Shown in pieces: positions 1-64,000 of a DNA stretch of 64,000 nucleotides. Origin of the DNA: Ruficoccus amylovorans (GTDB taxonomy: Bacteria; Verrucomicrobiota; Verrucomicrobiia; Opitutales; Cerasicoccaceae); contig NZ_JACHVB010000021.1 in assembly GCF_014230085.1 (NCBI RefSeq), positions 1 to 64,000 of the forward strand, read 5' to 3'. The notes beneath the pieces were generated by a model. That model was not told the DNA's origin. It saw only the letters and a program-made list of their open reading frames with translations, and made no database searches. How positions within the stretch are numbered: position 1 is the first letter of the stretch; each line of letters begins with the position of its first letter. A program made the translations under genes and the position numbers.

Positions 1-21
1 CCTAGGGCTAACGGACATTCA
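1..21 (+). repeat. left terminal inverted repeat of the IS element
   Basis: This is the perfect reverse complement of 829-849. It starts CCTAGGGCTAACGGACATTC. The match ends at base 21; base 22 no longer pairs. Confidence 0.95.
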
Positions 22-73
22 AGTAGTTCTAAAGTATCTGTACATTTTGCGTCAGTGATGTTGTAAGGCATTG

Positions 74-831
74 ATGGCTAAGCGATATGAGCTAACAGAT
101 GAGCAATATGAGCAGATCAAGGATCTGCTTCCTGGCAAGGTTGGCGATCCCGGGCGCACCGCTGAGGATAACCACCGCTTCATCAACGGGGTCATGTGGG
201 TGCTGCGTAGCAGCGCGTTTTGGCGAGACATGCCGGAGCGTTACGGCAATTATGAAACGACCTATAAACGCTTCAGCCGCTGGGCCAAGAAGGGTATCTG
301 GGAACAGGTTTTTAAGCGATTATTGAAGGACCCCAAAAACGCATATGTGATGATCGACTCGACTCTCGTTAAGGCCCACCAGAACGCCACAACGGGAAAA
401 AGGGGGCGATGTGTCAGGCTCTGGGGCGATCCCGTGGAGGACTGACCACGAAGCTGCACATGCTTTGCGATGCGCTCGGAAGGCCACTTAAAATGCACCT
501 CACCGGTGGTCATTGCAATGACTGCACGCAGGCCGAAACGCTGCTTGAAGGTCAGCGTGCCCAAGCCGTCATCGCAGACAAAGGCTATGACTCAAACGCC
601 ATTCGGGCCTTCATCGCTAAGGCCAAGATGAAGGCTGTTATTCCCAGTAGATGCCACCGAAAACAGCAAATCCCCCACGACAAAAAACTCTACAAGCAAA
701 GAAACAGGATCGAACGCCTATTCGGTACGCTCAAACAAAACCGCCGCATCGCAACAAGGTTCGACCGAAACGACTCTCACTATATGGCATTCCTCTTCCT
801 CGCATGCGCCCTCATTTGGTTGACATCCTGA
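74..831 (+). CDS. IS5-family transposase, two frames joined by -1 frameshift
   Basis: DDE transposase that would catalyse cut-and-paste movement of the element. The first frame (74-445) carries the N-terminal DUF4096-like domain and the first catalytic Asp in MIDST (about residue 95). The second frame (open from before 409 to the stop at 831) is one base back and carries the second Asp (VIADKGYDS) and the Glu (RNRIERLFGTLK), 45 residues apart. The run AAAAAGGGGG at 397-406 sits in the overlap. A -1 shift there reads K-K-G-A-M into the second frame, restoring a normal-length enzyme of about 250 residues. The stop codon overlaps the right inverted repeat. Both frames look intact, so the element may be active. 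The frameshift is inferred from the family and the sequence. Confidence 0.9.
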
Positions 832-849
832 ATGTCCGTTAGCCCTAGG
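829..849 (-). repeat. right terminal inverted repeat of the IS element
   Basis: Perfect 21-bp inverted copy of the left end. It contains the transposase stop codon (829-831) and, on the other strand, the TAG stop of the yihY-like gene (845-847). Confidence 0.95.
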
Positions 850-2371
850 CGAAGAGCTGCTTGAGGCTTTTCTGGCCGGATTCGGAGCTGGAGTAGTCGA
901 GCAGGCGTTCCTCGTACTCGGTGAGGACGGGGTCGGAATACTTGATAAGGCTCGTGCCCTCGTTGTTGCCGCGGGTTTCGAGCCGCTGCTTGAAATCGGC
1001 CAGGGTGATGCGTTCCAGCGGGCGGGCGGGTTGGTAGCGGGAGGATTCCTGGCGGGACTTGGATTCGTTTTCGACCGGGCTGAGGTAGCCGATGTCCACC
1101 AGTTGGGCCAGGCACTCGTTAAGGATGTTGGCGGGGACGCGGATTTTGTCCGCCAACTCATCCGAGCTATACGGTTGGCGGCACTCGTCGAAGCGCCGCG
1201 CCACCAGTAGCAGGGCCACCAGGCTGAGGGTTTCGCGGGTGCGCAGGCTGACGTTTTCCCAGGCGCGCTGGTTGGTCAGGTTGTTGACGTTCTGAATGGC
1301 AAAGGACACCTGCCCGCCCAGCAGCAGGATGACCCAGAACAGCCACAGCCCGAAGAGGAAAATCGGCAGGATACTGACCACGCCCAGCAGGCTGCCCTGC
1401 CGGATGACGAAGCCCACGTAAAGCACGCTCAACTGTTTGCTCAGGTTGAGCAGGATGGTCACCACCAGCGCCCCGAGGAAGGCCGGTTTCCAGCGCACAT
1501 GGGTGTTGGGGATGAAGCGGTTGAAAATCGCCACCAGCGCCACCACACTGATAAAGGTCCACAGCGGGGCCAGCCACAGGAACGACTCCCGAAAGAGGTG
1601 GCCGAGCGGGAGGTGGTCGAACTGCTGGGCGATGCGGCCATAGATGCCGAGGCTGACCGAGGTGAAGCCCAGTACCGAGCCCAGGCTGATGAGGGTCCAG
1701 TAGAAAACAATGCGCTGGAGGATATTGCGCGCGCGGCGTACGCCCCAGATCTGGTTAAAGGTCTTCTCAATGGTGGAGAGCAACTGCACGCTGAGCCAGA
1801 TCAGCATGAGCGAGCCAAAGACCCCGAGCGTCCCCGAGCGGGCATTGCGCACGATGCCCTTGAGAAATTCGACGATCTTGGGGTCTACCGAAGCCTTTTC
1901 GCGGTCGCCGTCTTCAGTCTGGACGGTGACTTCGCCCTCCTGCGTGTCGGGCACGTTATTGTGGTCGGCGTCGTAGGCGTTCAGGTCCATCATGGCGGCC
2001 TGCTCGGTCGGCGGGGCCACGAAGTAGATGAGCTTGGTCAGGTTCTCAACGATGATGTCTTCGGCGTTGTCGCCCTTGAGCACGAAGCCGGAGACCATGA
2101 TGACAATGGCCAGCAGCGGACCGATGGCGATCAGCGTGTAGTAGCTCAACGCTCCCGCCTGGCTGGGGATGAGGTTGCGCAGGATACCCTCCCAGGTGAT
2201 GGCCAGCACACGCAGCACCGCGAAGCCCGAGCCGCGCAGGCTCTTGTCGTCCACTTTATCTGTTTCCCAGATTTCCTTGCCGATCAGGTGCGGCACGGAA
2301 ACCAGCCAGTTTTTCACGCGGGTGAAAGCCTGGACGATGCGGGAAGGTTTTTTGGCCTCGTTGGAAGGCAT
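845..2371 (-). CDS. YihY/BrkB-family inner-membrane protein
   Basis: About 508 residues. The family is the former 'RNase BN' group of polytopic membrane proteins of unknown transport role. The typical core is visible: a first membrane segment after SQAGALSYYTLIAIGP (residues 70-85), then GTLGVFGSLMLIWLSVQ, the IEKTFNQIWGV signature and four more hydrophobic segments. A soluble C-terminal winged-helix-like tail follows (about residues 380-508, SSDELADKIRVPANILNECL). Unusually, the first periplasmic loop is enlarged and contains YDADHNNVPDTQEGE, which resembles a thrombospondin type-3 calcium loop. The start at MPSNEAKK is chosen because the upstream in-frame residues look random. The stop codon TAG lies in the CTAG at the edge of the IS element, so the reading frame seems undamaged. 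Confidence 0.88.
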   Translation of the reverse strand: MPSNEAKKPSRIVQAFTRVKNWLVSVPHLIGKEIWETDKVDDKSLRGSGFAVLRVLAITWEGILRNLIPSQAGALSYYTLIAIGPLLAIVIMVSGFVLKGDNAEDIIVENLTKLIYFVAPPTEQAAMMDLNAYDADHNNVPDTQEGEVTVQTEDGDREKASVDPKIVEFLKGIVRNARSGTLGVFGSLMLIWLSVQLLSTIEKTFNQIWGVRRARNILQRIVFYWTLISLGSVLGFTSVSLGIYGRIAQQFDHLPLGHLFRESFLWLAPLWTFISVVALVAIFNRFIPNTHVRWKPAFLGALVVTILLNLSKQLSVLYVGFVIRQGSLLGVVSILPIFLFGLWLFWVILLLGGQVSFAIQNVNNLTNQRAWENVSLRTRETLSLVALLLVARRFDECRQPYSSDELADKIRVPANILNECLAQLVDIGYLSPVENESKSRQESSRYQPARPLERITLADFKQRLETRGNNEGTSLIKYSDPVLTEYEERLLDYSSSESGQKSLKQLFA

Positions 2372-2402
2372 AATCAGGAGATAGCGCCGGGAAGCGGTGC
2401 GT

Positions 2403-3158
2403 TTAGAGGAAATACATCGCCGCCAGCGCGCCGAAGCTGCCGACCCCCAGAATGGCAAAGAGGATCATGGCGTAGAGGTTGAGCGTGGCCGTGCAGACGT
2501 AGAGCGAGAGCGAACCGACGGCGACGGCCAGGCTTTGCGGGAACTCGCCCCAAGCCCAGAAAATATACGTGAAAAAGCCCAGCCCGAGCATGGCCCGGAT
2601 GCGGATGAGCGGGAAAACGTCGGTGGCCGAAAGGATGCAGCACAGCACGAAAAAGAGGTCCACCGCGCCCAGAATGAGCATCGGGTACTCCAGCAGGAGC
2701 GACCAGGTGCGCTCCTCGCGGATAGTCATGACGATGTCCCAGTAGGGGAAAATGTCGGTGAAGGCGCACAGTGCGAGCATCAGGACTAGCGCGGGCAGCG
2801 AGAGCGCGGCGGCCTTGCCCATGCGGTTCTCCCGCGCGCGCAGGTGGCGGGTCTCATCGGATTTGCCTTCGGCGGCGGCCAGCATCTCGTCCACGGTGAC
2901 GGGCGGCGGCTCATGGTGAGCGGGCTCGACGACGGGGGGCAAGTCGCGGGCCTTGAGTTGGACGCGCTTCTGCTCGGGGTGGAGGATGGCCTGAAAGGCC
3001 GGTCCTTCGGAGAGCGGGAGCCAGTCTTCGCGGTCCTCGTCGTAGTAGAGTGTGGCGGCGCTGGCGCGGCCCGCTCCGAGCAAGTCTGCGATCCGCTCCG
3101 GGCTGTACGGCCCGCGGGCTTCTTCTGAATCGGCTTCCCTGATGTAAAACTCCGCCAT
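2403..3158 (-). CDS. GYF-domain-containing membrane protein
   Basis: About 251 residues. The N-terminal 50 residues (EFYIREADSEEARGPYS to EDWLPLSE) match the GYF_2/DUF4339 pattern, a small domain thought to bind proline-rich peptides. A charged linker follows, then four predicted membrane segments (about residues 116-134, 155-176, 188-203 and 207-250). The function of such proteins is not known. The gene lies 31 bases upstream of the yihY-like gene on the same strand, so the two may be co-transcribed. The start MAEFYIREA is preferred over an in-frame ATG seven codons upstream because the GYF domain begins there; neither start has a clear ribosome-binding site. Confidence 0.72.
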   Translation of the reverse strand: MAEFYIREADSEEARGPYSPERIADLLGAGRASAATLYYDEDREDWLPLSEGPAFQAILHPEQKRVQLKARDLPPVVEPAHHEPPPVTVDEMLAAAEGKSDETRHLRARENRMGKAAALSLPALVLMLALCAFTDIFPYWDIVMTIREERTWSLLLEYPMLILGAVDLFFVLCCILSATDVFPLIRIRAMLGLGFFTYIFWAWGEFPQSLAVAVGSLSLYVCTATLNLYAMILFAILGVGSFGALAAMYFL

Positions 3159-3231
3159 GCAGACCGTAATATAAACCAACCGGAATATTCGTGAGCAAGT
3201 CTAATGTCCACTGCCCGCTACAGCCGCCTCG

Positions 3232-3897
3232 CTACCATTTGCCAATGCGGGTCGGGGCGGTGACGGCGTTGGAGAGCGTCCGCAGGAAGGTTTCCCTCGG
3301 CCAGCAGGTGGCCCCGAAACTGGCCAGGTAGCGGGTGGGCTGCTGGCAGTCGATGAGCTGGAATTCCCACTGCCGGAGGCGTTCAACCAAGCGGACAAAG
3401 GCGACCTTGGAGGCGTTGGGCGCGTGGTGGAACATGCTTTCGCCAAAAAAGGCGGCCCCGAGGCTGACCCCATAGAGCCCGCCGACCAGTTTGCCCTCCA
3501 GCCAGCACTCCACGCTGTGTGCGAAGCCCGCGGCGTGCAGTTCCAGGTAGGCGGTTATGATATCTTCGACGATCCACGTGCCGTCCTGGCCGGGGCGGGG
3601 CGTATGGGCGCAGGCCCGGATGACGCGCCCGAAGGCCTGGTCGAAGGTGACTTCCCAGCAATCTTTTTTCAACTCCTTGCGCAGGCTGTGGGAGACCTTC
3701 AACTCGCGCGGCAGCAACACGAAACGCGGGTCCGGGCTCCACCACAGGATCGGCTCGCCGGCGTTGTACCAGGGGAAAATGCCCCGGCTGTACGCCTCGA
3801 TCAGGCGAATAATGGACAGGTCGCCACCCACCGCCAGCGGGGCGTCGGCGGGCGCGTCATGAGGGTCGGGAAAAGCGTTTGTAAAACGCGGCTGCAT
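3232..3897 (-). CDS. aat: leucyl/phenylalanyl-tRNA-protein transferase
   Basis: Transfers Leu or Phe from aminoacyl-tRNA to proteins with N-terminal Arg or Lys, marking them for ClpAP degradation (N-end rule). The 221-residue length is normal. Family motifs are in order: GIFPWY (39-44), LWWSPDPR (51-58), GTWI (106-109), the FGESMF motif (151-156) and LIDCQ (181-185). The gene is divergent from the TPR gene, with 30 bases between the two starts. Confidence 0.96.
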   Translation of the reverse strand: MQPRFTNAFPDPHDAPADAPLAVGGDLSIIRLIEAYSRGIFPWYNAGEPILWWSPDPRFVLLPRELKVSHSLRKELKKDCWEVTFDQAFGRVIRACAHTPRPGQDGTWIVEDIITAYLELHAAGFAHSVECWLEGKLVGGLYGVSLGAAFFGESMFHHAPNASKVAFVRLVERLRQWEFQLIDCQQPTRYLASFGATCWPRETFLRTLSNAVTAPTRIGKW

Positions 3898-3927
3898 GCG
3901 TCAAGATACTCTACTTAAGCACGACTT

Positions 3928-4308
3928 ATGCCGCAACACCAGAACGAACCCACCCGCGATCCCATTGCCATGGTCGAGGAAGCGACCTTTGATTTCACCC
4001 TCGGTGACAACGACGAGGCCCTGCGCAAGCTGCGCCGAGCCCAGGAAATGGCGCCCGGCTGCTTCGAGGCCTGGCACGCGATGACCGAGGTCTATGTGTC
4101 CATGAAGGACTACGACCACGCGCTGGAGGCGGCCACCCGCGCCTTCGAGCTGCGCCCCGAGGACATCCACATCAACACCAGCCTCTCGCGAATCTGGATG
4201 CACAAGGGCGATAAACAGATGGCCGAGCACTTCGGGGCTAAGGCCCGCACGCTCGGCTGGAAGGAAGAATTGAATTCCGAGCCGGAGGAGGACTCGGGAC
4301 TGGCCTGA
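3928..4308 (+). CDS. TPR-repeat protein
   Basis: 126 residues with about three tetratricopeptide-like helical pairs. NDEALRKLRRAQEMAPGCFEAWHAM is followed by DYDHALEAATRAFELRPEDIHI and a third, weaker repeat. There is no signal peptide, so it is probably a cytoplasmic protein-interaction module. It ends 74 bases before accA on the same strand. No specific partner can be read from the sequence. Confidence 0.8.
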   Translation: MPQHQNEPTRDPIAMVEEATFDFTLGDNDEALRKLRRAQEMAPGCFEAWHAMTEVYVSMKDYDHALEAATRAFELRPEDIHINTSLSRIWMHKGDKQMAEHFGAKARTLGWKEELNSEPEEDSGLA

Positions 4309-4382
4309 TTTTAGGGTTTCCATCGGCCCGGTTTGCCTTTCAGAATACCGGTTGATCAGTTGAGGACGTATCTGCACCGATT

Positions 4383-5348
4383 ATGAGTAAAGCCACTTTC
4401 ACCCTGGAGTTTGAAAAACCAATCCAGATCCTGCGCGACCAGCTTGAGGACCTGCGCAAGAGCTCCGTCGAGAGCAAGATGGATGTCGCTGCCGAAATCC
4501 AGGCCATCGAGGAGAAGATCACCGAGACCAAGAAGCGCATCCACGCTGAGCTGACGCCCTGGCAAAAGGTGCAGCTCGCCCGGCATCCGCAGCGACCCTA
4601 TTCGCTGGACTACATCCGGCAGCTTTTCGAGGACTTTCAGGAACTCCACGGCGACCGGCAATTCCGCGACGACCGCGCCATTGTGGGCGGCACGGCGCTC
4701 TTTGACGGGCGTCCGGTTATGGTCATCGGTCAGCAGAAGGGCCGCTCGACCCGTGAGAACCTGGCCCGCAACTTCGGCTGCCCCAACCCCGAAGGCTACC
4801 GCAAGGCCCTGCGCCTGATGAAAATGGCCGAAAAGTTCGGCATGCCCGTTTTTTGCCTGATCGACACCCCCGGGGCCTATCCCGGCGTCGGGGCCGAGGA
4901 GCGCCATGTGGCCGAGGCCATCGCGGTCAACATCCGCGAGATGAGCAACCTGCGCGTGCCGATCATCGCCACCGTTATCGGCGAGGGCGGCTCCGGTGGG
5001 GCGCTCGGGATCGCTGTAGCCGACCGCGTGCTCATCCTCCAGAACGCCTACTACTCGGTTATTTCGCCCGAAGGCTGCGCGGCCATTTTGTGGAAGGACC
5101 GCTCGCACTCGGCCCGCGCGGCCGAGGCCCTCAAGATCACCGCAGACAAGCTGCTGGAACTGGGCATTGTGGACGAAATCGTCGATGAACCGCTCGGCGG
5201 CGCTCATACCGACCCCGAAGTGACGGGGGAAACGCTCCGCACGGTCCTCAAGCGCCATCTTGACGAGGTTCTCGGCCTGGGCGAGTCAAAGATGATCGAC
5301 GCCCGCTACGAGAAGTTCCGCCGCATGGGCGTCTATCAAAACGCGTAA
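4383..5348 (+). CDS. accA: acetyl-CoA carboxylase carboxyltransferase subunit alpha
   Basis: Forms the carboxyltransferase half of acetyl-CoA carboxylase with AccD, moving CO2 from carboxybiotin to acetyl-CoA to give malonyl-CoA, the first step of fatty-acid synthesis. 321 residues is the family length. The family landmarks [19 protein letters not shown] (about 88-97), [16 protein letters not shown] (159-173) and [12 protein letters not shown] (199-210) are all present, as is the N-terminal coiled segment. No other acc gene is in the window. Confidence 0.97.
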
Positions 5349-5408
5349 ATTTCCGGACCAGACCAGCCTGCGCCCCGAGCGCTCGTTATAATGATTGGGG
5401 CAACGAAA

Positions 5409-5455
5409 GTGCAGCCTGCGGCTGCTGCGGGGTTTGGGGGCGCACAGCCCCCAAG
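5409..5455 (-). repeat. palindromic 3'-end element, copy 1
   Basis: Read on the minus strand, this begins CTTGGGGGCTGTGCGCCCCC and continues with AAACCCCGCAGCAGCC and AGGCTGCAC. It forms two adjacent hairpins, TTGGGGGC/GCCCCCAA and GCAGCC/GGCTGC. A closely similar copy lies at 33318-33363. Here it starts 23 bases after the stop of the metallo-hydrolase gene; the other copy starts 21 bases after argG, in the same orientation relative to the gene. No long T-run follows, so it is not a textbook terminator. Confidence 0.85.
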
Positions 5456-5477
5456 TTTATCCATACCGGGTCCTCGA

Positions 5478-6257
5478 CTACAGGGTGAGGGTGAGTCCGT
5501 CGTAGGCGAGGCGGACGGAGGCGGGGAGTTTGGCTTCCCAGGTATCGTGATCGACCTGGAAGGTCAGGTGGGTGAGCCAATTTTGGGGCGCGCCGATTTG
5601 GAGGGCGGCAGCGGTGGCTTCGTCGATGGTCATGTGGGTGGGGTGTTCGGTCGGGCGCAGGCCGTCGAGTACGACCGCATCGGCCCCGGCGGCGAGTTCG
5701 TAGGCGGCGGGAGTGAGTTCCTTGCAGTCGTTGAAGTAGGCAAATTTGCGCCCGGAGGATTTTTCCACGAAGACGAGCCCCAGCGTGTCGATGCTGCCGT
5801 GGGGCAGGAGGGTCGAGTAGATGTCGCCGCCGGGAGTCTCCAGTTTGTCGGGCATGGGCAGGGGGCGAAAGGCGGCGTAGCCCTTGCGGGCGGGTTTGTC
5901 ACCGATGGCGTAGGGGAAGACCGAGCGCACGCGCCCGAGCCCTTCCTCGGAGCCGTAAACTTCGATCGCGCTGAAGTTGCGCAGGTCACAGAAGCGCCGC
6001 AGGTCGTCCATGCCCATGATGTGGTCGGCGTGGCCGTGGGTGAGGATAAAGGTGTCGATCTGGCGCAGGTCATGCCGCAGGCACTGGAGCCGGAATTCCG
6101 GTCCGGCGTCGATCTGGATGTGCCAGCCGTCCATGACAATGTGCATGGAACAGCGGGTGCGCCAGTTTTTCGGGTTGGTCAGGTCGCAGCCCTCGTTTTC
6201 ATGTGCGATCATGGGCACGCCCTGCGAGGTGCCCGTTCCTAGAAAAGTAACTTCCAT
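5478..6257 (-). CDS. metallo-beta-lactamase-fold hydrolase, PhnP-like
   Basis: 259 residues from MEVTFLGTGTSQGVP, the usual start of this subfamily; an in-frame upstream extension of 15 residues looks non-coding. The metal-binding motif LTHGHADHIMGMDD (His74, His76, Asp78, His79) and the later metal ligands (YFNDC, and His in LTHLTF) are present. Relatives are phosphodiesterases that act on cyclic phosphates or nucleotides (PhnP, RNase Z relatives). The substrate cannot be told from sequence, and no phn genes are nearby. Confidence 0.88.
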   Translation of the reverse strand: MEVTFLGTGTSQGVPMIAHENEGCDLTNPKNWRTRCSMHIVMDGWHIQIDAGPEFRLQCLRHDLRQIDTFILTHGHADHIMGMDDLRRFCDLRNFSAIEVYGSEEGLGRVRSVFPYAIGDKPARKGYAAFRPLPMPDKLETPGGDIYSTLLPHGSIDTLGLVFVEKSSGRKFAYFNDCKELTPAAYELAAGADAVVLDGLRPTEHPTHMTIDEATAAALQIGAPQNWLTHLTFQVDHDTWEAKLPASVRLAYDGLTLTL

Positions 6258-6362
6258 ATGCCTGTTTCCATCAAATAACCGCCCCGCCCCTGACAAAAGC
6301 AAAAACCGCGCCGTTACCGGAGCTTAACCATTTTCGGGCGGAGGCTCAACGTTCCGGCGGTT

Positions 6363-6409
6363 GCGCACAGCGAGAATCTCTGTGCCCTCAGAGACTCCTC
6401 GGTGTGCGC
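6363..6409 (-). terminator. nested stem-loop at the end of the zinc operon
   Basis: Outer arms GCGCACA (6363-6369) and TGTGCGC (6403-6409) enclose inner arms CTCTG and CAGAG with a six-base loop; most bases between also pair. It overlaps the znuB stop codon. No T-run follows, so it may be an mRNA 3'-end stabiliser or a Rho-type end. The wording also resembles the CTCTGTG repeat family at 45539-45574. Confidence 0.5.
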
Positions 6410-7227
6410 TAATGACGCTGCGGGCGGATAAGGCGAAAAGTCCAGGCCAGCAGAAAGCAGACGGTGGCCACGAGCACGATGCACGCGCCGGAGGAGACAT
6501 CGAAGTGGTACGAGAGCAGCAACCCGGAGAAACCCGCCACGATGGCCACGGCGGAAGCCAGCAGCATGATGCCCGAGACACTGCGCATGAGCAGGGCGGC
6601 GCAAGCCGCCGGCGTGATGAGCAGGGCAATGGTCAGCAGCGCGCCCACCACCTGCACGGCGGAGACCACGGCCAGCGAGGCCAGCAGGAGCACGAGCAGG
6701 CGCATGCGGTTGGGGTTGATGCCGATGACGCGGGCGTAGTCCGGGTCGAGGGAGGTCAGCTCCAGTTCCTTGTGCCAAAGCGTCAGCGCCACGATAATAA
6801 TGACCGTGACCGCCCCGACCAGCGCGAGATCACCGGCGGTGACTCCGAGGATGCTTCCGAAGACGATAGCCTCGAAGTCCCGGTAAGAGCTGGCCATGCT
6901 CATCAAGAGGATCCCCAGCGCGAACATCCCGGCCAGCACAACGCCGATAGCGGTGTCTTCGCGCACGCGGCGGTGCGAGGAGAGGATGGCGACGCCGAGC
7001 GCCGTGGCCAGACTGGCCCCGAGCGCGCCGAGAAAAAGATTAAAGCCCTTTAAGAACGCGAAGGCCACCCCCGGCAAGATGGTGTGGCCGAGTGCCCCCC
7101 CGAGAAAGGCCATTCGCCGCAAAACGACGTAGGTGCCGACCAGCGCGCAGTTGAGCCCGGCCAGCAGCACGGCCACGAGGGCTTTTTGCAAAAAGGCGTA
7201 CGAAAACGGTTCGGTCAGGAAATCCAT
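6409..7227 (-). CDS. znuB: zinc ABC transporter permease
   Basis: 272 residues, ABC-3 family permease with about eight membrane segments. It forms the membrane channel for Zn2+ (or Mn2+) delivered by ZnuA and powered by ZnuC. Characteristic stretches include FLGGALGHTILPGVA near the N-terminus, the cytoplasmic coupling region SLDPDYARVIGINP, and ALLTIALLITPAACA. It is the last gene of the zur-znuA-znuC-znuB run, 14 bases after znuC. Zinc rather than manganese is inferred from the linked regulator and the His-rich ZnuA. Confidence 0.93.
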   Translation of the reverse strand: MDFLTEPFSYAFLQKALVAVLLAGLNCALVGTYVVLRRMAFLGGALGHTILPGVAFAFLKGFNLFLGALGASLATALGVAILSSHRRVREDTAIGVVLAGMFALGILLMSMASSYRDFEAIVFGSILGVTAGDLALVGAVTVIIIVALTLWHKELELTSLDPDYARVIGINPNRMRLLVLLLASLAVVSAVQVVGALLTIALLITPAACAALLMRSVSGIMLLASAVAIVAGFSGLLLSYHFDVSSGACIVLVATVCFLLAWTFRLIRPQRH

Positions 7228-7241
7228 GAGGGGGCGGGCGT

Positions 7242-7967
7242 TCAGTCGGGGGAGACGCAGCCGTTTTCGAGGGTGAGCACGCGGTCAAAGCGGTCCATGA
7301 AATGCGCGATGTCGTGGGTGGCCATGACAACGGTGCAGCCTCGCTCCTTCAGCCGGTCGAGGGCCTCCCAGATGAGGCCGCGGCTGGTCTCGTCCACCGC
7401 GTTAAAGGGCTCGTCGAGCAGGTAAAGCTCGGCGTCGTGCAGGAGGGTCCGGGCGAGCAGCGCCCGCTGTTGCTGGCCGCCGGAGAGGCTGCCGATCTGT
7501 CGCCCGGCGTAGGGGCTGAGCCCCAGCGAGTCAAGCGCCTGCGCGGCCAGGGTGCGCTGTTCACGGCCAGGGCGGCGCAGCCAGCCCAGCCGCACGTAGG
7601 TGCCTGTGAGCACGAACCGGCTCAGGCTGATGGGAAATTCCCAGTCCAGGCTGCTGCGCTGGGGCAGGTACGCCACCTCGTGGCGGCAGACGCCGGGTCG
7701 GTGCCCGAGGATGCGGATCTCGCCCTCGTAGGGGAGCAGATCGGCCAGGCACTTGAGCAGGGTGGATTTGCCGGAGCCGTTGTCGCCGACCAGAGCGAGG
7801 CGTTCGCCGCGCTTGACGCAGAGGGACACGCCGTTGAGCGCGGGCGTGCCGGTGCTCGCGTAGCGAGCCGTTACGCCCTCGGTGCGGATGGCGGAGGCGT
7901 CCGGATAATGGCAGCCCCCGCAGTTTCCCCGGTAGGAGAGCAGCCCGCTTATGATTCCTTTACTCAA
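7242..7967 (-). CDS. znuC: zinc ABC transporter ATP-binding protein
   Basis: 241 residues. Walker A GDNGSGKST (61-69), Q-loop LPQRSSLDW (101-109), ABC signature LSGGQQQR (161-168), Walker B LYLLDEP and the H-loop ATHD are all intact. The best start is a TTG that overlaps the znuA stop (TTGA), implying translational coupling; there is no in-frame ATG before the ABC domain. The short extension ahead of the ABC domain carries NCGGCHYPD, a possible metal-binding patch not usual for this family. Confidence 0.92.
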   Translation of the reverse strand: MSKGIISGLLSYRGNCGGCHYPDASAIRTEGVTARYASTGTPALNGVSLCVKRGERLALVGDNGSGKSTLLKCLADLLPYEGEIRILGHRPGVCRHEVAYLPQRSSLDWEFPISLSRFVLTGTYVRLGWLRRPGREQRTLAAQALDSLGLSPYAGRQIGSLSGGQQQRALLARTLLHDAELYLLDEPFNAVDETSRGLIWEALDRLKERGCTVVMATHDIAHFMDRFDRVLTLENGCVSPD

Positions 7968-8950
7968 TTGTTTTTAGCCTGAATAGAATCGGCTATCGTG
8001 TCCACTGTGTAGAGAAAAAGCGATTCATAATCCTGTGGCCCGCTTGTGTCGCGGGAAAATGTGCCCACGTAGAGCAGGCGCGGGGCGGGCAGGCCGGTCT
8101 CGCGGCAAAGCTGACGGGCGAGGCGGTCATTGGCGCCCGGATCGGTGAAGATGGCGGCGACCTGATCCTGCCGGATGAGCTTGATCAAGGCGGCCATCTG
8201 CCGGGCGGAGGGCTCGCCGCCCTCGGTGCTGACCGAGCCGAGGATGGTGGCGGGGATCTCGATCCCGTAGCGGTCGGCGAAGTACCCGAGGTTGTCGTGA
8301 TAGGTGATGATGACTCGGGCTTGCTCCGGGATGGCGGCAAAGCGTTCGCGGGCCTGCTGGTCGAGCGCGAGCAGTTTGTCGTTCCAGCGCTTGGCGTTAT
8401 CGCGGTAGGTGGAGGCATTATCGGGGTCGATCTGGCAAAGGGCCTCCGTCAGGGCGGCGGACATTCGGGAGACATTCTCCGGGTCCATCCAGACGTGCGG
8501 GTCGTAGTCTCCGTGATCGTGCCCGGCGTGGCTGTCATGGTCGTGTCCGTCATGGGAATGTCCATCGTGGCTATCACTGTGGTCTGACTGTTTGTCGCCG
8601 TGGTAGTCGTCGGCTTTGCGCAGGGTGAGGCCGTTGCTGAGGCTCAGCCGCTGCCCCTGAAAACGCGAGGAGGCCAGCAGGTCGTCGAGCCAGAATTCCA
8701 GGTTGGGGCCGATCTGGACGACGAGGTCGGCTTGGGAGAGCTTGGCCAGATCGCGGGGGGCCGGTTCAAAGGCGTGGATATCCTGTCCCTTGTCCGCGAG
8801 GACGGTCAGCTCGACCTTGTCCCCGGCGATTTGCCTGACCCAGTCGGCAGGAATGCCGAAGCTCGCAACGACATGTGGCTGGGTGGCGTGGAGCAGGGGC
8901 GTGGCAAGCACCCCGATCAGCAGGGCAATGATCTTTTTCCGCAGGGACAT
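7964..8950 (-). CDS. znuA: zinc-binding periplasmic protein of the Znu transporter
   Basis: 328 residues. A cleavable signal peptide (MSLRKKIIALLIGVLATPLLHA) leads into a cluster A-I metal-binding protein. A His/Asp-rich loop (about residues 115-150, repeats of HDGHSHDGHDHDSHAGHDHG) precedes DPHVWMDPEN, as in ZnuA proteins. Further ligand regions are ITYHDNLGYFADRYGIE and FTDPGANDRLARQ. It captures Zn2+ for ZnuB/ZnuC. A 17-bp palindrome 31 bases upstream is the likely operator. Confidence 0.95.
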   Translation of the reverse strand: MSLRKKIIALLIGVLATPLLHATQPHVVASFGIPADWVRQIAGDKVELTVLADKGQDIHAFEPAPRDLAKLSQADLVVQIGPNLEFWLDDLLASSRFQGQRLSLSNGLTLRKADDYHGDKQSDHSDSHDGHSHDGHDHDSHAGHDHGDYDPHVWMDPENVSRMSAALTEALCQIDPDNASTYRDNAKRWNDKLLALDQQARERFAAIPEQARVIITYHDNLGYFADRYGIEIPATILGSVSTEGGEPSARQMAALIKLIRQDQVAAIFTDPGANDRLARQLCRETGLPAPRLLYVGTFSRDTSGPQDYESLFLYTVDTIADSIQAKNN

Positions 8951-8981
8951 AGCCCACCTAGTGTGGGGCGGATTCTAATAG

Positions 8982-8998
8982 ATGCAAGTCGTTTGCAT
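8982..8998. promoter_or_regulatory. palindromic operator candidate upstream of znuA
   Basis: Perfect inverted repeat ATGCAA-GTCGT-TTGCAT between the regulator gene and znuA, 31 bases before the znuA start. The size and symmetry fit a dimeric Fur-family regulator. The position would allow control of znuACB separately from the regulator gene. No second copy was seen upstream of the zinc-free ribosomal protein genes. Confidence 0.6.
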
Positions 8999-9043
8999 AA
9001 AAACCAGCCCTCGCGCACTTGCTCCGTCATTTGAAGGCACGTC

Positions 9044-9418
9044 CTAAGTCTGAAATTGGCCGTAAACGATGATTTCGTGCCCCTCGTATTCGAAATTGGG
9101 GGGGACCTGGCTCAAATCGACATCGGCTGGCCGGGTTTTAAGCCAATGAATCTGCCCTGTGCGCTGGCACACAAGAATGGGGCGCTTAATCTCCCGGGGC
9201 AGGCTGTAGCAGGTGGCCAGGCCGGGGATTTCAAGTTTCTCCACCAGGCCGTCTTCGAGCATGGTGCGCAGGTTGCGATAGACAGTGGCGATGCCGAGGC
9301 TTTTACATTCTTGTTGGGCGAGTTCCTGGATTTCCTTGGGCTTGAGCGGTCGGTTCTGTGACTGTAAGGCGTTTCGGATGGCTGTTCGTTGGCGGGTTTC
9401 TCTAACCGATGGTGGCAT
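9044..9418 (-). CDS. Fur-family transcriptional regulator, Zur-like, lacking canonical metal ligands
   Basis: 124 residues. The winged-helix DNA-binding half is well kept, with recognition-helix region GIATVYRNLRTMLEDGLVEKLE. The dimer/metal half is altered: the usual H-x-H-H-x-x-x-C-x-x-C-G segment reads REIKRPILVCQRTGQIHW, with no histidines and only one Cys, and the C-terminal C-x-x-C is replaced by YGQFQT. Its position directly upstream of znuACB suggests zinc-uptake control, but the sensing chemistry must differ from standard Zur or Fur. The gene could instead respond to another signal. Confidence 0.82.
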   Translation of the reverse strand: MPPSVRETRQRTAIRNALQSQNRPLKPKEIQELAQQECKSLGIATVYRNLRTMLEDGLVEKLEIPGLATCYSLPREIKRPILVCQRTGQIHWLKTRPADVDLSQVPPNFEYEGHEIIVYGQFQT

Positions 9419-9900
9419 AAATGCAGTAGCTGGTTACTCTGTTGGCGGGAGGCAGGTCTGCTCCTGCCAGGGACGTTTCAGGTTTTGGATGAGTGATTAA
9501 TGGTTAGCGGTTGGGACAATTTCTCATATGAATGAAGTCCTTAAAGTTACCGTCAACCTATTAATGATATATCCCTTAATTTCTCAAAAATTCGTATTTT
9601 TATGTTAATTTAAACGCGATCGCTGACAGGCGTTTTACGTGGCGTCGGAAGCGTTGTCTGGCGGGAGAACTTTACCGGTATTTTTTCTCTGGCTGTTGTG
9701 GTGGAAAACTAAGACATCCCGTGGTTAACTATTTATTCCAGCGGTATCTGTGTAAATGGTAAGATGTTGGTATGAGGTCTTTTTGGTGGGTAAAGCGGGG
9801 TGGAGGGCACAGGGAAGCCACTGCGTTCAGGCCCTGTCCGGAGCCGAGGGAGGAAAGGGCTGGTTTTTGACGGTTAATAGCCAGGCGAAGCCGTCTGAGA
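9419..9900. other. intergenic region, 482 bases, no gene found
   Basis: The region between the Fur-family gene and sixA is AT-rich at about 9510-9620 (runs such as TTAATGATATATCCC and TTTTTATGTTAATTT) and must hold the regulator's promoter. The stretch at 9780-9900 is more GC-rich and contains GACGG/CCGTC arms near the sixA end. A short minus-strand open frame here has no family features. No riboswitch was recognised. Confidence 0.5.
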
Positions 9901-10386
9901 TCAGAGCACACGGGGGACGATGAACCACTCCAGCGTCCACTCGCCGTAGGGAAGCGCCCGACTGGGAGGACAGAGGCGCCGCAGGCACAGCAGTCCGGCT
10001 TTCCTGAAGGTAATGAGGCCGCCTTCGCGCGACTGAAGCATCAGCGCGTCAGCCAGGATCGAAAGGTGGGGGTTGTGCCCGATGAACATGAGGTCGTCCT
10101 CGTCCTCGGCCAGCTCTCTGAGCCAGACAAAGGGGTTGTCTTCCGGGCGCAGGCCGGCGCGCTCCTGGAGGGGCTGGGAAAGCTTTAAAAAATCCTTGAA
10201 AAGGCGGGCCGTCTGCACGGCGCGGGTGAGAGGGCTGTGGCAGAGTTTGCGCACGCCGTCGAATTCCTCGGGCTTGAGCGTCTGGCAGAGTTTACGAAGC
10301 GTTTTCTCGCCTTTGGCGGTCAGCTCGCGGGTTTCGTCCGGAGCGGTATTTTCGGCCTCGGCATGACGCAGCAGGTAAAGTCGCAT
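9901..10386 (-). CDS. sixA: phosphohistidine phosphatase SixA-like
   Basis: 161 residues, histidine phosphatase superfamily, small branch. The N-terminal RHAEA motif (LYLLRHAEAE) supplies the catalytic His. The second Arg/His region SPLTRAVQTARL and the late FIGHNPHLS motif are present. SixA removes phosphate from histidine on phosphotransfer domains; in E. coli it acts on a PTS protein. Long upstream and downstream gaps suggest a single-gene transcript. The target here is unknown. Confidence 0.88.
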   Translation of the reverse strand: MRLYLLRHAEAENTAPDETRELTAKGEKTLRKLCQTLKPEEFDGVRKLCHSPLTRAVQTARLFKDFLKLSQPLQERAGLRPEDNPFVWLRELAEDEDDLMFIGHNPHLSILADALMLQSREGGLITFRKAGLLCLRRLCPPSRALPYGEWTLEWFIVPRVL

Positions 10387-10578
10387 AGGAAACGTATTGT
10401 GTTCGGGCGGGCTGACTTGCGCAATCCCTGATTCGTAATATCGTGCTGTTTGGTTATGATAATTTGAAGCTTGTTGTGCGGAGTTGTTTTAACGCAACTG
10501 CCTTGCGGATAGTGACTTTTAGGTGAAAGAAATGTTTTCTGTGTTGCTTTTTCGTCACTTTTGAGTTTATACAAAACC

Positions 10579-10680
10579 TATAATTTCAGTGCATTTATTC
10601 TTTCCCGGTTAACACCGAAGGAATGATAAAACAGTAGAGATGGCGGGAGGCCCCCAGGGATGGGGGCCTCTATTGTTTTA
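10579..10680 (+). ncRNA. candidate small structured RNA
   Basis: In a 379-base gap (10387-10765) otherwise without a gene, a TATAAT box at 10579-10584 is followed by two hairpins. The first pairs ATTCTTT (10597-10603) with AAGGAAT (10618-10624) plus an inner CGGT/ACCG. The second is a strong terminator (10647-10670) followed by TATTGTTTTA. The predicted transcript is about 85 nt. No convincing -35 box is seen. The terminator could instead serve pdxH from the other strand. Confidence 0.35.
10647..10680 (+). terminator. intrinsic terminator
   Basis: Perfect 10-bp stem GAGGCCCCCA / TGGGGGCCTC with loop GGGA, followed on the plus strand by TATTGTTTTA. On the minus strand the following bases are less T-rich, though it may also end pdxH transcripts. 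Confidence 0.8.
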
Positions 10681-10765
10681 AAGGAAAGAAAAGCTGCCGC
10701 AGGGCCAAAGAGGGGCCTGGGCAGCCCACATCGGGACAGGCGAGAAGCCGGTTGATGGGGTTAAA

Positions 10766-11407
10766 TCAGGGAGCCAGCCGCTCGATTTTCCAGTTATCTC
10801 CGTCCCCGGAGGGGCTGTACTGGAGCCGGTCATGGAGGCGGTTTTCGCGCCCTTGCCAGAACTCAAAGCGTATCGGTTTCACGCGGTAGCCGCCCCAGAA
10901 GGAGGGCAGGGGGATTTCCCCGCCAGCGAATTTGCGCTTCACTTCCTCCAGCTTCATTTCGAGGAGCTTGCGCGAGGAGATGATCCGGCTTTGGTGCGAG
11001 ACCCAGGCCCCGAGGCGGCTGCCGAAGGGGCGACTGGCGAAGTAGCGCAGGGACTCGGCGGCGCTGATTTTCTCCGCCCGGCCCTGGATCTTGATCTGCC
11101 GTTCGAGATCGAGCCAGGTGAATAGCAGGCACACCTGCGGGTTTTCGGCGATCTCGGTCGCCTTGGCGCTGGTGTAATTGGTGTAAAAGACGAAGCCCTT
11201 GGCGTCGTAGGCTTTGAGCAGGACGGTGCGCAGATTGGGTTGGCCGTCGGCCCCGGCGGTGCCGAGGGTCATGGCGTTGGGCTCGGCGAGCTCGGCCTGG
11301 AGGGCCTGCTCGAACCAGACGCGGAACTGGGCAAAAGGGTCCGCTTCGGCGCTTTCCTCGGAAAGCCCGTTGCGGGTGTAATTGCGGCGCATGTCGGCCA
11401 GATTCAT
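10766..11407 (-). CDS. pdxH: pyridoxamine 5'-phosphate oxidase
   Basis: 213 residues from [18 protein letters not shown], the classic start of PdxH. The FMN-dependent enzyme oxidises pyridoxamine- or pyridoxine-phosphate to pyridoxal 5'-phosphate. Seen: [35 protein letters not shown] (FMN/phosphate contact regions), the E[10 protein letters not shown] strand, [17 protein letters not shown] and the C-terminal [23 protein letters not shown] signature. It lies downstream of the pst operon, 173 bases after pstB. Confidence 0.96.
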
Positions 11408-11580
11408 CCTGCGCAGTGTGCACACGCCCGCGCTACTGGCAAGGAAAGCAAACGGCGAGACGCAACATTCCGGCAGGAGCAGGGGGGCGCGTCGGGCGTA
11501 GCGTCCGATTGGGGCGTCCGCGATCCGACTGGAGCCGCAAGGGTGATGCGCGGCATCACAGGCGCAGGGCTGCGCTCCGC

Positions 11581-12387
11581 TTAGCCGAAGCGGCCGCTGA
11601 CGTAGGCTTCGGTCTGGGGGTCGCGGGGGTTCATGAAAATGGCCTCGGTCACGTTGTGCTCGACGATGCGGCCCAGGTAGAAAAACGCCGTGTGGTCGCT
11701 GACGCGGGCGGCCTGCTGCATGTTGTGGGTGACGATGACGATCGTGTAGTTCAGGCGCAGGGAGTGGATCAGCTCCTCGACCTTGGAGGTGGCGACCGGG
11801 TCGAGGGCCGAGCAGGGCTCGTCCATGAGCAGGATTTCCGGCTCCACAGCGAGGGCGCGGGCGATGCACAGCCGCTGTTGCTGGCCGCCGGAGAGGTTCA
11901 GGGCGCTGTCGTTGAGCCGGTCCTTGACCTCGTCCCAGAGGGCGGCGGCGCGGAGGCATTTTTCCACCGTGTCGTCGAGTCGGTCCCGGTTGCGAATGCC
12001 CTGGATGCGCAGCCCGTAGGCGATGTTGTCGTAGATAGACTTGGGAAAGGGGTTGGACTTCTGGAAGACCATGCCGACTTTTTTACGCAGCTCGATCACG
12101 TCGATGTCGCGCTCGTAGATGTCGTAGCCGCCGATGAGAATGCGCCCCCCGGCCACGCGGGCCGTGTCGGTCAGGTCGTTGAGCCGGTTCAGACAGCGCA
12201 GGAGCGTGGTCTTGCCGCAGCCGGAGGGGCCGATGAGGGCGGTCACGCTGTTCTGGCGGACGCTCAGGTTGATGTCCTTGAGCGCCTGCGTCTGCCCGTA
12301 GAAAAAGTCGAAATGCTCGATCTCGATCAGGGGCGGGGGCTTGGGCGCGGCGGCTTGGCCCGGGCGGGTGGCGGATGAGTTTTCCAT
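11581..12387 (-). CDS. pstB: phosphate ABC transporter ATP-binding protein
   Basis: 268 residues. Walker [11 protein letters not shown] (52-61), Q-loop [15 protein letters not shown], signature [15 protein letters not shown], Walker [14 protein letters not shown] and the H-loop VTHNM. It powers high-affinity phosphate import through PstC/PstA. An N-terminal proline-rich extension of about 20 residues precedes the domain. It follows pstA by 9 bases. No phoU gene follows it in this window, which is unusual. Confidence 0.97.
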
Positions 12388-12396
12388 GTCGTCGGG

Positions 12397-13452
12397 CTAC
12401 CAGTGGTGACGTTTGCGGATCCTGGCGCGCAGGAGGATCGAGGTCAACGCCATCGCCGCCACCAGCGCCAGAAAGACGAAGGCTGTCCCGTACTGCATGC
12501 GCTCGGTGTAGGCGTTTTGGGGGAGCTTGGCGCTGACCACATAAAGGTGGTAGGGCAGGGCCATCACGCCCTGGAAAAAGAAGTCGTACCAGTGGTCGAG
12601 TCCCTGCCAGGGCAGGCGGTCGCGCAGCAGGTAGGCGGCGGTGAACATGATGGGCGCGGTTTCCCCGGCCACGCGGGCGATGCCGAGGATGGACGAGGTG
12701 AGAATGCCGGGCAGGGCGTAGGGGAGCACGCTGGTGCGGATCATGGTCCAGCGGGTGGCTCCGAGGGCGAGCGAAGCTTCACGAAAGCCCCCCGGCACGC
12801 TGCGCAGGGCTTCCTCGCTGGAGGAAATGATGACCGGAAGCACCATGAAGGCCAGGGTGAACCACCCCGCCAGCAGCGAGACGTTCCAGTCCAGAAAGAC
12901 CACGAAAAGCCCGAACCCGAAGAGCCCGTACACGATGGAGGGCACGCCCGCCAGGTTGAGGATGGAGAGCCGGATCAGTCGCAGGAGCGGGCCGCTTTTA
13001 CCGTACTCGCTCAAGAAGACCGCGCTGGCCACCCCGAGAGCCATTGAAATGGTCATGGCTCCAGCCACGAGCAGGACCGTGCCGATGATGGCGGGCAGGA
13101 TGCCGCCCCCGGCGTGGGAGTAGGCACGGGCGCTGGGCGGGGGCAGTCCCTGCTCCTGGTAGGTGGCGCGAAACTCCGAGTCGCTCATTTGCATCGTCTG
13201 CCCCCCGGATTCGAAGACGTGGAGCGTCTCCGGCGACTGGGTCAGGAACTCCGTGTTGATGAAGGGCCACTCAGCCTGAAAAACAGCCCGCGCGCCCTTG
13301 ATCGCGATAGTCAGGATGATGGCCGCCATCGCCAGCAAGATGAAATACGTCAGTCCCCGCAAGATCTGCCGCACGAGCGTCTCCACCCGCCGGGGGCCCG
13401 AGGGCTTAGGCAGGAAGGGATTTTGGCGCGGACTGTGGGCGGACGGGTTCAC
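12397..13452 (-). CDS. pstA: phosphate ABC transporter permease PstA
   Basis: 351 residues. A first membrane segment at about residues 34-52 is followed by a periplasmic insert of some 70 residues, then the binding-protein-dependent permease domain with the EAA loop ([27 protein letters not shown]). It pairs with PstC to form the phosphate channel. It is separated from pstC by a 201-base gap that holds a long inverted repeat. Confidence 0.94.
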
Positions 13453-13519
13453 GGTGGAGCGGGTGTTTTATGCGAGTCGCCTGGTGCGACTTCCTGGCTG
13501 TGTTTATGTTTTAGGGGGA

Positions 13520-13597
13520 TTTAACAGGAAGGCCGGAAAGGACAGAAAAAGGATGCGGGTAACAATGGCTTCCGCTCTTTCCGGCCTTCCTGTTAAA
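13520..13597. repeat. dispersed repeat arranged as a 21-bp perfect inverted pair
   Basis: Left arm TTTAACAGGAAGGCCGGAAA(G) at 13520-13540 and right arm 13577-13597 are perfect reverse complements around a 36-base spacer, between pstC and pstA. Similar words occur singly at 19082-19112, 23144-23173 and 30604-30637. In RNA it would form a strong hairpin inside the pst transcript, possibly adjusting expression of pstS/pstC relative to pstA/pstB. Confidence 0.85.
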
Positions 13598-13653
13598 AAA
13601 ATCTATCTTACGGTTGCTGTGATTTTCTCGGCATTTCTGTTTTCGGAGTGTTG

Positions 13654-15207
13654 TTACTCGCCGACGCGGGAGTGGCGGAAAATGCGTTGGGCGGCGAAGT
13701 TGATCCCGAGCGTGAGCAGGAACAGCACCACCCCCACACAGAACAGCGCCCGGTAGTGGATGCCGCCCTGGGCGACTTCGCCCATTTCCTGGGCGATGAT
13801 GCCGGTCAGGGTATGAACGGGCTGGAAGGCCGCGCCGGGCCCCTCGGTGAAGTCGGGGATGCGGATGCGGTTGCCCGCGCACAGGAGCACGACCATGGTT
13901 TCGCCGATCACGCGCCCGACTCCGAGCAGTACCGCCGAGACGATGCCGCTGACGGCGGTCGGGACGATGATCCGCATGGTGGTCTGGAAGCGCGTGGCCC
14001 CCAGGGCGAGCGAGGACTCGGCATAGATGCGGGGCACGCGGCTGATGGCGTCCTCGGAGAGGGTAAAAATCGTGGGGATGGCCATGAGCGCGAGCAGGCA
14101 ACCGGCGGTAAAGGCGTTCAGGCGCTCGGCGACGGGGAAGCCCGGCAGCCACTCCAGCCACGGGGTCTGTGAGAGCGTCCGCACCAGCGTGCCGAAGACC
14201 GCGATCCCGAAAAAACCGATCACGACGGAGGGGATGGCGGTGATGAACTCGATGCAGGGCTTGATAAAACCGGACTCGCCGCGCCGGGCCATCTGGTTGG
14301 TGTAGATGGCCGCGCCCACGCCGAAGGGGATCGCTATGAGGACTGCGATGCCCGTCACCAGCAGAGAGCCGGTCAACAGCGGCAGCAGCCCGAACAGGCT
14401 GTGCCCGTTGTTGTTAATGAGCCACTGGTCCCCGAAAAGAAAGGACCTGACCGCCTCACCCAGCCCGACGCCGCGCTCCGGCTCCCACTCGGCCAGTTGC
14501 GCGCCGTAGCGGGGCAGCCCGGCGGTGAAGGCGATGGCGTCCCGGCGGAAGGTCTCGGCCAGCGGCTTGAGTTGCGGCTCCTCCAGTTCGGGGAAGGTTT
14601 TCAGCACGTGGAGCATGTCGCTCTCAAGCTGGTCGTTGAGGGCGGTGAACTGCGGGAACGTCGCCTTGATCGTGGCAATGGTCCCGGCGTAGTCGATGAG
14701 GCCGCTTTGGCCGGGTGCGGGGCGACCCGTGATGGCCCGCCCTTGCGCCTGTTTGTAGGTTTCCGCCGCCAGGTCGCGCACGGCGAGTTGGTAGTCACGC
14801 AGGGGCACGGCCAGCTCACCGAATTCCGTGATGTACGCCTGCATGGGCGCGGTCAGCGCGGCGATTTCCTCCCGGCTCTTGCCCTCAGCCTCAAGCTGGA
14901 GGATCTGCTCGCGGCGGATATTGACCAGTTGCCCGAGCAGGTTGTTGAAACGCTCGTGCTCGGCCCGCACGAGCGAGGCGTATTCCATGCCGCTGCGGCG
15001 GTACAGCTCCATGTCCTGCCGGTATTGCGGGAAAAAGCTCAGCCCCTCGCGGAAGAGAAAAAACGTGATCAACAGCAGCACGATGACGGCCACCAGCGCG
15101 TTGCCGCCGAAAAACGCCTTGAGCAGCGTCTGTCGGCCGGGGCCGGGCAGGGTGCGGCCACGCCGTCGGCGCAGGTTGAGCAGGGGCTGGGTCGGGGAGC
15201 CGTTCAT
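13654..15207 (-). CDS. pstC: phosphate ABC transporter permease PstC, with large periplasmic insertion
   Basis: 517 residues against about 310-330 for typical PstC. After the first membrane segment (about 35-52) there is a hydrophilic, helix-rich insertion from about residue 60 to 250 (genome 14458-15030). The permease domain then resumes at LLPLLTGSLLVTGIAVLIAIPFGVG, with EAA loop [26 protein letters not shown]. Start MNGSPTQPLL is chosen; the in-frame upstream residues look non-coding. It lies 109 bases after pstS. The insertion faces the periplasm and may contact PstS. Confidence 0.93.
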   Translation of the reverse strand: MNGSPTQPLLNLRRRRGRTLPGPGRQTLLKAFFGGNALVAVIVLLLITFFLFREGLSFFPQYRQDMELYRRSGMEYASLVRAEHERFNNLLGQLVNIRREQILQLEAEGKSREEIAALTAPMQAYITEFGELAVPLRDYQLAVRDLAAETYKQAQGRAITGRPAPGQSGLIDYAGTIATIKATFPQFTALNDQLESDMLHVLKTFPELEEPQLKPLAETFRRDAIAFTAGLPRYGAQLAEWEPERGVGLGEAVRSFLFGDQWLINNNGHSLFGLLPLLTGSLLVTGIAVLIAIPFGVGAAIYTNQMARRGESGFIKPCIEFITAIPSVVIGFFGIAVFGTLVRTLSQTPWLEWLPGFPVAERLNAFTAGCLLALMAIPTIFTLSEDAISRVPRIYAESSLALGATRFQTTMRIIVPTAVSGIVSAVLLGVGRVIGETMVVLLCAGNRIRIPDFTEGPGAAFQPVHTLTGIIAQEMGEVAQGGIHYRALFCVGVVLFLLTLGINFAAQRIFRHSRVGE

Positions 15208-15316
15208 GGCAGGCGTGGGTCGGGGCCAGCATCGGGGCAAAACGAGGCTGACAGCAATCCCCGAATGCGCGGGTCTGGTTCCTTGGCGGCGGAGGTGTTC
15301 ACGGGCCGTCGAAGGG

Positions 15317-16198
15317 TTAATCAACCGCCAGTTCGGGGTACATCTCTTTCAGGCGAGAGGCGGGCAGGAAATCCACGCTCTCGACCACGGCCTGCCCCTC
15401 CGGGCTTAGGATGAAGTCGATGAACTCCTGAACGACGGGCGTGTGCGTCGCGTTCACGTTGACATAAAAGTACAGCGGGCGGGCCAGGGGGTAGTCCTCG
15501 CTGGAGGGGAGCTTGCCATCCACCGGCAGGACCTTGACCCCCGGCGTGTGGGAGAAGGCCAGCCCCACGTAGCCGATGGCGCGGGGGTTAGCGGCCACTT
15601 CGGCGGCGACCTGCTCGTTACCGGCCAGCTTTAGGGAAAAGTCCGAGTAATCGCGCCGGTGCAGGGCAAGGGTCTGAAACAGGCTGTACGTGCCCGAAGA
15701 TGTGCTGCGCGTGTAGGTCGAGATGCGTCCGCTGACCGGGCTGATCCCGCTCCAGTCGTCGATGTCGCCGGTGAAGATCATTTCCACCTGCCGGGGGCTG
15801 AGCTGCTCGACGGGGTTGTCCGCGTTGACGATGACGGCGATCCCGTCCACCCCGACGGGGATGGCCTTGAGGTTGACACCCCGGGCGCGTGCGGTGCTCA
15901 GCTCGCCGCTCTGGAGGCGGCGGCTGGACATGGCCAGGTCGGCCTTGCCGTCGATCAGGGCCGTGATGCCGGTGCGCGAGCCCTCGGCGGCGATTTCAAA
16001 GGTCACCTCCTCGCCCCGCGCCTTTTTCATCGCGATAAACTCCTCCTTCAGCCGGGGCATGAGCCGGGCCCCGAGCGTGTCCGAGCCCTTGACCACGATC
16101 TTGTCCGAGGCGCTGGCCGGTATTGCCGCCGTCAGCAGCGCCGCGCCTAGCAGGAGCAGGCCCGGGGGCGGAAAGCGGCGGTGACGGTGCGGTTTCAT
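15317..16198 (-). CDS. pstS: periplasmic phosphate-binding protein
   Basis: 293 residues with a signal peptide (GLLLLGAALLTAAIPASA). The mature part begins KIVVKGSDTLGARLMPRL. Phosphate-binding loops are seen in VKGSDT (mature N-terminus), AEGSRTGITAL and TRSTSSGTYSLFQTL. The PstS type is the shorter PBP-like-2 form. It is the first gene of pstSCAB and has a Pho-box-like sequence about 45 bases upstream. Confidence 0.95.
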   Translation of the reverse strand: MKPHRHRRFPPPGLLLLGAALLTAAIPASASDKIVVKGSDTLGARLMPRLKEEFIAMKKARGEEVTFEIAAEGSRTGITALIDGKADLAMSSRRLQSGELSTARARGVNLKAIPVGVDGIAVIVNADNPVEQLSPRQVEMIFTGDIDDWSGISPVSGRISTYTRSTSSGTYSLFQTLALHRRDYSDFSLKLAGNEQVAAEVAANPRAIGYVGLAFSHTPGVKVLPVDGKLPSSEDYPLARPLYFYVNVNATHTPVVQEFIDFILSPEGQAVVESVDFLPASRLKEMYPELAVD

Positions 16199-16241
16199 CG
16201 GCGTGACGGTTGGTTGCGAACGGCGGATATTAGCAGGCGAA

Positions 16242-16259
16242 TGTTACAGATGTGTTAAG
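16242..16259 (-). promoter_or_regulatory. Pho-box-like PhoB binding site
   Basis: Read on the minus strand: CTTAACA-CATC-TGTAACA, two 7-base direct repeats spaced by 4 bases (11-base period), the layout of a Pho box. It lies about 45 bases upstream of pstS. The repeats deviate from the E. coli CTGTCAT consensus. No phoB/phoR gene is in the window. Confidence 0.55.
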
Positions 16260-16273
16260 ACGAGAGCTTTTTC

Positions 16274-17518
16274 TCAAAATTTTTCTGTCGGTTCTGCTTT
16301 GGCGTCTCGCAACCGGACAAGCCCCTGCGCGACGGCTTCGGCGTACTCCTCGATCAGGCCGTCGGGGAGCGGTTCGGGGGCTTCGGCCTCGGCCTTGAGG
16401 CGCGGGTAAACCGCCTGGCTGTTGGCGACGTAGGGCTCCAGAAAAACGACCGGACAGGCGTACAGGCGGTTGGCCAGCAGGTTGCGGCCCCAGACGTAGG
16501 GCTGGTCGGGGATGGCGACGGCGTTCTTGCCCCGGTAGGTGAAGGACGGCATGCCGGTGGCCCCGGCCAGCGAAGCGGCCACGCTGGCGGCCACCTCGCC
16601 CTCGACCGCGCCGGAGCCGTTGAGCAGCTTGACCAGCATGCCGTAGCGCACGTCGTCGTAGCTTAACTCCTGCGCGCTGTACGCGCCGTTGACCAGCAGG
16701 TGCAGGTGGTTGGGCTCGACCGGGGCGGGGGCCTGCCGGTCGGGGAAGTCTTCCGCGTTCAGGTGCAGGCAAAGCACGAGGTCGGGGCGAATCTGGTCGT
16801 TGACGCGGGCGGCGCGGGCGTGAATGTCGCTCACCCGGTAAAAAAGCAAGGTGCTGCGACGGCGGATTTCCTCGGGCGAAGGCGGCGGGCCGTCCGGGTT
16901 GAGCGCGGCGAGCCAGGCTTCGGCCTGTGGGCGCAGCGAGTCCGGCGTCTCCGTGGTGACAGGGCCGGGGCGGTCCCGCACCAGTGTGACCCGCGCCCCG
17001 AGCGCTTCCAGCTTGCCCTTTAAAACCTGGGCCACCTCCAGTACGAGGTCGCCCTCCTGAATGACCGGCCCGCCGTCGATGCTCCAACTGCGGCCCTCCA
17101 TCGGGCCGTATTCGCCGCCGAGGTGGCCGGGGTCGAGCGCGATTTCCCAGCCGGTGAGCGGCTTGCCGGGCGGGGCGTCGGGGAGGAGTTCGCCTGGGGT
17201 GCGCCAGCGGCGCGGGGTGGGGGCGGCGTCTTCGGCACTGGCGGCGAAGATGAGCCGGTAGGTCGGAGCGCCGTCGCGGGTATGGATAAGGGCGGCCTCG
17301 TCGGTCAGGGTGATGGTTTCGCGCCAGGCATCGCCGGGGGCGTAGAGGGTGTCAAGCCGCCGTTGGAACTCCGCCCGCGTCAGCGTGCGCTGGTACGGGT
17401 CGAGCGTGCTCCAGTCGGGGCGTTGTCCGAGGCTGGTCATGCGGTCGGCCCGCAGGGCGGGGTGGCAGAGGAGAAAGGTGGACAGAAAGAGGGCGAAGAG
17501 GCGTGCGGGCTTGCGCAT
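16274..17518 (-). CDS. secreted N-acetylmuramoyl-L-alanine amidase-like protein
   Basis: 414 residues with signal peptide MRKPARLFALFLSTFLLCHPALRA. The region IALDPGHLGGEYGPMEGRSW resembles the first metal-binding strand of amidase_3 (zinc) enzymes, with LVLCLHLNAEDF and the late VVFLEPYVANS fitting the second His and the Glu. It would cut the amide bond between muramic acid and the stem peptide. The family match is diverged and long, so the substrate is not certain. It is divergent from the SMUG1 gene. Confidence 0.72.
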   Translation of the reverse strand: MRKPARLFALFLSTFLLCHPALRADRMTSLGQRPDWSTLDPYQRTLTRAEFQRRLDTLYAPGDAWRETITLTDEAALIHTRDGAPTYRLIFAASAEDAAPTPRRWRTPGELLPDAPPGKPLTGWEIALDPGHLGGEYGPMEGRSWSIDGGPVIQEGDLVLEVAQVLKGKLEALGARVTLVRDRPGPVTTETPDSLRPQAEAWLAALNPDGPPPSPEEIRRRSTLLFYRVSDIHARAARVNDQIRPDLVLCLHLNAEDFPDRQAPAPVEPNHLHLLVNGAYSAQELSYDDVRYGMLVKLLNGSGAVEGEVAASVAASLAGATGMPSFTYRGKNAVAIPDQPYVWGRNLLANRLYACPVVFLEPYVANSQAVYPRLKAEAEAPEPLPDGLIEEYAEAVAQGLVRLRDAKAEPTEKF

Positions 17519-17614
17519 GGGTGAGTTTCGGGCATTGAATCCGGACAATATTGGTAATGACCACCGGGCGCAACCGCGTCCCGGCGTTCCTGAAAATTGG
17601 TAGCACATTAACCC

Positions 17615-18349
17615 ATGTCCCCTTCCGAACAACTGCAAACCGCCGCGCTCCGCCTGCGCGACGAACTCTCCGGGCTGCGCTTCGGCCCGCCTGTGACGCA
17701 TGTTTACCAGCCGCTGGACTATGCCTGGGAGCCGCACGCTCTTTATTTAAAGAAGTGGGGCTCCACGACCAAGCGTGTGGTTTTTCTCGGGATGAACCCC
17801 GGCCCCTTTGGCATGGCCCAGTGCGGCGTGCCCTTCGGCGAAATCGCCTCCGCCCGCGACTGGGTGGGAGTCGAGGCCCCGGTGGGCAAGCCCCCTCAGG
17901 AGCACCCGAAGCGTCCGGTGGATGGCTTCGCCTGCACGCGGGCCGAGGTCAGCGGTAAGCGCCTCTGGGGCCTGTTCGCGGAAAAATTCGGCACGGCGGA
18001 TAACTTTTTCCGCGAGCACTTCGTGGCTAACTACATCCCGCTGCTCTTTCTCCAGGCGGACGAAAAAGGCTGCCGCAACATCGCCCCGGACAAGCTCAGT
18101 GCCGCTGACTCGGCCCACCTGCTGGCTCTCTGCGACGAGCACCTGAGGGCCGTGGTGGCCGCGCTCCGGCCCGAGTGGGTCATCGGGGTGGGGAAATTCG
18201 CCGAGGGCCGCGCCCGCGAAGCCCTCGGCCTCGACGGCCCGAAGATCGGCACGATCCTGCACCCCAGCCCCGCCAGCCCCGCCGCCAACCGTGGTTGGGC
18301 CCCCCAGGCCACCGCCCAACTCGAAGCCCTCGGCATCTGGGGCGGGTAG
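17615..18349 (+). CDS. SMUG1-type uracil-DNA glycosylase
   Basis: 244 residues. The motif GMNPGPFGMAQCGVPFGE is nearly identical to the SMUG1 active-site motif (usually AQTG), and HPSPASPAANRGW matches the intercalation-loop motif. Family enzymes excise uracil and oxidised pyrimidines from DNA. Cys replaces the usual Thr in AQTG. SMUG1 is best known in animals but is also found in some bacteria. The start is supported by the short distance to the divergent amidase gene. Confidence 0.9.
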   Translation: MSPSEQLQTAALRLRDELSGLRFGPPVTHVYQPLDYAWEPHALYLKKWGSTTKRVVFLGMNPGPFGMAQCGVPFGEIASARDWVGVEAPVGKPPQEHPKRPVDGFACTRAEVSGKRLWGLFAEKFGTADNFFREHFVANYIPLLFLQADEKGCRNIAPDKLSAADSAHLLALCDEHLRAVVAALRPEWVIGVGKFAEGRAREALGLDGPKIGTILHPSPASPAANRGWAPQATAQLEALGIWGG

Positions 18350-18590
18350 CACCCGCTGGCATTGAGAGGCCCCGGACATTTGAGCTTGCGGGCCGAGGTT
18401 TGTTTGAGTTGGGTCAATCACCGTTGCCCATGTCGTCGCGTTGGCGGCATGGCATCAGTGATCCGACAAGCATGACAGACGCAGGACGCTGTCTTGCAAC
18501 CCGGTCCGAATGCGAGTGGAGGGAAAATAGTCGCTTGACATTGCGGGGGGGAGAGTCTTTTTTCGTCCGCTTTCCATAAATTTCAGAGCC

Positions 18591-18716
18591 ATGAAAGTTG
18601 TATCCTCCATCAAATCACTGAAAAACCGGCACCCGGATTGCCAGGTCGTCCGCCGTCGTGGCCGCATCTACGTGATCAACAAAACCAACCCCCGCTTCAA
18701 GGCGCGGCAGGGCTAA
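18591..18716 (+). CDS. rpmJ: ribosomal protein L36, zinc-free (C-) form
   Basis: 41 residues, [20 protein letters not shown] onward, ending [12 protein letters not shown]. It has one Cys and lacks the C-C-C-H zinc ribbon of standard L36, so it is the alternative type (E. coli YkgO class). A TTGACA at 18535-18540 is a possible -35 box. It is followed 17 bases later by a zinc-free L31. Such pairs commonly replace the zinc forms when zinc is scarce. Confidence 0.95.
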
Positions 18717-18733
18717 CCTTTTAAGGCGCAACC

Positions 18734-18985
18734 GTGAAAAAAGATATTCATCCTTCCTACCGCCCCGTCGCCTTTGTTGACGTTGAAACGGGCAACAAGT
18801 TCCTGACCCGTTCCACGGTCCGGACCACCCAAAAGGAAACCATTGATGGCGTCGAGTACGGCGTCATGGTTTGCGACGTGACGAGCCACTCGCACCCGGC
18901 CTTCACCGGTGAAAAGCGTTTCGTGGACACCGCCGGTCGCGTGGAAAAGTTCCAGAACAAGTTCCGCCGCCGTCGCGGCAACTAA
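18734..18985 (+). CDS. rpmE2: ribosomal protein L31 type B (zinc-free)
   Basis: 83 residues, beginning [20 protein letters not shown]. The SHPAFTG motif and the basic tail [11 protein letters not shown] identify type B L31. The C-x-x-C zinc site of type A is absent; the only Cys is in MVCDVTS. It lies in an operon with the zinc-free L36. An intrinsic terminator follows at 19014-19042. Confidence 0.96.
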
Positions 18986-19013
18986 GCCGTACGGGCAGTT
19001 CTTTCATTTTCAG

Positions 19014-19042
19014 ACGCCGTTCCTGTCGGGGACGGCGTTTTT
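19014..19042 (+). terminator. intrinsic terminator after rpmJ-rpmE2
   Basis: Stem ACGCCGTTCC / GGGACGGCGT with a five-base loop, followed by a run of T and TTGTG. It lies 29 bases after the L31 stop. Confidence 0.85.
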
Positions 19043-19076
19043 GTGTGTGGGTGTGTGTGGAATAAATGTCCCCCGT

Positions 19077-19225
19077 CTTCCTTTCTATCCTTCCCGGCCT
19101 TTCTGTTTAAAAAAGATTCCACCCGCCTTGGGGGGACTGCTTATCTCTGTGCTGCGCTCCTGCTGCTTTCGTCGGCAAGGGTAGCCATTTGTGCCCTTCG
19201 TACCTTCTTCGTATCCTTCGTGGCC
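19077..19225. repeat. dispersed repeat words between rpmE2 and thiD
   Basis: CCTTCCCGGCCTTTCTGTTT at 19089-19108 is the inverted form of the TTTAACAGGAAGG family. GCCCTTCGTACCTTCTTCGT followed by ATCCTTCGTGG at 19193-19223 is the CACGAAG-type family with about 9-base periodicity. The rest of the 326-base gap (18986-19311) holds the terminator and no recognisable gene. Confidence 0.65.
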
Positions 19226-19311
19226 GCTTTTCTCCCTTCAATGCCGTCGCCCGCTGTGCCCCGTCCAGCCGGGGCTTGCCAAGCGTGGGCGGGGCGCTAT
19301 GCAATAGGCGG

Positions 19312-20106
19312 ATGCCCAGCGAACTGCCCGTTGCCCTCACCATCGCCACCTCCGACAGCGGAGCAGGGGCTGGGATTCAGGCGGACCTGTTGAGCTTTGC
19401 CGCCCGCGGGGTGTACGGGGTGACGGCCTTTGCGGCCCTCACCGCACAGAATCCGGACGGGGTCAGCGCCATCGAGGAGCTTTCGCCGGGCTTTCTTCAG
19501 GCTCAGCTCGACCAGCTTGCCGCCTATTTTCCCATCCGCGCGCTCAAGACGGGGATGCTCTTTTCCGCGCCGCTCATCGCGGTGACGGCGAGCTTCATCG
19601 AACGGGAAAAAATCCCCGCCGTGGTCGATCCGGTCATGGTCGCCACGTCGGGCGCGGTCCTGCTCAAGCCCGAGGCCATCGCCACGCTGGAGGCCGAGTT
19701 GCTCCCGCGCGCGGCGCTGATTACACCGAACCTCGACGAGGCCGCGGTCCTGTTGGGACGCCCGGTCAGCCGATCCGACGAACTCGCCTCGACCGCCGCC
19801 GAACTGAGCGCTCGCTACGAAACCGCAGTGTTGCTCAAGGGCGGACATCTGTCCGGGGGTACTCTCATCGACACTCTCGTCCGCCCTGGTGAGGCCCCGC
19901 TGCAACTGACCTCGACACGTATTGAGAATGTCAATACGCACGGCAGCGGTTGCACGCTTTCCGCCGCCATCGCCGCCGAACTGGCCAAAGGCCAGCCGCT
20001 GCCCGCTGCCGTCCGCGCGGCCCACGCCTACCTCCAGGCCGCGATGAAGCAGCCCGTGCAGGTCCGGGGCGAGCGCTTCATCGGTCATGGCGTTAGGAAT
20101 GTTTGA
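19312..20106 (+). CDS. thiD: hydroxymethylpyrimidine (phosphate) kinase
   Basis: 264 residues from MPSELPVALTIATSDSGAGAGIQADLL, the start of the ribokinase-like ThiD fold. It phosphorylates HMP and HMP-phosphate for thiamine synthesis. Seen: the substrate region TAFAALTAQNPDGV, VVDPVMVATSG, ITPNLDEAAVLLG, and the catalytic/anion-hole motif THGSGCTLSAAIAAELAKG. The upstream in-frame stretch overlaps repeats and is excluded. No other thi gene is in the window. Confidence 0.95.
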   Translation: MPSELPVALTIATSDSGAGAGIQADLLSFAARGVYGVTAFAALTAQNPDGVSAIEELSPGFLQAQLDQLAAYFPIRALKTGMLFSAPLIAVTASFIEREKIPAVVDPVMVATSGAVLLKPEAIATLEAELLPRAALITPNLDEAAVLLGRPVSRSDELASTAAELSARYETAVLLKGGHLSGGTLIDTLVRPGEAPLQLTSTRIENVNTHGSGCTLSAAIAAELAKGQPLPAAVRAAHAYLQAAMKQPVQVRGERFIGHGVRNV

Positions 20107-20179
20107 GGGTTTGAGAGCTGTGAGCCGATTTTGGATTTTAGCCGTTTATAAGTTCAGGGTTTTGTGAGTGGATAAAATC

Positions 20180-21865
20180 ATGGCCGCTGACCGCCCCGAT
20201 GAATCCGCGCCGCGCACCGACGGGCACGCGCCGTTGCTGTGGCTGGCGGTGCCGCTGGTCTGGGGCTACATCCTGGCGCACACGCTGGGCGGGGCGCTGC
20301 CGGTGTGGGGGTTGGCGGCGCTCGGGCTTGCTGTGGGAGCGGCCGCGCTGGTACTGACTTGCCGCGAAGGCTGGTTCGTGCGGCCTGTCTGGGGCTTTCT
20401 GATCCTGACAGCCGGCGTGCTGCTGGCCTGGGCGTATTACCTGGTGCGGGAGCCGTCGTCCGCGCCTGTCGGTGACTTTATCCCGCGCGAGGGTGAGGTC
20501 GTGCTGGAAGTCGGGCGGCTTTTCCAGACCAACCCGAAGTACGCCCGCATCAGCGGGCTGGGTACGATCGTAACCAGCCCGGCGTGGCGTCCGCAGTTGG
20601 CCGGGCAGGCGGTGGCGTTCTCTCTCTGGACGGAGGGTATTGAGGAGGGCGGGATTTTGCCCGGTGCACTCATCCGGGCGCGGGGGAAAATCGCCCGGCT
20701 GGACACCAAGCCGGACCTGAACGATTTCGAGCAATACCTGGTCAACAGCGGCTATCCGCTTCAGCTCAGCCAGGGGAGTCTGCTCGGGGTGGAGCGACCC
20801 GCGGGGGCTTTCCGGCAGTGGTGCCGCTCGGTCAATCGGCGGCTGGCCGGGGCGCTGGGAGAGGGGGCGGTGTCGCCGGACACACGGGCGCTGGCCGGGG
20901 TGGCCACGGCGATGTTTCTCGGGGACAAGGCCGCGCTCGGACGCGAGCAGAAGGAGACCTTTATCGCGAGCGGGACGATGCACCTGTTCGCCGTCAGTGG
21001 GCTGCATGTGGGGATCATTGCCGGGACGCTTGCGCTTGCCTTGCGACTGGTGCGGGTGTCGGGACCGGTCGCCGCCGTCGTGGGGCTGGGCTTGTTGTTT
21101 TTCTATGTGCAGGTCATCGGGGTGCCCCCCTCGGCCTTGCGGGCTTTTTTGATGGTGGCATTCTACTGGGGGGCGCAGGTCGTGCGGCGTAAGCCCGCGC
21201 CGTTCTCCGCGCTACTGGCTTCGGCGGTGGCCGTGCTCCTGATCGACCCGCGGCAGCTTTTTGGCGCTGGCTTCCAGCTCTCGTACCTCATCGTGGCGGC
21301 GCTGCTGCTCTACGCCGTCCCGCTGACGGAGTGGGCCAATGCCCGCCTCGATCCCTACCGGCTGATTCCGCTCAACAGCCTGCGCCGCTGGCAGCGTTTC
21401 CTGCGCTGGGCGATGCGCGGGCTCAACGCCTCGCTCGCGGTCTCGGCCACGGCCTTTATTTTCGCCACCCCGCTGACAGTGGCATATTTTCACATCTTCG
21501 CGCCGGGGGCGATTTTTCTCAACCTGATCCTCGTCCCGCTGGCGACCGGGGTAATCGTGCTTGCGCTGGTCTCGGGTGTGCTCGGCTTGGCCGGGGCCGG
21601 GGCTGTGTGCGTCTGGATCAACACCCTGTCCTGGGCCGTGGTGTGGGAGATGTGGACGGTGGTCAGCGCCGCTGTCGCGGTACCGGGCGGATTCTGGCAG
21701 GCACGCTTTGCCCATGAATGGCTGGCTCCGTTGACGACGCTTCTGCTGCTGGGGAGCCTGTTGGTGGTGGCACGACGGGCGCGGACGCGTCCGGTGGTTT
21801 ATTTGCTGCCGGTGGTGATTCTCGCGCCTGTGCTTGTCTTTGGGGTGAATTTCGCCAAGCTCTAG
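20180..21865 (+). CDS. comEC: ComEC/Rec2-family DNA uptake channel protein
   Basis: About 561 residues from ATG (a GTG four codons earlier is also possible). It has two N-terminal membrane segments, a DUF4131 OB-like region (GDFIPREGEVVLEVGR to DLNDFEQYLVNSGYPLQL) and then the Competence domain with HLFAVSGLHVGIIAG and about eight membrane helices. It would carry single-stranded DNA across the inner membrane in transformation. The C-terminal metallo-beta-lactamase-like domain of full ComEC is absent; the protein ends after the last helix. Confidence 0.9.
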   Translation: MAADRPDESAPRTDGHAPLLWLAVPLVWGYILAHTLGGALPVWGLAALGLAVGAAALVLTCREGWFVRPVWGFLILTAGVLLAWAYYLVREPSSAPVGDFIPREGEVVLEVGRLFQTNPKYARISGLGTIVTSPAWRPQLAGQAVAFSLWTEGIEEGGILPGALIRARGKIARLDTKPDLNDFEQYLVNSGYPLQLSQGSLLGVERPAGAFRQWCRSVNRRLAGALGEGAVSPDTRALAGVATAMFLGDKAALGREQKETFIASGTMHLFAVSGLHVGIIAGTLALALRLVRVSGPVAAVVGLGLLFFYVQVIGVPPSALRAFLMVAFYWGAQVVRRKPAPFSALLASAVAVLLIDPRQLFGAGFQLSYLIVAALLLYAVPLTEWANARLDPYRLIPLNSLRRWQRFLRWAMRGLNASLAVSATAFIFATPLTVAYFHIFAPGAIFLNLILVPLATGVIVLALVSGVLGLAGAGAVCVWINTLSWAVVWEMWTVVSAAVAVPGGFWQARFAHEWLAPLTTLLLLGSLLVVARRARTRPVVYLLPVVILAPVLVFGVNFAKL

Positions 21866-21869
21866 CCCC

Positions 21870-22142
21870 ATGAAGAGCGCATACGAACTCGCCATGGAGC
21901 GGCTCGAAAAAGATGAGCCCACCGCCAAACTGTCCGAGGAACAAAAGGCCGCGCTGGCCGACATCGACAAAAAGTACGACGCGAAAATCGCCGAGAAGGA
22001 AGTCTTTCTCCGGGGCGAACTGGCCAAGGCTCGTCCGGACGAGCACGCCGCCATCGAGAAGCAGCTCGTCAACGAGCGTGCCCGCCTGACTGAGGAACGC
22101 GAAGCGGCCAAGGACAAGGTGCGTGACCGCACTCGACAATGA
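21870..22142 (+). CDS. small charged coiled-coil protein, unknown function
   Basis: 90 residues, almost all helical and charged (EEQKAALADIDKKYDAKIAEKE, RPDEHAAIEKQLVNERARL). No signal peptide or membrane segment. It starts 4 bases after comEC and is likely co-transcribed with it. Its last seven residues and stop are encoded by the first unit of the hairpin-array repeat that begins at 22119, so the original C-terminus may have been changed by that element. No family is recognised. Confidence 0.75.
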   Translation: MKSAYELAMERLEKDEPTAKLSEEQKAALADIDKKYDAKIAEKEVFLRGELAKARPDEHAAIEKQLVNERARLTEEREAAKDKVRDRTRQ

Positions 22143-22229
22143 GGGGACAGGCCCCTACGGGTGCGTGGCCGCACTCGACAATGAGGGGACAGGCCCCCTA
22201 CGGAGCCAGAAAGGCTCCTACCCCGTGCG
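22119..22229 (+). repeat. hairpin-array 3'-end element, locus A
   Basis: Two tandem units of 42 and 43 bases (22119-22160, 22161-22203), each GTGCGTG(A/G)CCGCAC then TCGACAATGAGGGGACAGGC and CCCTACGG. They are followed by the hairpin GGAGCC-AGAAA-GGCTCC and TACCCCGTGCG. The first unit overlaps the end of the 90-residue gene. The same order of parts, read in the gene direction, occurs after ppx at 33665-33472. Confidence 0.9.
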
Positions 22230-22315
22230 TAGCCTAGGCCACGTGGACACGACCTAGGTCTCTCGCGTTCTTGCAAAGGAACGAAGTTCCGTCTCAAAAG
22301 TTTTTGGGGCAGAGC

Positions 22316-22350
22316 GCGAGAGGGTGTTTTTTCAAAAAAGACCCTCTCGC
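22316..22350 (-). terminator. strong stem-loop after the ECF sigma gene
   Basis: Ten-base perfect arms GCGAGAGGGT and ACCCTCTCGC enclose GTTTTTTCAAAAAAG, which can extend the stem. It lies 13 bases beyond the sigma-factor stop. A second small hairpin GGAAC-GAA-GTTCC is at 22278-22290. The 22143-22363 gap holds only these and the repeat array. Confidence 0.65.
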
Positions 22351-22363
22351 ATAACCCTCAAAG

Positions 22364-22969
22364 CTATTTTGAACCGGTATTACTTTTCCCGAGGAAGTTC
22401 TCCTCGAGGCACTGGCGCAGGGCCATACGGGCGCGGTGGAGGATGGTCCAGAGGTTTTGCGGGGTGATGTCCATGCGCTCGCAGATTTCGGGGCTGGGCA
22501 TGCCGTCGATCTCGCGCAGGAGGAAGACCTGGCGGATGCGTTCGGGCAGCTTGGAAGCGCAGGCGTGGAAATGCTGCATGAACTCCGCCCGGTCGAGCTT
22601 TTGCACGGCCTCCGGGGTCCAGTCGCCGGGGGCGTGGCCGCTGCCGAGGTTCCAGGCTCCGTCCTGGCTGAACAGTTCGCCCTCCTCCTTTTCGTAAAAA
22701 CCGGCCAGCTCACTCATCGACTGGGTACGGTTCTTTTTGCGGTAGTGGTCGATGATTTTGTTTTTGAGGATACCGGTGAGCCAGGTCTTGACTGAGGAGC
22801 GCCCGGAGAAATTGTCCCGTGCCTTCATCGCGGCCAGGAAGGTGTCCTGCACAAGGTCTTCGGCCAGCGCGGCGTTGTTGACCCGGAAAAAGGCGAAGCG
22901 GTACAGGGCGTCCCCGTACTCATCAACCCAGTCCGCCGGGTCGGGAGCAGTGGCATGGTCCGCAGGCAT
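22364..22969 (-). CDS. ECF-type RNA polymerase sigma factor
   Basis: 201 residues. Region 2 is seen in YGDALYRFAFFRVNNAALAEDLVQDTFLAA with the DNA-melting segment SVKTWLTGILKNKIIDHYRKK. Region 4 is LPERIRQVFLLREIDGMPSPEICERMDITPQNLWTILHRARMALRQCLE. A long linker with acidic and aromatic residues lies between. Extracytoplasmic-function sigmas usually sit beside an anti-sigma gene. None follows or precedes this one, so its control is not visible. Confidence 0.93.
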   Translation of the reverse strand: MPADHATAPDPADWVDEYGDALYRFAFFRVNNAALAEDLVQDTFLAAMKARDNFSGRSSVKTWLTGILKNKIIDHYRKKNRTQSMSELAGFYEKEEGELFSQDGAWNLGSGHAPGDWTPEAVQKLDRAEFMQHFHACASKLPERIRQVFLLREIDGMPSPEICERMDITPQNLWTILHRARMALRQCLEENFLGKSNTGSK

Positions 22970-23143
22970 GGAGGAAATGGCTTCGCGAGGCTGTTTGTGA
23001 TGGCTTTTCCCGGGCGGTCGCTGCGCGTGCCGCCGGGCTTGGATGTTTATTCAAGCCGGTGGCCCGGTTGACGACGAGCAAAAACGCCCGTCGCGGGAAC
23101 GGCCACATGGGGGCGTCTTCCATCGTTATGATCAATCGAAGGA

Positions 23144-23221
23144 TTTAACAGGAAGGACGGGAAGAACGCGAAGTCAGTTCGGAGACGCAGCCTTCCTTAC
23201 TTCCTCCGTGCCTCCGTGTGA
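23144..23221. repeat. two dispersed repeat words back to back
   Basis: TTTAACAGGAAGGACGGGAA at 23144-23163 continues GAACGCGAAG; it is the family also seen at 13520, 19089 and 30604. TTCCTCCGTGCCTCCGTGTG at 23201-23220 is a different 9-base-period word (inverted CACGGAG type). Both lie in the 278-base gap between the sigma gene and the beta-propeller gene; nothing else was recognised there. Confidence 0.7.
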
Positions 23222-23247
23222 GCTTCTTACCTCTATCGGGAACAGGA

Positions 23248-25470
23248 TTACTCGGTCGCTGGTTCTTCGCTGTCGGACTCGATGGTGAACGTCGTCTGAG
23301 CGACTCCGCGGTTGCCGGATTCGTCCACGGCCTCGACCACGATGCTGTGCGGGCCGGGTTTGGGAGAGTCGAGCTGGATGCGGAAGATCTCCTCCTGCGC
23401 GTCAAAGATACCGCCCTCGGGCTGGAGGATGACCGGGCTGCCGCCGTCGAGTACGTAGCTGGCCGTCGCGATGATGCTGCTTGCATCGGTGGCGGAGAAG
23501 ACGAGCACGGTGCTGGCCGCGTTGCGCTTCTGGGTCTCCAGCCTGACGGCCGGGCTGGTGTTGTCCACGAGGAAGGGCTGGCTGACCCGCGAGCCGATGC
23601 GGGCTTCGCCGGGCGGGTTGCCCGGCTGGTCGCTGGCCGTGATCCGGACCCGGTAGTAGCCATCGGCCAGTCCGCGTGTGTTAAAGGAATAGACGTTGGC
23701 GGGCAACTCGTCGGCCAGAGTGATCCACTCGTCCGCGCCCTCGGATTTGATCGCGACGGAGTAGATGAGCTCGTCGCCGTTGGGATCGAAACTGCTCCAG
23801 CCTGCTGTGAAGTACCCAGCCTCGCCCAGCGGGCGGATCTGCTGGATGGGGGCGGGCTCGCGGTCGAGGTTGTCATTGCCGGAGCTGCCGGTGAGCTGGG
23901 AAAGGGTGATCGGGGCAGTCTTGGGAGGCAGGCTGACCACGGTCAGGCCGACCGGGAGCACGTTGATGCGGCTGATGAGCGGGGCGGCGTTGCGTGTAGT
24001 GTAGAAGAGCCGTACCCCGCGCAGGAGCGCGTCGGTCTCGGTAAAGGTGGCCTTATACTGGAGGTAGCGGCCGGGTGGGTTCGCGATGGTGTTTGTGTCC
24101 AGTGCGTCCCAGCCGGTCCAGGTTGCGTCCGGGCTTGGGGAGTTGCCGGTGCGGGTTTCCCAGGTCAGGCCGGGCAACTCCTGCGAAGGGCTGCCGAAGA
24201 GGCGCAGTGCGCCCCATGCGGCCACGCTCGAGGCGTCCACCGGTTCGGAGGTGTAGCTGCCGCTGGTGGCGGGCTGGCCGGAGAGCTTGTAAACCGCACC
24301 GGGGTTGCTGGTCAGCACGTAGAGCCCGCCGTCCTCGCCGGGTACCGGGAGCAGGGCGGTGACTTCGCCGCCACCCTCGGCGCACTGGAGCAGGGACCAG
24401 TCGTTGAGACCGCTGACACTGAAAAGGCTGCCGTTTTCGCTGCCGCCGATGGTGAAGCCGCCTTTACCGTCGGGGAGAAAGGCGCAGATATTCATGTTGA
24501 CCGGAGACCAGAGCGGCTCGGCGAAGCCGTCGGCTCCGAGCCGGAAAAGCAGGCTCGGAACGCTGGCGGCGGCGGGCTCTTTAGAACTGCTGTCCTTGCC
24601 GTTGCCGCTCGGGCTGCCGCCGGGGCCGCGGTAGAGTTTTTCCAGGATGCTGGTCAGGTCGCCGGGGGCGGGGGAGGAGGGCTTGTCCTTGGAGTCGCCG
24701 CCCTGCGGCTTCATGTGCAGGGTGGAGAAGTAAACCGTGCCGTCTTCGGCGGCGCTGAGGCCGGAAATCTCGTCCGTGCCCGCGTTGTAGATGACGGTGC
24801 CCTTGCCGTCGGGCGCGATGCGGTAAACGTAGGCGCGCGGTGCGGTTCCGGCCAGAAGGTTGCCCTCGTCGTCAAAGGTCAGCGCGGTGACGTGTGCCCG
24901 GTCGGTCTCGAACCACTTGATCGCCTCGTCGCCGGGCTTGAAGTCGGGTTTGAGCTTGTAAATGGCCCCGGCGGCACCGGTGGCGACGTAGAGGTTGCCT
25001 TCCTTGTCAAAGGTCAGGTCCCAGATGTATTCGTCCTGCGGGTCGAAGTAAATCTCCGGGCGCTGGCCGGGCGGGATGCGGTAAACACGCCCCTGCGGCG
25101 AAGTGCCCACGTAGAGGTTGCCCTCGGCGTCGAGGGTGAGGGCGCGGGAAAGGATTTCCTCCGGCTCGAAGACCGTCTCAAGGCTGCCGTCGGGGGCCAT
25201 CTTGTAAACCGTGCCGCTTTTGCCGGTGCCCAGGTAGAGGTTGCCGTCGGCGTCGGCCACCGCACGCCAGATGATGGGGTCGTCGAGCACGGTCAACTGC
25301 TCCAGCGACGGGGCCAGGCCGATCTCGCCCAGGTTGGAAATGGAAACGTTGGCGGGCTCGCCCGCGGCAAAGGCGGCGTAGTCGGCCTGGAGCACCGAGT
25401 GGGTCTGGACGGCGGCCAGCGGGCTGGCCGCGAAGGCGAGGACGAGGAAGGCGGAAAGCGGTTTGTTCAT
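23248..25470 (-). CDS. secreted beta-propeller protein with Ig-like C-terminal domains
   Basis: 740 residues with signal peptide MNKPLSAFLVLAFAASPLAA. Residues about 60-400 hold repeated blades of the type DADGNLYLGTGKSGTVYKMAPDG, DAEGNLYVGTSPQGRVYRIPPG and DKEGNLYVATGAAGAIYKLKPD (NHL/SMP-30-like propeller). A Gly/Ser/Pro linker lies near 270-300. The C-terminal 250 residues look like fibronectin/Ig-type strands (SSFDPNGDELIYSVAIKS, VEAVDESGNRGVAQTTFTI). Role unknown. It follows the S55-peptidase-like gene by 29 bases, suggesting a shared job in the envelope. Confidence 0.8.
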   Translation of the reverse strand: MNKPLSAFLVLAFAASPLAAVQTHSVLQADYAAFAAGEPANVSISNLGEIGLAPSLEQLTVLDDPIIWRAVADADGNLYLGTGKSGTVYKMAPDGSLETVFEPEEILSRALTLDAEGNLYVGTSPQGRVYRIPPGQRPEIYFDPQDEYIWDLTFDKEGNLYVATGAAGAIYKLKPDFKPGDEAIKWFETDRAHVTALTFDDEGNLLAGTAPRAYVYRIAPDGKGTVIYNAGTDEISGLSAAEDGTVYFSTLHMKPQGGDSKDKPSSPAPGDLTSILEKLYRGPGGSPSGNGKDSSSKEPAAASVPSLLFRLGADGFAEPLWSPVNMNICAFLPDGKGGFTIGGSENGSLFSVSGLNDWSLLQCAEGGGEVTALLPVPGEDGGLYVLTSNPGAVYKLSGQPATSGSYTSEPVDASSVAAWGALRLFGSPSQELPGLTWETRTGNSPSPDATWTGWDALDTNTIANPPGRYLQYKATFTETDALLRGVRLFYTTRNAAPLISRINVLPVGLTVVSLPPKTAPITLSQLTGSSGNDNLDREPAPIQQIRPLGEAGYFTAGWSSFDPNGDELIYSVAIKSEGADEWITLADELPANVYSFNTRGLADGYYRVRITASDQPGNPPGEARIGSRVSQPFLVDNTSPAVRLETQKRNAASTVLVFSATDASSIIATASYVLDGGSPVILQPEGGIFDAQEEIFRIQLDSPKPGPHSIVVEAVDESGNRGVAQTTFTIESDSEEPATE

Positions 25471-25499
25471 GGAAAGGCGGAGAAATGGTGGCGTTATTT

Positions 25500-27287
25500 T
25501 TAGCGAATGTGGGCTGGAAGGGTGTATTCACCATCGAATACACCGGGGACCTGAAGAGAGGTTTCCCAGAGCGTGACGGTGCGGTTGTCGGTCACGGGTG
25601 TGGGGCTGCGCTCCGAATCCAGCAGCGCGCGCACGGAGGCGGGAAGCTCGCCCAGACGACGGCCGTTGACGTTGAGGCCCCGTGCCTCGCGCAACACCTT
25701 GACGTAGAGGCGGTCGTTACTGCGTCCGGTGCGCAGATAATTGACGATGCCCGCCAGCGAGTCAGCGGTGTTGAGCACGCCCGAGCGGTCGAGCTTGTCG
25801 GCAGCGGAGGCGTCACCGACGAAAACGGTCAGCTTCTCCCCGGCGGTGCCCGGCGGGATCGGAATGTTGAAGCGGTGCCGCGTGCGCTCCTCCAGGTAGT
25901 TGTTCAGGGTGACGGCCAGCTCCAGGTTGTCGCCGGGGTGGAGTTCGCCGCTGAGGATCTGGATCGAGTACAGCGAACTGCGGACCCACTCGTCGGCGAT
26001 TTTTATGTCCACCGCGATGGACTTGACCTCGGCCATGCCGAAGGGGTTGTTGAGCAGCAGGTCGTAGTCGCGCATCAGCCGGAAGGCTGTGCCGACCGCG
26101 CCGCTGGGGCCGGTGGCGACATGGTCGAACTCCAGCGGCCCGAACCCGGCCACATCCATCTTTACATGCACATAAAAAGTCTGCTCCGCCGAGGCCTCCA
26201 TCGTGTTGTTAAGGCTCTCCAGCAGGGCCAGCGCGGTGATGAGCGGCGACCACTGGCGGCTCTGGTAGAGCTGGCTGCTGAAGGTGCGCTCAGCGGTGCC
26301 GGGGCCGTGGACGTGGATGGAGACTTCGGTCATGGGCGGCGGCGCGCCCACCGCGCCCGCGATGGCCGTGAGCCGGTCCTGGTAAATGGTGCCGACGACG
26401 GGGCCGACATTGGAGAGCTTGAAGGAGCCGGGCATGCTCTGGATGACCGTGATGATTTCGGCCGGGGCCATCGGCATGTTGTCGTCGCCGGTGGCGAAGA
26501 AGGGGTGCCCGAAGGCCAGAACCTGGTCGCCCTCGCGCCAGGTGACGGTGCCGACCCCGGCGAACTGGAAGTCCCCCGTCATGAGTACACCCGCCACGGG
26601 GCTGCCGGTCTGGATGTCGGTGGCGCTGAGGTCCGAAGTCGTGCCAATGGGGGCGCGCATCGGCTCGACGCCGCGCCGGGCGAACTCCTCGCTAAAAGCG
26701 GCCAGCGTGTCCGCCGAAATGCCGGAGACCATCAGCGGGCTGGGCAGGGGCTTGAGCACGCTGTCCAGCGGGATGCCGCTCATCTGTTCCTGGCCGCTGC
26801 GGGGCTGCCAGTGGGAGGCTTCGCCGTGGTAGCCGGGATAGCCAGCCTGTCGTGCCTTATCGGGCTGGCGCTGGGCTTCTTTCTCAAAGGTTTCCAGCAT
26901 GTCGGCAATCGGAGTGATGCCGATGATGGTCTGTTCCTTGGGCCATGAGTAACCGTAGGCGTAGGCGCCGACGAGCTTGCCGTCGATGAAACAGGGGCTG
27001 CCGCTCATCCCGGCGACCGGGCCGCTCACGATCTGGCTCTCGTCCAGGGCGCGGGCGATGATGATGTCCCGCTGCGGGCCGGTGAAATTGCGGGCCGTGC
27101 CCAGCACCTCGAACCGGAAGGTCTCAATCTGTGAGCCGGATACGACGGTTTTCCACTCGCCCTGCATGCCGGGCTGTATCTCGGACACGGGCAGCGTGGG
27201 AGCGGAAATCGGGGGCGGTTGGGCTGTGAGCCGGAGGGCTGGCAGGAGGCTGGAGGCTGCCAGGAGGATAAGGGAGAGAACTTTCAT
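25500..27287 (-). CDS. SpoIVB-type (S55) peptidase-domain secreted protein
   Basis: 595 residues from MKVLSLILLAASSLLPALRL, a signal peptide; a 12-residue upstream extension is unlikely. Residues about 35-330 resemble the S55 domain of SpoIVB: EIQPGMQGEWKTVVSG, the nucleophile region GPVAGMSGSPCFIDGKLVGAYAYG (Ser in GMSGSP) and later the GDQVLAFGHPFF motif. The rest is beta-rich and unassigned. SpoIVB is a sporulation signalling protease, but this organism type does not sporulate in that way, so another envelope role is implied. Confidence 0.82.
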   Translation of the reverse strand: MKVLSLILLAASSLLPALRLTAQPPPISAPTLPVSEIQPGMQGEWKTVVSGSQIETFRFEVLGTARNFTGPQRDIIIARALDESQIVSGPVAGMSGSPCFIDGKLVGAYAYGYSWPKEQTIIGITPIADMLETFEKEAQRQPDKARQAGYPGYHGEASHWQPRSGQEQMSGIPLDSVLKPLPSPLMVSGISADTLAAFSEEFARRGVEPMRAPIGTTSDLSATDIQTGSPVAGVLMTGDFQFAGVGTVTWREGDQVLAFGHPFFATGDDNMPMAPAEIITVIQSMPGSFKLSNVGPVVGTIYQDRLTAIAGAVGAPPPMTEVSIHVHGPGTAERTFSSQLYQSRQWSPLITALALLESLNNTMEASAEQTFYVHVKMDVAGFGPLEFDHVATGPSGAVGTAFRLMRDYDLLLNNPFGMAEVKSIAVDIKIADEWVRSSLYSIQILSGELHPGDNLELAVTLNNYLEERTRHRFNIPIPPGTAGEKLTVFVGDASAADKLDRSGVLNTADSLAGIVNYLRTGRSNDRLYVKVLREARGLNVNGRRLGELPASVRALLDSERSPTPVTDNRTVTLWETSLQVPGVFDGEYTLPAHIR

Positions 27288-27491
27288 GCGGTCTTGCACA
27301 CGCGACACGCTGAAGATGCCCATTGTTCCTGTCGAGGCAACCCTGAAAAACTCTCAAGCTTTACCCTAGATCGACTAATCGCCTTGCCAGATACTCATCT
27401 TTTTGCAAAGTCCCTATCCCGGTATGGGGTGACGCCTTCTGATTGACGGCGTCGTTAAATTTGTATTTTGTATATTCATAATAACGGGCTT

Positions 27492-27710
27492 ATGAAGAGT
27501 AAGATTTGCGCGCTGTTTTCAATGTCGCTCATGTTGACTGCCACATTATCGGCAGCCAGCACTGAGGCTGCGGGGGGAAGTTCGGTGCAGAATTTCGGCG
27601 GAATTTTCCTGATGGTGGGTGGATTTGCGGTGTTGGTTTTTGTCGCTGTGACGTTGTGCCGCCGCTGTCGCCGCCGGAGCAAGCTGACTGGACTCTCGCA
27701 CCTGTTTTAA
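27492..27710 (+). CDS. small single-pass membrane protein, unknown function
   Basis: 72 residues. A signal-peptide-like N-terminus (MKSKICALFSMSLMLTATLSA) is followed by a short linker and a membrane helix (GGIFLMVGGFAVLVFVAVTLC), then a basic tail RRCRRRSKLTG. An AT-rich promoter-like region precedes it (about 27455-27485). No family is recognised. Confidence 0.6.
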   Translation: MKSKICALFSMSLMLTATLSAASTEAAGGSSVQNFGGIFLMVGGFAVLVFVAVTLCRRCRRRSKLTGLSHLF

Positions 27711-27850
27711 CGCGGGTTGACCGGGATTGAAGCACAACTCCACCGGACGGGAGATGCCGCCAAGGCCCGTTCCCGGTAAAATGACCGGTCGGATGAATGA
27801 GGCGGGCTGGGCGGATTACGGACTGGCAGCGTGAGCGCGCTCGCCTTCCT

Positions 27851-28906
27851 CTATTCCTGATTGTCTTCAGAGATGGTGTTGAGGCGTTCTTCCAGCCACA
27901 CGAGGCGCTTTAAAAGCTGGTTGTAGGCGGCGAGGGTATCGTCGTCCTCGAAGTAGAGCATCTGCTCGTCCGGGTCGTATTCCCACTGGCCCCAGTTGTC
28001 CTGAAGCAGTTTCAGGAATTTGTCGATGCTGGTGGCATACTCATAGTGGGTGCCGTAGATGTAATCAATGCTGTCGAGGGTCTCTGGCCCGACCTCTGAG
28101 GCGATTTCACGGGCGGATTCTGCCGCCGCTTTCGGAGGGAAACCCTGTGCCTCAAACATCGCCGTGAACCGGGGGGTGAGATTGCCGTAGAGATCGAGCA
28201 CGGCCTTGGCTGACTGGCCGTAAGCCTGGGTGACGGTGCGGGCATGCTTAAGCTGTACGGGCTCGGTATAGCTACCGGCGACCAGCGTGACCGAGTCGTC
28301 GTCGGCAAAAGCCGCGTGGGCGGCCAGGAATTTATCCAGCTGGCTTTGCGATTGCTCCATAAAGGCGGCCCCGACGCGCGCGGTGGCGGCTTCGCGCTCG
28401 TCACTGGTGAGGGCGGCATAGTCCTTGAGGCTGGTGGTCAATTCCTTCATCGTTTGCAACTGCTCTTCGGCGGAGATGCTCTCGTCTTTGTTGCTCGCGC
28501 TCAGTTCCTGAATCCGTTGGCGCAGGATTGCTTCCTCGTCCTGAGCCTGGAAAAACATGGCAACGGGCCCCGGCAGCATCAGAACGAGCAGCAGCGAGAA
28601 GACGAGATTACCCGCCCACTGCCGCCGCCGCGAGAGCAGCCAGGTCAGCCAGCCGAGCACACAAGGCAGGATCAGGGTTCCGATAAGCGTGCCGATGTAG
28701 AAACCGATCTGCTCTGGCCCGAAGCCTTGCCCGTGCGTGGAGGCATAGGCCCCGCCGAGGCAGGCGAGAACGGTAATGGTCAGCAGGATCCAGGAAACCG
28801 GGTGTAGCTTGAAGTGCTTCGAGCGCGGCTTGGCGGGTTTTACGAGATGCTCCTGCCGGGGTAATTGCGGCGGAAGTTGGGGCGGTAAGGAAGGTGGCTG
28901 GTCCAT
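27851..28906 (-). CDS. membrane protein with helical extracytoplasmic domain, unknown function
   Basis: 351 residues from MDQPPSLPPQLPPQLP. The N-terminus is proline-rich and cytoplasmic. Three membrane segments follow (about residues 40-58, 70-88 and 98-118; HPVSWILLTITVLACLGGAY, GTLIGTLILPCVLGWLTWLL, LVFSLLLVLMLPGPVAMFF). A long helical, acidic domain makes up the rest. No known domain is recognised. It stands alone between convergent and same-strand neighbours. Confidence 0.7.
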   Translation of the reverse strand: MDQPPSLPPQLPPQLPRQEHLVKPAKPRSKHFKLHPVSWILLTITVLACLGGAYASTHGQGFGPEQIGFYIGTLIGTLILPCVLGWLTWLLSRRRQWAGNLVFSLLLVLMLPGPVAMFFQAQDEEAILRQRIQELSASNKDESISAEEQLQTMKELTTSLKDYAALTSDEREAATARVGAAFMEQSQSQLDKFLAAHAAFADDDSVTLVAGSYTEPVQLKHARTVTQAYGQSAKAVLDLYGNLTPRFTAMFEAQGFPPKAAAESAREIASEVGPETLDSIDYIYGTHYEYATSIDKFLKLLQDNWGQWEYDPDEQMLYFEDDDTLAAYNQLLKRLVWLEERLNTISEDNQE

Positions 28907-29108
28907 AACAATAGCGGTGAGGAATGACGCGGCCCTGTTTTTATCTGTTTTGAAGAAAAGCTGAGGGTACGCGTGAGCTGTGACAGCAAAACTGAATGCT
29001 GCCTGCCCGCCCGGCAAGTCGTGATTTTCCGGTGTACGCAATCCTTGACGGTCCGGGAGGCGTGAGTGCTCCCGGTCGATCCCGCGAACAAGCGGGGAAC
29101 CGGGCCGC

Positions 29109-29138
29109 AAAAAAGCCCCCGCCCGGAAAGGCGGAGGC
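29109..29138 (-). terminator. intrinsic terminator of pfp
   Basis: On the minus strand GCCTCCGCC-loop-GGCGGGGGC is followed by TTTTTTGCGG, about 45 bases after the pfp stop codon. Confidence 0.85.
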
Positions 29139-29184
29139 TTTGGAAAAAGAATGAGTCACGGCGGGCGGGGCCGCTGAACCCGGC

Positions 29185-30426
29185 TTAGTGCTCGACTTCG
29201 ACCTTGGTGCCCTTGGCCTGGCCGATGGCGGCGAGCAGGTCGCCGAACCAGGGTTGGTCGATGTCAAAGGGCTTGCCGCCGGCGATGCGCTCGAACTCGA
29301 TGGCCCGCAGGACGCAGTTCTGGTCCTCGTCGTGGCCGATGACGCCGCTCTTGCCCTCGAAGGCGCACTGCACGGCCAGGTCGGTGCAGGACTTGATCAG
29401 GCGCAGGTCGTCCACATTGGCCGGGGCGGCGCGGGAGAAGTAGCCGCTCTTCTGCACCATGGTCTTTTCGGCGTCGAGCTTCTTGGCGAACTCCTTGGCG
29501 AAGTACTGGCCGGGGTTGATCGTATCGAGCTTGATGTGGCCGAAGGCGTCGCGTTCGACGGTCTTGCCGGCGGCTTCCAGTTCCTTGACGATGCTGGAGA
29601 CACCCGCGCCTTCGCTGACAAAGATGTTCACGCAGTCCACCTCGTCCATGATCGCCTTGAGACGCTTGGCCTCGGCGGCGAAGTCGATCTCCATCTCGGG
29701 GATGAAAATGGCGTGTACGTCTAGGTTGCTCTTGGCCAGGCCGATTTCGGGCAGGAAGCCCCGGTCGCCCAGCACGTTCTCGCGGTAGTACTTGGCGGTG
29801 GCGGCGGTGAGCCAGCCGCAGTTGCGGCCCATGACCTCGTGCACGATGAGCATGCGCGGGTTGGAGTTGTGCTCGGCCACGACGTTGCGGAAGAACTTCG
29901 CGCCCTCCTCGGCGGCGGTCCAGGCACCGAGGCTCTGGCGGATCGGGAAGACATCGTTATCGATGGTCTTGGGCAGGCCGATGACGTGCAGTTCGTAGCC
30001 GTTCTCGTGAAGGAACTTGGCCAGATCGGCGGCGGCGGTGTTGGTGTCGTCACCCCCGATGGTGTGAAGGACGTCCACCCCGTCCTTGACGAGTTGGTCG
30101 GCGGCGACCTTCTGCGGGTTTTCGCCTTCCTTGACCAGGCCGCGCTTGACGCAGTCCTTGACGTTGGTGAGCTTCACGCGGCTGTTGCCGATGGGGCTGC
30201 CGCCGTGGCGGTGCAGGATGGCGGCGTTGGCGCGGATCTCGGGCGTCACCTTGATGGAGTCGCCCTGAAGCAGGCCCTTGTAGCCCCCGCGGTAACAAAT
30301 GATTTCAACTTCCGGAGCGATCTCGGTGTAGCGCTCGATCAGCCCGCCAACGGCGGACGAAAGACAGGGCGCGAGCCCTCCGGCGGTAAGGATTCCAACT
30401 TTCTTCGGCGTCATAGCGCGGGCCAT
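29185..30426 (-). CDS. pfp: diphosphate-dependent 6-phosphofructokinase
   Basis: 413 residues. It phosphorylates fructose 6-phosphate with PPi (reversible). The GGDDTN motif (PPi enzymes have GGDD where ATP enzymes have GGDG) and PKTIDNDV, whose Lys also marks PPi use, are both seen. EVMGRNCGWLTAATA and the SGYFSRAAPANVDDLRL region complete the active site. The N-terminal glycine loop is GILTAGGLAPCLSSAVGG. Start MARAMTPKK or the internal MTPKK are both possible. Confidence 0.94.
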   Translation of the reverse strand: MARAMTPKKVGILTAGGLAPCLSSAVGGLIERYTEIAPEVEIICYRGGYKGLLQGDSIKVTPEIRANAAILHRHGGSPIGNSRVKLTNVKDCVKRGLVKEGENPQKVAADQLVKDGVDVLHTIGGDDTNTAAADLAKFLHENGYELHVIGLPKTIDNDVFPIRQSLGAWTAAEEGAKFFRNVVAEHNSNPRMLIVHEVMGRNCGWLTAATAKYYRENVLGDRGFLPEIGLAKSNLDVHAIFIPEMEIDFAAEAKRLKAIMDEVDCVNIFVSEGAGVSSIVKELEAAGKTVERDAFGHIKLDTINPGQYFAKEFAKKLDAEKTMVQKSGYFSRAAPANVDDLRLIKSCTDLAVQCAFEGKSGVIGHDEDQNCVLRAIEFERIAGGKPFDIDQPWFGDLLAAIGQAKGTKVEVEH

Positions 30427-30603
30427 TGTCCCGATTTCCGCCCGCTTGGAAACAGTAAAATGCTCCTAATGCCGCAAATCGCTCAAATCAGATGCGCTTC
30501 GCGGGGTCGGGAGGGGCAAATGAGGGGCGCAAACCTCTGAAAAACCTGCGCGAATTGACCAGTTCTTGTCCTTTTTGTTTCCGCTTGGTGACTTTCTCTT
30601 TCC

Positions 30604-30637
30604 GCCCTTCCCGTCCTTCCCGTCCTTTCTGTTAAAT
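30604..30637. repeat. dispersed repeat word, inverted TTTAACAGGAAGG family
   Basis: CCCTTCCCGTCCTTCCCGTC followed by CTTTCTGTTAAAT, in the 220-base gap between pfp and gltS, 10 bases from the gltS stop. It shows about 9-base periodicity (CCTTCCCGT repeated). Confidence 0.7.
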
Positions 30638-30646
30638 ATCAACTCC

Positions 30647-31864
30647 TCAGCCGAACCAGTGCAGGAAGAGCTTGATCGTCCCGGCGTTGGCAATGTCGAT
30701 GATGAACGCGCTGACCAGCGGCACGATAATGAACGCTTTGTGGGCGGCGCCGTAGCGTTCGGTGACGGCCTGCATGTTGGCGATGGCGATGGGGGTCGCG
30801 CCGAGGCTGATGCCCCCGAATCCGGCTGCGACTACCGCCGCCTCGTAGTCGCGCCCCATCAGCGGGAACACAACGACGGTCGTGATGATGACGGCGAGGA
30901 CGAACTGCGCGGCCAGGATGATCAGGATCGGCCCGGCCAGGTCAACCAGCGCCCACAGGTGCAGGCTCATCAGGGACATGACGAGGAAGCTGCCCAGTGA
31001 GATGTCCGAGATCAGGCCGAGCGAGTCGCTGTCGTTGGGCCAGCGGACGTTCATGTTCCAGCGGCGCAGGAGGGGCGGAACGGTATTGGTGGCGACGATG
31101 GCCAGTGCCAGACACGAGACAAAGGTCGGGAGCATGATGCCAAAGGACTCCAGAATCTCGTCCAGCCCCGAGCCCAGGGCGATGCAGAGGTTCATAATGA
31201 ACCAGCAGCCGAGCACGTCGAAGTAGTCGATTTTCTTCTCCTGTTTGTCCCCGTACATCACGCCGAAGTCGATGTGCCGGTCGGTGTTCGGGGTGAGCCG
31301 GAAGACCCGGATCAGCCCCCGTGCGATGGGCCCGCCCATGATACTTGAGAGCACCAGCCCCGCCGTCGCGCAGGCGATGCCCATTTCCATGGCGTTGGCG
31401 ATACCGTACTGGTTGATAAAAGTCGGGGCCCAGGCAATGGTCGTGCCGTGCCCGCCCACCAGCGACACGCTCCCGCAGAGCAGTCCGCTGACCGGTTTCA
31501 GGCCGGTGGCATCGGCCAGGCTCACGCTGAGGTAGTTCTGGACGAAGATATAGCCCACGCAGATCACGGTCAAAATGATCAGGCGGACGCCCCCGGCTCG
31601 TAGTTTCGAGAGGCTGGCGTTGAGGCCGATCCCGGTGAAAAAGTACAGGATCAGCCCGTCGCGCGCGTCGAGGTCGAAGGTGAACTCGATCCCCGCTGTC
31701 AGGTAGGCCGCCAGGCCGATGAGCGCAGCGAGCAGGCCGCCGGTGACCGGCTCGGGGATGTTGAACTCGCGCAGCAGGCGGACGCGTTTGTTGAGCATTT
31801 TTCCGACGAGCAGAAAGAGTACCCCGATGGTGAAGGTGGTGTAGGCGTCAAATTCGGTGTCCAT
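30647..31864 (-). CDS. gltS: sodium/glutamate symporter
   Basis: 405 residues, about ten membrane segments. The family's internally repeated architecture is visible: the N-terminal half contains [21 protein letters not shown] and [27 protein letters not shown], and the C-terminal half contains [25 protein letters not shown]. It imports glutamate with Na+. It is divergent from argG; the two starts are 190 bases apart. Confidence 0.94.
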
Positions 31865-32054
31865 GCCGGAAAAATGGGCTGAGCCGCAAAGCCTTTTGCC
31901 AGCACGCCCCGTACCAGAGCGTCATGGACTGCGGAGTGCTGTCAAGGCGTTAGGGGAAACCCGCCGAAAAATCTGCCCGCCACGGCCCTCAAAAACGCAG
32001 GCGCATGGGATCAGCATTGACTCGACGGGCAAAAGCGCATGCTTGTGGAGACTT

Positions 32055-33296
32055 ATGAAGATTGTCCTGGCATACTCAGGCGGGCTTGACACGTCCGTCC
32101 TGGTCAAGTGGTTGAAAGAAGAGTACAACGCCGAGATCGTTACCTTCGCGGCCGATGTAGGCCAGCAGGAGGAGCTCGACGGCCTGGAAGACAAGGCCAA
32201 GGCCACCGGCGCGGTCAAGCACTACACGCTCGATCTGGTCGAGGAGTTCGCCAGCGACTTTATCTACCCGATGATGCGTGCCAATGCCATCTACGAGGGG
32301 CAGTACTACCTGGGCACCTCCATCGCCCGCCCGCTCATCGGCAAACACCACATCGAGATCGCCCGTCAGGAGGGCGCGACCCACGTCGCCCACGGTGCTA
32401 CCGGCAAGGGTAACGACCAGTGCCGTTTCGAGCTGACCTATGCCGCCCTCGCCCCGGAGATTGAAATCATCTCCCCGTGGCGCATGGACAAGTTCCGTCA
32501 AGCCTTCCCGGGCCGCAAGGAAATGATCGACTGGTGCCGCCAGCAGGGCGTCAACGTCGAGGCCAGCGCTTCTAAGCCCTACTCGATGGACCGCAACCTC
32601 CTGCACATTTCCTACGAAGCAGGCATCCTTGAAGACCCGTGGTTCGACCCGACCACAGCGGAGAACAAGGGCATGTTCAAACTGTCCGTCTCCCCCGAGG
32701 ACGCCCCGGACCAGGCCGAGTACGTCGAGCTGGACTTTGAAAAGGGCGACTGCGTGGCCGTCAACGGCGAGGCGCTCTCGCCCGCCGGCGTCATGCTCAA
32801 GCTGAACGCCCTCGCGGGCAAGCACGGCATCGGCCGCGTGGACCTGGTGGAAAACCGCTTCGTGGGCATGAAGAGTCGCGGCGTCTATGAGACCCCCGGC
32901 GGCACCATCCTGCTGCACGCCCACAAGCAGGCCGAGTCCCTCACGCTGGACCGCGATCTCGAACACCTGCGTGACGGCCTGATCCCGAAGTATGCCGAAC
33001 TGGTTTATAACGGCTTCTGGTATGCCCCCGAGCGCGAAGCCCTGCAGGCCTTTATCGACGAGTCGCAAAAGAGCGTCAGCGCCACCGTCCGGCTCAAGCT
33101 TTACAAGGGCAACGTCATCACCGTGGGCCGCAAGTCCCCGGTCTCGCTCTACGACGAGAACATCGCCTCAATGGAAGGCGTCAAGAGCGACTACAACCCC
33201 GACGACGCCAGCGGCTTCATCCACCTCCAAGGCCTGCGCCTGCGCGCCCGTGCCAAGGCCCAGGGCGGCCCCCGCCTCGGTGACCTGCGCAAGTAG
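32055..33296 (+). CDS. argG: argininosuccinate synthase
   Basis: 413 residues starting [20 protein letters not shown], which carries the ATP-pyrophosphatase P-loop SGGLDTS. It joins citrulline and aspartate in arginine synthesis. Further family motifs are [21 protein letters not shown] and [17 protein letters not shown], which bind citrulline and aspartate. The ATG at 32055 is chosen over upstream in-frame codons that overlap the gltS promoter side. The downstream gap has a palindromic element 21 bases after the stop. Confidence 0.97.
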
Positions 33297-33317
33297 CGAG
33301 TAGGGTGGTGAGATATA

Positions 33318-33363
33318 TTGGGGGCTGCGCGCCCCCAAACCCTGCGGCAGCCGAGGGCTGCAC
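33318..33363 (+). repeat. palindromic 3'-end element, copy 2
   Basis: TTGGGGGCTGCGCGCCCCCA, AACCCTGCGGCAGCCGAGGG, CTGCAC. Two hairpins: TTGGGGGC/GCCCCCAA and GCAGCC/GGCTGC. It starts 21 bases after argG and matches the copy at 5409-5455 read on the minus strand, which starts 23 bases after the metallo-hydrolase gene. Confidence 0.85.
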
Positions 33364-33367
33364 CCCC

Positions 33368-33402
33368 GGTCCGGCGTTCGTGCTGCGCACAAACGCCGGA
33401 CC
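33368..33402. repeat. long near-perfect hairpin
   Basis: GGTCCGGCGTTCGTG pairs with CACAAACGCCGGACC around CTGCG; only one mismatch. No T-run follows on either strand. It directly follows the palindromic element after argG. Confidence 0.8.
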
Positions 33403-33471
33403 GACTTTGGAGTCTCTGCTGATGTAGAGCCTGGCCCGTTGAATGCGCTACGTGCGGGCAGGCGAAAGGGG

Positions 33472-33665
33472 CCACACGGGGTAGCCGCCTTTGTGGTGGC
33501 GCAGGGGGATTGCTGGTCCAGTACGCCCCCTTTTTTTATTGTCCGTCCGCTCACGCATGGGGTAGCGGCCTTTCTGGCCGCGTAGGGGCGCAGCCCCTTA
33601 ATGTCCCGTGCGGTCACGCACACCGTAGGGGCGGCAGCCCCTCGTTGTCCTGTGCGGTCACGCAC
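33472..33665 (-). repeat. hairpin-array 3'-end element, locus B
   Basis: Read in the ppx direction: GTGCGTGACCGCAC (33665-33652), AGGACAACGAGGGGCTGCCG then CCCCTACGGT, a second GTGCGTGACCGCAC (33621-33608), GGGACATTAAGGGGCTGCGC then CCCTAC, the hairpin GCGGCC-AGAAA-GGCCGC, TACCCCATGCG, a diverged third unit with GGGGG/CCCCC arms, and the hairpin GCCACC-ACAAA-GGCGGC with TACCCCGTGTGG. The order of parts is the same as at 22119-22229. The AGAAA/ACAAA-loop stems differ between copies but remain paired. Confidence 0.9.
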
Positions 33666-34578
33666 CACCCGCCTCGGCGGCGATGCCGTAGCGCAGGTTG
33701 TGCAGGGAGTGGACGAAGTGGTCGGTCCCGGCGAGTTCGGCCACGGTCAGGAGGATGACGCAGGCCACGGGCATGATGTCGGCGCGGGCGTCGGGGAGTT
33801 CGGGGATGCGTTGGCGCTCCAGCAAGGTGGCGGCGCTGAGTTCCTCGCTGAGGTAGCGCAGGTAATTCACGGTTATGACAGAGGACGTCTCGGTGTAGCT
33901 GCGCCCCAGCCAGGAAGCGCGCACGGCCCGGGCCACGTTGAAGGCCCCGCCGGTGGCGGCCAGCGTGTGCTGGTTTTTCAGGCCGGAGAAACCGGACTCG
34001 GCCACCTTGGCGCGTACGTAATCGGCGATGCGGGCGGCGGTGCGGGCGGGCAGGGGGGCGGCGGGATCGTTGACAAAGCGCTCCAGCAGGCGGACCGCGC
34101 CGAGTTGGAGGCTGACTTTTTCGGTGATGGCGCCGTTCTCCAGCCGGATGAACTCCATGCTGCCGCCGCCGAGGTCGCAGAGGGTAAAGGCCGGGTAGGT
34201 GGCCAGCGCGGGGTCGGTGGTGATGGCGCGGCCGATGTAGGCGGCCTCTTCCTCGCCGCTGAGCACACGCAGGCGGTGGCCGGTGGCGTCCTCAATGTGC
34301 TGGACGAATTCCTTGCGGTTGACGGCGTCGCGCACGGCGCTGGTGGCGACGATGGCGAAGCTCTCCGGTGAGAAACGGCTGGCCTCGCCGACGAGCTTGA
34401 CCACGGCCTCGGTGGCGGCCTTTATGGCGGTCTGGCTGAGCACGGGCTGGTCCTTGCTAATGCCTGCGCTGATGCGGGTCTCCAGCGTAGTCTGGTAAAG
34501 CGCGGCCAGGGTGGAGCCGGTTTCGGCCACGAGGAGTTTGATCGAGTTGCTGCCGATGTCGATGACGCCGATTCTCAT
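33658..34578 (-). CDS. ppx: exopolyphosphatase / Ppx-GppA phosphatase
   Basis: 306 residues. It hydrolyses the terminal phosphate of polyphosphate or pppGpp. N-terminal phosphate-1 motif VIDIGSNSIKLLVAE, then ATSAVRDAVNR, GEEEAAYIGRAI and the phosphate-2 motif LCDLGGGSMEFIRLE are intact. It is the short (one-domain-pair) form. The stop TGA lies within the first GTGCGTGACCGCAC unit of the downstream hairpin array, so the final residues border that element. It follows rsmI by 29 bases. Confidence 0.93.
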   Translation of the reverse strand: MRIGVIDIGSNSIKLLVAETGSTLAALYQTTLETRISAGISKDQPVLSQTAIKAATEAVVKLVGEASRFSPESFAIVATSAVRDAVNRKEFVQHIEDATGHRLRVLSGEEEAAYIGRAITTDPALATYPAFTLCDLGGGSMEFIRLENGAITEKVSLQLGAVRLLERFVNDPAAPLPARTAARIADYVRAKVAESGFSGLKNQHTLAATGGAFNVARAVRASWLGRSYTETSSVITVNYLRYLSEELSAATLLERQRIPELPDARADIMPVACVILLTVAELAGTDHFVHSLHNLRYGIAAEAGGA

Positions 34579-34607
34579 GCCGAAAAAAAAGGGGGGGATT
34601 TACCTGC

Positions 34608-35333
34608 TCACAGCACGTAATCGCGGGGCGCGATCAGCACGGTGAATTCGCCTTTGAGGTTATGGCCGGTGAGCCGGGCGGCAACACTTTCCGCCCCGCC
34701 GACGAGGAAGGTCTCGTGGAGCTTGGTCACTTCGCGGGCCAGGCAGACGACGCGCTCCGGGCCGAGCACGTCCACCATTTCGGCGGCGAACTTGTCAATC
34801 CGGTGCGAGGACTCGTAAAGCGCGAGCGTGTAGGGGAAGTCCTTATGTTCCTCCAGAAAGCGGCGGCGAGCGGCGCTTTTGGGCGGGAGGAAGCCGACGT
34901 AGAGAAAGCCGTTGGTGGGTAGGCCGGAGGCGCTGAGGGCGGCGATGACCGCGCTCGGGCCGGGCACGGGGACGACGGGAAGCCCCCGGCGGCGGCACTC
35001 ACGCACGGCGCGGAAGCCGGGGTCGGAAATGGCGGGCGTGCCCGCATCCGAGACGACGGCCACGGACTGCCCAGCGGCGACCTTGTCGGCCAGTTCCGAG
35101 GCGCGGGCCTGTTCGTTGTGCTCATGGCAGGACAGGGTGGGGCGGGTGCTGCCAATGCGTGCCAAAAGCTGGCCGGTCTTGCGGGTGTCCTCGCAGGCGA
35201 TCCAGTCGCAGGCGCACAGCAGTTCGGTGGCGCGGCGGCTCAGGTCGCCGAGGTTACCGATGGGAGTGCCGATTACGTAAAGCGCCGCTTCAGGGGTGGC
35301 CGGGGCTTGCCCGTCTGGATTGTCCTGAGTCAT
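34608..35333 (-). CDS. rsmI: 16S rRNA (cytidine-1402-2'-O)-methyltransferase
   Basis: 241 residues, tetrapyrrole-methylase-like fold. Start region ALYVIGTPIGNLGDLSRRATELL is typical. CEDTRKTGQLL, the AdoMet-binding SDAGTPAISDPGF, PVPGPSAVIAALSASGLPT and the FLPPKSAARRRFLEE motif are all present. It methylates C1402 in the decoding centre. It is the first gene of an rsmI-ppx pair. Confidence 0.96.
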   Translation of the reverse strand: MTQDNPDGQAPATPEAALYVIGTPIGNLGDLSRRATELLCACDWIACEDTRKTGQLLARIGSTRPTLSCHEHNEQARASELADKVAAGQSVAVVSDAGTPAISDPGFRAVRECRRRGLPVVPVPGPSAVIAALSASGLPTNGFLYVGFLPPKSAARRRFLEEHKDFPYTLALYESSHRIDKFAAEMVDVLGPERVVCLAREVTKLHETFLVGGAESVAARLTGHNLKGEFTVLIAPRDYVL

Positions 35334-35395
35334 GGGACTATTTCAGCAGGAGAGGCCAGCATGGCAAGAGCTTGTCGCGATTTGTCCGCCCGGGG

Positions 35396-35431
35396 CATAA
35401 AAAAACAGGTTCCGTGAAACGGAACCTGTTT
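35396..35431 (-). terminator. intrinsic terminator of the pgi operon
   Basis: On the minus strand AAACAGGTTCCGT-TTC-ACGGAACCTGTTT is followed directly by a T-run and ATGCCCC. It lies 21 bases after the small lipoprotein stop codon and ends the pgi/coiled-coil/lipoprotein run. Confidence 0.9.
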
Positions 35432-35451
35432 GATGCGCGGTGGCGCTGAAA

Positions 35452-35619
35452 TTAGTATCTTTCCTTGCCCGGGAGCGAATCGCCGTAACCGGCGGGACCG
35501 CCTTCCCAGGAGGCTGGCCGGCCCCAGGGGATGTTGGATTCATCCGGGTCGCTTTCGCAGCCGCTGATGGCAAAGGCGGCGAGGATGAGTGCGCTCAGGC
35601 AGAGAATTTTTTTCCACAT
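35452..35619 (-). CDS. small lipoprotein, unknown function
   Basis: 55 residues: MWKKILCLSALILAAFAISGC gives a clear lipobox (ISGC), followed by a short Gly/Pro-rich tail (ESDPDESNIPWGRPASWEGG to SLPGKERY). It would be anchored to the membrane by acylation at Cys21. It starts 7 bases after the coiled-coil gene and ends just before a terminator. No family is recognised. Confidence 0.8.
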   Translation of the reverse strand: MWKKILCLSALILAAFAISGCESDPDESNIPWGRPASWEGGPAGYGDSLPGKERY

Positions 35620-35626
35620 AATACGT

Positions 35627-36523
35627 TTATTTGATAATCGAAATCGTGTCGCCTTCCTTGTAAACGCGGGCGCTGTTCTGGCCGGGTACGATGTTCGTGA
35701 TGATGTAGGCACCTTCGACACGGCTGGCCTTGAGGCGCAAGGGCTTTTCAAAGCCCTTGACGATACCGAATTCGGTCTGCGAACTCACATTGCCCTGGCT
35801 GGGCTGGCTGATGATGACGATACCGCTGGAGGTGTCCATCTTGAGCACGGTGGCGGTGCTGGTGACAACGGGCTCGGACGGAGCGGACTCGGTGGCGGTA
35901 CCAGCTTCACTGTTGCTGACGGCCGGGGTGTAGGTGGAGCTGCCGTAGGTGGGATCGACGCGAGCGGTCGTCTTGGCAGGGGTGGTGCTGGCCGCAGTGG
36001 CGGCGGAACTGGTGACAGCGGAAGCGGCGGCCTGAGCCTGGGCTTGCGCGTCGGCGAGCTGGCTGGTCAGGGTCTTGACCTGGGCTTCGAGGGCGCTGAT
36101 CTTGGACTCATAGGCGGCCACGTTTGTGCTGCTGTCCGGGGCGCTGGTGCGCTGGCCGATCAGCTCGCGCTTGAGCTTGTCATTGTCGCTCTTGAGGCTG
36201 GCCAGGTCGCTCTTCGCCTTTTGCAGTTCGTTCTGCAGGCTGGTGAGGTTGCGGTTGGCCGTGGCGTACTGGGAGAGCGCCTTGGATTCACGGTCCTTGC
36301 TGGCTCCGAGGTCGGAGTCGAGGCCCTTGATCTTGCCCTGGAGGGTTTCGAGCTGGTTGCGGGCGTCCGTGGCCTGAGCCTGGGCATCCGCAACCAGTTT
36401 GTCCTTATCGGCAAGCTTGGCGTTGGCCTCATCGACTTTGCCCTGGGTGAGGACCCAGCCGGCAACGGCGGCGCAGGCGCCGAGGATCGCGATAAGGCGG
36501 AGTAGAATGGAAACCATTTTCAT
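35627..36523 (-). CDS. membrane-anchored coiled-coil protein
   Basis: 298 residues. One N-terminal membrane anchor (LLRLIAILGACAAVAGWVL), then a long coiled coil (about 28-160) with heptad-like Lys/Asp/Leu patterns, an Ala/Thr/Ser linker (165-220) and a C-terminal beta-rich domain (VLKMDTSSGIVIISQPSQ to YKEGDTISIIK). The C-terminal part resembles small beta domains in envelope-spanning proteins. It lies 27 bases after pgi. Role unknown; an envelope scaffold is a guess. Confidence 0.75.
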   Translation of the reverse strand: MKMVSILLRLIAILGACAAVAGWVLTQGKVDEANAKLADKDKLVADAQAQATDARNQLETLQGKIKGLDSDLGASKDRESKALSQYATANRNLTSLQNELQKAKSDLASLKSDNDKLKRELIGQRTSAPDSSTNVAAYESKISALEAQVKTLTSQLADAQAQAQAAASAVTSSAATAASTTPAKTTARVDPTYGSSTYTPAVSNSEAGTATESAPSEPVVTSTATVLKMDTSSGIVIISQPSQGNVSSQTEFGIVKGFEKPLRLKASRVEGAYIITNIVPGQNSARVYKEGDTISIIK

Positions 36524-36550
36524 AAAGCGGGTAACTGATTTAAGGTGGGG

Positions 36551-38128
36551 CTAAACGCAGGAATATTGATTGTCGCAGAACGCTTGGCCAGCACTTTTTT
36601 GAACGCCCTTGGCGGGGTTTGCGGCCAGGTTCTCAAGGATTTTGTATATCAGTTCGGTCTGGGGTTCGCGCCCTATTTTCTTGGCCAGCGACTCGGCGGT
36701 GAAGCTCTCGCCCTTGGCGGCCCGGAGGCCGTCGAGGATAGCCTGGCGCAGTTCCAGGGTGCTGGCGGCGGCTTTTTTGCCCGCTTCGACGCCGGGCTGG
36801 TGGTAGGCGTTGATGTTGACCAGCGTGCCGTAGTAGCCGACTGCGCGCTCGTACAGGGCGATCAGCATGCCGACCGTGAAGGGCGTGACTTCCTTCACCG
36901 TGATGGTGATGGAGTTGCGGCCGTTATCATAAAGCGCGTCGCGGGTGCCCAGCAGGAAGCCCTGAAGGAAGTCTCCGGCGGTGTGCTCGCCTTCGACGGC
37001 GATGGAGTCGCCCGCGCGGGACTTGAGCACTTCGATGAAGGTGGCGTAGAAGTTCGGCACCCCGTCGCGGAGCTGCTGCACGTAGGCGTGCTGGTCGGTC
37101 GAACCCTTGTTGCCGTAAACGGCGATACCCTGATGGACGACGTTGCCGTCGAGGTCCTTTTCCTTGCCCAGAGACTCCATGACGAGCTGCTGGAGGTACT
37201 TGGCGAAGAGGGAGAGGCGCTCCTTGTAGGGGAGGATGACCATGTCCCTGGCGCCCTTGCCGCCGGTGAGGCGGTACCACATGAGGGCGAGCATGGCGGC
37301 GGGGTTCTGGCGGAAGTCCTTGTTGCGGGTGACTTCGTCCATGGCGGCGGCGCCGTCGAGCATGCCGTCGATGTCGATGCCGTTGAGCGCGGCGGGGACG
37401 AGGCCCACGGCGGCAAGCTCACTGGTGCGCCCGCCGACCCAGTCCCACATCGGGAAACGCTCGATCCAGCCTTCGGAGACGGCGACCTTGTCCATCTTGC
37501 TGCCTTCGCCGGTGATGGCGACGGCGTGCTTGGCGAAGTCCAGGCCGGCGGCCTTCCAGGCGGCCTGCGCCTCGACCATGCCGTTGCGGGTTTCGGGGGT
37601 GCCGCCGGACTTGGTGGTGACGATGGCGAGGGTCTGGCCGAGTTGGCCCTTGAGCTGGCTCAGCACGATGTCGAAGCCGTCGGGGTCCGTGTTGTCAAAG
37701 AAGTAGACCTTGACCGGGTCGGAGGCGGGGTGGCCGAGCGCCTGGGAGACGAACTGAGGGCCGAGGGCGGAGCCGCCGATGCCGATGCAGAGGATGTTTT
37801 TAAAGGGACCGTCCTGACCGGCAATTTCTCCGGCGTGGACTTTTTTCGCGAAGTCCTTGATGCGGGCGCGGGTCTTGGTGATCTCGTCGGTGATGGCCGC
37901 ATCGGGGGCGATGGCGGCATTGCGCAGCCAGTAGTGGCCGACCATGCGGTTTTCGTCGGGATTAGCGATGGCGCCGCCTTCGAGGGCCTCCATGTCCGCG
38001 ATGGCCTTGGCGATCTTCGGCTGCATTTCCGCCAGGTAGGTGTCGGGGAAATCGACGCGGCTGACGTCCAGCGACAGGTCCAGGGAAGGAATGTTCAGGC
38101 AGTATTCTTTAAAGCGGTTCCAGCTCAT
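36551..38128 (-). CDS. pgi: glucose-6-phosphate isomerase
   Basis: 525 residues. It interconverts glucose 6-phosphate and fructose 6-phosphate. Sugar-phosphate binding motifs are [29 protein letters not shown] and [17 protein letters not shown] (classic PGI signature). Catalytic regions are [15 protein letters not shown] and the late Lys region [13 protein letters not shown]. It is the first gene of a three-gene run with two envelope proteins. Confidence 0.96.
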
Positions 38129-38447
38129 GATAAATAAATGGCTAAAGGGTTAAGCTTAAACGACGTGGCGTTACGTTTGAGCCACGAAGCCTAATGAGAA
38201 AAGCCGTGCCGTCCACACGAAAGGCGTACGAAGCCGTTTTTTTCAGTCTTCGCAGGCATACGCCCCGACAACCCGGTGCGGAATGGGCGTTCTTTTTATG
38301 AGCCCCCTGCGTTTTTTGTTCGCTCAGTTAGGGGGGTGGCGAACATGCGCCGTAGTGAAAACTACAAAATTATGGCCGTATCAGCACAAACAGACTGTCG
38401 CTGGGCCACAGGGGGGGAGGGCCGGGGAATACCTGTGTCGTTAGGCC
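38129..38447. other. intergenic region upstream of pgi, 319 bases, no gene found
   Basis: Holds the pgi promoter side, a degenerate CACGAAG-like stretch (38195-38235: GTCCACACGAAAGGCGTACG) followed by a T-run, and an ACGCCC/GGGCGT stem (38260-38290) followed by TCTTTTTAT on the plus strand. A short plus-strand transcript ending there is possible, but there is no clear promoter. Confidence 0.4.
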
Positions 38448-38636
38448 CTAACGGCCTTCGATCACGGCGTTGGCGATTTTACGCAGAATGTCGGAAGCCG
38501 GATACTCGGGGTCCAGCAGTAATTCACGGCCCAGCGAGACCATTTCCTGGCGGACTTTGGCGGAGGGGGGCTGATACTGTCCACTGCGAGGAAGCACGGG
38601 CTCTCCAGTATCAGAAAAATCAATCCAGGGCGTCAT
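38448..38636 (-). CDS. small hypothetical protein
   Basis: 62 residues: MTPWIDFSDTGEPVLPRSGQ onward, ending in an amphipathic helix (ASDILRKIANAVIEGR). No signal peptide. It lies 52 bases after the DHp-like gene on the same strand. No family is recognised; it is called because of reasonable composition and gene spacing. Confidence 0.45.
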   Translation of the reverse strand: MTPWIDFSDTGEPVLPRSGQYQPPSAKVRQEMVSLGRELLLDPEYPASDILRKIANAVIEGR

Positions 38637-38688
38637 AGGTTAGGTGGGCTTATCGGGGTTTGCTTCTGCGCCTTAAATAAAAAAACGC

Positions 38689-38928
38689 TTATATTGTTCT
38701 TTCTGCGGGAATAGCGTCTTTACTAGAGTATAAATCCTGCACCTGTCTGAGGTATATCCCCAGCTTTTCGGTGTGATTGATAATGTCCTGAAGCTGCTGC
38801 CTGGCCTTTGAATCACCAGGCACTCCGATCAGGGCGAGATCAGCGTTTCCTCGGATGAGAAAGATTTCGCCGTTGATATCGTGGAATAACCGACGCAGGT
38901 CGCTTTGCTCGCGGGAGGTCGCTTTCAT
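38689..38928 (-). CDS. stand-alone histidine-kinase dimerisation-like (DHp) protein
   Basis: 79 residues from MKATSREQSDLRRLFHDING. The segment RRLFHDINGEIFLIRGNADLAL closely resembles the H-box of sensor kinases (H-D-x-N-N-x-L-x-x-I-x-G-N-A-E-L), with a second helix SKARQQLQDIINHTEKLGIYLRQVQDL. No ATP-binding domain follows; the protein stops. It could accept or pass phosphate, or act as a dimerisation decoy. An upstream in-frame extension to 39033 looks non-coding. Confidence 0.6.
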   Translation of the reverse strand: MKATSREQSDLRRLFHDINGEIFLIRGNADLALIGVPGDSKARQQLQDIINHTEKLGIYLRQVQDLYSSKDAIPAERTI

Positions 38929-39291
38929 GACTACAATACGCTGATATCGGTGTTCGGCGGCTGGGCTTAATGTCCAAGTCCTTTTAGTTGAAAATCTTAC
39001 CAGATTTATAAGTAGGGCTTTTGGTTGCCTCAAGGTGCCATTTGCAGGGGGAGGGTTAGGCTCAAGGCCTCATTTTGTTGCCCGGCAGCGAATGCCTCAT
39101 TGGCCGATTCCCGGGTATAGATTGGCCTTAGTTTACGCTGAATTTGACGCTTATGGGAAGGGAAGAGTAGATACGGCGAAACTGGCTGTGATTGCGGCAG
39201 CAATGGAGAGACTGCGCCGCGGCAATATTTGCGGATGGCAGTAGCACCGGTCAGTCGTGCGGGCTGAAGGAGAAACCGTAGCGGCCGACGC
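38929..39291. other. intergenic region, 363 bases
   Basis: Lies between the DHp-like gene and the rho stop. AT-rich near 38985-39010, which could hold the DHp gene promoter. A plus-strand open frame ending at 39244 has no start signal, family or context and is not called. No repeats or terminators were seen. Confidence 0.4.
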
Positions 39292-40422
39292 TCAGCCCTC
39301 CAGCAGGCGCAGGAGTTCAGCGTTGTTCTTGGTCTTGCTCATACGCTCGATCAGGGTTTCGCAGGCGTCCTCGATCTTCATGGGTGCGAGGGCACGGCGG
39401 AAAAAGCCGACCTTGTCGAGTGTCTTGGGGTCGAGCAGGAGCTCTTCCTTACGGGTGCCGGAGGCGTTAATGTTGATGGCTGGCCACAGGCGCAGTTCGG
39501 CGCACTTGCGGTCGAGGACCATTTCCATGTTACCGGTTCCTTTAAACTCTTCGAAAATGAGGTCGTCCATCTTGCTGCCGGTCTGGATGAGCGCGGAGGC
39601 GATGATGGTCAGGCTGCCGGCTTCCTCGGTGTTGCGGGCGGAGGAAAAGAGCTGACGCGGTTTTTCCAGGGCTCGCACGTCGAGACCGCCGGTCATGGTG
39701 CGCCCGGAACTGCGGTTGGCGTTGTGGGCGCGGGAAAGGCGGGTGATCGAGTCCAGCAGCAGGACGACGTCCTTGCCGACTTCCATCTGGCGCTTGGCCC
39801 GGTCGATGGCGATGTCGGCGATGCGGATGTGGCTCTCAAGCTCCTCGTCATTGGAGGAGGCGAAAATCTCGGCCGTGGGCAGTTCGCGGCGGAAGTCGGT
39901 GACTTCCTCGGGCCGTTCGTCCACCAGCAGGATCATGACGGAGCACTCGGGGTGGTTTTCAATCACGCCCTCGGCGATGTCCTTGAGCAGGGTGGTCTTG
40001 CCGGTGCGAGGCGGGGCTACGATAAGGCCGCGCTGGCCCTTGCCGATGGGGCAGAACAGATCGATCACGCGGGTGGTGAGGCGTCCGTCCTTGCTCTCCA
40101 GGTTGAGCCGTTCGTTGGGCGCGATGGTGGTGAGCTGGGAAAAGTCGTAGCGGCGGCGGCGGTCTTCGACGCTGAGCCCGTCGATGGCCTCGATGTAGCG
40201 GACCTTCGGGTTGGGGAAGCGTCCGTCGTGGAGGGCGTTGGCGCTGATCCACTGGCCGCGCTTGAGCTTAAAGCGGCGGACGAGCTCGCGCGGGATAAAG
40301 GGGTCGCTGTGGCGCTGGCGTCCGTTTTTGGACGGATCGAGCAGCTGGCCCGTCTTGTTGTTGGACGGTTCGAAGATGCCTTCGACGGTGATCTGGTTCT
40401 CTGGCGAGTGGTTTTCGCTCAT
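39292..40422 (-). CDS. rho: transcription termination factor Rho, short N-terminus
   Basis: 376 residues from MSENHSPENQ (an ATG five codons earlier is also possible). The RecA-like ATPase is intact: Walker A GLIVAPPRTGKTTLLKDIA, Walker B VVLLLDSITRLSRA, the Q-loop/R-loop area SSGRTMTGGLDVRALEKPRQLF and the C-terminal KTKNNAELLRLLEG. The N-terminal Rho_N helix domain is absent, and the usual GFGFLR RNA-binding motif is replaced by KTGQLLDPSKNG. Function in RNA-dependent termination is expected, though primary RNA-site recognition may differ. Confidence 0.94.
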   Translation of the reverse strand: MSENHSPENQITVEGIFEPSNNKTGQLLDPSKNGRQRHSDPFIPRELVRRFKLKRGQWISANALHDGRFPNPKVRYIEAIDGLSVEDRRRRYDFSQLTTIAPNERLNLESKDGRLTTRVIDLFCPIGKGQRGLIVAPPRTGKTTLLKDIAEGVIENHPECSVMILLVDERPEEVTDFRRELPTAEIFASSNDEELESHIRIADIAIDRAKRQMEVGKDVVLLLDSITRLSRAHNANRSSGRTMTGGLDVRALEKPRQLFSSARNTEEAGSLTIIASALIQTGSKMDDLIFEEFKGTGNMEMVLDRKCAELRLWPAININASGTRKEELLLDPKTLDKVGFFRRALAPMKIEDACETLIERMSKTKNNAELLRLLEG

Positions 40423-40437
40423 AAAAAAGGTGTTCAC

Positions 40438-40758
40438 GCAACGGAGCCGTCAAGCTGCGTGCGAGCGGTGGAAAGAAGGGGAAGGTGTCTGCCGCTACGG
40501 TGCGGTGACGGGCCGAATTGGCCTCCGGGCGGTTAGAAACAAGTTCGTCCCGGTTTTAGCTAGGTTCTCAGGGCCGGGCGGGGGAATCAAGCCCAAATTT
40601 TCGGCCTTTTATCGGCTCTTGGGAGGCTTTTTTGGCATTTGACGGTGCGGCAGGGATGCAAATTCGTCCCGGACGGGCTATACTAATCATTAGACTCGTG
40701 GCGCGGGTTCTCAATTGACAGCCTGCGCAGTATTGTCAGACTCGCAATTTCTTACCCT
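40438..40758. other. divergent promoter region between rho and the pseudopilin operon
   Basis: 321 bases, no gene. Contains a TATACT (40679-40684) and a TTGACA (40715-40720) but neither has a well-spaced partner. A long rho leader is common, so part of this is probably rho 5' UTR. Confidence 0.4.
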
Positions 40759-41421
40759 ATGAAGTTCCCCCTTATGAAGATGCGGAAGCCCCGTTCCGGC
40801 TTCACCCTGATCGAGTTGCTGGTGGTGATGGGCGTTATCCTGATCCTGGCCGGTATCGTCGTCGGCGTGCAGCGCGGTGTTTACTACCAGCAGTCCCAGG
40901 CCCGCGCCAAAGCCGACCTGCAGGCCATTGCCAACGCGCTGGAGTCCTTCAAGCTCAAGTACGGCGACTATCCCTGGCTCGGCGCCGACGCCACCGATTC
41001 CAGCGTGGGTAATGCCGAAGAATTGTTTCAGGTACTGACGGGACAACTGGTTCTGCGCAAGAATGGCACTCAGTACGATATGACCGACCCGTCCACAGCT
41101 CAACGGGTGCCCTTGATCGACGAAAACCTTATTGATGCCCACGAAACCAGCAATAATCCTGACTATTTCATCGACCCGTGGGGCAACCCGTACAAGTACT
41201 ACTACAAGACCGTGGCTCAGGGGCGCAGCGGTACGGGCTGGAACCACTCTGGCTTCATTCTGATGTCCACCGGGCCGGACCGCCGGACCGGACCGACCTC
41301 TGGCACCGGTTACAACCTGGGCACTGGGATCTTTCCCCAGAACGGAGACGACTACTTTGGTACACCTGGTACGACGAACTATGCTTTCGATAACATTATT
41401 TTCGGCCTGGAAGCTCCGTAA
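40759..41421 (+). CDS. GspG-like prepilin protein (first of operon)
   Basis: 220 residues. Prepilin leader ending in G before FTLIELLVVMGVILILAGIVVGV, with Glu at +5, then a helical spine (QQSQARAKADLQAIANALESFKLKYGDYPW) and a C-terminal domain with the GspG-like FIDPWGNPYKYYYKT. A prepilin peptidase would cleave and N-methylate it. It is the major-pseudopilin candidate. ATGs at 40759 or 40774 are both possible starts. It opens a five-gene run on the plus strand. Confidence 0.9.
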   Translation: MKFPLMKMRKPRSGFTLIELLVVMGVILILAGIVVGVQRGVYYQQSQARAKADLQAIANALESFKLKYGDYPWLGADATDSSVGNAEELFQVLTGQLVLRKNGTQYDMTDPSTAQRVPLIDENLIDAHETSNNPDYFIDPWGNPYKYYYKTVAQGRSGTGWNHSGFILMSTGPDRRTGPTSGTGYNLGTGIFPQNGDDYFGTPGTTNYAFDNIIFGLEAP

Positions 41422-41441
41422 CACCTAATTTTAACTGCCCT

Positions 41442-42017
41442 ATGAAAAAGACCCTTCGCCCCCGCCGTCGCGGCTTTACCCTGATCGAACTGCTGACCGT
41501 TATCGCGGTCATCGGCATCCTCGCGAGTATCCTGATCCCCACCGTGGGGTCGGCGAGAAAGTCCGCCAACAAGGCCAAGACCAAGGCCCAGTTCACCGGC
41601 TACGCCAATGCCATTCAGAGCTTTAAAAGCACTTATGGCTACTGGCCGGAATTCTTCACCAGTGATGCGACCTCCTACAATGTCGGTAGCAACACAGCTG
41701 AGTTCGTTAACACCCTCTCCGGGCGTAATATCACGAACGGCAACCCGATCCAGGAAGGTGGAAATCGCCGGGCGGTTCCGTTTTACTCCTTTGCCGAAGA
41801 TGAATTTGACCCGGATGAGACCACCGATACATTGGTGGACGCCTTTCGTAATCCCAATATCATCATTAAGGTGGATTACAATAACGACGGGCAGATCACC
41901 GGCCTCCCTAACCCCAGCACCGGTAGTGGGAGCAGTGAAACCGTTCGCGCCAAGGTCGCCATCTACAGCGACACGAGCAACTTCGCCGAAGGCGAAGGCG
42001 TCTACTCCTGGGACTAA
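41442..42017 (+). CDS. GspG/PulG-like prepilin protein (second of operon)
   Basis: 191 residues. Leader MKKTLRPRRRG then FTLIELLTVIAVIGILASIL. The spine KSANKAKTKAQFTGYANAIQSFKSTYGYWPE is followed by a variable domain. The late VDAFRNPNIIIKVDYNNDGQI fits the calcium-site area of GspG-like proteins. It follows the first gene by 20 bases. Confidence 0.9.
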   Translation: MKKTLRPRRRGFTLIELLTVIAVIGILASILIPTVGSARKSANKAKTKAQFTGYANAIQSFKSTYGYWPEFFTSDATSYNVGSNTAEFVNTLSGRNITNGNPIQEGGNRRAVPFYSFAEDEFDPDETTDTLVDAFRNPNIIIKVDYNNDGQITGLPNPSTGSGSSETVRAKVAIYSDTSNFAEGEGVYSWD

Positions 42018-42023
42018 TCTGAT

Positions 42024-42722
42024 ATGAGACATTCCCCATCCAGTGCCGCTCGCGGCTTTACTCTGGTCGAGCTTTTGGCGGTCATCGGGATCATCGCCGT
42101 CATGGCGACGGTCATCGGCGTCTCATTGGGGGGCGGTAACGCCAGCGCCTCCCTTGGCAGCAGCCAGCGCATCGCGGCCGGTGTTTTTCAGTCGGCCCGT
42201 TCCATCGCTGTGCTCAAGCAGACGCAGACCAAGGTTGTTGTTTACGAGAGTGGCGACACAGGTATCGATCCGGGAAAGTATCTGCGCTTTCTCCAGGTTA
42301 TTTACAAGACGACGGATTCTTCCGGTGCCGACGTTTGGGTGGCCGCGAACGCCGGGACCTACCTTCCGCAGGGGGTCTATTACGTGCCGCGTACGGGTGG
42401 ATTTGATAGCAGCGTCCTGACTATTGCCAGTGAAACAGCTACCGGAGGGGCGATGACCTCGGATAATGTGACTTTCCGACCGGTCGAGGGTTCGACGGTG
42501 AGTGTCCGGGTAACGGGCTACGTTTACGAGTTCGACAGTAACGGCCTGTCAAATAACAACGGTGATACGGTCGTCTTCGCCGCCGGGACGGTGTCCGGTT
42601 ATGATGGTACCACAGGTGCTCCACGTCTGACCTTTGACAACCAGTATGCCGTTACCGGTTTCTACATCCGCAAAACCGGCAGTGTCATCCTTGCCGATTT
42701 TGACGACCTGAATAACATTTAA
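42024..42722 (+). CDS. GspH-like prepilin protein
   Basis: 232 residues. Leader MRHSPSSAARG then FTLVELLAVIGIIAVMATVIGV. After the spine (SLGSSQRIAAGVFQSARSIAVLKQTQTKVVVYES) comes a beta-rich GspH/FimT-like domain. It resembles minor pseudopilins and the 'cassette' prepilins of Verrucomicrobia. It overlaps no neighbour; the gap to the previous gene is 6 bases. Confidence 0.87.
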   Translation: MRHSPSSAARGFTLVELLAVIGIIAVMATVIGVSLGGGNASASLGSSQRIAAGVFQSARSIAVLKQTQTKVVVYESGDTGIDPGKYLRFLQVIYKTTDSSGADVWVAANAGTYLPQGVYYVPRTGGFDSSVLTIASETATGGAMTSDNVTFRPVEGSTVSVRVTGYVYEFDSNGLSNNNGDTVVFAAGTVSGYDGTTGAPRLTFDNQYAVTGFYIRKTGSVILADFDDLNNI

Positions 42723-42733
42723 CGTACACGGAC

Positions 42734-43276
42734 ATGGCTCGCTCTACACTATCCCAGCATTCGTTCCGGGGCGGAATCCGTTCCAGAGGCTTTTCCCTCA
42801 TCGAAGTCGTGCTCGCCATCGGCGTCCTTTCGCTCGCGGTCGTGGCCATGCTTGGACTGTTCGCGCCCACAATGGGCTCGGTCAAGCAGGTGGTGGACGG
42901 AAACAAGGCCACCGCGCTGGTCGGCCTGATTAATTCCTATGTCAACGACCAGATGACCTACGACGATGTTGCTGGCACCCGCACGTCTGATATCTATCGC
43001 TATGCCTGGGAGCAAGAGGATACAGCGAGTGGTACGGTGGATCTCGTCATGTCAGCGACCGAGCCTACCCCCGCCCAGCGTGCCGATATGCTCGGCTCGG
43101 CCTTTGTTGTTAAACTCTCCAAGCTCGATCTGGACGGGTATGATGATCCCGACGATGAAGCTTACGTGCCCTTTTTGGTGACCATCTATCAACTGGACCT
43201 GGATGGCGGATTTAATGTTGCTAATCTTGGCGAGGCCAACCGTGTCCTTTCCTACCCTTCGGCTAAACTGCGATAA
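42734..43276 (+). CDS. GspI/PilV-like prepilin protein
   Basis: 180 residues. Leader ending RSRG then FSLIEVVLAIGVLSLAVVAMLGL, the GspI/PilV-type start. A helical spine and a small C-terminal domain follow. Position fourth in the run is consistent with a minor pseudopilin at a tip complex. Confidence 0.88.
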   Translation: MARSTLSQHSFRGGIRSRGFSLIEVVLAIGVLSLAVVAMLGLFAPTMGSVKQVVDGNKATALVGLINSYVNDQMTYDDVAGTRTSDIYRYAWEQEDTASGTVDLVMSATEPTPAQRADMLGSAFVVKLSKLDLDGYDDPDDEAYVPFLVTIYQLDLDGGFNVANLGEANRVLSYPSAKLR

Positions 43277-43296
43277 CCGCTTTGCTTTTTTCCCCC

Positions 43297-44271
43297 ATGA
43301 CCACGCTCTCCCTGGATAACGATTCCCAGCCCACCGCCTCCGAGCAGCCCGTTGAACAGCGCACGATGCGCTCACGCCAGGGCTTCACGCTGGTGGAAAT
43401 CATGGCCGCCACCGGGATCATGGTCGCGGTGATCCTGCTCGTGCTGGGGTTGACCACGAACGTGCTCAATACTTGGAATTTTTCATCTGACCAGCTTGCC
43501 CAGAACTACGAGGCCCGCATCGCCCTGGATTTTATCAATCAGGACATGGAAGCCGCCTATTTCAACAGCAAGGGCATGGTATGGATGCAGGCTGTCTATG
43601 GGACCGTCGGTAATTCCGATGATCAGGCGCGGCTCTTTTTCTTTTCTCCGGTTACCGACCGGGATAGTGACGTCGCAGGCGATTACTGCGCGGTCGCCTA
43701 CGCGACAGAATATCAGAACCCGTTCAACCCCACTTCCACTGACCGCCGCCGCTACGGACTCTACCGCCGGGTGGTTGATGCCGAGACGACCTTTAATGAT
43801 GTCATGACCGTGCCGAATTTCGCCGCCGGTGGTACGCTCTACGACAACTACTGGGAGGGGAACATGGGGACGGGCATCACTGGCGTTTTTGCCAAGGATA
43901 ACTACCTCAGCGCCAATGTGGCGGACTTTAAGGTCATCTTCTGGTATGACGATGGTACGCGTAATGCCGATGGCACCAAGGATATCAAAGCCATCACTTC
44001 AAATGAGGGTGCGACAGGCAATCCACTGGCTTTTGTTGTCGCTGACCGCATTTACATTTCCGACAGTGGGGATGGTACCTCCGGCTATAACGATGCTGTC
44101 GATGGCCACTTGGTCTATGCCGACATCACCATGACTGTCCTTGGTGACGAGGGCGCGAACATGGTGGGGAACGACTCTTGGGATGACATGGGAATTACGT
44201 GGGAGCAGTTCCTGAAGATGTACGGGCAGACCTTTACCCGGCGTGTCTATATCATGAGCAATCCGCTTTGA
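43297..44271 (+). CDS. GspJ/PilW-like prepilin protein
   Basis: About 324 residues from [11 protein letters not shown]; a start at 43366 (MRSRQG) would give a normal short leader. Cleavage site RQG before [23 protein letters not shown]. The long C-terminal domain ([22 protein letters not shown] onward) is beta-rich, as in GspJ/PilW. It ends the operon. No GspK-like gene, secretin or assembly ATPase is present in the window. Confidence 0.87.
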
Positions 44272-44513
44272 GCGGATTTGTCGGGGCAACTGCGTTTGCC
44301 TCTCTCTTTGCTTCTTGAGCGGGGCAGTTTTTCGGTGGATCACGCCTGCTTCGACGATGATCGCGGGGCGAAGGCGCTTTGGCCGGGTGACAGCTATATT
44401 CACCGGTAATTGTGTGAGATCCTCGTGGGAACGGCTTGAATTTCCGGTAGCGTAGGCGTAGGCTGCTTCCTTGTTCGATTGTCCGCGTGCTGCGGGCAGG
44501 CGACAGGTAAAAA

Positions 44514-45407
44514 GTGGCATCCTTGAGAAAAACTCCGTGGAATATCTGGCTCCTGGCAGCGCGCCCGAAGACGCTGCCGGCGGCGGTCGTGCCCGTCCTG
44601 CTGGGGACGGCGGTGGCTGTGCATGAGGGCGGATTCCGTCTGGTTCCGGCCCTGATCTGCCTGGTCTTTGCGCTACTGATCCAGATCGGCACCAACTACG
44701 CCAACGACTATTTCGACTACCGCCAAGGGGCGGACACGGACAAGCGTGTCGGTCCGGTGCGGGCGGTGGCTTCCGGCCTGGTCGCCCCGCAGACCATGTG
44801 GCGGGCGACGATGATCGTGCTCGGAGCGGCTTTCCTGATCGGGCTTTCGCTGGTTTTTTACGGCGGCTGGTGGCTGGTGGCGGTCGGCGTGCTGAGCATC
44901 CTCTGCGCCATCGCCTATACCGGCGGGCCGTATCCGCTTGGGTACAACGGGCTGGGCGACATCTTTGTCTTTATCTTTTTCGGCCTGGTGGCGGTCATGT
45001 TCACCGCGTACGTGCAGACCGGCGAGTTTTCCTGGGCGGCGTTCTGGGCGGGAACCGGTTGCGGCCTGCTCTCGGTCAACCTGCTCGTAGTTAATAATGC
45101 CCGTGACATCGAGACCGACCGCGAGGCGGGCAAGCGAACGCTGCCTGTTCGCTTTGGCTACCGCTATGCGGTTATTCAATACGTGGCCAGCGCTCTGGTC
45201 GCCTATGCCATGCCGGACCTGCTCATGCGTACCGGTTACAGCGGCTGGGTGCTGCTGCCGCTGTTGACACTTCCCTTCGCGGCGTTCCTTTGCGTTGCCA
45301 TGACCCGGGCACACCGCCCCAGGGATTTCCATTGGCTGCTCGCCCGTACCGCCCAGTTGCTGCTCTTTTATGGCTTGCTGATGACGCTGGGTATTCTGCT
45401 CGGCTGA
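44514..45407 (+). CDS. menA: 1,4-dihydroxy-2-naphthoate polyprenyltransferase
   Basis: 297 residues, UbiA superfamily, about eight to nine membrane helices. It adds the polyprenyl chain to DHNA in menaquinone synthesis. First Asp-rich motif [16 protein letters not shown] and second [22 protein letters not shown] are both present. GTG at 44514 is the chosen start, since the protein then begins with the expected amphipathic helix and [20 protein letters not shown]. Confidence 0.95.
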
Positions 45408-45428
45408 CTTTTTCGGGATGGTTTGCCC

Positions 45429-45574
45429 GCGAAGTCACGCGAAGAGGCGCGAAGTCTTTGCGAGTGATTGAGAGAAATATTATAGCCCCAAAAGAACAAA
45501 TAAGCGCGAAAACGACTCCTCACTTATCCCTGAAAAATCTCTGTGCTCTCTGTGTCCTCTGTGGTTAAAAAAAA
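45429..45574. repeat. two dispersed 9-base-period repeat words
   Basis: GCGAAGTCACGCGAAGAGGC then GCGAAGTCTTTGCGAG at 45429-45464, and CTCTGTGCTCTCTGTGTCCT then CTGTGGTTAAAA at 45539-45570. Both are interrupted repeats of a 6-base core at about 9-base spacing, between menA and the feo cluster. Similar words with other cores occur at 19193 and 23201. No gene lies in 45408-45591. Confidence 0.75.
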
Positions 45575-45591
45575 CCTGCCCAAAGGAAAAA

Positions 45592-45774
45592 CTACTCCTT
45601 GCGCTTGGGGACGAGTTTGCCCTTTTTGACGGTTGGGCAAGCGCAGTCGGAGCTGCAGCAGCCTTTTGCACGGACTTTACGCACGATCAGCCAGCAGAAA
45701 ATCAACAGAGTCACGGCGACGATGCCCAGTGCGATAAGTTCCTGTGTGTCGAGTTCCTGGCCGAAAAGGTTCAT
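45592..45774 (-). CDS. FeoB-associated Cys-rich small membrane protein
   Basis: 60 residues from MNLFGQELDTQELIALGIVA. One membrane helix (about 12-31) is followed by a basic stretch, then the Cys cluster KGCCSSDCACPTVKKGK. This layout matches small Cys-rich proteins found after feoB in many bacteria, thought to assist iron transport. It lies 52 bases after feoB. Confidence 0.78.
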   Translation of the reverse strand: MNLFGQELDTQELIALGIVAVTLLIFCWLIVRKVRAKGCCSSDCACPTVKKGKLVPKRKE

Positions 45775-45826
45775 GGGTGATGCAAAAAGATGGCGGTCGG
45801 GTTGAGGGAGGCTCAGTTGCGGCAGT

Positions 45827-47938
45827 TTAGCTGAAACCGAGCAAATGTCCACCCTGGTAGATGATGAGCGCCGCCACGTACGCGACCACAGTCATGTAGC
45901 CGAGCTGGAACAGCGGCCAGCGCCAGGAGTTCGTCTCTCGCTTGACGACGGCGACGGTGCTCAGGCACTGGAGGGAATAAACGTAAAAAACCATCAGGCT
46001 CAGACAGGTCAATGGGGTGAAGACCGCCGTCCCGTTCGGGCGTTTCTCGTTCTGGAGGACTTGGGCGAGCGGGCCGCCTTCCTCGGCGTCCTCGTCGTCC
46101 ACCTTGTAAATAATCGCCATCGTGCTGACGAAGACTTCGCGCGCGGCGAAGGAGGCCAGCAGGCCGATGTTGATTTTCCAGTCGTAGCCGAGAGGGTCGG
46201 TCACGGGGGTCAGCATATGCCCGACCTGCCCGGCGAAGCTCTGGGAGATTTCCGTCTCGCCGAGGTCGTTTTTCGGGTAGGAGACGAAGAACCACAGCAG
46301 GATAGAGACCCCGAGGATGATCGTCCCGGCCTTGCGCAGAAAGAGCTTGGCCCGCTCCAGCATGTCCATCACGACCGAGCGGGTGGTGGGCAGGCGGTAG
46401 GGGGGCATTTCCATGATAAGGGTCGGGCTTTCGCCACGCATGAGGGTCTTTTTAAAGATCCACGCGAAGGCGAAGGCCGAGAATGTCCCCAGCGCGTAAA
46501 CAAAGAACATGAGCCCGGTTTTGACCCAGGGGTCGCCGGGGGCGAGGGCGGCGATCATGAGGAAATAAACCGGCAGGCGGGCCGAGCAGCTCATCCACGG
46601 GGTGACGAGGATGGTGACGAGCCGGTCCTTGCGCGAGTCGATGGTGCGCGCGGCCATGATGCCGGGGATGGCGCAGGCGTAGGCGCTTAGCAGCGGGATG
46701 AAGGACTGGCCGTGCAGGCCGACTTTGTGCATGACGCGGTCGAGCAGGAACGCGGCCCGGGCCATGTAGCCGGTGCCCTCCAGCAGCGCGACGAAAAAGA
46801 ACAGGATCAGAATCTGCGGCAGGAAGATGACCACGCCGCCGACCCCGGCGATCATACCGTCCACGATCAGGTCGCGCAGAGTGCCCGCCGGCATGTGTTC
46901 CTGGACGACTCCCCCCAACCAGCCGAAGGCCCCGTCAATCCAGTCCATCGGGATACTGGAGAGGGTGAAGATGGTATAAAAGATACCGGCCATGATGAGG
47001 CCGAGAAAGGCCCATCCACCGACGGGGTGCAGGAGCACGGCGTCGATCCGGTCGGTCAGGGTGGGGGTCTTTTCCGGGCCGCGCCGGATGGACTGACGGA
47101 CGACTTGACCGAGTTGCACGTAGCGTTCGCCGACCAGTTTTTCCTTCCAGGTCGGATCGGACTGGGAAAGTTTGCGGGTCCACTCGGCGGCGAATTCCCT
47201 GGCCGCCTGCGGCAGCTCCTGCACATTGCGGTGAAGTTCGTCCGGGGTGGCCTCGGTCAGCATGAGCCAGGCTTCGGCGCGGGATTGGGCCGGGGGTATA
47301 TCGCTCAGCTCACGCAGGCGGGCGGCGGTCTCGTCAAGGGCGAGCTGGAAGTCCTCCGGCAGGGCGAAGCGCCACTTGGGCAGGGGGAGTTTTTCCCGGC
47401 TCATGGCGAGGCGAAGCTCGGTCAAGCCCTTGCCGGTGCGGGCCTGGGTCTTGACCACGGTCACGCCGAGGGCTTCTTCCAGCACCTTGGCGTCGATCTC
47501 GACCCCGGCGGTATCGGCGTCGTCGATCATGTTGAGCACGAGGATGACGGGCAGCCCCAGCTCTAAAAGCTGCGTGGTGAGAAAAAGGTGGCGCTCCAGG
47601 TTGGTAGCGTCGGCCACGCAAATGATGCCGCTGGGCCGTGGGGTGTCCGTGCGCCGCCCCATGAGGATGTCCTGCGTGATGGCCTCATCCGGCGAGTGCG
47701 CGGTGATGGTGTAGGCTCCCGGCAGGTCGATCAGGCGGATGGGTTTGCCGTGCTGCGAGTAGCACAGGCCCTCCTTGCGCTCGACGGTGACGCCGGGATA
47801 ATTGCCGACTTTCTGGCGCAGACCGGTCAGTCCGTTAAAGAGCGTGGTTTTACCGGAGTTGGGGTTGCCGACGACGACAAAGACTTTTTCCGCGACCGGA
47901 GTTTTCCCCATAAGGGGCGATTGTTCAGCGATGGGCAT
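45827..47938 (-). CDS. feoB: ferrous iron transport GTPase FeoB
   Basis: 703 residues. G-protein domain at the N-terminus: G1 VVGNPNSGKTTLFN, G3 LIDLPGAYTI and G4 LNMIDDAD. Two Gate motifs follow in the membrane half, including SAYACAIPGIMAARTIDSRKDR and the core segment RRAGTIILGVSI-type region (FLRKAGTIILGVSILLWF). It imports Fe2+ with FeoA. Intact and full length. Confidence 0.96.
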   Translation of the reverse strand: MPIAEQSPLMGKTPVAEKVFVVVGNPNSGKTTLFNGLTGLRQKVGNYPGVTVERKEGLCYSQHGKPIRLIDLPGAYTITAHSPDEAITQDILMGRRTDTPRPSGIICVADATNLERHLFLTTQLLELGLPVILVLNMIDDADTAGVEIDAKVLEEALGVTVVKTQARTGKGLTELRLAMSREKLPLPKWRFALPEDFQLALDETAARLRELSDIPPAQSRAEAWLMLTEATPDELHRNVQELPQAAREFAAEWTRKLSQSDPTWKEKLVGERYVQLGQVVRQSIRRGPEKTPTLTDRIDAVLLHPVGGWAFLGLIMAGIFYTIFTLSSIPMDWIDGAFGWLGGVVQEHMPAGTLRDLIVDGMIAGVGGVVIFLPQILILFFFVALLEGTGYMARAAFLLDRVMHKVGLHGQSFIPLLSAYACAIPGIMAARTIDSRKDRLVTILVTPWMSCSARLPVYFLMIAALAPGDPWVKTGLMFFVYALGTFSAFAFAWIFKKTLMRGESPTLIMEMPPYRLPTTRSVVMDMLERAKLFLRKAGTIILGVSILLWFFVSYPKNDLGETEISQSFAGQVGHMLTPVTDPLGYDWKINIGLLASFAAREVFVSTMAIIYKVDDEDAEEGGPLAQVLQNEKRPNGTAVFTPLTCLSLMVFYVYSLQCLSTVAVVKRETNSWRWPLFQLGYMTVVAYVAALIIYQGGHLLGFS

Positions 47939-47951
47939 GGACCAGGGCCTT

Positions 47952-48188
47952 TCAGGCGCGGCGGACTTCGATCGCGCTGGCTTCAGTCTTGCGCAGGCAC
48001 AGGTGGAAGCCCGGCAGCTTGATTTCGATCGGGTCGCCGAGCGGAGAAATCCGGACGACCTTCAGGCTTTGCCCCGGAGTCAGCCCGAGCTCATGCAGCC
48101 GCAGCAGGGTGCCGTTGCGGGCGTTGAAGGAGTCGAGAACTCCGGCTTCTCCCGGTTTCATCTCGGATAGAGTGCAGGTACTGGCCAT
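47952..48188 (-). CDS. feoA: ferrous iron transport protein FeoA
   Basis: 78 residues, SH3-like fold: LSEMKPGEAGVLDSF, LLRLHELGLTPGQSLKVVRISPLGDPIEIKLPGFHLCLRKTEASAIEV. It binds and supports FeoB. The gap to feoB is 13 bases. No clear Fur box was found upstream. Confidence 0.94.
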   Translation of the reverse strand: MASTCTLSEMKPGEAGVLDSFNARNGTLLRLHELGLTPGQSLKVVRISPLGDPIEIKLPGFHLCLRKTEASAIEVRRA

Positions 48189-48266
48189 CGTGTTCGTTGG
48201 CTATTTATAAGCGAATGAGACTTAATTTCGACAAAATTCTGCAAAGTCGCCGCAGGAGTAGTATTT

Positions 48267-48806
48267 CTAATGACGAGTCAAAGCTGTAATATCTTCGGTC
48301 CACTCCGGCCATTCGCTGGCCAATACGGCGCGAGAGCCCAGCTCGAACCCCTTCCAGACGAAGCCGGGACTGACCGTGGTGGTAAAAAGCGCGTAACCGG
48401 CGGACCCTCCGGGGGCGAGGCGGCAGCCTTGCCAGGTGCCCGCCGTCACGGCGGCGAAGGGAAGTTCGCCCGCGGTCGGGTCGGAGCCGAGGCGGATTTT
48501 TTCCCCTAACCCTGTTGGGTGGAGCTGGAGCATCTCGACGGGGTCTCCGGCGTGGAAGTGGAAAGTCTCCTCGGCATCGACCCGGTGCATGGCCGAAAAA
48601 CCGTCGCCCGTGACGAGATAATAAATGCAGGTGGACAGTGGGCGATCTGTGCCCGGAACGGTTTGGGGATGGGTGTGGACGCGGCGAAAAAATCCCCCCT
48701 CGTCGGGAAGCGACTCCAACTTGAGCAGGTGGATGAGGCTTGGGGCGTCCATGGTGTTGGGTGAGGCTGCAAGGGGCATGCCAGTCGGACGATACTGAGT
48801 CTCCAT
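48267..48806 (-). CDS. cupin-fold protein, DUF985 family
   Basis: 179 residues. LIHLLKLESLPDEGGFFRRVH and STCIYYLVTGDGFSAMHRVDAEETFHFHAGDPVEML are the family motifs; the His/Glu residues would bind a metal. GFVWKGFELG in the C-terminal strand is also typical. The true activity of the family is unknown (possible sugar epimerase-like fold). The start at 48806 has a GGCGGGG before it; ATGs at 48779 and 48752 are alternatives. Confidence 0.87.
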   Translation of the reverse strand: METQYRPTGMPLAASPNTMDAPSLIHLLKLESLPDEGGFFRRVHTHPQTVPGTDRPLSTCIYYLVTGDGFSAMHRVDAEETFHFHAGDPVEMLQLHPTGLGEKIRLGSDPTAGELPFAAVTAGTWQGCRLAPGGSAGYALFTTTVSPGFVWKGFELGSRAVLASEWPEWTEDITALTRH

Positions 48807-49002
48807 CCCCGCCGCATCAAGCGTTCTTTAACTATGCTTATGGGGGACTTAAGCGTGGCGACGCAACTGGCCGGCAAGCCGGAGCTGGCGTGCCGGGCGG
48901 GCGACCCCGGATCGGGACTTGAACCAAGGCGGTTTTTCATTTCAATATAAGACAGAAACCGGCAACCCGCCCCATACCCCTATCTGCCTGATCTCTAAGA
49001 CT

Positions 49003-49233
49003 ATGGATATCCAATCCTTTATCACGAACTTCGCCGAGGCCATCGACGGCCTGGAGCCGGATGGCCTCACCGCGCAGACCGCGTTCCGCGAGCTGGAGCA
49101 GTGGGATTCGCTGGCGTTCCTCAGTGTGCTGGCCATGATCGACGGCGAGTACGGAGTCGAACTCCCCGGCGACGAGCTTCTGGCCTGCGCAAACCTGGGC
49201 GAGCTTTGCCAGGCGGTGGCGGCCAAACAATAA
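49003..49233 (+). CDS. acyl carrier protein 1 of the acyl-assembly cluster
   Basis: 76 residues from MDIQSFITNF. The phosphopantetheine site is in QWDSLAFL (Ser36). Helices II and III (SLAFLSVLAMIDGEYGVELPGDEL) are ACP-like. It is distinct from the housekeeping AcpP (which carries DSLD). It begins a run of plus-strand genes spaced by 33 bases or less up to the VOC gene. Confidence 0.9.
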   Translation: MDIQSFITNFAEAIDGLEPDGLTAQTAFRELEQWDSLAFLSVLAMIDGEYGVELPGDELLACANLGELCQAVAAKQ

Positions 49234-49239
49234 ATTCCC

Positions 49240-49977
49240 GTGTCTGACCTGGCCCAGAAACGCATCCTTGTCTGCGGCGCTTCCTCCGGGATCGGCCGGG
49301 CCTGTGCCCTTGCCGCCGCCGGGGCCGGAGCCGCGCTCGTGCTCAACGGGCGGGACCGTACCCGGTTGGAGGAGACGCTGGCCGCGCTGCCGGGAGAAGG
49401 GCATACGCTTTTGCCTGCCGACTTGACCGACGCCGCCGCCCGCCGCGAGTTGGCCGCGTCCGTTCCCGCGCTGGATGGGGTGGTTTTTTCCGCCGGTTTT
49501 CACCGGATCAAGCCGGCCAAGTTCCTCGACGACGCGGGCTGGGAGGAGACTTTTTCTATCAACCACCGGGCACCCTGCCTGTTGACTTCGGCCCTGCTGA
49601 AGGCGAAAAAAATCAACCCCTCGGCCTCGCTGGTCTATCTGGGGTCAATCGCGGCCGAGGCCGCTACTGTCGGCAACGCCCTTTACGCCGGTTCCAAGGG
49701 GGCGCTGATCTCCACCGTGCGCGTGCTCGCGCTGGAACTGGCGCGTCAGGCCATCCGCGCGAACGTCGTCTCCCCCGGCCAGGTGCGGACCGCCATGACC
49801 GAGGCCAACGCCGCGCAACTCTCGGCGCAGGCACTGGAGGAGAACGCGACCCTGTACCCGCTCGGCCTGGGGACGCCGGAGCAGGTGGCCGAGGCGGTTC
49901 TCTTTTTGCTCAGCCAACGTGCGGCCTGGATCACGGGCCAGAATCTCGTCGTCGATGGCGGCTACACCCTCAAATGA
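49240..49977 (+). CDS. short-chain dehydrogenase/reductase of the acyl cluster
   Basis: 245 residues (GTG start). NAD(P) motif CGASSGIGRA, NAG-like VFSAGFHR, catalytic Ser (YLGSIAAEA) and Y-x-x-x-K (YAGSKGAL), and C-terminal GQNLVVDGGYTLK. It is FabG-like, so it probably reduces a 3-ketoacyl group on one of the neighbouring carrier proteins. The stop overlaps the start of the next gene by four bases. Confidence 0.9.
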   Translation: MSDLAQKRILVCGASSGIGRACALAAAGAGAALVLNGRDRTRLEETLAALPGEGHTLLPADLTDAAARRELAASVPALDGVVFSAGFHRIKPAKFLDDAGWEETFSINHRAPCLLTSALLKAKKINPSASLVYLGSIAAEAATVGNALYAGSKGALISTVRVLALELARQAIRANVVSPGQVRTAMTEANAAQLSAQALEENATLYPLGLGTPEQVAEAVLFLLSQRAAWITGQNLVVDGGYTLK

Positions 49978-50636
49978 CAGGCGCGATGCAGGAAATACTG
50001 GTACTCGGAGCGGGCGGCCTGGGCCGCGAAGTGTGGTCCTACCTGGAGCACAAGCTCGCCGTCGATGCCGAATTCGCCACCACTTACCGGCTCAAGGGCT
50101 TTCTGGACGATGACGCGCAGGCGCTCGACGGCTATGACTATCCGGGCGGCGTGGTCGGCGGCATCTCCAGTTATAAACCTGCCAGCAGCGAATGGCTGGT
50201 CTGCGCCCTCGGCGCTCCCTCGGTCAAGGCCCGCCTCTGCCCTGAACTGAAGAAGCGGGGGGCGCGCTTCCTGACCTTTGTGCATCCGACTTCGACCCTG
50301 GGGCGCAATGCGGTGCTGGGCGAAGGCGTTGTGCTGGCCCCCTATACCCAGGTCTCCGCCGATGCGCGGATGGGGGATTTTTCCTTTCTCAATTGCCACT
50401 CGACCTGCGGGCACGACGCGAAAGTCGGCCCCTGCTGCACGGTCAGCTCGTACTGCGATCTGACTGGCTTCGTCGAGCTGGGAGAGCAGGTCTTCATGGG
50501 CTCTCACGCCACGGTGATTCCCGGTCGTCGCGTCGGTGACGGTTGTACGATCGGTGCCGGTTCGGCGGTCGTCACCCATCTTCCCGCCGGAGCACGCGTG
50601 CTCGGGGTCCCGGCCAAACCTTTTATGCGAAAGTAA
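49974..50636 (+). CDS. NeuD-type left-handed beta-helix acyltransferase
   Basis: 220 residues. An N-terminal Rossmann-like half (EILVLGAGGLGREVWSYLEH) is followed by hexapeptide repeats (VLGEGVVLAPYTQVSADARMGDF to VGDGCTIGAGSAVVTHLPAGARVLGVP). This architecture matches NeuD/PglD sugar acyltransferases. In this context it is the likely enzyme that moves the finished acyl group onto an acceptor, perhaps an amino sugar. The acceptor is unknown. Confidence 0.88.
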   Translation: MTGAMQEILVLGAGGLGREVWSYLEHKLAVDAEFATTYRLKGFLDDDAQALDGYDYPGGVVGGISSYKPASSEWLVCALGAPSVKARLCPELKKRGARFLTFVHPTSTLGRNAVLGEGVVLAPYTQVSADARMGDFSFLNCHSTCGHDAKVGPCCTVSSYCDLTGFVELGEQVFMGSHATVIPGRRVGDGCTIGAGSAVVTHLPAGARVLGVPAKPFMRK

Positions 50637-50640
50637 CACC

Positions 50641-51714
50641 ATGACCGCTTCCCGCGCCACCATCACCGCCATGCACTATTGTATCCCCCCCGACATTCTC
50701 GGGCAGGAGGAGTTGGCGGAGCGCTTCGGGGAAAAAGCGGTCGCCAATATCGCCAAGCTCTCCGGCGTGACCGAACGCCGTGTGGCCGATCCGGGGGTGA
50801 CGTCGGTCGATCTGGCCGAGTGTGCCGCCCGGCGCTTGATGGAAGCGCAGGGTGTTGCGCCGGAGTCGATTGACTTTGTGTTGTTTGCCACCCAGACGGG
50901 CGACTACCAGCTCCCGGCCTCGGCCTGTGTCTTGCACGGGCGGCTTGGATTGGCAAAAAACTGCGGCGCGCTCGACATCGGGCTGGGCTGCTCGGCCTTT
51001 CCCTACGCCCTGAGCGTGGCCAACGGCCTCATCGCCACCGGCGTTGCCCGCCGCGTGCTCCTCATCAACGCCGACACTCTGACCAAGGTAATCCATCCGC
51101 GGGACCGCGGGCTGGTCCCGCTCCACGGTGACGGAGCGGTAGCAACCCTGCTGGAACCGGCTTCCGGCGAGGCGGGGCTGCTCGGTTTCGAACTGGGGAC
51201 GGATGGCTCCGGCGGCGAACACCTGATGATCCCGGCCTCCGGGGCGCGCCACCCGCGCAGTGCCGAGACCGCGCGGGAGATCGAGGACGAGACCGGCTCG
51301 GTCCACACACAGGAGCACCTTCAGATGAACGGCCCGGCGGTTTTCCAGTTCTCGATCCGTGAGACGCCCGCCGCGCTCAAGCGCGCTTTTGAGAAATGGA
51401 ACATCGCCCCCGGCGATCTCGATCTGCTGGTGTTGCATCAGGCCAATCGGATGATGCTCGACCTGATTTACAAAAAAGCGGGCCTGGGGCCGGAGCAGCA
51501 GTTTTTCTTTCTGGAGAAAATCGGCAACATGAGCGGCGCATCTTCGCCGATGGCGTTGGCCGAAGCCTGGCGCAGCGGGCGGCTCAAGCCCGGAACGCTC
51601 GTGGCGGTGGCGGCTTTTGGCGTCGGGCTGTCGTGGGGCGTTGCCCTGATGCGCCTGCCCGAAACACTGGCCGACTGCTCGATGGCGTCCGTCGAGTACG
51701 CACCGCAGACTTGA
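50641..51714 (+). CDS. 3-oxoacyl-ACP synthase III-like condensing enzyme
   Basis: 357 residues. The full Cys-His-Asn triad is present: Cys117 in DIGLGCSAFPYAL, His266 in VLHQANRMML, Asn296 in IGNMSGASSPMAL. It would condense a CoA- or ACP-bound starter with an ACP-bound extender. It is diverged from housekeeping FabH (the MSGASSP segment). It begins 4 bases after the transferase gene. Confidence 0.92.
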   Translation: MTASRATITAMHYCIPPDILGQEELAERFGEKAVANIAKLSGVTERRVADPGVTSVDLAECAARRLMEAQGVAPESIDFVLFATQTGDYQLPASACVLHGRLGLAKNCGALDIGLGCSAFPYALSVANGLIATGVARRVLLINADTLTKVIHPRDRGLVPLHGDGAVATLLEPASGEAGLLGFELGTDGSGGEHLMIPASGARHPRSAETAREIEDETGSVHTQEHLQMNGPAVFQFSIRETPAALKRAFEKWNIAPGDLDLLVLHQANRMMLDLIYKKAGLGPEQQFFFLEKIGNMSGASSPMALAEAWRSGRLKPGTLVAVAAFGVGLSWGVALMRLPETLADCSMASVEYAPQT

Positions 51715-51747
51715 GCGAGCATTTTTCTCTAAATAAAAATACGCCCG

Positions 51748-52209
51748 ATGGAAACGCCCGCGCCCACCTTTAATCTCCACCACACTGGCTACCTGGTGGG
51801 CGATCTCCCGGCGGCGGGCGCGCACTTCTGCGGGCTGTTGGGCTACCGGGTGGAGTCGGCGGTGATCGAGGACTCTGCGCAAACCGCCCGGGTGCAGTTC
51901 CTGCGGCAACCGGGCGCGGATAGCTGGCTGGAACTGGTCAGCCCGGCCTCGGAAAACAGCAAGCTCAGCTCCGCCCTGAAAAAAGGCGGCGGCCTGCACC
52001 ACCTCTGCTACGAGGTGGACGAGCTGGGGGCGGCCTGCGCTCATCTGCGTGCCGGAGGGATGTTCCCGTTGGGCGAGCCAGTCCCGGCAGTGGCCTTTCC
52101 GGGGCGGCGGATCGCGTGGTTCATGGATGCGCGGCGACTGCTCGTCGAACTGGTCGAGGCGGGCAAGGGGGTGCTTTCGCTGGCGTCATTGCGGGCTGGC
52201 CAAGTCTGA
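51748..52209 (+). CDS. VOC-family (glyoxalase-fold) protein of the acyl cluster
   Basis: 153 residues. Metal-ligand pattern like methylmalonyl-CoA epimerase: His in LHHTGYLVGD, Glu in WLELVSP, His in GLHHLCYEV, and Glu in LLVELVEAG. It could epimerise or isomerise an acyl-thioester intermediate. It lies 33 bases after the KAS III gene. Confidence 0.85.
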   Translation: METPAPTFNLHHTGYLVGDLPAAGAHFCGLLGYRVESAVIEDSAQTARVQFLRQPGADSWLELVSPASENSKLSSALKKGGGLHHLCYEVDELGAACAHLRAGGMFPLGEPVPAVAFPGRRIAWFMDARRLLVELVEAGKGVLSLASLRAGQV

Positions 52210-52314
52210 CCCGCCAGTTTTAGGCTGCGGCCTTGTCTTTCGCCTATCTATTATAAAGACCGTCTTCCAATACAACGGGCGGAACTTTTATCTCCCCGGA
52301 AACTCTCCAGCACC

Positions 52315-52542
52315 ATGCCAGACTCTCGCCTGCCGCGCCTGCAACGCATCTTTCGCGATGTGCTCGACGAGCCATCGCTGCAATTAGCGGAGGATTTCTC
52401 CACCGCCGCCCATCCCGAGTGGGATTCGGTCGTCATGGTGCAGATCGTCCTCGCGGTGGAGCAGGAGTTCGGCTGCGAACTGGAGATGGCCCAGGTGGCC
52501 GAGATCAAGTCGGTGGCGGACATCCTGCGCTGTTTGCCGTAG
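52315..52542 (+). CDS. acyl carrier protein 2 of the acyl-assembly cluster
   Basis: 75 residues. Phosphopantetheine site WDSVVMV (Ser38). Helix II VQIVLAVEQEFGCELEMAQV and helix III IKSVADILRCL are typical. It is adjacent to the FkbH gene, as in systems where a FkbH protein loads glyceryl or a related group onto a dedicated ACP. Confidence 0.9.
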   Translation: MPDSRLPRLQRIFRDVLDEPSLQLAEDFSTAAHPEWDSVVMVQIVLAVEQEFGCELEMAQVAEIKSVADILRCLP

Positions 52543-52570
52543 ATGGTGTTCAAATCAAATGTCAGTCACT

Positions 52571-52695
52571 CTTGAAACGCTGAATGGTTAAATGGCTAAA
52601 ATGGTTAATTGTTATTTCCTACGTTCAGCATCCAGCAATTAACAATCAGCCATTTAGCCGTGTAACCCTTGGGCTGCAATATTACTTGAAACGCT
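52571..52695. mobile_element. MITE-like 103-bp palindromic insertion with 11-bp direct repeats
   Basis: CTTGAAACGCT occurs at 52571-52581 and again at 52685-52695. Between them is a 103-base segment with inverted arms: GGTTAAATGGCTAAAATGGT then TAATTGTTA on the left, and CAATTAACAATCAGCCATTT then AGCC on the right. Direct repeats plus an internal inverted repeat are the signature of a miniature inverted-repeat element. The right direct repeat contains TTGAAA and is followed by TATACTATATAAG, so the insertion may have reset the promoter of the FkbH gene 38 bases further on. Confidence 0.65.
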
Positions 52696-52733
52696 ATACT
52701 ATATAAGAAGGCATCTTCCCCTCCCGTTCCGCC

Positions 52734-54980
52734 ATGTTGAACCTCACCGCCGAAGCCCTGTCCCGTCTTGATACCCCGGCCCTGACCGCGCTCCTGCGCG
52801 CCGCTCCGGAGCCGGGGACCGTGCGCGCACTGTGGGCGGTGGTGAAGGCGTTGCCGACGGTGGATCTGCCGTTGGCGGCGGCACTGCTCGATGTGTTGGC
52901 GGCGGAGGGAATGGATTTGGAGACGCTGGAATCGTCCCTTGAAAAAGACTCCGCCTCCGGGACCTCCGAAACCGCCCCTGCCCCGATGGTGGCGTGGTTG
53001 CAGGCTTCGCTGCTGGAGCAGGCGGGGGAAACTGATGCGGCCTTGTCGGCGTGGAAAGTTATCGCCGAGTCCGGGGCCTACGGCCATCCCGGTGACGCGC
53101 TATTGGCCGTAGCACGGCTGCAATTGCGGACGGGGCATCCGCCGCTGGCACTGGCGACGCTGCGCGAGGCGCTGCGGCGGGGCGAGGAAAGCTACGGCTT
53201 CTGGAGTAGGGCCGACCGGCTGGCCCGCAAGCTCTTGCCCAAGTTCCCCATGCCGGAGCGCCCGTTGAAGATCGCGCTCCTGGGCTCGTCCACGACGACG
53301 TTTTACGCCGCCACCGTGCGCGTGGCAGCGGTGCGGGACGGGTTTTTCCCCGAAATCTACGAAGCCCCCTTCGGAACCTGGCGGCAGGAGATTTTGAGCG
53401 AAAGCTCGGGCTTGTACGCCTTTGCGCCGGATGTGGTCGTCCTGGCCACGCACTGGCGCGACGCCGGACTGGCCACCTTTGCCGCTGAAGATGAGGCCGG
53501 GGCGGTGGAACTGCTTTCCGCTGAAGAAGTGCCACCGGTTGTCGCCGAGTTGAAACACGGCTGGGGGCTCCTGCGGGAGCGGCTGGGGTGCCCGGTCATT
53601 CAGCACAGCTTTGACCTGCCCGCGGGTGACTCGGGCGGCGCGCTCGGTGCGAACGCGCCCGGCGGGCGCATCCGCTGCCTGCGCGCGCTCAACGAACGCT
53701 TGCGCCGCGAGGCTCCACCCGGCGTTGCCGTGCTCGATCTGGAGGCGCTCGCCGCCGGGGCGGCTGGCTGGGTCGATCCGCGCCAGTGGTATATGCACAA
53801 GCAGCACCCGGCGCTGGACGCGCTTCCGGCGCTGGCGAACGCCTGTCTGGGGCTGATTCGCGCCGTGCTCGGACTGAGCCGGAAAGTCCTCGTGCTCGAC
53901 CTCGACAACACGCTCTGGGGCGGCGTCATCGGCGAGGACGGGCTGGCGGGCATCCGCGTGGGGCCGCCGCAGGCCGAGGGCGAGGCCTATGCCGAGTTCC
54001 AGCGCTATGCCCGTGAGTTGAAGGAGCGCGGCATTTTGCTGGCTGTCTGCTCGAAAAACAACGAGGCCGACGCCCGCCTGCCCTTTGAAAAACACGACGG
54101 TATGGTGCTCGGGCTGGAGGATTTCGCGGTTTTCGTGGCCAACTGGGAAGACAAGCCCGTCAACCTGCGCCGGATCGCCGAGACCCTCAATGTCGGGCTG
54201 GACAGCTTTGTCTTCGTCGATGACAACCCAGTGGAGCGGGCCCGTGTGCGGCAGGAGTTGCCACAGGTCGCCGTGCCCGAAATCGGGGCCGACCCGGCGG
54301 AGTTTATAAACATTCTCGCCGGCGGGCGGTGGTTCGAGGCGCTCACGCTCTCGGAGGAAGACCGCGTGCGCCACGCCGCCTATCAGGCGAACGCCGAGCG
54401 TCGCCAACTGGAAGCCGCCGCTCCCGATCTGAATACTTTTCTACGCCAGTTGCGGATGCGCGTTTCGCACGGGCCAATCACGGAGGTCAACCTGGAGCGG
54501 GTGGCCCAGCTTGTCGGCAAGACAAACCAGTTTAACCTGACCACGCGCCGTCACCCGGCGGAGGCGCTGCGGCGCTTCGCGGCTGACCCGGCGGGTTGGA
54601 CGCGGGTTTTTCGTTTAAAAGATCGCTACGGCGACAACGGGCTGGTCGGGGTTGTCATCGCCACCGCTCCCCGCGAAGGGGAGTGGGAGGTGGACACTTT
54701 CCTGATGAGCTGCCGGGTGATCGGGCGCGGCCTGGCCGATTACATGGTGACAACGCTGTTGCGGACCGCCGCCGAGCGCGGTATCCGGCGCGTGACCGGC
54801 TTATATATCCCGACGGAGAAAAACGCTTTGGTGGCGGATTTTTATTTCCGCTCCGGCTTTGCCGCCCGACTCGATCCCGCCGAGCAGACCCGGGCCGAAG
54901 GACCCCGGCATTTTGTCTTCGAGGTGGGGCGGCAGGATCTCCCCGCCGTGCCCGAGGGGTTGTTTACCGTATCGGAGTAG
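52734..54980 (+). CDS. FkbH-like HAD-IIIC protein with extra N-terminal helical domain
   Basis: 748 residues, longer than usual (about 350-640). Residues 1-175 form a helical, TPR-like extension (DAALSAWKVIAESGAYGHPGDALLAVARLQLRTG). Residues 178-345 are the SGNH-like domain often found in this group (IALLGSSTTTFYAATVRV). Then comes the HAD core: VLVLDLDNTLWGG (Asp389/Asp391), AVCSKNNEADA and FVFVDDNPVERARV. A GNAT-like C-terminal domain ends it (RLKDRYGDNGLVGVVIA, VTGLYIPTEKNALVADFYFRSGF). FkbH relatives load glyceryl groups from 1,3-bisphosphoglycerate onto an ACP. Confidence 0.92.
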   Translation: MLNLTAEALSRLDTPALTALLRAAPEPGTVRALWAVVKALPTVDLPLAAALLDVLAAEGMDLETLESSLEKDSASGTSETAPAPMVAWLQASLLEQAGETDAALSAWKVIAESGAYGHPGDALLAVARLQLRTGHPPLALATLREALRRGEESYGFWSRADRLARKLLPKFPMPERPLKIALLGSSTTTFYAATVRVAAVRDGFFPEIYEAPFGTWRQEILSESSGLYAFAPDVVVLATHWRDAGLATFAAEDEAGAVELLSAEEVPPVVAELKHGWGLLRERLGCPVIQHSFDLPAGDSGGALGANAPGGRIRCLRALNERLRREAPPGVAVLDLEALAAGAAGWVDPRQWYMHKQHPALDALPALANACLGLIRAVLGLSRKVLVLDLDNTLWGGVIGEDGLAGIRVGPPQAEGEAYAEFQRYARELKERGILLAVCSKNNEADARLPFEKHDGMVLGLEDFAVFVANWEDKPVNLRRIAETLNVGLDSFVFVDDNPVERARVRQELPQVAVPEIGADPAEFINILAGGRWFEALTLSEEDRVRHAAYQANAERRQLEAAAPDLNTFLRQLRMRVSHGPITEVNLERVAQLVGKTNQFNLTTRRHPAEALRRFAADPAGWTRVFRLKDRYGDNGLVGVVIATAPREGEWEVDTFLMSCRVIGRGLADYMVTTLLRTAAERGIRRVTGLYIPTEKNALVADFYFRSGFAARLDPAEQTRAEGPRHFVFEVGRQDLPAVPEGLFTVSE

Positions 54981-55146
54981 CCTCTAGTTCCGGGGCAGGC
55001 CACACTGGGGAGCGACCTTTCTTGAGGCGAAGGGAAACTTGTTCCCCTTGATACCACCGGGTGTAGCCCGGCTCATCTCCCTGTGCGGCCATGGACAGCG
55101 CCTGTTTGTGCTTTAATTTTTGAGGCGGGTCGTTCATCGTGCGCGC

Positions 55147-56421
55147 ATGGTCAAGGAGACCCTGAAATTTCTCACACCCGAAAGTGTCCGCCAGATCGCG
55201 GAAGAGTTTGGCACGCCCGTTTACGTGTATGACGAAGCCGCGTTGACACGCCATGCGGAGGCCGCGCTGGCCTTCCCGAACGCCTTCGGGTTGACGGTCC
55301 GCTTCGCCATGAAGGCCGCCCCCAACGCCGCCATCCTGCGCGTGTTTCACCGGCTCGGGCTGCACATCGACGCTTCCAGCGGATTCGAGGTCAAACGCGC
55401 TCTGCGGGCGGGCATCCCGGCCGAGCACATTTCGCTCAGCACACAGGAGTTTCCCGAAGACTTTGCCCAGCTCTACAAGCACGGCATCCGCTTCAACGCC
55501 TGCTCGCTGGCCCAGCTTGAGCGCTTCGGCGAGCTGTTTCCCGGCTGCCGCTGCGGCCTGCGGGTAAATCCCGGCCTCGGCTCCGGCGGCACCGGCAAGA
55601 CCAACGTGGGCGGCCCGCATTCCAGCTTTGGCATCTGGCACGAGTGGCTGGGCGAGGCCGAAGCCATCGTGGCCAAGTACGGGCTGAGCATCATCCGCAT
55701 CCACACGCACATCGGCTCGGGCAGCGACCCGGCGGTGTGGGAGCGCGTCGCGCTGATGAGCCTGGAAACGGTGAAGCGCTTCCCCGACGTGGTGACGCTC
55801 AACCTCGGCGGAGGCTACAAGGTGGCCCGCATGGCGAGCGAAAAGGCGACCGACCTGCAAGCCATCGGGCAGCCGGTGAAGGCGGCCTTCGAGGCTCTGG
55901 CGGCGGAAACGGGCCGCAAGCTCAAGCTTGAGATCGAACCGGGGACTTTCCTCGTGGCCAACGCCGGGGCGCTTGTCTCAATGGTCCGTGATGTGGTCCG
56001 CACGGGCGGACCGGACGGCATGCATTTTCTCAAGCTCGACTCCGGCATGACGGAGATACTGCGCCCCTCGCTCTACGCGGCCCAGCATCCGCTGGTCATC
56101 GTCCCGGCGCAGGAGCGCGACAGCTCCGCCGAGCGCGAGTACCTCGTGGTCGGGCACTGCTGCGAGTCGGGGGACATTCTCACGACTGGGATGGACGACC
56201 CCGAGGCGCTTTTGCCCCGCTGTCTGCCGGAGACATTCCCCGGCGACCTGTGTGTGGTCGAGGGAGCGGGGGCGTACTGCGCGGCCATGTCGGCGAAAAA
56301 TTACAACTCCTTTCCCGAGGCACCGGAAGTGCTTGTCGGCCTGGACGGGCGTGCGCGCCTCATCCGTCGTCGTCAGCACCCCGACCAGATCGTGCAAAAC
56401 GAGGTCGATCCGGGCGAGTGA
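55147..56421 (+). CDS. lysA: PLP-dependent decarboxylase, LysA-like
   Basis: 424 residues from [17 protein letters not shown] lysine in RFAMKAAPN (Lys56), the glycine loop [15 protein letters not shown] with the catalytic Cys, and [23 protein letters not shown] near the end. These fit diaminopimelate decarboxylase, which makes lysine. Ornithine- or carboxynorspermidine-type decarboxylases share the fold. It is 166 bases after the FkbH gene, so a link with the acyl cluster is possible but not shown. Confidence 0.87.
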
Positions 56422-56447
56422 GTGCTTGCAACCGCTGGCAGGCGTAG

Positions 56448-56487
56448 CCCGGTCGGAGCGGTGCCGAGCGGTAGCGCTCCTGCCGGG
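56448..56487 (+). terminator. stem-loop after the lysA-like gene
   Basis: CCCGG-TCG-GAGCG and CGCTC-CTG-CCGGG can pair around a 14-base loop, 27 bases after the stop. No T-run follows. It may be a structural mRNA end. The 56422-56610 gap is otherwise GC-rich with no gene. Confidence 0.5.
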
Positions 56488-56610
56488 ATGTTCGAGGCGT
56501 CGCTGCGGTTTGCGCTGTCGGTGTGCTGCCGGGGCGTCGCGGTGTAGGCATGCTGCTGGCCGGGGGCGGTTTTGGCGTGCGTTGGCGCAGAGGATGGCTA
56601 GGTTGGAGCG

Positions 56611-58215
56611 GTGGTTTTCTGTGAAAAAAACTTCCCTTTTCTGTCTCTGTTGAAAATTTCCGTGCGTGGCCGAGTGGCATCGGTCTTGGGGCTGGTGGTC
56701 GCGTTCCTCGCGGTGATACCTGATCTGTCCGCCGCCGAAGCCGAACCGTGGCCGCAGGAGTACGCGGTCACGCTGCGAGTGTCGCCGGACGAGGCGGCGG
56801 CGGATTTTTCCCGCGTGCAGGCCGCGCTGGATGAGGCTTTAAAAATCGCGGGCGAAGACCGGAGCGTGCGCGTGGTCATCGGGCCGGGTGTGTACCGCGA
56901 ACATGTCGAGCTGGTCGGCGAGCCTGACCGCACCTATGCTCCGGTAGCCATCGTGGCCGAATATCCGGGGCGAGCCGTGCTCAGCGGCAGTCGGATCGTC
57001 AACGGCTGGAGGATCGGGGACGATGACTGCTTCGCGGGGGGGGCGGTCGAGGCCGGGGAGGGGACAATGGTCTTTGTGCAGGGGGTGCGGCTGGAGCGTG
57101 TGCGCCCGGACCGGCTCCCGCGAGCGGGGCAGTATCGTGTAGTGGAAAAACAAATACGCCTCGTGCCTCCGGCTAACGCCACGGTGGCGGACGGACTGGT
57201 CGAGGTGGCGGACGAACTGCCGGGGCAGGTCTTGTGTATCCAAAATATGGATACAGTTCTGGTGTCCGGGCTGTACGTCAGGCAGAGCGGCGGCGAGGGT
57301 GTGCGCGTGCAGGCTTGCGGCGCGGTTCGGTTCGAGCACGTGACGAGCGAGCATCACTTTATTTCCGGCTACCACTTCGAGGATCTGGAGCGGCTGCGGC
57401 TGGTCAACTCCGACGCCCTGCGCAACGGCAAGGAGGGCGTGGACATTGTCAACGTGGGCCTGGTGGAGGTGGTCAGCGGCTCGGCCTCGATGAACGGCTT
57501 CCGCGCCGCCGAGCGGCGGATGATGGACGGGGACGCCTTCGGGCTGATCGCCAATTCCGTGCGCGAGATGAGCCTGCGGAATTTTCAGGCCGCGGATAAT
57601 CTGGGGACCGGGCTCGGTGTTTTTTATACGACCCAACTTGATCTGGCCCGGAGCAAGCTGCTCAACAACCGGACCGGGATGACCGTCTTTCGAGTGGGGA
57701 AGGTGGCACTGAAGGAGGTGGTGCTCGCGGCCAACTCCGGCGGCGGTCTGCTCGTGATGGAAAGCGAGTGCGCGGCGGCCTGGTCGGTTTTTGCCCATAA
57801 CGGGGAACAGTCAGGGGAGGGGTCGGGCGCGCAGATTGTGGCTACCGACCATGCGTTGCTGTCGCTGGAGCGTTGCATCGTTTCGGGGGGCGCGACCGGG
57901 GCGAGGCTGCTGGAGGTTGAGAGTCTGGCCACGCTCGGGCAGCTCTCGGGTAACCTCTATTGGGGTGAGCCGGACGGGTTCCAGATCGGTTCGGCCGGGA
58001 CGGCGGTGGATTTTGCCACCTGGCAGGCCTTGACCGGGCAGGATCTGAACTCGGCCTGGGGCGACCCGATGTTCAACGACCCGGCGTATTTCGAGTTCAT
58101 CCCCCTTGGGGATAGTATCTGGTACCGGCAAAAGGATTGGCCCGTCCGTGCGCTGACTGAGTCGGAGACGACTGCCGCGCGCAGGCAGTACCTGGGCGAG
58201 GATGCCGCGCCCTGA
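56611..58215 (+). CDS. secreted right-handed beta-helix protein
   Basis: 534 residues. Signal segment VASVLGLVVAFLAVIPDLSAA. Residues 60-130 resemble the beginning of pectate-lyase/NosD-like helices (FSRVQAALDEALKIAGEDRSVRVVIGPGVYREHVELVGEPDR). Parallel beta-helix rungs follow (VSGLYVRQSGGEGVRVQACGAVRF, LVNSDALRNGKEGVDIVNVG). It could be a polysaccharide lyase or a binding protein; catalytic residues cannot be assigned. GTG at 56611 with GGAG just upstream is chosen; TTG at 56650 is possible. Confidence 0.78.
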   Translation: MVFCEKNFPFLSLLKISVRGRVASVLGLVVAFLAVIPDLSAAEAEPWPQEYAVTLRVSPDEAAADFSRVQAALDEALKIAGEDRSVRVVIGPGVYREHVELVGEPDRTYAPVAIVAEYPGRAVLSGSRIVNGWRIGDDDCFAGGAVEAGEGTMVFVQGVRLERVRPDRLPRAGQYRVVEKQIRLVPPANATVADGLVEVADELPGQVLCIQNMDTVLVSGLYVRQSGGEGVRVQACGAVRFEHVTSEHHFISGYHFEDLERLRLVNSDALRNGKEGVDIVNVGLVEVVSGSASMNGFRAAERRMMDGDAFGLIANSVREMSLRNFQAADNLGTGLGVFYTTQLDLARSKLLNNRTGMTVFRVGKVALKEVVLAANSGGGLLVMESECAAAWSVFAHNGEQSGEGSGAQIVATDHALLSLERCIVSGGATGARLLEVESLATLGQLSGNLYWGEPDGFQIGSAGTAVDFATWQALTGQDLNSAWGDPMFNDPAYFEFIPLGDSIWYRQKDWPVRALTESETTAARRQYLGEDAAP

Positions 58216-58355
58216 AAAATTCTGCCCAGAGCCAGCTAGAGACTGGATTTTCTCCCTCGCGTCTCTATTCTCTAGTACTTTACGTAGTTAAATAAAGAAA
58301 AGGAATCGCTGGCTCATATGTCGGCGCAACTTTTTCGCAAAACGAGCCTATACCT

Positions 58356-59837
58356 GTGTCTAACCTCCGGCATCATCCTCTGGGGCAACCCGTTCCTGAC
58401 AGCGTGCACGCGGTCTGCGTGAGCTTGCCCACGATGCGTGATGTGATGGGGTACGAGGAAAAATGGCCGGAGACGCTGGCCGCAGTGAAGTTTGCCTACC
58501 CGCGCTTTGTCTTTCACGACTACGTGCTGCAGGCGGCGGAGCAGGGGGCGCGCAGACACGGACTGGCTGGACGTGCCGTCTATGCGGTGGCCTCGGAGCA
58601 GGCCGCGCGCGAAATGGCGCAGTGGATGAAGCTGCTCGATTACGCCATCGTGCCGGAGGGGGATTTCGTCCTTATGCACTTCGCTGACACCCCCGAGGCG
58701 CGGACCGGGGCCAAGGCCTTTCTCCAGCACACCGGTACGAGTATTTCCTCCCGCCAGGCAGAGGCTTACCTGCTGGCCGAGGGACTTTTGGATAAGGGCC
58801 AGCCCGAGCAGCGGACGGAGACCGGAGCGGAGGAAAAAGTCCTCTCCGTGCTACGCGACTATGTGGCCACACCCGATCTGCACCTGTGCAGCAGCGGGAT
58901 GAACGCCTTTTACGCCGCGCTCAAGGCCACGCGCCGGCTTCAGGCTCCGCGTGGGCGGCGCATCTATGTGCAGTTGGGATGGCTCTACCTGGACACGATG
59001 AAGATTTTGGAGAACTTCCTCGGGCCGGATGAGGAAGTTATCGTGCAGACGGATGTTTTTGATTGGGAGGCGATTGAGAAGATTTTCAGCCAGTACGGGG
59101 ACCGGTTGGCCGGAGTCGTGACCGAGCTGCCGACCAACCCGCTCGTCCACACGCTGGACATTGGCCGTCTCTCCGGGCTGTGTCTGCGGCACAGGGTGGT
59201 ACGGATTTTTGACCCGAGTCTGGCCGGGGTCGTCAATGTGGATGTGCTGCCTGGGACGGACCTGCTCATCACGAGCCTGACCAAGTATGCCGCACATGCG
59301 GGTGATGTCATGAGCGGGGCGGTGGCGGTCAACCCGGCTTCACCCTTTTACGCGAAATTGCGTGAGCTGCTCCCCCGCGAGGTGCAGGCGCCGCACGGTT
59401 CGGATGTGGCGCGGCTGGCCGCGCAGATCGGGGACATGCCTGCCGTGGCCTCGGCCGTCAACGCCAATGCCCTTGCTCTGGCCGATCACCTTTCGCGTTC
59501 GGCGAAGGTGGCACGGCTGTTTGCGCCGCTGGAGACGCGTTCGGCGGCGAACTACCGGCTCATCGCCCGCTCTGACGATGCCGTAGGGGCGATTCTGACT
59601 TTCGATCTGGCGGGCGATTTGGCGGAGTTTTACGACCGAGCTCGCGTGGTCAAGGGGCCGAGCTTCGGCACCGGCTACACCATGATGTGCCCGTTCCTCT
59701 ACCTGGCACATTACGACCTGGTGAGCACGCCGGAGGGGCGTGCGCACTTGCGGGCGCGGGGGCTGAACCCCGAGCTTATTCGCCTTTCGGTGGGCGCTGA
59801 GCCGGTGGAAGAGATCATCGACGCGCTCGGCTTGTAG
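58356..59837 (+). CDS. Cys/Met-metabolism PLP enzyme, cystathionine-gamma-synthase-like
   Basis: 493 residues (about 100 longer than bacterial MetB). The PLP lysine is Lys310 in LLITSLTKYAAHAGDVMSGA; HLCSSGMNAFYAALK and TELPTNPLVHTLD are further PLP-site regions. The N-terminal extension (CVSLPTMRDVMGYEEKWPE to FAYPRFVFHDYV) resembles that of fungal cystathionine gamma-synthases. It probably acts in methionine or cysteine metabolism. GTG start. A different 34-codon frame starts at 58318 and overlaps it. Confidence 0.86.
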   Translation: MSNLRHHPLGQPVPDSVHAVCVSLPTMRDVMGYEEKWPETLAAVKFAYPRFVFHDYVLQAAEQGARRHGLAGRAVYAVASEQAAREMAQWMKLLDYAIVPEGDFVLMHFADTPEARTGAKAFLQHTGTSISSRQAEAYLLAEGLLDKGQPEQRTETGAEEKVLSVLRDYVATPDLHLCSSGMNAFYAALKATRRLQAPRGRRIYVQLGWLYLDTMKILENFLGPDEEVIVQTDVFDWEAIEKIFSQYGDRLAGVVTELPTNPLVHTLDIGRLSGLCLRHRVVRIFDPSLAGVVNVDVLPGTDLLITSLTKYAAHAGDVMSGAVAVNPASPFYAKLRELLPREVQAPHGSDVARLAAQIGDMPAVASAVNANALALADHLSRSAKVARLFAPLETRSAANYRLIARSDDAVGAILTFDLAGDLAEFYDRARVVKGPSFGTGYTMMCPFLYLAHYDLVSTPEGRAHLRARGLNPELIRLSVGAEPVEEIIDALGL

Positions 59838-60020
59838 ACTCGTTTCGGAGCTTTGCGGACAGGCGCTGGCGCCTGAAGGACGGTTTTCCCGGTTATTCTG
59901 GCGCGTTCTGCCAGAGGGGAGCTGGGGTGTGTTTGTAAGGAGAGTGTAAAATGAAATTGACCTAATGGACTCTATTAGAGAGAATTAAGTGAGCCCTTTG
60001 GCAGTTCCATTGTAACACCT

Positions 60021-61493
60021 ATGAAGATACGAGTGCTTTTGAAACGGTGCTTATTGATCGGCGTAAGCCTTTCACTTGGGGCCGGATGGTTTGCCCGGGC
60101 GGCGGATTATCCAAGTGCCTACGACTTGCGCAGCCACGGGCTGCTTACGGCGGTCAAAAACCAGCAGGACCTTGGGGATTGCTGGGCCTTTGCCTCAACG
60201 ACAGCTTTCGAGGGCTCTCTGCTCAAGCGCGGGCTTATGAGTGGTCCGACGGATCCGAGCGGTCATCTTTCTCCCTGGCACCTTGCGACGCGCAGTGGCA
60301 CCGAGCCCTCGCTCACCCCTCAGATGGAAGACGGCCACCTCAGCTATGAAAACTGGGGGGCGAACTTCTATCACTCGATTGGCTATTATACGCGAGGGAG
60401 GGGAGCGTGGGATTCGCCGACGCCGGACTCGACCATCCCGCAGTTAGGGGGCGGACCGGTTCTGACGAGCAGCAATAGCCTTAACGCTTATCCCTCAGCC
60501 GCCGCGGAGGCTTATGAGGACTTGAGTCCGTATGTCCCGCCGGCGGATCAGCCCACGGCCTTTGGCGTGAAGCAGGCCGTCTTTATTAACCAGGGGCAGC
60601 ACAGTGCCAGCACGCAAATCAACCGGATCAAGGACGGGCTTTTGACCTTTGGCGCGCTCGGCACGGCGATTTACATGGACCAGTCGATTATTAACAAGAC
60701 CGACTGGACATACATTTATACCGGTTCGGAATCGACCGACCATGATGTTGCGATCGTGGGATGGGATGACAGTAAAGTCGTCAGCGGGGCCAGCAGCACA
60801 GGTGCCTGGCTCATTCAGAACTCGTGGGGATCGGACTGGGGCGATGGCGGATACTTCTGGATTTCCTACGAAGATGCGCACGCCGGGAAAAGCTCGACCA
60901 TGGCGATCGAAGCCATGTCGATGGAGAACTACAGCCAGACGGTTTTACAAAACCAGTATTTTTACGCCGACAATTACCTTCAGATTGAGGAGCTTTCAAC
61001 CATGTCGGCGGCGGCGATTCTCACGGTTGCTGAAGCCGGCATGCTGGACGCGATCGGGATCATAACCGGGGCGGAGAACATGACGGTCCGTGTCAGCATT
61101 TATACGAGCTGGGACGACGTTACCAATGCGCCGGAGGATCTGCTGATCACGACGACGGATACGCTGGAGTTGATCGGCTACCACCTGATCGAATTATCCG
61201 AGGAACTGGCCTATGAGGCCGGAGATGAAATCGTCGTGATTGTCGAATACGACTCGGACAGCATTTATTACGATGCCAAGAGTGAAGTAAACGCCGGGGT
61301 GAGCTATTACTACGACGGCAGCGAGTGGGTGGATCTGGCTTCGGAAAATACGCCCGGGACATTTTTTGCGAAGGGCCTGATGCTGGTGCCCGAGCCTGCG
61401 CACTGGGCCGCACTGGCGGGTTTGATTGTGCTCGGGGTTCTCGTTTGGCGTAAGCGCGATTCGCGGGTACGGCTTGCGGGCGTCGAGGGATAG
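60021..61493 (+). CDS. secreted papain-family (C1A) peptidase with PEP-CTERM sorting signal
   Basis: 490 residues. Signal peptide (CLLIGVSLSLGAGWFARA). Papain motifs: Gln49-x-x-x-x-Cys54 in NQQDLGDCWAFAS, His241 in TDHDVAIVGWDD, Asn267 in WLIQNSWGSDWG. A beta-rich domain follows (MTVRVSIYTSWDDVTNAPED, lectin-like). The C-terminus is a PEP-CTERM signal: VPEPAHWAALAGLIVLGVLVWRKRDSR. This marks it for exosortase processing, though no exosortase gene is in the window. Confidence 0.9.
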   Translation: MKIRVLLKRCLLIGVSLSLGAGWFARAADYPSAYDLRSHGLLTAVKNQQDLGDCWAFASTTAFEGSLLKRGLMSGPTDPSGHLSPWHLATRSGTEPSLTPQMEDGHLSYENWGANFYHSIGYYTRGRGAWDSPTPDSTIPQLGGGPVLTSSNSLNAYPSAAAEAYEDLSPYVPPADQPTAFGVKQAVFINQGQHSASTQINRIKDGLLTFGALGTAIYMDQSIINKTDWTYIYTGSESTDHDVAIVGWDDSKVVSGASSTGAWLIQNSWGSDWGDGGYFWISYEDAHAGKSSTMAIEAMSMENYSQTVLQNQYFYADNYLQIEELSTMSAAAILTVAEAGMLDAIGIITGAENMTVRVSIYTSWDDVTNAPEDLLITTTDTLELIGYHLIELSEELAYEAGDEIVVIVEYDSDSIYYDAKSEVNAGVSYYYDGSEWVDLASENTPGTFFAKGLMLVPEPAHWAALAGLIVLGVLVWRKRDSRVRLAGVEG

Positions 61494-61506
61494 GGTAGTG
61501 TGCGGC

Positions 61507-62364
61507 ATGGACAACCTGACCGTGCGCCCGATGCGGCGTGAAGAACTGGACATCGCCGTGGAGTGGGCCGCCCGCGAGGGGTGGAATCCGGGGCTGCGCG
61601 ATGCGGAGGCTTTCTGGGCCGCCGACCCGAAGGGTTTCTTCGTGGCTGAGGCCGCGGGCCGGATGGTCGGAACGGGGTCGATGGTTTCGTATGGCGGGGA
61701 CTTCGGCTTCATTGGATTTTTCATTGTCGAACCGGATTACCGGCACGCGGGGATCGGTTTCCCTCATCTGGGCAACGCGCTGCTGGCGCAGGCGGGCGAA
61801 CGCCTCAAGCCCGGCGCTCCGGTCGGGATCGATGGCGTGTTTGCCGCACAGCAAGCCTATGCCCGCTACGGTTTTGTCTTTTCCCACCGCAACCTGAGGA
61901 TGGCGGGCACCGGGCGCTCGTCGCCTCCTGCCGGGTGTCTGAGCGAGCTTTCGCGCGTTCCTTTCAGTGAAGTCGAAGCCTGCGACAAGCGGCACTTCGG
62001 CTACGCCCGGCGGGCCTTCCTCGAACGCTGGATCGAGCCGGAGGGTGGGCTGGCGCTTGGGGCGGTCCACCAGGGCGAACTTCGCGGCTATGGCGTGGTG
62101 CGTCCTTGCCGGGAGGGCTACAAGATCGGGCCTCTTTTCGCTGACGATGCGGATGCGGCGGAGGATTTGTACTGCGCGCTCAGTGACCGGGCCTGCGGAA
62201 AACCCGTCTATCTGGATATACCTGAAAACAATCCCGCCGCCCGCGCGCTGGCGGAACGCCACGGCCTGCGCGAAATTTTCGGCTGCACCCGCATGTATTA
62301 CGGACGCGCGCCGGAGCTTCCGTGGGAGAATATTTACGGCGTGACCAGTTTCGAGCTGGGGTGA
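61507..62364 (+). CDS. GNAT-family acetyltransferase
   Basis: 285 residues from MDNLTVRPMRREELDIAVEWAAREGWNPGL. AcCoA-binding strand/loop FIGFFIVEPDYRHAGIGFPHLGNALLAQAG (R/Q-x-x-G-x-G/A variant). The C-terminal half resembles the second domain of YitH-like (Acetyltransf_18) proteins. Substrate unknown. It begins 13 bases after the peptidase gene. Confidence 0.87.
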   Translation: MDNLTVRPMRREELDIAVEWAAREGWNPGLRDAEAFWAADPKGFFVAEAAGRMVGTGSMVSYGGDFGFIGFFIVEPDYRHAGIGFPHLGNALLAQAGERLKPGAPVGIDGVFAAQQAYARYGFVFSHRNLRMAGTGRSSPPAGCLSELSRVPFSEVEACDKRHFGYARRAFLERWIEPEGGLALGAVHQGELRGYGVVRPCREGYKIGPLFADDADAAEDLYCALSDRACGKPVYLDIPENNPAARALAERHGLREIFGCTRMYYGRAPELPWENIYGVTSFELG

Positions 62365-62392
62365 GCGGCGTGCCGCTTGGTGTTGCGGGCGT

Positions 62393-63712
62393 TCAGGCTT
62401 GCGGGGCTGCGGGCGGGGCGTACTTCCTGCGTCCGGCTACGGCGAGGAAACCCGCGCCGAAGAAAAACAGAACTGAAATCATGCCCATGCCGATGCGGGT
62501 GCTCAGAACCGGGTGCTCGGGGTTGTTGAACAGCAGGGCCGAGAGCCCCATCAGCGCCGGGCCGAGGATGGCCGCGCTTTTGCCGATCATCGAATAGAAG
62601 CCGAAGTAGGCGACCGTCTTTTCCGGTGGCACGATACTGGTGAAATAGCTCCGGCTGAGCGCCTGGATGCCTCCCTGGCACAGCCCGATGAGCGTGGCCA
62701 GGATGTAGATCTCCGAAACCTCCATCCCGAAGATGACCGTCGGGGCGGTGTCCATGAATGCTCCGTAAAAGCTCACCACGAGGTAAACCAGGATGGCGAC
62801 GAAGATCATCTTGCGCGGGCCGATCTTCTGTCCGAGCAGTCCGAAGAGCACCGCGCACGGGACGCCGGCCACCTGCACGCAGAAGAAGGCCGTGATGATT
62901 TGCTGCTCGGTGAAACCGATGGTGCTGCCGTAGTTGGAAGCGGTCGTGATGATCGTGTTCACTCCATCGATGTAGAACTGGTACGCGATCAGGAACCACA
63001 GGATGTTGCGCTGGCGGATGATCGCCTTGAGCGTTACCCAGGCTTCGACCAGACCGAGCCTGGCCGTGCGGGCGAGTGAGTGCGGATTGTGACGAGGCTC
63101 CTCGTGAAAGCGCAGGACCAGCGGCAGGGTGAAGATCGCCCACCACGCCGCCGCCAGCACGAAGAGGAAGCGGCTGGCGTCGAGCTTTGAGCCGAAGCCC
63201 AGCGGCTCGTAGTAAGTCGTCGCCAGAAACGTAATCAGCAGCAGTAGAAAGCCCGCCGCGTAGCCGAAGGAAAAACCCAGCCCGCTGATCGTGTGCCGGT
63301 TCTGCGCGGTGGAGACGCGCTCCAGCATGGAGTCGAAAAAGATGTTTGCGCTGTAAAAACAGACCGTGCCCACGATATAGACGAGGGTGGCGCTCAGGTA
63401 ATCGCCCTCGTCCACCAGATACATGGCCGCGCAGGCCACCATCCCGACCGTGGCGAAGCGCAGGAGTAGTTTCTTGCGGATACCGCCCAACTCGGCGATG
63501 CTGCCGAGAATCGGCGCGAGCACGAAGACGCAAAAGCTCGCGACGCCGACCGTGAGCGTGAACCAGAAAGTCTGGTCGCTATCGCTCAGGCCGCTGCCCC
63601 AGTAGGTCTTGTACAGGCGGGGGAAAATCAGCGCCAGCCCGATCATGGCATAGCCGGTATTGGCCCAGTCGTACAGCGCCCAGGCCAGTGCGCCCTTGGG
63701 GAGCTTGCTCAT
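62393..63712 (-). CDS. UMF1-type (Atg22-like) MFS transporter
   Basis: 439 residues, twelve membrane helices. The start LPKGALAWALYDWANTGYAM is the UMF1 signature, with FAPILG-like VLAPILGSIAELGGIRKKLL and SYFTSIVPPEKTVAYFGFYSMIGKSAAILGP. The substrate is not known (amino-acid export is known for the yeast relative). Its ATG overlaps the TGA of the ion-channel gene, so the two are co-translated. Confidence 0.9.
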   Translation of the reverse strand: MSKLPKGALAWALYDWANTGYAMIGLALIFPRLYKTYWGSGLSDSDQTFWFTLTVGVASFCVFVLAPILGSIAELGGIRKKLLLRFATVGMVACAAMYLVDEGDYLSATLVYIVGTVCFYSANIFFDSMLERVSTAQNRHTISGLGFSFGYAAGFLLLLITFLATTYYEPLGFGSKLDASRFLFVLAAAWWAIFTLPLVLRFHEEPRHNPHSLARTARLGLVEAWVTLKAIIRQRNILWFLIAYQFYIDGVNTIITTASNYGSTIGFTEQQIITAFFCVQVAGVPCAVLFGLLGQKIGPRKMIFVAILVYLVVSFYGAFMDTAPTVIFGMEVSEIYILATLIGLCQGGIQALSRSYFTSIVPPEKTVAYFGFYSMIGKSAAILGPALMGLSALLFNNPEHPVLSTRIGMGMISVLFFFGAGFLAVAGRRKYAPPAAPQA

Positions 63713-64000
63713 ACCGACTCGGAGTGGGAAGTGTCAGGAGCGGGTTTAGCCGGGGAGGGGGCAGGACGCTTGCTGATCGTGTGGAGCTTTTCCATCCGCG
63801 AGGGAAGCACATTGCGCAGGGGAGAGATGGAAATGATTTTTCCGATGATGACCGCCACGTAGAGCTGTCCCGTAATCGCCTCCAGTACGGCAAAAACCCG
63901 GCCGGGTGTAGTGATTGGAACTATGTCACCGTACCCAAGTGTCGTGAGGGTGACAAAGCTGAAGTAAAAGAAATCCCTGTTGCCGATGACGGCCTGGTCG
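63709..64000 (-). CDS. two-helix (Ion_trans_2) potassium channel, partial
   Basis: The last 96 codons of a gene that continues beyond the window edge. The visible part holds the selectivity filter TLTTLGYGDIVP and the inner pore helix GRVFAVLEAITGQLYVAVIIGKII, then a basic C-terminal tail. It would conduct K+. The overlap ATGA with the MFS gene shows it is transcribed first. The stop is at 63709-63711. Confidence 0.88.
   Translation of the reverse strand, partial: DQAVIGNRDFFYFSFVTLTTLGYGDIVPITTPGRVFAVLEAITGQLYVAVIIGKIISISPLRNVLPSRMEKLHTISKRPAPSPAKPAPDTSHSESV

Follow-up and report, generated by a model that had tools for sequence, protein, structure and literature searches.

The window, as the whole analysed stretch of 64,000 nucleotides from Ruficoccus amylovorans is called here, carries seven open reading frames at 49003–54980, all on the forward strand (Table 1). 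The open reading frames and their profile matches confirmed the seven genes, the single strand and the families named in a preliminary description made from the sequence. The intergenic gaps were 6 bp between ACP1 and SDR, −4 bp between SDR and NeuD, 4 bp between NeuD and KAS III (counted from the ATG at 50641), 33 bp between KAS III and VOC, 105 bp between VOC and ACP2, and 191 bp between ACP2 and FkbH, which bears out the near overlap of five genes described earlier, with ACP2 and FkbH set slightly apart. The start of KAS III was set to the ATG at 50641, giving a protein of 357 aa; position 50638, one codon earlier, reads ACC, and the longer frame of 392 aa, which extends to a GTG, was replaced. 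PADLOC returned no anti-phage defence match among the seven proteins. The lysA-like gene at 55147–56421 was rejected as a member of the cluster because it also has orthologs in genomes without the cassette; strong orthologs (E ≤ 3.6e-159) occurred in 10 of 10 family genomes regardless of the cassette, and the gene is thus regarded as housekeeping. Its assignment as the exosortase-A-associated decarboxylase TIGR03099 was likewise discarded (114 bits versus a cut-off of 478).

Table 1. Genes of the acyl cassette and the matches on which their family assignments are based
Gene	Position	Strand	Evidence
ACP1	49003..49233	+	PF00550 39.1 bits; DSL serine motif in translation
SDR (VioR/FabG-like)	49240..49977	+	PF13561 E 5.9e-49; GASSGIG and YAGSK motifs in translation
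NeuD/VioB-type hexapeptide N-acyltransferase	49974..50636	+	TIGR03570 166.2 bits, cut-off 160.8
KAS III, VioS type	50641..51714	+	PF08541/PF08545; Cys-His-Asn triad
VOC metalloenzyme	51748..52209	+	PF13669; PDB matches 2qh0/3hdp
ACP2	52315..52542	+	PF00550 33.4 bits
FkbH	52734..54980	+	TIGR01686 288.9 bits, cut-off 146.65

FkbH proteins with a dedicated ACP form the glyceryl-ACP loading modules of tetronate and related polyketide pathways. The FkbH of the cassette, present as a single copy in the window genome, is a HAD-IIIC plus GNAT protein with the motifs of its family and with ACP2 adjoining, and residues D389, D391, T393, K441, D496 and C660 were invariant in an alignment with 12 homologues. 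Its AF2 model (mean pLDDT 82.2, pTM 0.54) matched 3slr and GNAT folds in Foldseek and showed an extra helical N-terminus of approximately 170 residues; as the pTM is modest, the model was used for domain assignments only. We thus propose FkbH, with its additional N-terminal helices, as a putative glyceryl transferase/phosphatase, and ACP2 as its probable partner. A GTDB scan for FkbH yielded at least 442 confirmed stretches, of which the best 80 were analysed. Among these 80 loci, some of which end at contig edges, 61 had an ACP no more than 700 bp from FkbH and 69 had one anywhere in the locus, VOC was found anywhere in 13 and within 1.5 kb of FkbH in six, and KAS III was found in two. FkbH was also detected at E ≤ 1e-50 in 65 plasmid records, two of which (H11 and H4) were examined.

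Like the glyceryl-loading modules, the cassette has an FkbH domain scoring above the cut-off, an ACP dedicated to it and a KAS III close by, a combination typical of tetronate clusters, and a Pseudalkalibacillus plasmid bears a tetronate-like set; the genes could accordingly belong to a small-molecule pathway producing a tetronate or another polyketide. However, the cassette differs from such modules in having a NeuD, which occurs in all 13 loci with FkbH and KAS III, and in the N-terminal extension of its FkbH. PKS, offloading E2-type acyltransferase and hydrolase genes were absent from the seven genes and the scanned flanking genes, and the match between the cassette KAS III and that of the Pseudalkalibacillus plasmid, the one tetronate-like comparator used, was not significant (E 4.6). 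A small-molecule product is therefore very improbable. The methoxymalonyl-ACP module (FkbG/H/I/J/K) includes an acyl-CoA dehydrogenase, a second dehydrogenase and an O-methyltransferase, and neither an acyl-CoA dehydrogenase nor a methyltransferase was found among the seven genes.

The viosamine island of P. syringae, alongside which orfA–orfE of P. aeruginosa PAK are named, comprises vioA, vioS, vioR, acp and vioB (PMC3927599, available text), and a 3-hydroxybutyryl route has been proposed for it. B. glumae has a homologous KAS III–ACP–SDR–acetyltransferase set beside vioA and flagellin. The cassette shares with the island, whose sugar is a 4-amino-4,6-dideoxy sugar, a VioS-type KAS III, an SDR, an ACP and an N-acyltransferase of the NeuD/VioB/PglD type, and adds FkbH, a second ACP and VOC. 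In contrast to the island, it has no aminotransferase within or adjoining it and no adjoining glycosyltransferase, and it is tied to an exosortase-type exopolysaccharide (EPS) rather than to flagellin. The preliminary description could not name the combination of the two modules, and its KAS III/SDR/ACP/NeuD half is in fact nameable as viosamine-type. No open-access literature on FkbH with KAS III and NeuD in a polysaccharide context was found among the listed titles and beginnings of abstracts. The Shewanella sfm operon was rejected as a parallel, because the available text of PMC3765264 names a 3-oxoacyl-ACP reductase but no FkbH or carrier protein.

The cassette KAS III was 45% identical to the B. 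glumae KAS III adjoining vioA, a comparator that is not P. syringae VioS itself. Its Cys-His-Asn triad is intact, and across the alignment Cys and His were kept in 37 of 37 sequences and Asn in 36, which fits decarboxylative condensation; we thus propose it as a VioS-type candidate condensing enzyme. The ten KAS IIIs adjoining a long FkbH, that of the cassette among them, formed one clade with no other members (supports 100/99 and 100/98), spanning families f1, f9, f11, f22 and f23. The KAS IIIs of f11 without FkbH belonged to the other KAS III type, and those of loci with a short FkbH (f20) fell outside the clade. A Coxiellaceae locus (L051) also has FkbH and KAS III, but was left out of the count of 13 loci because its KAS III lies outside the clade and has lost the triad Asn. 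The tree is also compatible with plain co-inheritance of a cassette. In a phylum-wide search at E ≤ 1e-85, this KAS III type was found in at least 4 of 387 genomes, each belonging to the order of the window genome, with up to five candidates scored per genome, so that misses are possible. At E ≤ 1e-60, KAS III was found in 3 of 72,556 plasmid records, one of which (H1) was examined, and in 37 genomes of the order, 10 of which had a DegT within 10 kb of it and 27 of which had no listed DegT within that distance.

The remaining assignments are equally family-based. The sequences in the PDB nearest to NeuD were perosamine N-acetyltransferase and VioB, and also UDP-N-acetylbacillosamine N-acetyltransferase, and His147 was invariant among 14 aligned homologues, suggesting that NeuD may carry out the final acyl transfer to a UDP-4-amino sugar. 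ACP1 is the proposed carrier of the growing or final acyl chain, SDR a putative accessory 3-ketoacyl-ACP reductase, and VOC a putative accessory epimerase. VOC was only weakly similar to methylmalonyl-CoA epimerase (TIGR03081, 45.7 bits), and its identification as that enzyme proper was rejected, the score being far under the cut-off of 114.95.

According to the preliminary description, a lack of joint conservation in relatives would count against its hypothesis; in the relatives checked, the genes are conserved together. FkbH and the same KAS III type co-occurred in 9 of the 132 genomes drawn from the order, and all seven genes were syntenic in genome G020, indicating that the grouping goes beyond chance. 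The order contained 26 FkbH matches, with neighbourhoods of approximately 13–20 kb for 16 of them and short flanks for L017–L019 and L021–L026. In the loci with both FkbH and KAS III, NeuD and two ACPs were present in 13 of 13, SDR in nine and VOC in seven, VOC never occurring there without SDR. Where SDR is absent, reduction would require a housekeeping enzyme or would not occur.

These counts bear on two other readings of the acyl chemistry. In the first, the target is the same but the chain is not extended: the sugar would receive glyceryl straight from ACP2 or by way of ACP1, with KAS III as an acyl shuttle and SDR and VOC modifying only the C3 unit. KAS III-type acyltransferases exist, and SDR and VOC are both missing from 4 of the 13 loci, including that of G129, as this reading would allow; yet shuttle-type KAS IIIs usually lose the triad Asn, whereas here the triad is intact, and the two ACPs in every locus fit a donor/acceptor pair. 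Glyceric acid is known as a surface-sugar decoration on C. jejuni flagellin, where pseudaminic acid carries di-O-methylglyceric acid (PMC3068675, available text). That decoration resembles the product proposed here in being derived from glyceric acid and borne by a surface amino sugar, and differs in being methylated and in sitting on a nonulosonic acid of flagellin. Cj1302–1304 are presumably FkbH/KAS III/ACP. The available text of PMC3068675 makes no mention of them as such. Since the cassette KAS III is related to one beside vioA, and VioS has been proposed as a 3-oxoacyl-ACP synthase (PMC3927599, available text), transfer without extension appears unlikely.

In the second reading, the cassette yields two products, with KAS III, SDR and ACP1 making 3-hydroxybutyryl from acetyl-CoA and FkbH and ACP2 making glyceryl for another site. 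The two halves do occur apart: in many fetched loci KAS III, ACP and NeuD stood together without FkbH, sometimes with an SDR as well, and FkbH with an ACP lacked KAS III in most of the best 80 of at least 442 GTDB loci. There are also two KAS III sets in loci L030 and L031. However, each of the four family genomes with the cassette has a single full-length NeuD, the cassette holds no second sugar acyltransferase, and KAS III type tracked the presence of FkbH rather than the host family. The presence of FkbH argues for a primer other than acetyl-CoA, and we regard two separate products as quite improbable.

An exosortase-type EPS locus lies on a separate contig (C32) of the window genome and contains genes for a sugar transferase, EpsI, a DegT/LegC-like aminotransferase, a WecA-like enzyme, a 4,6-dehydratase and an XrtA-type ATPase-like protein; no NeuD was found in it. 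The aminotransferase is DegT/LegC-like by family and scores under the cut-offs of TIGR04181 and TIGR03588; a DegT/LegC-like gene adjoins the cassette itself in G117 and G022. The preliminary description had remarked on the missing glycosyltransferase, and none indeed stands beside the cassette, but this is less puzzling because the sugar-nucleotide genes and priming sugar-phosphate transferases sit in the separate EPS locus.

A whole-genome census detected exactly one full-length NeuD in 9 of 10 family genomes, at 158–189 bits, three of the nine scoring just under the cut-off of 160.8 and the next match reaching 74 bits. The NeuD of the cassette is the only full-length one in the window genome (G000), although that assembly is a draft of 64 contigs with 97.78% completeness, and a second NeuD could thus have been missed. 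In G000, G020 and G129, NeuD is inside the cassette beside lysA, and the interval between the sugar transferase and EpsI measures 718–1981 bp and holds no acyl genes. In six other genomes, this interval is 5.8–7.1 kb and does hold acyl genes. Five of them (G039, G054, G069, G094 and G104), all without the cassette, have their NeuD there with another acyl kit consisting of NeuD, ACP, a ligase, Fe-ADH and LuxE–LuxC. The sixth is G117, alone in the family in having the FkbH cassette within its EPS locus; there, the cassette occupies the interval. G083 is an exception: it has two NeuDs, both at a different locus, and the 20 kb examined of its EPS locus contained none. Because the kits replace one another one for one, we consider the cassette and the EPS locus to be one functional unit, and the link between them is well supported.

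NeuD might instead act on another amino sugar, that of a pilin, S-layer or lipid glycan, with the one-for-one pattern due to chance or loss. In the window genome, the cassette and the EPS locus are indeed apart, and prepilin-like genes (N_methyl) occupy 40759–44271 of the window. Against this stand the NeuD census and the position of the G117 cassette, in the very interval where five genomes have the other kit, and a different sugar target is accordingly quite improbable.

The kit of these five relatives resembles VC0248–VC0252 of V. cholerae O1, which serve tetronate N-acylation of perosamine (PMC3441752 and PMC12208996, available text). As in V. cholerae O1, the group placed by the cassette on a 4-amino sugar would be a dihydroxyacyl, carried in activated form by CoA or by a carrier protein. 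Unlike that kit, it lacks the ligase, Fe-ADH and LuxE/LuxC altogether, and its acyl group would be supplied via FkbH and KAS III.

Considering these results, the seven genes are probably a detached, swappable acyl-donor cassette serving the exosortase-type EPS, and we propose the following scenario, each chemical step of which we infer from families and motifs. FkbH may take 1,3-bisphosphoglycerate and load glyceryl onto ACP2. The VioS-type KAS III, on the assumption that it uses an acyl-ACP primer, would then condense glyceryl-ACP2 with malonyl-ACP1 to 3-oxo-4,5-dihydroxypentanoyl-ACP1. VOC may epimerize C4 of this alpha-hydroxyketone, and SDR would reduce C3. In the last step, NeuD would transfer the acyl group to UDP-4-amino-4,6-dideoxy-HexNAc at its 4-amino position; this is the sugar nucleotide that the dehydratase and the DegT/LegC-like aminotransferase of C32 would be expected to make. 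The idea put forward in the preliminary description, that a surface sugar bears an acyl group which perhaps derives from glyceryl, thus finds support in the gene content, in conservation and in the exchange at the EPS slot, and the exact acyl group is a prediction from the same families.

More tentatively, and with somewhat less than even confidence, we suggest that a glyceryl-ACP starter is used by a discrete KAS III to give a 3,4,5-trihydroxypentanoyl (or 3-oxo) N-acyl group on the UDP-4-amino sugar of an EPS linked to an exosortase and, at the same time, that unrelated acyl kits (FkbH/KAS III versus ligase/LuxEC) interchange at one slot within the family and diversify its surface. If so, two modules known separately would be joined, one loading glyceryl in the manner of polyketide pathways and the other N-acylating amino sugars by way of a KAS III, and the orphan ACP and KAS III genes that adjoin EpsI in the order would gain a concrete target. 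The one-for-one exchange of two chemically different kits at one EPS locus suggests that bacteria can exchange sugar decorations as units, and the acyl group would be predictable from the genome sequence.

Of 132 genomes sampled from the order, 19 had an FkbH match and 37 matched KAS III at E ≤ 1e-60; FkbH occurred together with KAS III of the window's type in nine (G000, the window's own genome, and G020, G129, G117, G008, G022, G071, G079, and G023). The genus member G020 carried all seven cassette genes in the same order and at the same site as the window. A second genus member, G129, carried five at that site and lacked SDR and VOC; its gaps of about 0.1 kb are too small to hold either. 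In the window, lysA lies 3' of the cassette, and a DUF985 cupin gene (Pfam), feoA, and feoB (both named from translations) lie 5' on the minus strand; in G039, where the cassette was absent, lysA adjoined the cupin gene and feoB. NeuD, two ACPs, KAS III, and FkbH were each present in all 13 loci with FkbH and KAS III (the window, L027-L034, L036-L038, and L049), SDR in nine, and VOC in seven, never without SDR. Outside this count stand L035 (FkbH and ACP2 only), L039 and L040-L042 (KAS III not found), L051, and FkbH loci fetched with short flanks. L030 (G023) and L031 (G008) each hold two KAS III/SDR-containing sets back to back, of which only one includes FkbH; both sets of L031 come with a NeuD of their own, and the FkbH-less one with an acyl ligase-like gene. 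Translations of the window's genes preserved the DSL/DSV serines of the ACPs and the GASSGIG and YxxxK motifs of SDR; Cys-His-Asn of KAS III and the HAD motif DLDNT of FkbH were likewise preserved. The G+C content was 0.649 in the cassette versus 0.624 in the window, and recent import thus has no compositional sign.

Features of the window and of the exopolysaccharide (EPS) locus on contig C32 of the same genome
Feature	Location	Strand	Remarks
Cassette: ACP1, SDR, NeuD, KAS III, VOC, ACP2, FkbH	window 49003-54980	+	KAS III start corrected to 50641
Nested inverted repeat, A+T-rich	window 52583-52670		inside 191-base ACP2-FkbH gap; 19-base piece: no second copy found in window
Possible pseudopilin operon	window 40759-44271		prepilin-type N-methylation motifs in each of five adjacent genes, four above Pfam cut-off
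PLP enzyme resembling BesB, 493 aa	window 58356-59837		383 bits against cut-off of 800; kept in G020 and G129 at 79-81%
Sugar transferase	C32 EPS locus		66% identity to PF02397 protein of G117
EpsI	C32 EPS locus		TIGR02914, just above cut-off
DegT/LegC-like aminotransferase	C32 EPS locus		below LegC-family and PseC cut-offs
WecA-like enzyme	C32 EPS locus		PF00953
4,6-Dehydratase, PglF/CapD type	C32 EPS locus		PF02719
XrtA-type ATPase-like gene	C32 EPS locus		score under its cut-off
Pentameric ligand-gated ion channel-like gene	L155:3779-4867 (C32)		PF02931; NCBIfam LGIC_1 432.8 bits, cut-off 500

No NeuD was found at the C32 EPS locus, and the window NeuD was the sole full-length NeuD found in the genome. 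None of the genome's three exosortase genes above the Pfam cut-off lies on C32, and the label 'exosortase-type' therefore rests on EpsI and the ATPase. Nine of ten family genomes had one full-length NeuD gene (158-189 bits; G069, G094, and G104 slightly below the 160.8 cut-off), the next-best match across all ten reaching 74 bits. In G039, G054, G069, G094, and G104, the interval from the sugar transferase to EpsI holds this NeuD along with genes for ACP, an acyl ligase, an iron alcohol dehydrogenase, and LuxE-LuxC (fused), joined by VOC in four of the five. This second kit was identified by Pfam in G039 (in G094 also, for the dehydrogenase and LuxE-LuxC) and by tblastn in all five. In G117, the complete FkbH cassette occupies the same interval. 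In G000, G020, and G129, whose cassette adjoins lysA, the interval spans 0.7-2.0 kb and is free of acyl genes. The exception is G083, with two NeuDs about 0.7 Mb from its EPS locus and neither sugar transferase nor NeuD found in the 20 kb examined there. Gene families, motifs, conservation, and this swap of acyl kits among relatives are evident at the level of sequence. The channel-like gene of C32 sits in this interval, the site of acyl genes in relatives; no such channel-like gene was seen in the 20 kb around the EPS locus of G020 or G129. In several other families, NeuD-ACP-KAS III sets without FkbH adjoin EpsI and/or the aminotransferase. Of the 37 KAS III genomes, 10 have a DegT no more than 10 kb from KAS III.

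The ten KAS IIIs beside long-type FkbH formed one clade in two maximum-likelihood trees (support 100/99 and 100/98), with hosts from families f1, f9, f11, f22, and f23 and one uncultured Opitutales. The tree's other f11 genomes, none of them with an FkbH match, carried KAS III of the FkbH-less type; KAS III therefore tracks FkbH, not host. This association would fit an enzyme adapted to its primer, but also plain transfer as a unit. Three KAS IIIs beside short-type FkbH (family f20) fell outside the clade, so the pairing arose repeatedly or was rearranged. The cassette KAS III was 45% identical to that beside vioA in B. glumae; it showed no significant resemblance to the single tetronate-like KAS III compared. 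A probable tetronate-like cluster was seen in L254 (Pseudalkalibacillus plasmid NZ_CP156675.1), with KAS III, HAD-IIIC (FkbH), ACP, an E2-type acyltransferase, and oxidoreductases.

FkbH proteins elsewhere load glyceryl. We propose the following scenario for the cassette. FkbH would likewise load glyceryl, and KAS III may take glyceryl-ACP2 as primer. The acyl chain would be reduced at C3, and VOC may epimerise C4, because an alpha-hydroxyketone suits a glyoxalase-fold metalloenzyme as substrate. NeuD would then N-acylate a putative UDP-4-amino sugar. The FkbH/ACP half would work like polyketide glyceryl loaders, and the KAS III/SDR/ACP/NeuD half would work like the viosamine module of P. syringae, in which modified viosamine disappears from the flagellin glycan when vioR or vioB is lost (PMC3927599). 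The relatives' second kit resembles the tetronate genes of V. cholerae O1, where perosamine amino groups bear tetronate and RfbL reportedly activates 2,4-dihydroxybutanoate (PMC12208996, PMC3441752). No precedent for the two halves united in one cassette and coupled to exosortase-type EPS was found in the open-access papers searched.
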